Assembly: GCA_027028665.1 (NCBI GenBank)
Contig: JALVIU010000057.1
Coordinates: 1-5,928 of the forward strand
Origin: Candidatus Atribacteria bacterium
Lineage (GTDB): Bacteria > Atribacterota > JALVIU01
DNA length: 5,928 bases
Direction: 5' to 3'
Position numbers and translations under genes: made by a program. Numbering within the stretch: position 1 is the first letter of the stretch; the number at the start of each line of letters is the position of its first letter. Shown here one piece after another: positions 1 to 5,928 of the stretch. Below the pieces are notes generated by a model, which had not been told where the DNA came from, did not search any database, and saw only the letters and a list, made by a program, of their open reading frames with translations.

Positions 1-30
1 GTAGTTGTTGAAAAGGAGGATAGTATATGA
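1..30 (+). CDS. C-terminal end of an upstream gene (partial, unidentified)
   Basis: Frame 1 is open from the window edge and reads VVVEKEDSI before a TGA at 28-30; the other two forward frames stop within the first 11 nt. The TGA overlaps an ATG at 27 (ATGA), a common arrangement for translationally coupled genes, which supports this being the real end of a gene. Only nine codons are visible, so no function can be assigned and the reading could be chance. Confidence 0.3.
   Translation, partial: VVVEKEDSI
12..20 (+). promoter_or_regulatory. strong Shine-Dalgarno (AAAGGAGGA)
   Basis: AAAGGAGGA lies 6 nt before the ATG at 27, and is the best SD in the first 100 nt. It serves the short 27-101 frame and not directly the lipoprotein frame. 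This raises the question whether translation of the lipoprotein really begins at 64 or at 27 (see the finding on this junction). Confidence 0.6.
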
Positions 31-101
31 TAAAATATAAAAAACATAACAGGAAAGGTGTATATGAAATTTGCAAAATATGCGATTATCGGGATTGTTA
101 G
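27..101 (+). CDS. 24-codon ORF overlapping the lipoprotein start; leader peptide or frameshifted N-terminus
   Basis: Starting at the ATG of an ATGA overlap and preceded by AAAGGAGGA, this frame reads MIKYKKHNRKGVYEICK and stops at TAG 99-101, inside the lipoprotein gene. It has no recognisable domain. Two explanations fit. It may be a small coupled leader that delivers ribosomes to the lipoprotein start. Or it may be the original N-terminus, separated from the lipoprotein frame by one extra base; removing one A from the A6 run at 39-44 joins this start in frame to the lipoprotein with no stop between. It could also be chance. Expression is unproven. Confidence 0.25.
   Translation: MIKYKKHNRKGVYEICKICDYRDC
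51..58 (+). promoter_or_regulatory. ribosome binding site that decides the lipoprotein start
   Basis: AGGAAAGG ends 5 nt before the ATG at 64, which is good spacing. The in-frame GTG at 58 overlaps this SD and so cannot use it. The ATG at 64 is therefore preferred, and also gives a compact lipoprotein signal peptide (MKFAKY then a hydrophobic run). Confidence 0.55.
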
Positions 102-1266
102 TATTCTTTTTATATATCCCTTTTTCATTGGGGGATGTAATCTATTTATAGAACCCAGCCCATCCCCTACACCCTCTCCAACCCCTACAGAGGTGATTGT
201 AGAAGAGGTCGAAAATCCCATACTTATAAATGATGGAGGAAAATATACGAATGACCCTGTTGTAGAACTTACACTATCTGCGCCTGGTGCATCTCTTATG
301 GCCCTTTCGGGAAATGGCTCAGAGTGGTCATCATGGCTTATCTATAGTGAGGAATACAAAGGGTTTGATCTATTTAATGGACCAGGTTGTACCAAGGCAG
401 AAGGAACAAGGAGGGTGTTTGTAAAGTTTAAATATCCAGATGGTGATATAAAAGGGCCATATTCTGCATCCATTATACTTGATCAGACCAAGCCATATCT
501 AAAATATGTAAGATGGATAGATGTAAATGCAAATCTGAAGATAGATGCAGGGGATATTCTAAAGATAGGTTTTTCAGAATCTATAGATACAAGTACCATC
601 ACAGCAGATAATGTAAATGAAGTCCTAACATTTAACGAGAGAGGAGCTTCTTATATATCTGATATTAGCTGGGATGATGATGGAAAAAAACTCTCTCTGA
701 TAGTAGGTGAGGAGATCCCCTTTGGTATCACTATTGTCCCCAATGATGAGATAAAAGACCTTGCAGGCAATAGTATAGATACGAGTATTACACTTACTAT
801 ACCACATACTACTCATCATAAACTTGACCATATAGAGGTAAGTCCTACATCACTTACTGTAAGTGCAGGAGATTCCCCTGTAAGGATTGAGGTAAAGGCA
901 TATGATACCCGTAATGAAGATATGACAGACCTCTGTAGTATTTCCTGGTCTTTTATTGGAGGCTCATCAGTAGGGAGTCTTTCTGATTCATCTGGAAGTA
1001 TTGTTTTTTATATACCTCCATCTTCTATGGAAGAGACAGAAGCAAGTCCTACTCCTACTGCTGCGATTACTCCAACACCTACGCCTACTCTTACCCCAAG
1101 TGCTACCCCTACAGCTACTCCTACTCCTACTTCAACACCTACACCGACCCCTACCCCTACGCCGACACCAACTCCGACTCCTTCCACAGATCTCATTAAG
1201 GTGACAGTATGTCATGGGAGTGACCCTCAGAAGATAGAGACTGTTACTGTTACGATAAATTATTAA
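64..1266 (+). CDS. secreted multi-domain lipoprotein with Ig-like modules and Pro-Thr linkers
   Basis: This 400-residue protein (from ATG 64; GTG at 58 would add two residues) begins with a lipoprotein signal: a short basic N-region, a hydrophobic core and an IGGC lipobox, with lipidated Cys at 25. A Pro-Ser/Thr spacer (31-42) lifts the rest off the membrane. Residues ~51-144 match the type INDGGKYTN..VVELTLSA...GNGSEWSSW...YPDGDIKGPYSASIILDQTKP, an Ig-like fold common in bacterial surface proteins. Residues ~145-247 look like a Big_5 (SbsA-type) Ig domain, with a DVNANLKIDAGD loop (Asp153, Asn155, Asn157, Asp161, Asp164) resembling a Ca-binding loop and the typical IKDLAGNSI strand. Residues ~253-318 look like a further bacterial Ig domain (HIEVSPTSLTVSAGD). 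A 45-residue Pro-Thr stretch (329-373) and a short tail containing VTVCHGSDP follow. No catalytic domain is seen. The role is probably structural, adhesive or ligand-binding at the cell surface; any link to the downstream enzymes is unproven. Family assignments are from memory of motifs. Confidence 0.85.
   Translation: MKFAKYAIIGIVSILFIYPFFIGGCNLFIEPSPSPTPSPTPTEVIVEEVENPILINDGGKYTNDPVVELTLSAPGASLMALSGNGSEWSSWLIYSEEYKGFDLFNGPGCTKAEGTRRVFVKFKYPDGDIKGPYSASIILDQTKPYLKYVRWIDVNANLKIDAGDILKIGFSESIDTSTITADNVNEVLTFNERGASYISDISWDDDGKKLSLIVGEEIPFGITIVPNDEIKDLAGNSIDTSITLTIPHTTHHKLDHIEVSPTSLTVSAGDSPVRIEVKAYDTRNEDMTDLCSISWSFIGGSSVGSLSDSSGSIVFYIPPSSMEETEASPTPTAAITPTPTPTLTPSATPTATPTPTSTPTPTPTPTPTPTPTPSTDLIKVTVCHGSDPQKIETVTVTINY
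154..189 (+). repeat. short Pro-Ser/Thr coding repeat (N-terminal spacer)
   Basis: Twelve codons alternate Pro with Ser or Thr (PSPSPTPSPTPT) directly after the lipidated Cys region. Such spacers are typical between the lipid anchor and the first folded domain. The DNA is a degenerate CC(A/T)-(A/T)C(N) hexamer repeat. Confidence 0.8.
1048..1182 (+). repeat. long Pro-Thr coding repeat (low complexity hexamer array)
   Basis: About 45 codons, mostly alternating Pro and Thr with a few Ala, Ser, Leu and Ile interruptions, built from imperfect ACN-CCN hexamers. Codon third positions vary, so the tract is not a perfect microsatellite. Because the repeat lacks stops in several frames it creates spurious overlapping open frames on both strands. 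In the protein it is an extended linker, which would usually join two folded units; here it leads only to a 27-residue tail. Confidence 0.85.
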
Positions 1267-1285
1267 ATATAAAGGGAGGTTAGCT

Positions 1286-2077
1286 ATGAATCTTGGGCTT
1301 TCTAATAAAGTAGCACTGGTAAGTGCAGCAAGTAAAGGGTTAGGAAAGGCAATAGCAACAGAGCTTTCCCAGGAGGGTGCCCTTGTAGCTATATGTGCAA
1401 GAGGAGAAGAGAGGCTTATGCAAACAAAAGAGGAGATAGAGAAAAAAACAGGGAATAAGGTATTTGCTCAAGTTGCAGATATTACTTCATATGAAGATAT
1501 AAAGAGCTTTGTAAAAAATGTAAGAAAAGAGTTGGGCCCTATTGATATACTTGTTACAAATGCAGGGGGTCCTCCAGCAGGAGAGTTTTTTGATTTTGAT
1601 GATAAGGCATGGGAAAACGCATTTAATTTGAACCTTATGAGCGTTATACGGCTTATAAGAGAGGTAGTGCCTGATATGATGGATAAGAAATGGGGAAGAA
1701 TAATTAACATGAGTTCCATTAGTGTAAAGCAACCCATTGCAAACCTTATACTCTCCAATGTGATAAGGGCTGGTGTTATAGGACTTACAAAGAGTCTTTC
1801 CAATGAGCTTGCAAAGTATAACATTCTTGTAAACAGTGTTGCACCGGGTTATATAATGACAGAACGTGTAGATAATCTGGTAAAGGCCACATCAGAAAAA
1901 GAGGGTATATCCCGTGAAGATGTTCTTGCTCGACTTACTGCGAGCACCCCTCTAAAAAGGGTAGGACAACCCCTTGAAATAGGGGCAGTGGTTGCATTTT
2001 TGGCATCAGAGAGGGCAAGTTATATAACAGGTCAAACTGTTTTGGTAGATGGTGGCATGTTTGCAGGGTTAATGTAA
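1286..2077 (+). CDS. short-chain dehydrogenase/reductase, FabG-like, with atypical catalytic residues
   Basis: At 263 residues this is a usual-length classical SDR with a Rossmann fold, presumably a cytoplasmic NAD(P)(H)-dependent oxidoreductase. The cofactor loop is SAASKGLG (13-20), with the first Gly of the usual TGxxxGIG replaced by Ala. Arg39 after strand 2 (CAR) suggests NADPH. Asp65, NAG (92-94), Asn116 and the catalytic-position Ser144 (MSSIS) are present, as is the PG motif with Thr after it (APGYIMTE). Aligned on the downstream GLTKSLSNELA helix, the YxxxK motif reads S157-N-V-I-R161, so the catalytic Tyr and Lys are Ser and Arg. This resembles the BKR-like SDR subgroup (cd05344, as I recall it), which lacks a full tetrad; the substrate is unknown. 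A GGGAGGT SD lies 5 nt before the ATG. The gene begins 19 nt after the lipoprotein and ends 1 nt before the PHP gene, so an operon is likely. A role in fatty acid synthesis is unlikely given the context. Confidence 0.9.
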   Translation: MNLGLSNKVALVSAASKGLGKAIATELSQEGALVAICARGEERLMQTKEEIEKKTGNKVFAQVADITSYEDIKSFVKNVRKELGPIDILVTNAGGPPAGEFFDFDDKAWENAFNLNLMSVIRLIREVVPDMMDKKWGRIINMSSISVKQPIANLILSNVIRAGVIGLTKSLSNELAKYNILVNSVAPGYIMTERVDNLVKATSEKEGISREDVLARLTASTPLKRVGQPLEIGAVVAFLASERASYITGQTVLVDGGMFAGLM

Positions 2078-2078
2078 T

Positions 2079-3548
2079 ATGTATTTTTATAATTTCGAAG
2101 ATTATGAGGCACTCTTTGATCTTATAGATTATTCAAGGGTGCAGGCAGGGCTTTTTTTCAAACTAATAAGATATTATAACCTTAAAAGTATAGATGAGCT
2201 TTATGTAGTATGTAAGGCAAAAAGACCAAAAAAAGAGCATGTGATAACAAGTAATATAGATTCACATATAGCTCGTGCAATAGATCTTTTACTTTATCCA
2301 AAAAAGGAACTTATATTTCCTGTTGCAAGATTCTATGGAGAAAGACTGAAGGCATTTTTAAAAGCCAATTCCTTTGAAGTGCTATTTACCAAAGACCTAT
2401 TAAGGGGTGAACCCCTTATCTATACCATTGATTTAATTGTAAAGTATAATTCTCAAGAGGCTTTAAAAGATAAACTCAAGGAGTTTTATCTATTTGATAG
2501 ATTTCTAAATGAAGAAAAGGGGAGATTGGAATTTTTATCCAAAAGGGGCCATATATTTAATCTGTATGTAGCGAATCCCTCAAACTTTGGTACTTTGTTT
2601 TTCATACTTTCCTTCAAAGAATCATTACTTGAAAAATTAAGATCCATCTTTCCTGGATATGCATTTGCACTTAATGGAATAGAATACGGGGGCAAGGTTC
2701 ATACCTTTTCTAAAGAGGAAGAGGTCTTTGAGTTTTTGGATATGCAATTTATTCCATATGAGTTAAGATGGGATGGTGAATCCATAGATAAGGCTGTAAA
2801 AAAAGAGATTCCACAACTTGTCGAGAGCAAAGATATAAGAGGAGATTTTCATAATCATACATATTTTAGTGATGGAGAAGGATATTTGGAAGACCTGGTA
2901 GAGATCTCAGGATATTTACACTATGACTATGTAGGGGTAACTGAACATTCAAGAACCCAAAAGACAGGCAATGGCATAAATGTTATAGATTGGTATATGG
3001 AAAGGGACCTTATAGAAAAATTAAATAGGGATATCTCTCCCTTTAGGATTTTGTCTGGATTAGAAGTGGATATATTGGGAGATGGGGGACTTGATTTCCC
3101 GGATGATATAATAAAACAGATGGATATAGTAATTCTTGCCCTTCATCATCCAGAGTGGGGAACCCTTGATCCCAATGAGAAGATTGCATATGGTATGAGG
3201 AGTGGATTAGGCTCCATACTTGCACACCCAAAAGATAGATATTGGGGTAGGAAACCCTTTTTTGAACTCGATTTATCCTATCTATTTGAAAATGCCAAAA
3301 GACATAATGTGGCATTAGAGATAAGCTCTATTCCAGATAGAATCGGTTTTTCTGCAGAAGAGCTAAAAGAGGGAAAGGTAAGTAGGGTGAAGTTTGCTAT
3401 AAATGCCGATGCCCATGCACCAGGTTATCTTAAAAATATGGATATAGGGATAATCCGTGCAAGAAGGGGATGGCTTACAAAAGAAGATATTATAAATACC
3501 TATACGCTTGAAAGACTTAGAGAGGAGGGATTTTTAAAAAATGGATAA
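2079..3548 (+). CDS. PHP-domain metal-dependent hydrolase derived from DNA polymerase X, polymerase core degenerate
   Basis: The 489-residue protein follows the layout of bacterial PolX but is shorter than the usual ~570. Residues ~10-75 match the second helix-hairpin-helix part (NLKSIDELY). Residues ~78-245 match the nucleotidyltransferase core, and 254-489 are a PHP domain. The PHP metal ligands all appear intact: His258 and His260 (DFHNH), Asp265, His290 (TEH), Glu329 (GLEVD), His356, His383 (AHP), Asp444 and His446 (DAH). The PolX-type ending (MDIGIIRARRGWLTKEDIIN) is also clear. The polymerase core is not intact: GSxRRG reads KDLLRG (105-110), the DxD pair reads T116-I-D118, the third Asp is Asn161, and the YFTGSK nucleotide motif reads FILSFK (175-180). 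It is probably a cytoplasmic phosphoesterase (3'-5' exonuclease or small-molecule phosphatase), not a polymerase. The start is secure: it sits 1 nt after the SDR stop, and an earlier start would run into that gene. It overlaps deoC by 8 nt. Confidence 0.85.
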   Translation: MYFYNFEDYEALFDLIDYSRVQAGLFFKLIRYYNLKSIDELYVVCKAKRPKKEHVITSNIDSHIARAIDLLLYPKKELIFPVARFYGERLKAFLKANSFEVLFTKDLLRGEPLIYTIDLIVKYNSQEALKDKLKEFYLFDRFLNEEKGRLEFLSKRGHIFNLYVANPSNFGTLFFILSFKESLLEKLRSIFPGYAFALNGIEYGGKVHTFSKEEEVFEFLDMQFIPYELRWDGESIDKAVKKEIPQLVESKDIRGDFHNHTYFSDGEGYLEDLVEISGYLHYDYVGVTEHSRTQKTGNGINVIDWYMERDLIEKLNRDISPFRILSGLEVDILGDGGLDFPDDIIKQMDIVILALHHPEWGTLDPNEKIAYGMRSGLGSILAHPKDRYWGRKPFFELDLSYLFENAKRHNVALEISSIPDRIGFSAEELKEGKVSRVKFAINADAHAPGYLKNMDIGIIRARRGWLTKEDIINTYTLERLREEGFLKNG

Positions 3549-4224
3549 GATAGATATTTCGAAACTCACCAGAGAGAGCCTTGCTTCCACATTTGATGTA
3601 GCAGTCTTAAAACCCGAGGCTACATATGAAGACCTACAGAAAGTACTTGAGGATGTGGTGAGATACAAAGCAGGAAGCATATGTGTTAAGCCTTCTTTTT
3701 TGGAGAGAACCGTTAAATTCTTAAAGGGTACGGATGTTGCTCCAAGTACAGTTATATCCTTTCCTCATGGCGGGGCTACTACCTATGCAAAACAGAAAGA
3801 GGCGGAAAATGCAGTAGATATTGGTGCAGAGGAATTGGATATGGTAATGGATATAGGGGCATTTAAGTCAAAGGATTATAATAAAGTCGAAAAGGATATA
3901 AAAGCTGTAAAATCTACATCTGCTCTTGTAAAAGTAATAGTAGAGACTCATTATCTTACTCAGGAGGAAAAGGTTATCGTTGCTAAACTTGTAAGAGATT
4001 CAGGTGCAGATTACATAAAGACATCTACTGGTTTTGCACCAACAGGTGCTCAGATAGAGGATGTGAAACTCTTTTATAAATTGGTTGGAAATGACATAGG
4101 AGTAAAGGCAGCAGGGGGTATAAGAACTCTAAAAGATGTTTTGTCTTTTCTGGATGCAGGCGCTACCCGGATAGGTTTGAGTAAATTCTTACATATTTTA
4201 GAAGAATTTGAAAAGAGCCAATGA
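3541..4224 (+). CDS. deoC: DeoC-family deoxyribose-phosphate aldolase (class I), variant active site
   Basis: A 227-residue TIM-barrel aldolase of normal DeoC length. Family reaction: 2-deoxy-D-ribose 5-phosphate to glyceraldehyde 3-phosphate plus acetaldehyde, in the cytoplasm, by a Schiff base. Key residues seen are Lys160 in YIKTSTGF (Schiff base), Lys189 in VKAAGGIRT, Asp100 in EELDMVMDIGA and Glu135 in KVIVET. Departures from the usual bacterial pattern are FDVAVLKP for IDHTLLKP (18-25), CVKP for CVNP (Lys50), SFPHGG for GFPLG (73-78), and GLSK (212-215) where a Gly-x-Ser-Ser/Ala phosphate loop is expected. The chemistry is likely aldolase, but the substrate may not be deoxyribose 5-phosphate. 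The start at 3541 lies inside the previous gene (8-nt overlap) with AGGAGG at 3523-3528, about 12 nt upstream, which supports coupled translation. No deoA, deoB, deoD or cdd gene is visible nearby, unlike classic nucleoside-salvage operons. Confidence 0.9.
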   Translation: MDKIDISKLTRESLASTFDVAVLKPEATYEDLQKVLEDVVRYKAGSICVKPSFLERTVKFLKGTDVAPSTVISFPHGGATTYAKQKEAENAVDIGAEELDMVMDIGAFKSKDYNKVEKDIKAVKSTSALVKVIVETHYLTQEEKVIVAKLVRDSGADYIKTSTGFAPTGAQIEDVKLFYKLVGNDIGVKAAGGIRTLKDVLSFLDAGATRIGLSKFLHILEEFEKSQ

Positions 4225-4255
4225 AAATTTTTCATAAAAATTGTTTGAAAAATTT
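4225..4255 (+). repeat. 10-bp perfect inverted repeat overlapping the -35 (operator or weak terminator)
   Basis: AAATTTTTCA (4225-4234) and TGAAAAATTT (4246-4255) are exact inverted copies around an 11-nt spacer, so arm centres are 21 bp apart, about two helical turns. The right arm covers most of the -35 box of the promoter below. As RNA it would be an AT-only stem followed by GAG and five Ts, a poor intrinsic terminator for the deoC transcript. An operator for a dimeric regulator is at least as plausible. An alternative overlapping 7-bp hairpin (4226-4242, loop CAT) uses the same left arm. Confidence 0.5.
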
Positions 4256-4273
4256 GAGTTTTTAGTGTATAAT
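4245..4273 (+). promoter_or_regulatory. sigma70-type promoter for the TRAP transporter genes
   Basis: TTGAAA (4245-4250), a 17-nt spacer and a perfect TATAAT (4268-4273) predict a start near 4280 and a leader of about 48 nt before the dctP ATG. A second TATAAT at 4275-4280, with TTGAGT 15 nt upstream, is a weaker overlapping option. It lies in the only sizeable gap between genes of the window, so the transporter can be expressed separately from the enzyme block. The inverted repeat over the -35 suggests repression. Confidence 0.75.
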
Positions 4274-4314
4274 TTATAATAATAATTCTCACCTTTTCAA
4301 AATAAAACAAAAAA

Positions 4315-4321
4315 GGGAGGT
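4315..4321 (+). promoter_or_regulatory. ribosome binding site that fixes the dctP start
   Basis: GGGAGGT ends 6 nt before the ATG at 4328. The in-frame TTG at 4322 directly abuts this SD and could not use it, so the ATG is the start. The ATG start also gives a normal signal peptide beginning MIKKYF. Confidence 0.75.
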
Positions 4322-4327
4322 TTGAGT

Positions 4328-5362
4328 ATGATTAAAAAGTATTTTGTGTTCCTTATGGTCTTTTCGTTAGTGTTATTTTCTTTTGGTATTGTAGCTCAGG
4401 CAGGACCAAAGGTATTAAAACTTGCACATCTTAACCCAGAAAAACCCACAGAAATTGCCACAGCTGCTATGGCAGAGGTCTTTAAATCTATGGTAGAAAG
4501 TGGTACAAACGGCAGTGTAAAGGTAGAAATCTATCCAAATGGTGTATTGGGAAACGAAAGAGAAACTATGGAGCAGGTAAGAGATAATATTACTCAGAGT
4601 TACATAGCATCCGGTGGTGGTATAGCCCCATTCTTCCCACTCTTTTCTATAGTAAATATACCATTTTCTATCACAGATTACAGTACTGCTTACAAGGTTT
4701 ATGATGGTTCCTTTGGAAAATATCTTGCAAGCCTTATGGAGAAGCAGACTGGCTATAAGGTACTTGCATTTGGTGAATCTGGTGGATTTTTCCAGCTTAC
4801 AAACAGCAAGAGACCTATCCATTCTCCAAAGGATATGAAAGGACTTAAATTCAGAACCATGACTATTCCTATTCACATGGAATTTATGCGTTCCCTGGGT
4901 GCGTCTCCTACACCTATTGCCTGGGCAGAGGTTTATACCGCTCTTCAAACCGGTGTCGTAGATGGACAGCACAACCCAATTCCTATTATTTATATAGGTA
5001 AACTCTATGAAGTACAAAAGTATCTAACAATTACAAATCATATGTACACACCTTATGTATGGGTGATGAATAAAGATTTCTTTAATTCCCTTACAGATGA
5101 GGAGAAAAAAGTAGTAATAGAGGCAGCAAAGGTTGCAAATATAGCAGGTAGAGGTGTAAACAGGGTATTTGAGGCAGGAGACAAGGGACTTCCATTCTTG
5201 GCAAAGAGGATGCAGGTCTACACTCCAACCACTTCTGAGCTTAAAGAGTTTAGAGATATTACAGTTCCAGCTGCTATGAAATTTATAGAAAAGGAATATG
5301 GTAAAGAGGGTAAAGAGCTTGCAGATGCATACTTAAAGGCAATAGAAGAAGCCAAGAAATAA
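4328..5362 (+). CDS. dctP: TRAP transporter periplasmic solute-binding protein, DctP family
   Basis: A 344-residue exported binding protein, the substrate-capturing part of a tripartite ATP-independent periplasmic transporter. The signal peptide runs MIKKYF, a hydrophobic core, then AQA with likely cleavage after Ala25. The mature part shows the DctP hallmarks: LKLAHLNPEKP at the first strand, YPNGVLGNERE, TNSKRPIHSPKDMKGLKFR with Arg176 (the conserved arginine that usually salt-bridges a substrate carboxylate), GASPTPIAWAEVYTALQTGVVDGQHNP (~190-217), and a C-terminal helical region ending in Lys-Lys. The family usually has GQENP; here it is GQHNP with His215, next to the binding region. The presence of Arg176 supports an organic acid or acid-sugar ligand, but the ligand cannot be named. 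It has its own promoter and strong SD and is followed by a hairpin before dctQ, fitting the usual need for more binding protein than membrane subunit. Confidence 0.93.
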   Translation: MIKKYFVFLMVFSLVLFSFGIVAQAGPKVLKLAHLNPEKPTEIATAAMAEVFKSMVESGTNGSVKVEIYPNGVLGNERETMEQVRDNITQSYIASGGGIAPFFPLFSIVNIPFSITDYSTAYKVYDGSFGKYLASLMEKQTGYKVLAFGESGGFFQLTNSKRPIHSPKDMKGLKFRTMTIPIHMEFMRSLGASPTPIAWAEVYTALQTGVVDGQHNPIPIIYIGKLYEVQKYLTITNHMYTPYVWVMNKDFFNSLTDEEKKVVIEAAKVANIAGRGVNRVFEAGDKGLPFLAKRMQVYTPTTSELKEFRDITVPAAMKFIEKEYGKEGKELADAYLKAIEEAKK

Positions 5363-5373
5363 AATTTATATAA

Positions 5374-5381
5374 AAGGAGGT
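5374..5381 (+). promoter_or_regulatory. orphan perfect Shine-Dalgarno (AAGGAGGT) before the dctP-dctQ hairpin
   Basis: AAGGAGGT is the best SD in the window, yet no start codon lies at normal distance: the following bases are AAAGGGAGGGAAG. The dctQ ATG is 38 nt away, but 29 of those nt are the 5383-5411 hairpin, so folding would leave about 9 nt between SD and ATG. A second SD-like AGGGAGG (5384-5390) is buried in the left arm of the stem. Confidence 0.6.
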
Positions 5382-5382
5382 A

Positions 5383-5419
5383 AAGGGAGGGAAGTACTAC
5401 TTCTCTCCCTTATCTTTTT
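5383..5419 (+). terminator. intercistronic hairpin with T-run: attenuator and possible ribosome-spacing element
   Basis: Left arm 5383-5394 pairs with right arm 5400-5411: 12 bp including one G-T wobble (5390 with 5404), with six G-C pairs plus the closing G-C, and a TACTA loop. ATC and TTTTT (5415-5419) follow, so it has the form of a rho-independent terminator. It sits between the binding-protein and membrane-subunit genes, where partial termination or 3'-end protection commonly lowers permease expression relative to the binding protein. It ends immediately upstream of the dctQ ATG, so it cannot terminate every transcript if dctQ is expressed from the same promoter. Confidence 0.75.
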
Positions 5420-5928
5420 ATGAGGAGAATATCGTATATAGCAGATAAGATTAGTGATCTTCTTGCCAAGTGGGTCTTGGGTGTAGTAATTGTACTTACT
5501 GCCCTTATGACCATTACTGTACTATTGGGTGTATTTTTTAGGTATGTACTTCTTCGTCCACTGGGATGGACTGAGGAGCTTGCAAGATATCTTATGATAT
5601 GGTCTGCTCTTTTGGCTGTAAGTGTAGGTATAAGATATAATGAACATGTAGGCATAACCTTGCTTATCCAGAAGTTGCCATATAAACTGGCACGCATTGT
5701 AAGGTTTGTAACACAACTTCTTATATTACTTTTCTTATATGAGCTTATGGTAAGAGGATATGTTATGACAGTAAAGGGTGCCAATCAGTTATCTACAGGG
5801 CTTGGAATAAGTATGGCCTGGGCACTTGCCTCTGTGCCTGTTTCTGCCTTTTTTGCATTTGTTCAAGAGGTTCTTGTGATTTTAAAAGAATTTTCAGTGA
5901 GTAAAGATTATATGAAGATGATATGGTC
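5420..5928 (+). CDS. dctQ: TRAP transporter small permease subunit, DctQ family (3' end beyond window)
   Basis: The frame is open from ATG 5420 to the window edge (169 codons, no stop), close to the usual DctQ length of about 160-180, so little is missing. It reads MRRISYIADK, then four predicted membrane segments at ~18-40, 53-71, 90-112 and 129-155, the four-helix plan of the family. The hallmark GVFFRYVLLRPLGWTEELARYL (37-58) and the GIRYNEHVGI segment (70-79) are present. This subunit pairs with the large DctM permease, expected immediately downstream, to form the inner-membrane part of the transporter that receives solute from the DctP protein. Upstream in frame there is a TAA at 5381-5383 and no ATG, GTG or TTG after it, so 5420 is the only sensible start. 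No SD lies within 20 nt upstream (CTTCTCTCCCTTATCTTTTT), which is unusual for this genome. Confidence 0.9.
   Translation, partial: MRRISYIADKISDLLAKWVLGVVIVLTALMTITVLLGVFFRYVLLRPLGWTEELARYLMIWSALLAVSVGIRYNEHVGITLLIQKLPYKLARIVRFVTQLLILLFLYELMVRGYVMTVKGANQLSTGLGISMAWALASVPVSAFFAFVQEVLVILKEFSVSKDYMKMIW

Follow-up and report, generated by a model that had tools for sequence, protein, structure and literature searches.

A stripped-down noncanonical PolX with a degenerate polymerase site and a complete PHP metal site in an Atribacterota bacterium

P0001, a 489-aa PolX homologue (ATG start) encoded between an SDR gene and deoC, is probably a noncanonical PolX that works as a PHP 3′-end nuclease, as judged from its sequence, its predicted structure and analogy with studied relatives. 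Alignment and structure prediction indicate PolX descent, loss of the polymerase residues, an intact set of PHP ligands and retention of DNA-path residues, and a nuclease activity with DNA as its substrate is presumed from the relatives that have been studied. In the proposed scenario, a PolX paralogue would have lost its 8-kDa lyase domain and the DNA-binding hairpins of its thumb, along with the dNTP pocket and the metal triad of the polymerase, and would persist as an Mn2+-dependent PHP 3′-end DNA nuclease (a 3′-5′ exonuclease, possibly also a 3′-phosphatase/phosphodiesterase or AP endonuclease), with the residual Pol-beta fold serving as a scaffold or DNA-positioning domain.

Polymerase-dead, PHP-intact PolX proteins represent an already known class, of which P0001 is an unusually stripped-down member in an odd neighbourhood. 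Altered triads were reported for 27.5% of prokaryotic PolX, accompanied by degradation of the dNTP pocket and an intact PHP site; the two Deinococcus noncanonical PolX tested were shown to be polymerase-dead and active as 3′-5′ exonucleases (Prostova et al. 2022, PMC9226535). A 2026 survey agrees on noncanonical PolX and adds PolX-like proteins, from which the polymerase region is missing along with part of the 8-kDa domain (PMC12926913). P0001 displays PolX homology, a broken triad, degraded dNTP motifs and a complete PHP site, the combination by which noncanonical PolX are recognized. The 8-kDa domain, found at full length in 95.3% of all PolX (PMC9226535), is usual for noncanonical PolX without defining them, and its absence from P0001 represents a deviation from the class. 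The coordinates of P0001, its sites and its neighbours are given in Table 1.

Table 1. Features in and around the P0001 gene (positions in the window)
Feature	Position	Strand	Basis or remark
Lipoprotein-like protein, T/P-rich	58-1266	+	
SDR-family protein	1286..2077	+	stop 1 nt before PolX start
Noncanonical PolX P0001, thumb-palm-fingers-PHP without 8-kDa domain	2079..3548	+	sequence matches, AlphaFold2 model, superposition
Remnant thumb domain, residues 1-79	2079..2315	+	pLDDT 56-78; 2/9 conserved columns kept
Palm domain, residues 80-165, retains Pol-beta fold but not the active site	2316..2573	+	pLDDT >90; 5/24 conserved columns kept
KDLLRG replacing GSxRRx, dNTP-binding motif (K105, D106, L108, R109)	2391..2408	+	alignment
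T116-I-D118 replacing first two catalytic Asp (D-x-D)	2424..2432	+	alignment
N161 replacing third catalytic Asp	2559..2561	+	alignment
ILSFKESLL replacing YFTGSKxHN (steric gate, dNTP pocket)	2604..2630	+	alignment
PHP domain, residues 250-489, all metal ligands kept	2826..3545	+	alignment, fold superposition
PolX-specific loop HPKDRYWGRK (HPxxRxxxRK), holds DNA-path R387 and K392	3225..3254	+	comparison with stand-alone PHP
R421, DNA path (R503 in B. subtilis)	3339..3341	+	alignment
R463, basic at B. subtilis K545 position, DNA path	3465..3467	+	alignment
deoC, deoxyribose-phosphate aldolase	3541..4224	+	TIGR00126, 214.9 bits, cut-off 117.3
Promoter-like site TTGAAA-17-TATAAT between deoC and TRAP genes	4245..4273	+	11/12 consensus match only

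PolX descent and the lost polymerase site

P0001 had been regarded in the first-pass annotation as PolX-derived, and both sequence and model indicate that it descends from PolX. Its sequence matches the PolX proteins of Thermus (3au2, E 6.6e-41) and Deinococcus (2w9m, E 7.6e-36), with homology to prokaryotic PolX spanning palm, fingers and PHP. The NCBIfam PolX model matches at E 9e-63, below the model cut-off (212.7 vs 426 bits), as does PRK07945 (E 2.6e-39, also below cut-off), which presumably represents the PolX-like group of Actinobacteria. The AlphaFold2 model (mean pLDDT 90, pTM 0.84) could be superposed on the solved structures, as the first-pass annotation had suggested, with residues 4-489 aligning with residues 84-572 of Thermus PolX (Z 34.7, rmsd 6.2 Å, 483 residues) and residues 76-489 with 3au6 (Z 44.1, rmsd 2.1 Å); the superposition on D. 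radiodurans PolX 2w9m, to which P0001 is ~25% identical, yielded a Z-score of 37.9.

The order of folds proposed for P0001 (HhH, polymerase beta fold, PHP) was recovered and the polymerase fold is predicted to persist with confidence, but the HhH motifs themselves are gone, the thumb hairpins GVGPK and LPGxGEK being replaced by RVQAG and HVITSNI, respectively. The 8-kDa dRP-lyase domain expected before the thumb is absent in both alignment and superposition. The first ~80 residues had been described as missing, and at least 73 residues indeed precede the first P0001-aligned residue in other complete PolX, while the frame cannot be extended upstream (open frame of 491 aa, SDR stop at 2077). Eight short PolX of relatives (G032, G120, G127, G128, G129, G088, G152 and G074) were considered as further lyase-less forms and rejected, as all run off contig ends.

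The substitutions in the dNTP-binding motif, at Thr116 and Asn161 and in the YFTGSK motif were all found again upon alignment with 29 PolX of searched relatives, each of which carries D/D/D where P0001 has T116/D118/N161. Approximately 75 further PolX, drawn from 84,980 species genomes, also carry D/D/D, the exceptions being L051 (D-D-E) and L071 from Desulfohalobiaceae (N-D-T). With an acidic residue at only one of three palm triad positions, P0001 departs from canonical polymerases, and its polymerase site is, as far as the aligned residues tell, dead. Sequence loss is concentrated in the polymerase part, since 12/53 conserved columns are kept across thumb, palm and fingers vs 40/56 in the PHP domain (Fisher p 4e-7).

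Some of the PolX encountered in these searches were themselves unusual. L071 (4993-6720, from a Desulfohalobiaceae MAG) is a noncanonical PolX with the triad N-D-T and 54/56 conserved PHP columns. Conversely, canonical-triad PolX with altered PHP sites were observed in Woesearchaeota (L064 and L090, last PHP His replaced by Lys) and in Saganbacteria (L067) and genome G058 (L168), where the first one or two PHP His are replaced by Gln.

P0001 shares with the Deinococcus noncanonical PolX (D. radiodurans 2w9m and D. gobiensis) the overall fold, an altered triad, a degraded dNTP pocket and a complete PHP site; however, the N-terminal domain is not specifically altered in the class as described (PMC9226535), whereas P0001 has lost both the 8-kDa domain and the thumb hairpins. 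Thermus thermophilus PolX (3au2/3auo/3au6) has the same thumb-palm-fingers-PHP order but, unlike P0001, carries GSARR, YLTGSK and all three triad residues and is active as a polymerase. The PolX-like proteins of Actinobacteria resemble P0001 in their close PolX PHP domain and lost N-terminal sequence, but lack the entire polymerase region (PMC12926913), of which P0001 keeps a palm fold predicted at pLDDT >90.

The PHP domain and its putative DNA path

All PHP metal ligands (H258, H260, D265, H290, E329, H356, H383, E414, D444 and H446) are kept in P0001, as originally claimed, and they include the complete metal site HHHEHHEDH (H258, H260, H290, E329, H356, H383, E414, D444 and H446). In B. 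subtilis PolX, the nuclease activities require R469, R474, N498, R503, K545 and F440 (Rodriguez et al., PMC6616362). R469, R474, R503 and K545 correspond to R387, K392, R421 and R463 of P0001, K392 being placed by alignment plus its offset from R387, so that basic residues occupy four of five DNA-path positions in the alignment. Two elements are changed compared with B. subtilis PolX, namely N498, replaced by S416, and the Phe440 loop, where HSGF is replaced by HHPEW.

The PHP domain had been interpreted as a repurposed phosphoesterase with a metabolic substrate. In this reading, it would act on a small sugar- or nucleotide-phosphate tied to DeoC and the SDR, and the polymerase fold would serve in substrate binding. 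Phosphatases do exist among PHP enzymes, and E. coli YcdX (1m65) shares with P0001 the PHP fold (Z 26.6) and the metal ligands. However, YcdX has a gap in place of the R469-R474 loop, which P0001 keeps in its HPxxRxxxRK form, and six stand-alone PHP proteins of Atribacterota were also shown to lack the loop, as well as Arg at the R503 and K545 positions, all of which are kept in P0001. The presence of the loop and of R421/R463 thus separates P0001 from phosphatases of the YcdX or stand-alone PHP type, and favours a DNA 3′-end nuclease over a metabolic phosphatase. Furthermore, DNA is the substrate of those noncanonical PolX that have been tested (PMC9226535), which argues against the phosphoesterase proposal.

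That proposal nevertheless draws on several features of the protein that weigh against a nuclease. In addition to the S416 and HHPEW changes, known DNA contacts disappear with the thumb hairpins and the 8-kDa domain, and the 40/56 PHP columns conserved in P0001 fall below the fifth percentile of canonical PolX (49), in contrast to the noncanonical L071. Together with the lower PHP conservation, the lost hairpins and the changes at N498 and F440 would allow for a shift in substrate. The phosphoesterase proposal is also favoured by a PHP search of the genome, which returned only a >1,100-aa protein (DnaE-sized) and two PolX, and no stand-alone PHP phosphatase. The phosphoesterase reading is considered unlikely, and a little more so in the version where a PolX devoid of polymerase activity and of the lyase domain would have joined a deoxyribose-linked metabolic operon, with a small phosphorylated or nucleotide substrate and the Pol-beta fold as its ligand-binding domain.

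Genomic neighbourhood

The window (the whole stretch of DNA analysed, 5,928 bp) represents an entire contig of an Atribacterota genome that is ~90% complete (413 contigs, 1.79 Mb). Contamination was dismissed on the basis of a tetranucleotide correlation of 0.976 with the genome's other contigs, vs 0.17-0.85 for relatives. P0001 is tightly packed, with a 1-nt gap to the SDR gene and an 8-nt overlap between its end and the deoC start, which bears out the tight operon of the first-pass annotation and speaks for a metabolic role. A strong promoter-like site precedes the TRAP genes dctP and dctQ, which lie downstream of deoC on the + strand, suggesting that SDR, P0001 and deoC likely form a unit and that the TRAP genes start anew. 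The metabolic, non-repair character of the neighbours and the failure to find a Ku gene in the genome weigh against a nuclease, and a link to NHEJ is left without support.

The metabolic inference drawn from the operon was not supported by a wider comparison. Neither PolX nor the SDR-PolX-deoC order was observed at any of 20 deoC loci in other Atribacterota genomes, which, like the promoter-like site that separates the TRAP genes, runs counter to the metabolic phosphoesterase; an SDR was found near deoC at only one of these loci. The coupling of P0001 to the SDR and deoC genes is genuine, but as the arrangement is known from a single genome, the operon is not readable as evidence of function, and the neighbours may be co-transcribed with P0001 without a common pathway.

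Several neighbouring sequences have features of their own. The lipoprotein-like protein has no Pfam match and shows a lipobox-like GGC together with a long tract of Thr-Pro repeats. The SDR protein lacks the classical YxxxK dyad, having S157 and R161 in LILSNVIRAG (residues 157-161, 1754-1768); the dyad is missing at this position from the solved relatives 5vps and 2z1n as well, indicative of an atypical SDR group already represented in the PDB. A 13-bp stem-loop with a T-rich tail (5383-5411) lies after dctP and before dctQ, and could lower permease expression relative to that of the binding protein.

A DNA-salvage nuclease, i.e. a 3′-5′ exonuclease feeding deoxynucleotides to deoxyribose catabolism via DeoC, would account for the nuclease features and the operon together. 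It is consistent with the retained DNA-path residues and with the immediately downstream position of deoC, the genome's only match at E 1e-15 or better. Conversely, the window carries no phosphorylase, phosphopentomutase or nucleoside uptake genes, P0001 has no evident export signal and only one genome shows the arrangement, leaving salvage improbable.

A functionless, decaying paralogue whose frame is open by chance is less probable still, for although the branch of P0001 is very long, at 2.6-4.7 changes per column, and no orthologue was found in genome, phylum and contig scans, its full 489-aa frame is tightly packed between both neighbours, the retention of all PHP ligands alongside loss of the polymerase sites is a selective pattern, and its predicted fold is confident. 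Searches with P0001 by itself yielded no relatives in genome and viral contig collections, while a PHP-profile scan of genome contigs retrieved 126 relatives, the best 80 of which were 31-40% identical. Scans of the phylum (50 genomes) and a further phylum (136 genomes) returned only PolX at 25-38% identity and no orthologue, another phylum was represented by 4 genomes only, and all plasmid and phage matches listed were below 33% identity. Scans of this kind depend on close seeds or reach a small number of genomes, so that distant or unsampled orthologues may exist.

A second PolX and implications for the family

The separate full-length polX for which the first-pass annotation proposed a search is present (contig C385, locus L004, 4319-5998, - strand, 559 aa), yet its product also appears polymerase-dead. 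This second PolX carries the triad N192/D194/S234 (N-D-S) and GELRR, and keeps the 8-kDa domain, the thumb hairpins, TTGSK and the PHP site; 19/53 conserved columns remain in its polymerase core vs 45/56 in PHP. Its locus was read as pheS-pheT-cvpA-polX-mutS2, with neighbour names assigned by sequence reading. The occurrence of two PolX genes in one genome has been described (PMC9226535). Placement of P0001 and the second PolX, both on long branches, in one clade gave a p-AU of 0.53, which neither supports nor rejects an origin by duplication. No polymerase-competent PolX was found in the ~90% complete genome. Decay of the second PolX in the same pattern supports the assignment of P0001 as a PHP 3′-end nuclease. 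A role as the cell's only AP endonuclease was ruled out by an Nfo (endonuclease IV) gene (341 bits); a PF03372 ExoIII-type gene was not found in the genome.

Acting as such a nuclease, P0001 would extend the finding that PolX can be retained for nuclease activity and not for DNA synthesis, here in one bacterium whose two PolX genes both combine a broken polymerase site with an intact PHP site. As an intermediate form, with noncanonical PolX on one side and PolX-like proteins free of a polymerase domain on the other, P0001 may be used to probe what the polymerase core contributes to the nuclease.
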